A stretch of DNA of 14,779 bases. It comes from Acidobacteriaceae bacterium (lineage in GTDB: Bacteria > Acidobacteriota > Terriglobia > Terriglobales > Acidobacteriaceae). Every line of letters starts with the position of its first letter. The stretch's first letter is position 1. Where the stretch lies: the NCBI GenBank assembly GCA_003135495.1, contig PLBX01000299.1, positions 1,440 to 16,218 of the forward strand, written 5' to 3'. This document shows, piece by piece, positions 1 through 14,779 of this stretch. Under the pieces are notes generated by a model, which worked only from the letters and a program-made list of their open reading frames with translations, made no database searches and was not told the DNA's origin. The position numbers were made by a program, and so were the translations under genes.

Positions 1-534
1 CTGGGCATTCTGTACGAGAGCTTCATCCATCCCATTACGATTCTGTCGACTCTTCCATCCGCGGGTGTGGGCGCACTTCTGGCGCTGATGCTGTTTGGCC
101 AGGACCTAAGCGTGGTCGCGATTATTGGCATCATTTTGCTGATTGGAATCGTGAAGAAGAACGGAATTATGATGGTCGATTTTGCCCTCGAGGCGGAACG
201 CGAGCATGGCAAAAACGCGACCGACGCGATTTACGAAGCAAGCCTTCTTCGTTTCCGTCCAATCATGATGACGACGATGGCAGCTTTGCTTGGCGGCCTG
301 CCGCTAGCGCTCGGCAGGGGCATCGGCTCAGAAATTCGACGCCCTCTGGGAATTGCGATGGTGGGCGGATTGCTCCTAAGCCAAGCCCTGACGCTTTACA
401 CCACACCGGTGATTTACATTTTCTTCGATAGCCTGGGGCAAAGATTTTTCCACTCCCACTCCCGCTCGCGCGCTGATAAACACACCGACGACGGATCAGT
501 CGGTGGCCCGGCGCAACCTCCGGAGCCGGCATGA
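1..534 (+). CDS. RND efflux permease, MdtB-like, C-terminal fragment (5' end outside window)
   Basis: This is the last 177 residues of an inner-membrane RND (HAE1) proton/drug antiporter. Reading frame 1 is open from base 1 with no start, so the gene begins upstream. The visible part covers the last transmembrane helices: it opens with [11 protein letters not shown] and includes the [14 protein letters not shown] segment, whose Lys-Asn pair (Lys codon 157-159) matches the TM10 proton-relay Lys of AcrB. It is followed by [19 protein letters not shown] and a final helix ending in TPVIYIFF. The hydrophilic tail of about 35 residues is Ser/His/Pro-rich and not conserved. It closely resembles the same part of the downstream permease, so the two are paralogous, as in MdtB/MdtC pairs. 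The stop overlaps the next start (ATGA at 531-534), implying translational coupling. The substrate cannot be told from the sequence. Confidence 0.93.
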
Positions 535-3500
535 ACCCGTCTGGCCTCTTCATTCGGCGGCCGGTGGCGACGACCTTGTTGACGATCGCGATCGCCATTG
601 CCGGGGCGATAGCGTTTACGGTGTTGCCGGTCTCTCCTCTTCCCCAAGTTGATTTCCCGACCATCTCAGTGGGCGCGTCGCTGCCAGGAGCAAGCGCTCA
701 GATCATGGCATCGTCCGTGGCCACGCCACTGGAACGGCAGTTTGGCCACATCGCCGGTGTTTCCGAGATGACTTCCGCGAGTTCCCTTGGGACGACTTCC
801 ATCACCATTCAGTTTGACCTGAGCCGAAATATTGACGGGGCGGCACGCGATGTGGAGGCCGCGATCAGCGCGGCGCGCACCTACTTGCCCGCTAATCTTC
901 CCGGCAATCCTACGTATCGCAAAGTCAATCCTTCAGACGCTCCGATCATGATCATTGGTTTGACTTCCAACAAGTTTGATCGTGGCAAGTTATATGACGT
1001 GGCTTCGAGCGTCATGTCGCAGAAGCTTTCGCAGATTCAGGGCGTAGGGCAGGTTTCCGTCGGCGGCAGTTCCCTGCCCTCGGTGCGGGTTGATGTCAAT
1101 CCGACGCAGTTGAATAATTATGGTCTAACGCTAGCGAACGTTCGATCGGTGCTAAGCACTCAGAACGCCGACATAGCGAAGGGACAAATCATCGATGGCC
1201 AGGTCTCGGCGGACATTATTGCCAACGATCAAATCTCAGCCGCCGAGGATTACAAGCCCATTGTGATTGGCTATCACAACGGAGCGGCTGTACACCTTTC
1301 CGATGTGGCCAACGTCTTTGATTCGGTGCAAAATATCCGCTCCGGCGGATTTTTGAACGGCGTCCCGGCGGTCATGATGATCATGTTCCGGCAGCCGGGC
1401 GCGAACATTATCCAGACGGTGGAAAATATTCGCGCCGAATTGCCTTCGCTCAAGGCTTCGATTCCTCAGGGCATCGACACCACAATCGTTCTCGATCGAA
1501 CCACCACGATTCGCGCTTCTGTCAGCGATGTGGAACGCACGTTGATGATTTCGGTCGGGCTCGTCATTCTGGTAGTTTTCGTCTTTTTGCGTAACGGCCG
1601 CGCTACGTTGATTCCAAGCGTTGCAGTTCCTGTCTCATTAATCGGAACTTTTGCGGTGATGTATTTATGCGGTTACAGCCTCGACAATCTGTCGCTGATG
1701 GCGCTCACAATTTCGACGGGGTTCGTGGTGGACGATGCCATCGTGGTGATGGAGAACATCTCCCGGCATCTCGAAGAGGGAATGAAACCTGTGGCGGCGG
1801 CGCTAAAGGGAGCGCAAGAAATTGGATTTACTGTATTTTCCATCAGCGTTTCGCTGATTGCCGTGTTCATTCCGATTCTGCTGATGGGCGGAATTGTAGG
1901 ACGTTTATTTCGCGAGTTCGCGGTAACGCTTTCGACCGCCATTCTTGTGTCCATGGTGATCTCGTTAACCACCACTCCGATGATGTGCGCGTACCTGTTG
2001 AAGGAGGAAAAAGATCAGAAACACGGCAGGCTGTATCAGTGGAGCGAGAAATTCTTCGCATGGATGCTGTCAACCTATCGAACCAGCCTGATCTGGGTAC
2101 TACAAAATTGGGTCTTGATGCTGGTTGTGCTGCTGGTGACGATGGCTCTGAACGTTGTTCTAATCATGAAAATCCCCAAGGGCTTTTTCCCGCAGCAGGA
2201 TACCGGAGCGATTGTGGGCGGACTGCAGGGTCCTCAGGATGCCTCGTTTCCTCTGATGGACGATTCGATTAAACAGATCGTCGGAGTAATCAAGAGCGAT
2301 CCTGCGGTAGCCAACGTAATCGCCTTCACCGGAGGCGGCGGCGCCTCTAATTCGGGATTCATCTACACGGCACTCAAGCCACTCAATGAGCGAAAAATTG
2401 GGGCGGCGGACATCATCAACCGGCTTCGTCCGAAGATGAACCGTTTGCCGGTGGCGTCAGCGTTCTTGCAGGCGGCGCAGGATTTGCGCATCGGCGGCAG
2501 AGGCAGCAATGCGCTCTATCAGTACACCATCCAGTGTGACAATGTGGAAGATTTATCGCATTGGGGCCCGATTCTATTGGCCGAGATGAAGAAATTGCCG
2601 GGCCTGCAGGATGTTAATTCTGACCAGCAGAATGGCGGGTTGTCCGAGGTTGTAACCTTTGACCGCGCCAGCGCCGCGCGGCTCGGCCAGACCGCGTCGA
2701 CGCTCGATTCATCGTTGTACAACGCCTTCGGACAATCCGAAGTCTCAATTATTTACACGCAACTGAATCAGTATTACGTCGTGCTCGAAGTTGCTCCGGA
2801 ATATTGGCAGAGTCCGGAGGGATTGAAATATATTTATCTGCGAAGCGGCAACACTGGCAGCGGGGCAATTGGCAACGTGCCGCTCAGTTCGATTGCAAGT
2901 TATCAATCGAGCACAACGCCGCTGGCGGTAAACCACACTAGTTTGTTCCCATCGGTGACCGTGTCGTTCAATCTGGCGAACGGTGTTTCGTTGAGCGATG
3001 CCACGCAACGCATTGCCCAGATGCAGCAGAGGCTCGGAACGCCCTCAACGATTCGCGGGTTTTTTGCCGGAACGCTACTGGCTTACCAGCAGTCACTGGA
3101 CAGTGAAAAGGCCCTGATAGCGATCGCGCTGCTATCGGTCTACATCGTCCTGGGCATTCTCTACGAGAGCCTGGTGCATCCGCTGACCATCATCTCAACG
3201 ATTCCTTCCGCCAGTGTGGGAGCGATGCTTGCTCTGATGCTTTTCAATATCGACTTAAACGTAATCTCCATCATCGGAATTATTTTGTTGATCGGTATCG
3301 TAAAGAAAAACGCCATCATGATGATTGACTTCGCCTTGGTCGCCGAACGGGAACAAGGGAAAAATACATCTGATGCAATCTTTGAAGCTTGTTTGTTGCG
3401 GTTCCGGCCAATCCTGATGACAACGATGGCAGCTCTATTCGGCGCGCTGCCGCTGGCATTTGGGACCGGCACCGGTTCCGAATTGCGACGACCCCTGGGC

Positions 3501-3647
3501 ATCACGATTGTCGGTGGTTTGATTGTGAGCCAGATGCTGACGCTTTATACCACTCCAGTGGTTTACGTATTTCTCGATCGTGTGCGGCTGCGGCTTCAGG
3601 GTAAACGGTACGAGCCGCTTTCTGTTCCTATTGCGGAGACTAGTTAA
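531..3647 (+). CDS. RND multidrug efflux permease, MdtC-like (HAE1 family)
   Basis: This is a complete 1038-residue inner-membrane RND pump, a normal length for the AcrB/MdtC family (about 1025-1050). It would export drugs, dyes or other amphiphiles from the periplasm or membrane through an adaptor and an outer-membrane channel, driven by protons. The N-terminal helix (about 13-32) is preceded by the family signature [13 protein letters not shown]4 carries the proton-relay pair D401-D402 in [19 protein letters not shown]10 carries K926-N927 in [14 protein letters not shown]. Two large periplasmic loops lie between TM1-TM2 and TM7-TM8. The start at 531 overlaps the previous stop and has GGAG (522-525) five bases upstream. 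A second permease directly beside it suggests a hetero-oligomeric MdtBC-type pump, in which one subunit may do most of the proton translocation. The adaptor gene is presumably upstream of the window. Subfamily assignment is by gene arrangement, not tree. Confidence 0.95.
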
Positions 3648-3682
3648 GACCACAGTCGTCGGCGAAGTTAGAAGAGGTTGTG

Positions 3683-5260
3683 ATGAAGAATAGCTCCTTA
3701 ATCTTAAACAGGGTTATCGGCAGTCGCAAAATCGCGGGATGCTCGTTTGCAGCAGTTGCGGCGCTGTTTCTGTTACTGCTGCCGGGCTGTACCGTTGGGC
3801 CGAAGTATCATCCCCCAGTTACGCAGGCGCCAACCGTGTACAAAGAATCTCCAACCCAGTTCAAAGAAGGCGGAAACTGGACAGTAGCTCAGCCCGCCGA
3901 TGCAAAGCTTCGCGGCAAGTGGTGGGAGATTTTCAACGAGCCTGAACTCAACGCTCTCGAAGAACAACTGAATATCAATAACCAGAACATCAAACAATTC
4001 TTTGAGAATTTCATGGCGGCGCGCGCCGTGGTGCGCGAAGCCCGCGCGCAATATTTCCCTACCCTCACGACCGTACCGGCGGCGACCCGCTCGCGATCGT
4101 CAGCGAATCTCGGAGCAGCCACTACTAGCACTGGTACAGGCACGGGAACGACGATTACCAACTCAGGCCGGACAAACTCCAATTTCTCGCTGCCGCTCGA
4201 GGCCTCATGGGAGCCGGATCTCTGGGGCAAGATCCGCAACACGGTACATCAAGCGCAGTACGCGGCGGAAGTCAGCGCGGCTGACCTCGAGAACGAACGG
4301 CTGACGGAGCAGGCAAGCCTGGCGCAATATTATTTTGAAATTCGCGGGCAGGACATGCTGCAACAGATTTTCAACGAGACGATTGTGGCGGACAAGAAAC
4401 AGTTGGAACTCACGCAGTCCCTTTATCAGCTCGGTATCGACTCTCAATTATCGGTAGTGGAAGCGCAAACAACGTTGGCCGGAGTGGAGGCAGGGGCGAC
4501 CAACGTCGCAATCGCTCGGGCACAGTATGAACATGCTATCGCTATGCTGGTAGGCAACGTCGCCTCCAATTTTTCGATTCCTGTGAAGCCAATGACGACG
4601 GCTCCTCCACCGATTCCGATTGGGCTGCCCTCGGAATTGCTGGAGCGTCGTCCGGACGTTGCCGCCGCTGAACGCGCTATGGCTGAAGCCAACGCGGCGA
4701 TCGGCATCGCGTATGCGGCTTATTTTCCGAATCTCACACTGAGCGCGCAAGGCGGATTTCAGAGTTCGTCAATCAGCGACTGGTTGGCATGGCCGAGCCG
4801 ATTCTGGTCTGTGGGCGCGTCGCTATCTGAACCGCTCTTCGATGCAGGCCTGCGGCGCGCTACCGTCCAGCAATATATTGCTACGTACAACGCCGACCTT
4901 GCCGCATATAGGCAAACTGTGCTCAATGCATTTCAGCAAGTGGAGGACGGGCTGGCCGAAGTTCGCATCCTGTCGCAACAGATTGAGCAGGAACAAGAGG
5001 CGGTAAAGTTCGCGCAAAGTTATCTGCAGATTGAAGAGACGCGCTACCAGATGGGTATTGACCCGTACCTAAATGTAATTCTGGCGCAGACAACTTTGCT
5101 CCAGAACTTGCAGACCCTGAATACGGTGCAAGTTCAGGAGATGACATCGGCGGTAGCGCTAGTGGAAGCCCTGGGTGGCGGATGGGATCGGTCGCAGTTA
5201 CCCAACCCTGGGCAAGTAACGCAGAAACCAAGTCAGGCAGATACGACGATCCAGCAATAA
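3683..5260 (+). CDS. Outer-membrane efflux channel lipoprotein, NodT/OprM (RND OMF) family
   Basis: This 525-residue protein would be the outer-membrane exit duct of the RND pump encoded just upstream (35-base gap). It starts with a lipoprotein signal: a basic N-region, a hydrophobic stretch and the lipobox LLPGC, with the acylated Cys at about residue 36, followed by TVGPKYHPPV, the typical NodT-family mature N-terminus. Two OEP repeats follow. Family hallmarks include GKWWEIFNEPELNALE, the first-repeat coiled-coil region around YYFEIRGQ, LPSELLERRPDVAAAERAM, and the second-repeat FPNLTLSAQGGF and ALVEALGGGW. A Ser/Thr/Gly-rich insert near residues 140-165 is probably a variable surface loop. 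ATG 3683 is preferred over GTG 3680 because GAAGAGG (3671-3677) is five bases from the ATG but only two from the GTG. A hairpin overlaps the stop codon. Confidence 0.94.
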   Translation: MKNSSLILNRVIGSRKIAGCSFAAVAALFLLLLPGCTVGPKYHPPVTQAPTVYKESPTQFKEGGNWTVAQPADAKLRGKWWEIFNEPELNALEEQLNINNQNIKQFFENFMAARAVVREARAQYFPTLTTVPAATRSRSSANLGAATTSTGTGTGTTITNSGRTNSNFSLPLEASWEPDLWGKIRNTVHQAQYAAEVSAADLENERLTEQASLAQYYFEIRGQDMLQQIFNETIVADKKQLELTQSLYQLGIDSQLSVVEAQTTLAGVEAGATNVAIARAQYEHAIAMLVGNVASNFSIPVKPMTTAPPPIPIGLPSELLERRPDVAAAERAMAEANAAIGIAYAAYFPNLTLSAQGGFQSSSISDWLAWPSRFWSVGASLSEPLFDAGLRRATVQQYIATYNADLAAYRQTVLNAFQQVEDGLAEVRILSQQIEQEQEAVKFAQSYLQIEETRYQMGIDPYLNVILAQTTLLQNLQTLNTVQVQEMTSAVALVEALGGGWDRSQLPNPGQVTQKPSQADTTIQQ

Positions 5261-5298
5261 GAGAAGGGCAACGCGCGCGCTGCCCTTCTCTTTGCTGA
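5260..5298 (+). terminator. Rho-independent terminator of the efflux operon
   Basis: A perfect 11-bp inverted repeat, AGAGAAGGGCA (5260-5270) and TGCCCTTCTCT (5281-5291), encloses a 10-base GC-alternating loop. A T-rich stretch follows (TTGCTGATTTCTT). The 5' arm begins on the last base of the channel gene's TAA. The stem is strong; the T-tract is imperfect. The facing gene is convergent, so this is a logical end for the efflux transcript. Confidence 0.85.
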
Positions 5299-5344
5299 TT
5301 TCTTGTGGACAAGAGCTGCCGAGCGAACTTGGTCGCCTAGGCTG

Positions 5345-5371
5345 GACGGGCGAGGTCGCCCGTCCCCACAC
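5345..5371. repeat. Short GC-rich palindromic intergenic element (copy 1)
   Basis: GACGGGCGA (5345-5353) and TCGCCCGTC (5356-5364) form a perfect 9-bp stem with a 2-base loop, followed by CCCACAC. A related palindrome with the same trailing CCACACG lies at 6384-6409. Elements of this style are, from memory, scattered in intergenic DNA of Acidobacteriota. It sits between two convergent genes and has no T-tract on either side, so a terminator role is possible but not indicated. Confidence 0.55.
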
Positions 5372-5410
5372 GATCATTGGCTCACAACTGCGAATTGATC
5401 CTTTTTTCTT

Positions 5411-6193
5411 CTAGCGCGCTGATTTGAAGATTGCGAAGACGGCGCCTTGTGGGTCGGCGATAACCGAAAAGCGCCCGACGCCTTCCATTGTCATGGGAGC
5501 GAGATGGAGTTTCGCTCCCATCTTTTTTGCTTTATTCGCGGATGCATCCACATCATCGACTTGAAAATACGCTAGCCAGTGGGCCGGAGTTCCCGGCTGG
5601 CGATGAGCGACGGGGGGAATACCCCCGATGTGTTGCTCGCCATTTTTTATATGGAGATAGCCGGAAGGATCTTGGGGAGCGGCGAAGGCCTGCCATCCGA
5701 AAAGGCCAGAGTAGAACTCGGCCGCGCGCTTTGGATCGGGCGTGCTTAGATCGGCCCAGCAGAGCGTCCCGTTTACTTGCGAGACTCCTATGCCGGCATT
5801 CTTGTTTGCCTGCCACACACAGAAGATGGCGCCGGTGGGATCCTGGATGATGGCCATGCGGCCGGCGTCCATAACATCAAAGGCTGCTGTAAGAGCTTTG
5901 CCGCCCAGTTGCTTCGCCTTGGTTACTGTATCGTCGGCATTCTTTACCGCGATGTAAATCATCCAGTACGGGGGCATGCCTTGCGAACGCTCTTCGGGAC
6001 GGAGAGTGCATCCGGCGGCGGCTTCGCGGTCTTGGAGTTTGAATTCAGTGTAAAAATCGTTCGGACCCATCGGGTTGTCGTGAGCTGCCCATCCAAAGAG
6101 AGAGGCGTAGAAACTTTTCGCGGCGTTCTGGTCGGTCGTGTGGAGTTCGATCCAGCAGAAGTTTCCGGCAGGGTGCTTGTCGATGTTTGTCAT
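5411..6193 (-). CDS. Tandem two-domain VOC (glyoxalase/bleomycin-resistance) superfamily protein
   Basis: This 260-residue soluble protein has two tandem VOC modules. The first (about 8-130) opens with CWIELHTTD, then AKSFYASLFGW ending at W35, and closes with IIQDPTGAIFCVWQ (115-128). The second (about 140-258) repeats the plan with CWADLSTPD, AAEFYSGLFGW ending at W167, and VIADPQGAVFAIFK (244-257). It resembles the two-domain VOC proteins often annotated as glyoxalase-like or hydroxylase. The canonical glyoxalase I metal-ligand set (His/Glu on the edge strands) is not obvious, so metal-dependent lyase activity should not be assumed. Substrate and reaction are unknown. It appears monocistronic. 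No Shine-Dalgarno sequence precedes ATG 6193. A weak TAAACT (6203-6208) lies nine bases upstream, so a leaderless message is conceivable. The assignment to VOC is firm; the function is not. Confidence 0.9.
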   Translation of the reverse strand: MTNIDKHPAGNFCWIELHTTDQNAAKSFYASLFGWAAHDNPMGPNDFYTEFKLQDREAAAGCTLRPEERSQGMPPYWMIYIAVKNADDTVTKAKQLGGKALTAAFDVMDAGRMAIIQDPTGAIFCVWQANKNAGIGVSQVNGTLCWADLSTPDPKRAAEFYSGLFGWQAFAAPQDPSGYLHIKNGEQHIGGIPPVAHRQPGTPAHWLAYFQVDDVDASANKAKKMGAKLHLAPMTMEGVGRFSVIADPQGAVFAIFKSAR

Positions 6194-6282
6194 AGCGGAA
6201 GGAGTTTACACCAAATAGGGATGATCGGTTATCTGAGGACGAGTGCTTTGCGCCAGGCGCTTGGTTACGTGGCGACCAAGAC

Positions 6283-6320
6283 CTTTACCACAGAGGGCAC
6301 GGGGCACAGGGGAACACAAA
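6283..6320. repeat. Degenerate intergenic element with ACCACAGAGGGCACGGGG core
   Basis: The stretch CTTTACCACAGAGGGCACGG (6283-6302), continuing into an A/G-rich tail ending AACACAAAG, resembles a purine-rich element I associate with acidobacterial intergenic DNA. A second, more diverged relative begins CTTTACCACTAAGGACACTA at 7658-7677. The shared head CTTTACCAC plus a GG-CAC core suggests common ancestry, but the two are too short to prove it. No coding potential is evident. Confidence 0.35.
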
Positions 6321-6383
6321 GAAACCTCACGGGGTAAGCGCCATGCGCATGATTGCGATTCGAGTTTTGTGATGACGCACGCT

Positions 6384-6409
6384 CGCGGACAGGAGTGTCC
6401 GCGCCACAC
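6384..6409. repeat. Short GC-rich palindromic intergenic element (copy 2)
   Basis: CGCGGACA (6384-6391) and TGTCCGCG (6396-6403) form a perfect 8-bp stem with a GGAG loop, followed by CCACAC. It shares form and trailing bases with the palindrome at 5345-5371. Translated on the - strand it yields WRGHSCPR, which I recognise from spurious ORFs predicted in acidobacterial genomes. It lies immediately downstream of the aminotransferase stop and may influence transcript 3' ends, though no T-tract follows. Confidence 0.6.
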
Positions 6410-6411
6410 GG

Positions 6412-7602
6412 TCAGAGGTTTTTTCGCGACCAGTCTTCGATTCTGGCCAGGGCTTTGTTGAGATTTTCAAGTGAGTTGGCCACGCTGAATCTTAGATAAC
6501 CTTCTCCGTAGGCTCCGAAGGCGGTGCCGGATAGGCAGGCTACTCCGGCTTGTTCCAACAGCGCGTCAGCCAATTTTTTGGAGGCCCAGCCGGTTTTCGT
6601 GATGTTGGGGAATGCATAAAAAGCGCCTTTGGGTACGCGGCAGGAGAAGCTTTTAATTTTGTTAAGGCCTGCTACGAAGACATCGCGACGGCGTTTGAAT
6701 TCGGCGCTCATTTTGTCGACCGAAGATTGATCGCCGCGGAGCGCTTCGATCCCGGCCATCTGCGTAAAGCTAGCGGTGCACGACGTTGCGTTGGTTACGA
6801 GGCGAGTAATTTGCGCGGCGAGATCGGGACGCATTACGCCGTAACCCATGCGCCACCCGGTCATGGCGTAGGTTTTGGAGAAGCCGTCGAGGAGGATGGT
6901 GCGCTCTTTAAAGCCGGGGACGCTCATGATGGAGAAGTGGTCGCCGTCATAGATCAGGCGGCTATAAATTTCGTCGGAGAGAATAAGGATGTTGCGATCG
7001 CCAATTGCCTCGGCAATTTCCAGAATGTCTTTCTTGGTCAGGACCCCGCCGGTCGGATTGTGCGGCGAGTTCAGGATGATTAGCTTGGTGCGGTCGGTAA
7101 TCAGCGAGGCCAATTCTTTGGTATCTACCGAGAAATCGCGATCTTCGCGCAAGGGGATTGGAATCGCTTTGCCGAGCGAATAGTCGATCATCGACTCGTA
7201 AATCGGAAAACCAGGATTCGGGTAGATAACTTCATCTCCCTCATCAATTAGCGCCATCATAGTAAAGAAAATAATAGGCTTGCCGCCGGGCACGACGACC
7301 ACCTCGTCGCTCGATACTGGGACATTGCGGGTGCGGCTTACGTAGTCGGCGATGGTCTGGCGCAGGTCGGGAAGCCCGGCGGCTGGGCCGTAGTGAGTCC
7401 AGCCTTTTTGCAGGGCGTTGACGCCGGCCTCGATTACGTTCGTGGGCGTGTCGAAATCGGGCTCGCCTATCTCAAGGTGGATGATTTCTTTGCCTTGCTT
7501 CTCGAGGGCTCGGGCCCGGTTCAGGACTTCGAACGCGGTTTCGGTGCCTAGGCGCGACATCCGGCTGGATAGGCGCAATTCATATTGGGTCATAGTTGGC
7601 AT
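6412..7602 (-). CDS. PLP-dependent class I/II aminotransferase (aspartate aminotransferase-like)
   Basis: This is a fold-type I aminotransferase of 396 residues from the start chosen here, close to the usual 385-400 for the AspC/AAT class I family; it would move an amino group between an amino acid and a 2-oxo acid in the cytoplasm. Visible signatures are GEPDFDTP (46-53), PGGKPIIFF, NSPHNPTGG with Asn182, DEIY with Asp210 and Tyr213 (PLP pyridine and 3'-OH contacts), DGFSKTYAMTGWRMGY with the Schiff-base Lys243 and Arg251, and YLRFSVAN with the substrate-carboxylate Arg371. Amino-acid specificity cannot be read safely; Asp, Ala or an aromatic substrate are all possible. Start choice: an in-frame TTG at 7653 and ATG at 7647 lie upstream of the predicted transcription start, so ATG 7602 (or ATG 7593) is favoured. 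Neither has a Shine-Dalgarno sequence, which fits a near-leaderless mRNA. Confidence 0.93.
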   Translation of the reverse strand: MPTMTQYELRLSSRMSRLGTETAFEVLNRARALEKQGKEIIHLEIGEPDFDTPTNVIEAGVNALQKGWTHYGPAAGLPDLRQTIADYVSRTRNVPVSSDEVVVVPGGKPIIFFTMMALIDEGDEVIYPNPGFPIYESMIDYSLGKAIPIPLREDRDFSVDTKELASLITDRTKLIILNSPHNPTGGVLTKKDILEIAEAIGDRNILILSDEIYSRLIYDGDHFSIMSVPGFKERTILLDGFSKTYAMTGWRMGYGVMRPDLAAQITRLVTNATSCTASFTQMAGIEALRGDQSSVDKMSAEFKRRRDVFVAGLNKIKSFSCRVPKGAFYAFPNITKTGWASKKLADALLEQAGVACLSGTAFGAYGEGYLRFSVANSLENLNKALARIEDWSRKNL

Positions 7603-7614
7603 AGCGGTAGATAA

Positions 7615-7643
7615 ATTATATCGCTTTGGATGCTTTGTTTGAA
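7615..7643 (-). promoter_or_regulatory. Predicted sigma-70 promoter of the aminotransferase gene
   Basis: On the - strand a perfect TATAAT (7620-7615) is spaced 17 bases from TTCAAA (7643-7638), a 4/6 match to TTGACA. The inferred transcription start is about 7608, giving a leader of only about 6 bases to ATG 7602 or 15 to ATG 7593. Confidence 0.6.
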
Positions 7644-7779
7644 ACATCGGCAAAGGGCTTTACCACTAAGGACACTAGGGTTCACGACGGAAATCGGTTT
7701 GCTGTTACTTGTAGGTGGCATAGGGCACAGCGGGAAACTCTGATTCTTAGCTCCGCAATCTAACCTCTCACCTCTGCAA

Positions 7780-8757
7780 TTACTCTGAGATGGTGCTTTC
7801 TTCGCTTTGAGCACGGAGCACGCGATCTACGGAGTATGGGGCGCGCTGCGTGGGTTCGTGAAAGTGACGTACTTGCATTTCACCCAGAAGACCTACGGCT
7901 AGCATGTTCAGCCCGGCCAGCAGCAGCACGGCGGAGAAGATCATCAAGGGGCCGTGCTGGTACATGACATCGGCCTGGTGAAGGAGTTTTTCAAAAATTA
8001 GCCACAGCGAGATACCACAGCCTGCCATGATGCTAAACATTCCTACAGTGCCGAAGAAGTGCAGAGGACGCGAGAGATATTTGAGCAGGAAGCGAATGGT
8101 GATCAGGTCGAAGAATACGCGGAAAGTGCGCGAGATTCCGTAATGCGATGCGCCGCGTTCGCGGTTGATATTCTTGATGGGAACTTCGATGATCGATGCG
8201 CCATACCACGACGCCAGCGCGGGTATGAAGCGGTGGAGTTCACCGTAAAGCGGGACTTGGCCGAGGATTTCGCGGCGATAGGCTTTGAAGGTCGTGCCGA
8301 AATCATGAATCTCAACTCCGCTCAATTTGGCCATCAGCCAGTTGGCGCAGCGCGAGGGAAAGCGGCGAAGCCAGAAATTGTCGACGCGGGTCTTACGCCA
8401 GCCACTGACTATGTCGTAGCCTTCCGCAATTTTTTCGAGGAATAGAGGGATGTCGCCGGGGTCGTGCTGCAAATCGCCATCCATGGCGATGATGTATTCG
8501 CCGCGGGCGTGATCGAATCCGGCAGCGAGGCCGGCCGTTTGTCCGAAGTTGCGGCGCAGTTTTACGACGGTGACACGGCTGTCGACGGCTGCGATTTCGC
8601 GCAGCAAACCGAACGTGCCGTCGATTGAACCATCATCGACCAGTACCATCTCGAAGGTCTCGCCGCTCGCCTCCATCACAGACTTGAGCCGGGCGTACAG
8701 GTCGGTGACGTTCTCCTGCTCGTTGTGCAGGGGCACTACAATTGAATACTTGAGCAC
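7780..8757 (-). CDS. Family 2 glycosyltransferase, polyprenyl-phosphate type (GtrB/DPM1/ArnC-like)
   Basis: This 325-residue membrane-anchored GT2 would transfer a sugar from a nucleotide donor to a polyprenyl (undecaprenyl) phosphate on the cytoplasmic face, giving a lipid-linked sugar for envelope glycan or protein modification. The GT-A domain (1-225) shows YSIVVPLHNEQENV (4-17), VLVDDGSIDGT (38-48) with D41-D42, the metal-binding DGD at 93-95 in AMDGDLQHDP, and DFGTTFKAYRREI (152-164). Two C-terminal transmembrane helices follow (about 232-256 and 269-293), as in GtrB-type enzymes, with a short charged tail. The start is GTG 8757: the coding frame begins just after a TATAAT and there is no Shine-Dalgarno sequence, consistent with leaderless initiation. 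The sugar is unknown. It lies 185 bases beyond the trehalose cluster with its own promoter, so membership in that operon is doubtful. Confidence 0.92.
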   Translation of the reverse strand: MLKYSIVVPLHNEQENVTDLYARLKSVMEASGETFEMVLVDDGSIDGTFGLLREIAAVDSRVTVVKLRRNFGQTAGLAAGFDHARGEYIIAMDGDLQHDPGDIPLFLEKIAEGYDIVSGWRKTRVDNFWLRRFPSRCANWLMAKLSGVEIHDFGTTFKAYRREILGQVPLYGELHRFIPALASWYGASIIEVPIKNINRERGASHYGISRTFRVFFDLITIRFLLKYLSRPLHFFGTVGMFSIMAGCGISLWLIFEKLLHQADVMYQHGPLMIFSAVLLLAGLNMLAVGLLGEMQVRHFHEPTQRAPYSVDRVLRAQSEESTISE

Positions 8758-8766
8758 AGTGATTTA

Positions 8767-8794
8767 ATTATACGGCAGCGCGGGGCGGTTTCGA
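8767..8794 (-). promoter_or_regulatory. Predicted promoter of the GT2 gene, giving a leaderless mRNA
   Basis: A perfect TATAAT (8772-8767, - strand) lies nine bases before GTG 8757. The upstream hexamer is weak: TCGAAA (8794-8789) at 16-base spacing matches TTGACA at 4/6. The inferred transcription start is about 8760, leaving about three untranslated bases. The context CCGTATAATT is identical to that before the otsA gene (14534-14525). Confidence 0.55.
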
Positions 8795-8875
8795 AGTGAC
8801 TTATGTGGGACTCGATTTTGGCGGGTTTCCGCGTTGCCACAGCCGCTAAGGCCGCAAGTTAAGTGCTACCTGTTC

Positions 8876-8894
8876 GGCGCGGCTGAAGCGCGCC
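8876..8894. repeat. Short palindromic element with GGCTGAAGCG loop region
   Basis: GGCGCG (8876-8881) and CGCGCC (8889-8894) form a 6-bp stem around GCTGAAG. The form (GC arm, GGCTGAAG, GC arm, CCCTTCA) resembles an element I recall as frequent between acidobacterial genes. It lies about 50 bases downstream of the TreT-like stop. It could terminate that transcript, but no T-tract follows on the - strand. Confidence 0.45.
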
Positions 8895-8942
8895 CCTTCA
8901 AAGCGAAAGCGAAGCAAAAGCCAAACTTCTGCCTCGCCGAAA

Positions 8943-10364
8943 TTAGACAGTCCGTTCTCCCATGAGAATGCGGAGTAAGAGCAGCCAGCGACGGACATTT
9001 GTGGTCATGAGGAAGCTTTCTTTAACGTGCTCTCGACCGTTGCGGCCTAATTGCGCGGCGAACTCGGGATGCGTGAGCAAATAGCGGATTTGATAGGCGC
9101 AGCCTTCCACGGAATGGACCAGCGCGCCGGTCAACTTATGAATGACCTGGTTCGGAATGCCGCCTACAGCGCCGGCTATGGTCGGCTTCCCTTTCCAAAG
9201 CGCTTCGGTCACGGTCAGGCCAAAACCTTCCTTGATCGACTTCTGGATGACGATGGTGGACGCCCGCTGCAGCGCATTGATTTGAAGGGCGCACCATGGC
9301 GGCAAGTCGAGAATGATTACATCAGGATCGTTGCCTACGACCTCTTTGACCTCCTTTAACACGAGCGCGCCTTCGGGATCATCGCTGGCTCCGCCGCCGG
9401 CCAGGACGAGTTGGCAGTCGACATATTTCCGCGCCAGCTTGTAGGCCTGCACGACGCCAACCGGATCTTTCAAGCGATCGAAACGGGACACCTGAGTGAT
9501 GATGGGACGCGAGCGGTCGATGCCGAATTCATCGCAGATCTGCTGCACGTAACTATCGTCGAGTTCTTTGTTCTTCTCTGACAGAGGATCGATGCAGGGA
9601 TAAAACAAGTATTGCGGGATGGGCAATTGCCGGGCGAATGATTGCGATGAAAAAATCGCGGCATCGAATTGATCGATGAAGGGACGCAGGAAGCCCCAGA
9701 CTTGAGGATTCGGATTCGACAAATCGATGTGGCAGCGCCATACCCAGCGTCCAGGAGAATCTTTCTTGGAACGAATTAGTCCTGCGGGCTGCGGATCGTG
9801 AATAACGACTACATCTTCTTGGAACTGCATGCGCTGCCGATTCTGTTCATTGTAGGCGAGGAAGATTTCCTGGGCCGCGCGATTGAGCTGGTACTCGGTA
9901 CCGTGCAGCGCGTTGTGGAAAGCCTTCGTCACTTCAAAGAAATCGTTGCCCCCGGTGATCACATCCCAGTGCGTGGTCACTTCCAGTTCGGCGAGCATGG
10001 GTACGAGACGATTCAGCATCTCGGCCACGCCACCACCAACGGCCGTGGAGTTGACCATCTTCAGCGTCTTTCCTTTGAGCGGGCGTGCTAGAAAACGCAG
10101 CTCGTTGATTTCGGCATCACCCACGATGGGACGGTAATCATCGAAATGAGGCGCGGGCACGGGTTCGGGAGGCGTCTCCCAGGTTCGCGGAGCCTTGCGG
10201 CGCTCGGGATAAGCGGTCGCTGGTTGGCTGACCTGCGACGGCTGTTTGGTTTCTGTTTCTGATGCAAGGGTGGAGATTGATTGCTGACTGGCAGCGTTTT
10301 GCGATTTCACGAGTTTTATTCCTTCTCTATTCGCTTCGTGTTTATCAGCTTGGTCTACGGTCAT
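8943..10364 (-). CDS. TreT-type trehalose glycosyltransferring synthase (GT4 family)
   Basis: This 473-residue GT-B enzyme strongly resembles archaeal and bacterial TreT, which condenses NDP-glucose with free glucose to make trehalose reversibly. Signatures in order: VNSTAVGGGVAEML (104-117), FFEVTKAFHNALHG (142-155), VIHDPQPAGLI (187-197), WRCHIDLSNPN (209-219), ITQVSRFDRLKDP (289-301), and the GT4 donor motif EGFGLTVTEALWKGKP (379-394) with the E379/E387 pair. The first ~95 residues are Gln/Ser/Pro-rich, look disordered and are absent from archaeal TreT as I recall it. Start: ATG 10364 has only a distant AGGA. GTG 10310 (Val19) has AGAAGGA (10326-10320) at a good 9-base spacing and may be the true start, giving 455 residues. 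It is the last gene of otsA-otsB-DUF5752-treT. TreT activity is inferred from motifs; a trehalose phosphorylase-like or other glucosyltransfer reaction is the main alternative. Confidence 0.88.
   Translation of the reverse strand: MTVDQADKHEANREGIKLVKSQNAASQQSISTLASETETKQPSQVSQPATAYPERRKAPRTWETPPEPVPAPHFDDYRPIVGDAEINELRFLARPLKGKTLKMVNSTAVGGGVAEMLNRLVPMLAELEVTTHWDVITGGNDFFEVTKAFHNALHGTEYQLNRAAQEIFLAYNEQNRQRMQFQEDVVVIHDPQPAGLIRSKKDSPGRWVWRCHIDLSNPNPQVWGFLRPFIDQFDAAIFSSQSFARQLPIPQYLFYPCIDPLSEKNKELDDSYVQQICDEFGIDRSRPIITQVSRFDRLKDPVGVVQAYKLARKYVDCQLVLAGGGASDDPEGALVLKEVKEVVGNDPDVIILDLPPWCALQINALQRASTIVIQKSIKEGFGLTVTEALWKGKPTIAGAVGGIPNQVIHKLTGALVHSVEGCAYQIRYLLTHPEFAAQLGRNGREHVKESFLMTTNVRRWLLLLRILMGERTV
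10320..10326 (-). promoter_or_regulatory. Strong Shine-Dalgarno inside the annotated 5' end of the TreT-like gene
   Basis: AGAAGGA (10326-10320, - strand) lies nine bases upstream of GTG 10310, in frame at codon 19. The upstream ATG 10364 has only an AGGA about 13 bases away. This supports initiation at 10310, though both start regions encode non-conserved sequence. Confidence 0.5.
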
Positions 10365-10424
10365 CTATGAATTCGGTTCCTGTTCGATTGTTTATGTTCA
10401 ATTGCTTAAATGACAGCCTGCGGA

Positions 10425-11135
10425 TTACGTCAGCGATCGTTCTACGACGCGAACAATTTGGCGACGCACGTCTTCGAGGGTCGCAGTGTAGATATCTATC
10501 CGGTTGAGCGCCCGGGCAGTGTCGGTAAGTCCGACGTCTTCATGCAGCCACTGCGAAAAATCGTTGGACATGAGCTTGATGCGCAGACGCGCCTCGATGA
10601 AATGATGGTGGATGGAGTGGACGCTAGCTTCTCGCAGGCCTTTTACAAACTCCTGCATGCTGCCTGCAACCGTATCGGTGGGCAGCACTACGATGTCGGC
10701 GGCGCAGAAGTAGAAAGTCTCTTCGGCAATCTTGCTGGCGTCGGCATGATGGCGTTTGAGATGGTTTGCGAGTATTTCGATAAAGCGTTCGCGCAGGTCG
10801 CTGAGAGAGGTGAACTCGCGCACGTCCACGCTGGCAAGCTGTTCGGCCAGGCCGGGCTGATTACAGGCGGCCAAAGCCCAGTGCGCGAAATCGTTGGAGA
10901 ATCCCTCCCGAATGAAGTGGTGCTCCTGCAGGGTGCGGAAGGTGTGCTGAAAGATGGAATCCTCGGGGCAAGCGCGCAAACAATCCAGCAACTCGGCAAG
11001 CGTGTTCGCCTTAAGCGTGGTGATGCGCAGGAGGTGGGCCGAGGTATTGAAGTAAAAGGCTTTGACTGCTTGATGCCGAGGCGCGGTCTGGGTTCCGGTT
11101 GTGCTCTCAGTTGTAGTTGTAGTTGTCGTTGTCAT
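10425..11135 (-). CDS. DUF5752 family protein, two tandem homologous units
   Basis: This 236-residue soluble protein has no known biochemical function. I recognise the DUF5752 pattern. It consists of a Thr-rich leader (residues 2-9 all Thr, from a hexanucleotide repeat) and two copies of one unit. Unit 1 (about 27-126) starts at FYF27-29, then has SIFQH (60-64), SNDFAHW (80-86) and FTSLSDLRERFIEIL (108-122). Unit 2 (about 141-235) starts at FYF141-143, then has SIHHH (174-178), SNDFSQW (190-196) and YTATLEDVRRQIVRVV (216-231). Both look largely helical. There is no signal peptide, membrane helix or obvious catalytic motif. It lies 30 bases after otsB and 60 before the TreT-like gene, so it is very probably co-transcribed. 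A regulatory, scaffolding or glycan-binding role beside the two trehalose synthases is inference only. AGGGA (11151-11147) is a plausible but distant ribosome-binding site. Confidence 0.85.
   Translation of the reverse strand: MTTTTTTTTESTTGTQTAPRHQAVKAFYFNTSAHLLRITTLKANTLAELLDCLRACPEDSIFQHTFRTLQEHHFIREGFSNDFAHWALAACNQPGLAEQLASVDVREFTSLSDLRERFIEILANHLKRHHADASKIAEETFYFCAADIVVLPTDTVAGSMQEFVKGLREASVHSIHHHFIEARLRIKLMSNDFSQWLHEDVGLTDTARALNRIDIYTATLEDVRRQIVRVVERSLT
11109..11132 (-). repeat. Hexanucleotide microsatellite encoding a poly-Thr leader
   Basis: Four consecutive six-base units (ACAACG once, then ACAACT three times on the - strand) directly follow the ATG of the DUF5752 gene and encode Thr2-Thr9. 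Unit gain or loss would change length by two residues without a frameshift. Confidence 0.7.
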
Positions 11136-11138
11136 CTT

Positions 11139-11170
11139 TTATCTATTCCCTATCGTTATCTATCCCTATC
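11139..11170. repeat. Imperfect 16-17 bp direct repeat between otsB and the DUF5752 gene
   Basis: TTATCTATTCCCTATCG (11139-11155) is followed immediately by TTATCTATCCCTATCT (11156-11171), differing mainly by one inserted T. It covers the 30-base intergenic gap and the otsB stop codon. On the mRNA it gives repeated GATAGGGA/GATAG purine motifs, one of which supplies the AGGGA ribosome-binding site. Confidence 0.55.
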
Positions 11171-12011
11171 TAACGCCCTTATCCATTGTGTGCACTGTCT
11201 TGGCGGAATTTCGTCGTGACGCGCTGTGTTCGACACAAGTTTTCAGCCACAGACCAAGAAAATCGAGTAGCTCGTCGGGAGGTTTCAGCCAGAATCGAGC
11301 TGCCGTCTCCCGCCAAGTTGGGCGTACCAGCACGCTAATGCCGCGACCCTCCATGGCGAGGAAAGCTGCTTCGTCGGTAGTATCGTCGCCGAGGTAAGCC
11401 ACCGGGACGGCGGGACTGATTTCACTCAAGAAGGTGCGAACGGCTTCGCCTTTGTCGGCTTCAGAGGCGCGAACCTCGACTCCTCCATCAAATTCGAGCA
11501 GGTCGAGGCCGCTTTGTTCGGCAATGGGTCCCCAGCCAAGCATGACGCGGGCGCGCAGATCTTTAGCGTCTTTTTCACTCATTCCGCGCCAGTGGACTGC
11601 GATGCTGCCGGCCTTGAATTCTGCGCTATGCCGAAGTTGCTGGTGGCCGAGCCAGCGATCCGCATCCGATAAAGCATCGAGCGTTCGGTCATCGAGGCTT
11701 GGCATTTCCATGCTGCCGTCAGTTTTCATGCGTTGCAATCCGTGGATTCCCCAAACCTCGGGCCTCGGGTGAATATTTAAAAAGGGGAGAACATCGGAGG
11801 CATCGCGTCCGGAGACGACTACGACCCTGGTGCGGCAGTCTCGTACGATTTCCTGCAGGACGAGCGCTACGCCGGGATAAGGGAACGCCTGATCGCGCTG
11901 CGTGCGAAAGGGAGCGAGGGTTCCATCGTAATCGAGCAGAAGTACAGCCTCAGTTGAGGCGGCGACAGTTTGTAGAAATGGACTAAGTTCAGCTTGAACT
12001 TCTGGCCTCAA
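11166..12011 (-). CDS. otsB: Trehalose-6-phosphate phosphatase
   Basis: This HAD-superfamily phosphatase (281 residues; family about 250-280) would dephosphorylate trehalose-6-phosphate to trehalose in the cytoplasm, completing the OtsA/OtsB route. All HAD motifs are present: LLLDYDGTLAPF (24-35) with nucleophile D27 and acid/base D29, VVVVSGRD (63-70), the OtsB signature WGIHGLQ (87-93), the motif III Lys in ADKGEAV (K187), and YLGDDTTDEAAF (206-217) with D209-D210. The C-terminal ~25 residues are unconserved. The start is TTG 12011: AGAAAGGA (12028-12021) ends nine bases before it, and the nearby ATG at about 12030 is out of frame and quickly stopped. It lies 59 bases after otsA, which makes its substrate. 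A TTG start may lower its synthesis relative to otsA. Confidence 0.95.
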   Translation of the reverse strand: MRPEVQAELSPFLQTVAASTEAVLLLDYDGTLAPFRTQRDQAFPYPGVALVLQEIVRDCRTRVVVVSGRDASDVLPFLNIHPRPEVWGIHGLQRMKTDGSMEMPSLDDRTLDALSDADRWLGHQQLRHSAEFKAGSIAVHWRGMSEKDAKDLRARVMLGWGPIAEQSGLDLLEFDGGVEVRASEADKGEAVRTFLSEISPAVPVAYLGDDTTDEAAFLAMEGRGISVLVRPTWRETAARFWLKPPDELLDFLGLWLKTCVEHSASRRNSAKTVHTMDKGVR

Positions 12012-12070
12012 CTCGGGGGATCCTTTCTGTCATTGACGGGCGTCTCAAGCGGCGTCCGGAAATTTGTTTC

Positions 12071-14404
12071 TCAAGCAGCGGACACACTGGCACGAAATCT
12101 TTCCTGGCGGTCTTCGGGCTCATCCAAACGTATGTCGCAAAGTTCAGTTATGAGATCGCCGGCCCAGCGATAGATGTTATGGTCTTTGATGTTCTGACGC
12201 ATGCGATGGACTCGTAACTGTTTTTCTTCTGGGTCCATTTCGAGAGCGGCGCGGATAGCGTCGGCAGTCTGATCGATGTCATAAGGGTTTACTAGCAGAG
12301 CATCGCGCAATTCGCGCGCGGCGCCAGTAAACTGACTCAGGATCAGCACACCTCGTTCATCCTTCCTCGCGGCGAGAAATTCCTTGGCTACCAGATTCAT
12401 GCCGTCGTGCAGCGATGTAACCAGGCAAAGGTCGGCGGCGCGATAGTAGGGTTCGATCTCTTTGTGGCTGTGCTGCCGCTTGAGAAAGACGATGGGCTTC
12501 CAATTTCCGTTCTGGAAGCGCCAGTTGATGCGCTCTGTCTCTGCCTCAACTTCGGCGAGCAAGTCGTGGTAGCGCTTAATGTGAGTACGGCTCGGCGCTC
12601 CAATCTGAATGAACGTGAACTTCCCCTGATAGCTGGGATATTTCTCGAGGAAGCGCTCGATAGCGAGGAAGCGTTCAAGAATTCCTTTTGTGTAGTCGAC
12701 GCGATCGACGCCGATGCCCATATAGGTGGCTTCCACCCCCAGGCTCCGCAGGAGAGACGAACGTTTCTGGTAGCTGAAGCTGTCACTAATTGTGAGGGTC
12801 TTGCTTGTTCCATCTTTCGAATTCGCTTCCGAACTCTCTTCGACGTCGTCTCCCGTGAGGGCGACGCTGATGGGAAATGGACGAACCAAAGTGCGGTGTT
12901 CCTGCCGCAGCACGGAGAAATGCTCCCAATCGACTCGCGATTCCAGAACACGATCCACCGTCTGCAAAAAGTTATTGCAGTGCGATTGAATATGAAATCC
13001 GATCAGGTCAGCGCCGAGCAGACCATCGACCAACTGACGCTGCCACGGGCAAATCCCGAAAGCTTCTGGATTCGGCCATGGGATATGCCAGAAAATCGCA
13101 ATGCGGGCGTCAGGACGCTTTTCTTTTATCAGGCGTGGCAATAAAGCGAAGTGGTAATCCTGAACTAAAACCACAGGCTTTTCTACGCCCGCAATTTCTT
13201 CGAGAACAGCTTCGGTAAACTTGCGATTCACATCCTGATACGCCTGCCAGTCATCGGCGCGGAAGAGAGGCCGCGTGTGCGCGATGTGGCAAAGAGGCCA
13301 GAGGCCTTCATTTGCAAACCCGTAGTAGTACCCTTCTTCTTCCTCTTTCGTGAGCCACACGCGGCGCAAGGTATAGCGCGGATCTTCGGGTGGGACGCGA
13401 ATGCTGTCATGCGCGTCGACGACCTCGGCATCGGCGCTGCCGCTTCCGTGGGCGATCCAGGTTCCGTCGCAGGCATCAAGAACGGGTTCCAGAGCGGTAA
13501 CCAGACCGCTCGGCGGAACGACCACTTCAATCTCCTTACCGTTGCGCTGGTGCATGTAGGGCTCGCGATTCGAGACGACGAAGAGATGGCGATCGTTGAG
13601 ACGCGTGCGGAGCTGCACCGCGAGCCGATCCGCCGTCCACATGGATTGCGCTGTGTCCCGCAGGCGAGCTTCATTCTCAGCCGCATTGCGCGCATGAGTG
13701 AGGCTTTCGGCCATGGTGGCCACTTCGCGCGCCAGCGGGCGGAAGACATCGAGGTCCGGCGGTTCCTGCCGGAAAGATATCTTGCCGGTTCGCAGTGCGC
13801 GCATCCAAAGCGCGGCGCGGGCGATGGGTCCCGTAATGCTCCAGCGAACGATGAGCAGCGTAATGAAAACGATGAGGAAGACTTGGGCAAGCACCCGGAA
13901 AAACGTTTGTCGCCAGACCAGCAGGCTCTGGGCGCGGATATAACTCACGTCGTGGACGATGGCTAGGCCGCCGACCACCTCATCCTGACGGCGAACGGGA
14001 ACGGCTAAAATGTGGATCGGTATATCTCCCAGCCGGTCGTAGGAACTTTCCTCGCGATCTTCATTCACAGCCTTCGAGACCGCGGGAGGACTTACAGTTA
14101 GCGTTTTAGCAAGGGATGGACTTATGGCTACCAGACTGCCCTGCCGGTTATAGACAGCGACGCCCAGCAGGTTCTCCCGATTCCCAAAGCGCATCAGGAC
14201 TTTCTGCAGGTCCTTTGTGGAACCGTTATTCCAGGCTCGCTCAACGTTGCCGACAAGGCTTTCCCCTAGCATTTCGGCGCTTCCCTCAAGGTCGCTGCGC
14301 AGGGAGCGCTTCTTAGCTAGTACTTCATAGTAAGAAAACCCGGACGAAACTACAGTGATGCCCAGAATTAGAGAAACAATCAGTCGAATGCTCAACAATC
14401 GCAT
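12071..14404 (-). CDS. otsA: Trehalose-6-phosphate synthase fused to an N-terminal membrane sensor/HAMP module
   Basis: This GT20 enzyme (UDP-glucose + glucose-6-P to trehalose-6-P) sits behind a receptor-like module, 777 residues in all; plain OtsA is about 470. In order: TM1 (about 3-25), an extracytoplasmic Cache/PDC-like region (26-166; VAVYNRQGSLVA at 82-93 and GGLAIVHDVS at 145-154), TM2 (168-189), HAMP (188-241, Pro193 in SITGPIA), a charged helical linker, and GT20 (271-760). Every E. coli OtsA ligand residue I could place is kept: R280, W316, Y360, W369, D416, H440, R568, K573, D667, E675. A charged insert lies near 515-545. The start is ATG 14404, with AGAAGGG (14417-14411) six bases away and followed at once by TM1. 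An in-frame ATG at 14521 (816 residues) lies at or before the inferred transcription start. It heads the operon otsA-otsB-DUF5752-treT. Sensing is inferred; catalysis is well supported. Confidence 0.93.
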   Translation of the reverse strand: MRLLSIRLIVSLILGITVVSSGFSYYEVLAKKRSLRSDLEGSAEMLGESLVGNVERAWNNGSTKDLQKVLMRFGNRENLLGVAVYNRQGSLVAISPSLAKTLTVSPPAVSKAVNEDREESSYDRLGDIPIHILAVPVRRQDEVVGGLAIVHDVSYIRAQSLLVWRQTFFRVLAQVFLIVFITLLIVRWSITGPIARAALWMRALRTGKISFRQEPPDLDVFRPLAREVATMAESLTHARNAAENEARLRDTAQSMWTADRLAVQLRTRLNDRHLFVVSNREPYMHQRNGKEIEVVVPPSGLVTALEPVLDACDGTWIAHGSGSADAEVVDAHDSIRVPPEDPRYTLRRVWLTKEEEEGYYYGFANEGLWPLCHIAHTRPLFRADDWQAYQDVNRKFTEAVLEEIAGVEKPVVLVQDYHFALLPRLIKEKRPDARIAIFWHIPWPNPEAFGICPWQRQLVDGLLGADLIGFHIQSHCNNFLQTVDRVLESRVDWEHFSVLRQEHRTLVRPFPISVALTGDDVEESSEANSKDGTSKTLTISDSFSYQKRSSLLRSLGVEATYMGIGVDRVDYTKGILERFLAIERFLEKYPSYQGKFTFIQIGAPSRTHIKRYHDLLAEVEAETERINWRFQNGNWKPIVFLKRQHSHKEIEPYYRAADLCLVTSLHDGMNLVAKEFLAARKDERGVLILSQFTGAARELRDALLVNPYDIDQTADAIRAALEMDPEEKQLRVHRMRQNIKDHNIYRWAGDLITELCDIRLDEPEDRQERFRASVSAA

Positions 14405-14410
14405 GCATCG

Positions 14411-14417
14411 CCCTTCT
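14411..14417 (-). promoter_or_regulatory. Shine-Dalgarno that fixes the otsA start at 14404
   Basis: AGAAGGG (14417-14411, - strand) lies six bases before ATG 14404, whose product begins directly with a basic residue and a hydrophobic helix. No comparable site precedes the ATG at 14521. Confidence 0.7.
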
Positions 14418-14525
14418 ACCGCCGGAAGTTTGACGCTTTCGCGCTCTGACAGGTTGTTCGCTAAGTTCAAACGACTGTAGGAAATACCGTCGTCGTCATC
14501 CCAGTTTGTTCGCCCTGCCATATAA

Positions 14526-14531
14526 ATTATA
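14526..14531 (-). promoter_or_regulatory. Predicted -10 element of the trehalose operon
   Basis: A perfect TATAAT (14531-14526, - strand) in the context CCGTATAATTTAT. No convincing -35 is visible at 16-18 bases, which may mean an activator or an alternative sigma factor is needed. The inferred transcription start is about 14519, giving a leader of about 115 bases to ATG 14404. TATAATTTAT also occurs before the aminotransferase gene (7620-7611). Confidence 0.5.
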
Positions 14532-14779
14532 CGGCTCTGGCGGAACTCTGACGCAGCGGTCTTGGGACACCTCCAAAAAACCAGCCATTACAAGGTTTTC
14601 GACGAGGAATTTATTTTCACAGCTGTTCTCTTATGATTTTTCACAATCGATGAATGACTAAGTGCAAATGTCGTGCCAAGAGCGAGTGGTGGGATCAAGT
14701 CGTTGATACAGCGTTTTCACCGCCGTCTCCTGAAAGCCTAGGACAGTGCAAAGATGACGCCGTTCATGAAATTATTCCC

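Follow-up and report, generated by a model that had tools for sequence, protein, structure and literature searches.

Introduction

To our knowledge, known Cache-HAMP receptors drive kinases, cyclases, phosphodiesterases, phosphatases or chemotaxis. In the available part of a survey of HAMP and signalling-helix proteins, the outputs are histidine kinases, cyclases, phosphodiesterases, PP2C and AAA+ ATPases, and the surveyed proteins follow the same order as the protein described here, namely sensor, HAMP, helical coil and catalytic domain (PMC1592074). The words "trehalose" and "glycosyltransferase" are absent from the available portions of two texts on HAMP and S-helix signalling (PMC1592074, PMC5936718). 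Links between stress and the synthesis of trehalose 6-phosphate (T6P) have been described in other forms. In Thermoproteus tenax, a TPSP-GT complex with a mechanosensitive channel ties T6P synthesis, as here, to a glycosyltransferase encoded alongside it and to a membrane stress protein (PMC3634074). Regulation in that organism proceeds by complexing of separate proteins, and no fusion of the synthase to a receptor module is described in the available sections (PMC3634074). The OtsA of Arthrobacter has been proposed as an osmotic stress sensor that links stress to the cell response; according to the available sections, it acts by T6P-promoted self-assembly that steers morphology, and not by way of a transmembrane sensor (PMC5685639). 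An OtsA, not necessarily of the receptor form, is also up under high sugar in Granulicella sp. WH15 (PMC7074687).

Here we analyze a protein from a 14,779-nucleotide stretch of Acidobacteriaceae DNA (the window), in which a trehalose-6-phosphate synthase-like GT20 domain is joined to a transmembrane receptor module. A limited search of the open PMC literature returned no description of a sensor-OtsA, HAMP-OtsA, Cache-OtsA or antiporter-OtsA protein. As far as searched, the receptor-enzyme combination is new, while both parts are of known kinds.

Results

The window protein is encoded on the minus strand and is organized as listed below.

12071..14404, minus strand: receptor-like OtsA-type GT20 enzyme, 777 aa; single intact open reading frame with ATG at 14404 and stop at 12071
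14342..14398, minus strand: first transmembrane segment (TM1), residues 3-21, by hydropathy; part of a continuous helix 2-60 in the predicted structure
13910..14317, minus strand: Cache/PDC sensor domain in the periplasm, residues 30-165 by alignment with WalK, supported by sequence and model matches
13847..13903, minus strand: second transmembrane segment (TM2), residues 168-186, by hydropathy
13694..13840, minus strand: HAMP-derived helix pair (AS1-connector-AS2), residues 189-237, by profile match, spacing and model
13640..13693, minus strand: conserved helical coil, residues 238-255, consensus A-R-x-A-A-E-x-E-A-R-L-R
13598..13639, minus strand: W256 helix immediately N-terminal of GT20, residues 256-269, shared with several soluble relatives
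12140..13585, minus strand: GT20 catalytic domain, residues 274-755, by Pfam

A second in-frame ATG lies upstream at 14521; a start matching 14404 was located in nine of eleven close relatives. Hydropathy and the structural model agree on two transmembrane segments enclosing an extracytoplasmic sensor domain. The sequence-only reading had proposed the order TM, Cache/PDC-like region, TM, HAMP, linker and GT20. That anatomy is correct, and it is far commoner than the sequence alone could tell.

The N-terminus, including the HAMP part and coil, is homologous end to end with histidine-kinase sensor modules (profile search, E 7.7e-26). A Cache sensor, which the earlier reading had proposed to look for, was found as a WalK-type Cache/PDC domain both by sequence (window sensor against the WalK domain, E 1.2e-4) and by model, with the predicted structure matching the WalK receptor domain as well as a full-length WalK model over 265 residues. 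The profile sCache_3_2 was matched in 21 of 65 receptor N-termini. In WalK/YycG and related Cache-HAMP histidine kinases the output is HisKA-HATPase, whereas the output of the window protein is a GT20 sugar synthase.

Searches for the predicted HAMP domain gave mixed results. The region matches HAMP-bearing kinases at the profile level, and helices 154-206 and 222-255 of the predicted structure span it, in a stretch of low confidence in the full-length model (54-65 pLDDT for the ten-residue blocks of 201-250). Pfam HAMP (PF00672), however, did not match the window protein (E≤0.1), and it likewise matched none of 21 proteins in a first set and none of ten full-length proteins from several phyla. 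In a wider set it was matched in 15 of 65 N-termini (best E 4.8e-6), the window's own not among them. In canonical HAMP domains, AS2 typically begins with an E-x-G pattern. WalK/YycG-type kinases keep it, whereas the window protein has V and R in place of E and G, and its relatives have other residues there. Because this pattern is lost, we refer to the module as HAMP-derived.

Distances between the sensor module and the enzyme are nearly fixed. Among 96 nearer relatives (P0001, 64 loci and 31 database proteins), spacing is identical for P193-R205 in 96, P223-E227 in 96, E227-W256 in 95 and W256-S278 in 95, with the HAMP connector as the sole part of variable length. An alignment of 108 fused rows that takes in divergent lineages places 29 residues between the AS2 acid and W256 in 94 rows, 22 in five, 30 in one and 19-21 in eight; the acid is E in 95 rows and D in 13, and the tryptophan is W in all 108. 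The 22-residue spacing, exactly one heptad shorter, occurs in L082, L083, L085, L089 and L090. The eight shortest forms (L084, L086-L088, L091-L093 and L097) contain between one and four Gly/Pro within the final 14 residues of a coil that is probably broken. Rigid coupling is disfavoured in this eight-form lineage because the coil is short and contains Gly/Pro. Across 65 rows (64 loci and the window protein), the coil (residues 238-255) has a mean entropy of 1.30 bits, the periplasmic domain 2.39 bits and GT20 1.0-1.1 bits.

The GT20 part of the protein is complete. Its GT20 domain scores 396.8 bits against a Pfam cut-off of 32.5 (E 1.7e-118), and its best solved relative by sequence is the OtsA 5jij (E 3.4e-78), which we take to be from Mycobacterium thermoresistibile. 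Residues 280, 316, 360, 369, 416, 440, 568, 573, 606, 667, 670 and 675, together with others, are identical throughout an alignment of 20 fused forms with E. coli OtsA; presumably they correspond to the E. coli OtsA active site. The earlier statement that recognizable catalytic residues are kept is borne out by these shared positions. E. coli OtsA thus has the GT20 domain and the invariant residues in common with the window protein, but the alignment shows neither a membrane part nor a sensor part in it.

The architecture is widespread. With residues 1-270 as the query, a database search scored 7999 candidates, of which 3184 proteins reached E≤1e-3. All 120 matches listed of the 3184 contain PF00982, and 24 of them also contain PF17203. 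In the host phylum, GT20 is above the cut-off in 106 of 297 genomes. Forty of the phylum regions were inspected: 30 have the full receptor layout, one (G201) is without the Cache loop, one (G074) has a split gene, three are plain GT20 and five have GT20 behind at least ten TMs. In the split case (L016/L076), the receptor-form gene is distributed over two reading frames, where the N-terminal piece stops early and GT20 continues in the other frame. Translation confirms the full receptor layout in at least 28 of the 297 phylum genomes, the window's own included.

A scan of named genomes by two GT20-only motifs (SNREPY[MIE]H and NEGLWPLC) gave at least 584 confirmed stretches, of which the best 80 were analyzed. 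These were ranked on a 181-residue stretch that starts in the coil, and the ranking is biased towards receptor forms. The TM-loop-TM-GT20 layout is found in 76 of these best 80 of at least 584 loci; the four exceptions have an atypical second TM (L132), no loop (L159), one TM (L166) or a cut by the contig end (L160). Most record titles name Acidobacteria, and others name Elusimicrobia, Verrucomicrobia, Omnitrophota, Nitrospirae/Thermodesulfovibrionia, Methylomirabilota, Rokuibacteriota, Deltaproteobacteria, Edwardsbacteria, Bacteroidetes and Daviesbacteria. Single taxon labels may be binning errors because nearly all of the genomes are metagenome-assembled. The receptor form is also present in a culture-collection strain, Edaphobacter aggregans DSM 19364 (L130). 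Judging from these sequence records, the bacteria with the receptor-built GT20 enzyme live in soil and groundwater and belong to many phyla.

Downstream of the GT20 gene and on the same strand lie three further genes, with intervening gaps of 59, 30 and 60 bases.

11166..12011, minus strand: trehalose-phosphatase OtsB, probably in the same operon (exceeds the cut-offs of PF02358 and TIGR00685)
10425..11135, minus strand: DUF5752 protein, probably same operon (PF19027)
8943..10364, minus strand: TreT-like glycosyltransferase, probably same operon (PF21269)

Iterated profile searches identified an OtsB-like reading frame in 58 of the best 80 of at least 584 loci, a few on the other strand or kilobases off. 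It is directly downstream in 46 of the 76 loci from this set that have at least 900 bases downstream. An OtsB neighbour is likewise common to the OtsA proteins of E. coli and 5jij and the window protein. By the same searches, DUF5752 occurs in 36 and a TreT-like gene in 38 of the best 80 of at least 584 loci. Recurring across phyla and often with TreT and OtsB, DUF5752 is likely a trehalose-pathway protein. The trehalose genes of the window are followed at 5411-8757 (minus strand) by genes encoding a GT2, an aminotransferase of class I/II and a glyoxalase-like protein (the last named by eye), in the same order as in L104 and L105. Within 6 kb of the gene, clusters named by eye include a KefB-like antiporter in seven and a probable Na+/Ca2+-exchanger-like protein in seven of the best 80 loci, hinting at a context of ion or osmotic homeostasis.

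Several relatives are without the full module. A tree of 69 GT20 domains groups the receptor, antiporter-fused, single-TM and soluble forms in a single clade (100/100) that excludes E. coli OtsA and ten further GT20 rows of the phylum; on this tree the receptor label needs seven changes. A narrower tree had suggested a GT20 subfamily that is always membrane-bound; this was rejected, as soluble members fall inside the clade in the 69-domain tree. The soluble forms L185-L187 and L189 keep the W256 helix, so the invariance of W256 is no evidence for signalling. Most of the periplasmic loop is gone in the variants L015/L075 and L159, and L075 and L159 retain the TMs, the HAMP-derived part, the coil and GT20; P0130-P0132, at 627-633 aa, have a length that fits such variants. 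A 605-aa single-TM GT20 protein with the W helix and without Cache or coil is encoded on plasmid pAA02 of Aminobacter aminovorans (L183:3806-5623; P0136), where its gene adjoins those for an amylo-alpha-1,6-glucosidase and a GT4. In L098, L099, L101 and L102, a GT20 domain of this subfamily shares one open reading frame with a Na+/H+-exchanger domain (PF00999) that replaces Cache-HAMP. Two more forms are putatively antiporter-fused, L100 by 12 predicted TMs, with no PF00999 match, and L204 by ten predicted TMs. The existence of relatives without a Cache loop, with a single TM or in soluble form indicates that the GT20 fold can do without the sensor module.

Discussion

We propose that the window protein is a transmembrane, probably dimeric, one-component receptor with a trehalose-6-phosphate synthase as its output domain. 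The WalK-like periplasmic Cache/PDC domain would sense an extracytoplasmic cue, and the resulting change would be relayed from TM2 through the HAMP-derived helix pair and the fixed-length coil to GT20. There it would alter GT20 activity or subunit arrangement, such that T6P synthesis, and then OtsB, would follow the outside condition. Osmotic, desiccation or envelope stress are our guesses at the signal. That an outside signal gates GT20 catalysis directly seems to us somewhat probable. The earlier suggestion of a sensor that gates catalysis gains from the near-fixed spacing and the conserved coil, but loses from relatives with a short coil, no Cache loop, one TM or no membrane part. Evenly balanced, in our estimate, is the broader proposal of a receptor class with metabolic output. 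In such a class, an outside signal would mechanically gate compatible-solute precursor synthesis via the TM, HAMP-derived helices and coil, without second messenger, phosphotransfer or transcription, and the GT20 subfamily would have been membrane-coupled more than once, also by Na+/H+-exchanger fusion.

Tethering alone must be weighed because soluble, single-TM, sensor-less and short-coil relatives exist. The module could place T6P synthesis near partners, transporters or the envelope, with signal transmission lost. The lineage with the shortened Gly/Pro coil, the forms without a Cache loop, the single-TM Aminobacter form and the antiporter-fused forms are all in line with a tether, as the common denominator of these relatives is membrane attachment and not a sensor. 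Nonetheless, a tether needs neither a near-fixed HAMP-to-enzyme spacing, where five of 14 departures are exactly one heptad, nor a coil better conserved than the sensor, and TM-loop-TM is kept in 76 of the best 80 of at least 584 loci. On balance we regard a pure tether as unlikely, though a serious competitor. The receptor might also signal by assembly, changing not catalysis but oligomer state or the way in which OtsB, DUF5752 or the TreT-like protein docks. The frequent DUF5752 and TreT-like genes noted above fit such a scheme, as does the T. tenax TPSP, which, in the available sections of its description, needs a co-encoded glycosyltransferase for synthase activity (PMC3634074). Many receptor loci, however, are without TreT and DUF5752 nearby, and the activation in T. 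tenax, as described in those sections, relied on a fused TPS-TPP protein that is absent here (PMC3634074). We consider signalling by assembly very unlikely.

A different glycosyl phosphate, e.g. glucosylglycerol phosphate, could be made in place of T6P. The window protein scores 425 bits with the NCBIfam OtsA equivalog TIGR02400 (cut-off 564.85) and 316.8 bits with the NCBIfam glucosylglycerol-phosphate synthase equivalog (cut-off 569), thus missing both, and it belongs to another GT20 clade than E. coli OtsA. The OtsA score is nevertheless the higher and the closer to its cut-off, and both the OtsB and TreT linkage and the invariant residues in common with E. coli OtsA speak against another product, which we find highly improbable. 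Gene context favours T6P. The earlier description of the product as an osmoprotectant precursor is consistent with the OtsB linkage in most of the best 80 loci, and is tempered by the score below the NCBI OtsA cut-off. As for an assembly or annotation artefact that fused two genes, the draft host genome consists of 592 contigs, but the same single reading frame recurs in many independent assemblies. A gene join was rejected given the layout counts among both the best-ranked loci and the translated phylum genomes; its probability is close to nil.

If direct gating is true, a single protein lets cells couple an external cue directly to osmolyte synthesis, and the enzyme's product would directly report HAMP-type signalling. 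The GT20 domain occurs in nature with a receptor module, with an antiporter module and in soluble form, which offers a clean comparison of behaviour.

The earlier reading also described the sensing as transcription-free. Upstream of the gene lies a possible promoter element.

14663..14678, minus strand: perfect sigma-54-type promoter sequence TGGCACG-N4-TTGCA (possible), upstream of the gene and on its strand

The host genome encodes sigma-54, and the exact pattern has five matches in the 4.76 Mb genome, compared with one for a control pattern. Among 79 upstream regions (78 loci and the window), five sites score at least 14, versus 0.32 expected from mononucleotide shuffles and none on the reverse strand. 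Sigma-54 control as a conserved feature was rejected, since the site is absent upstream of the nearest relative (L104); for the same reason we treat it as a property of the window copy only. "Transcription-free" is therefore questionable for the window copy given this site, although post-translational sensing could coexist with transcriptional control.
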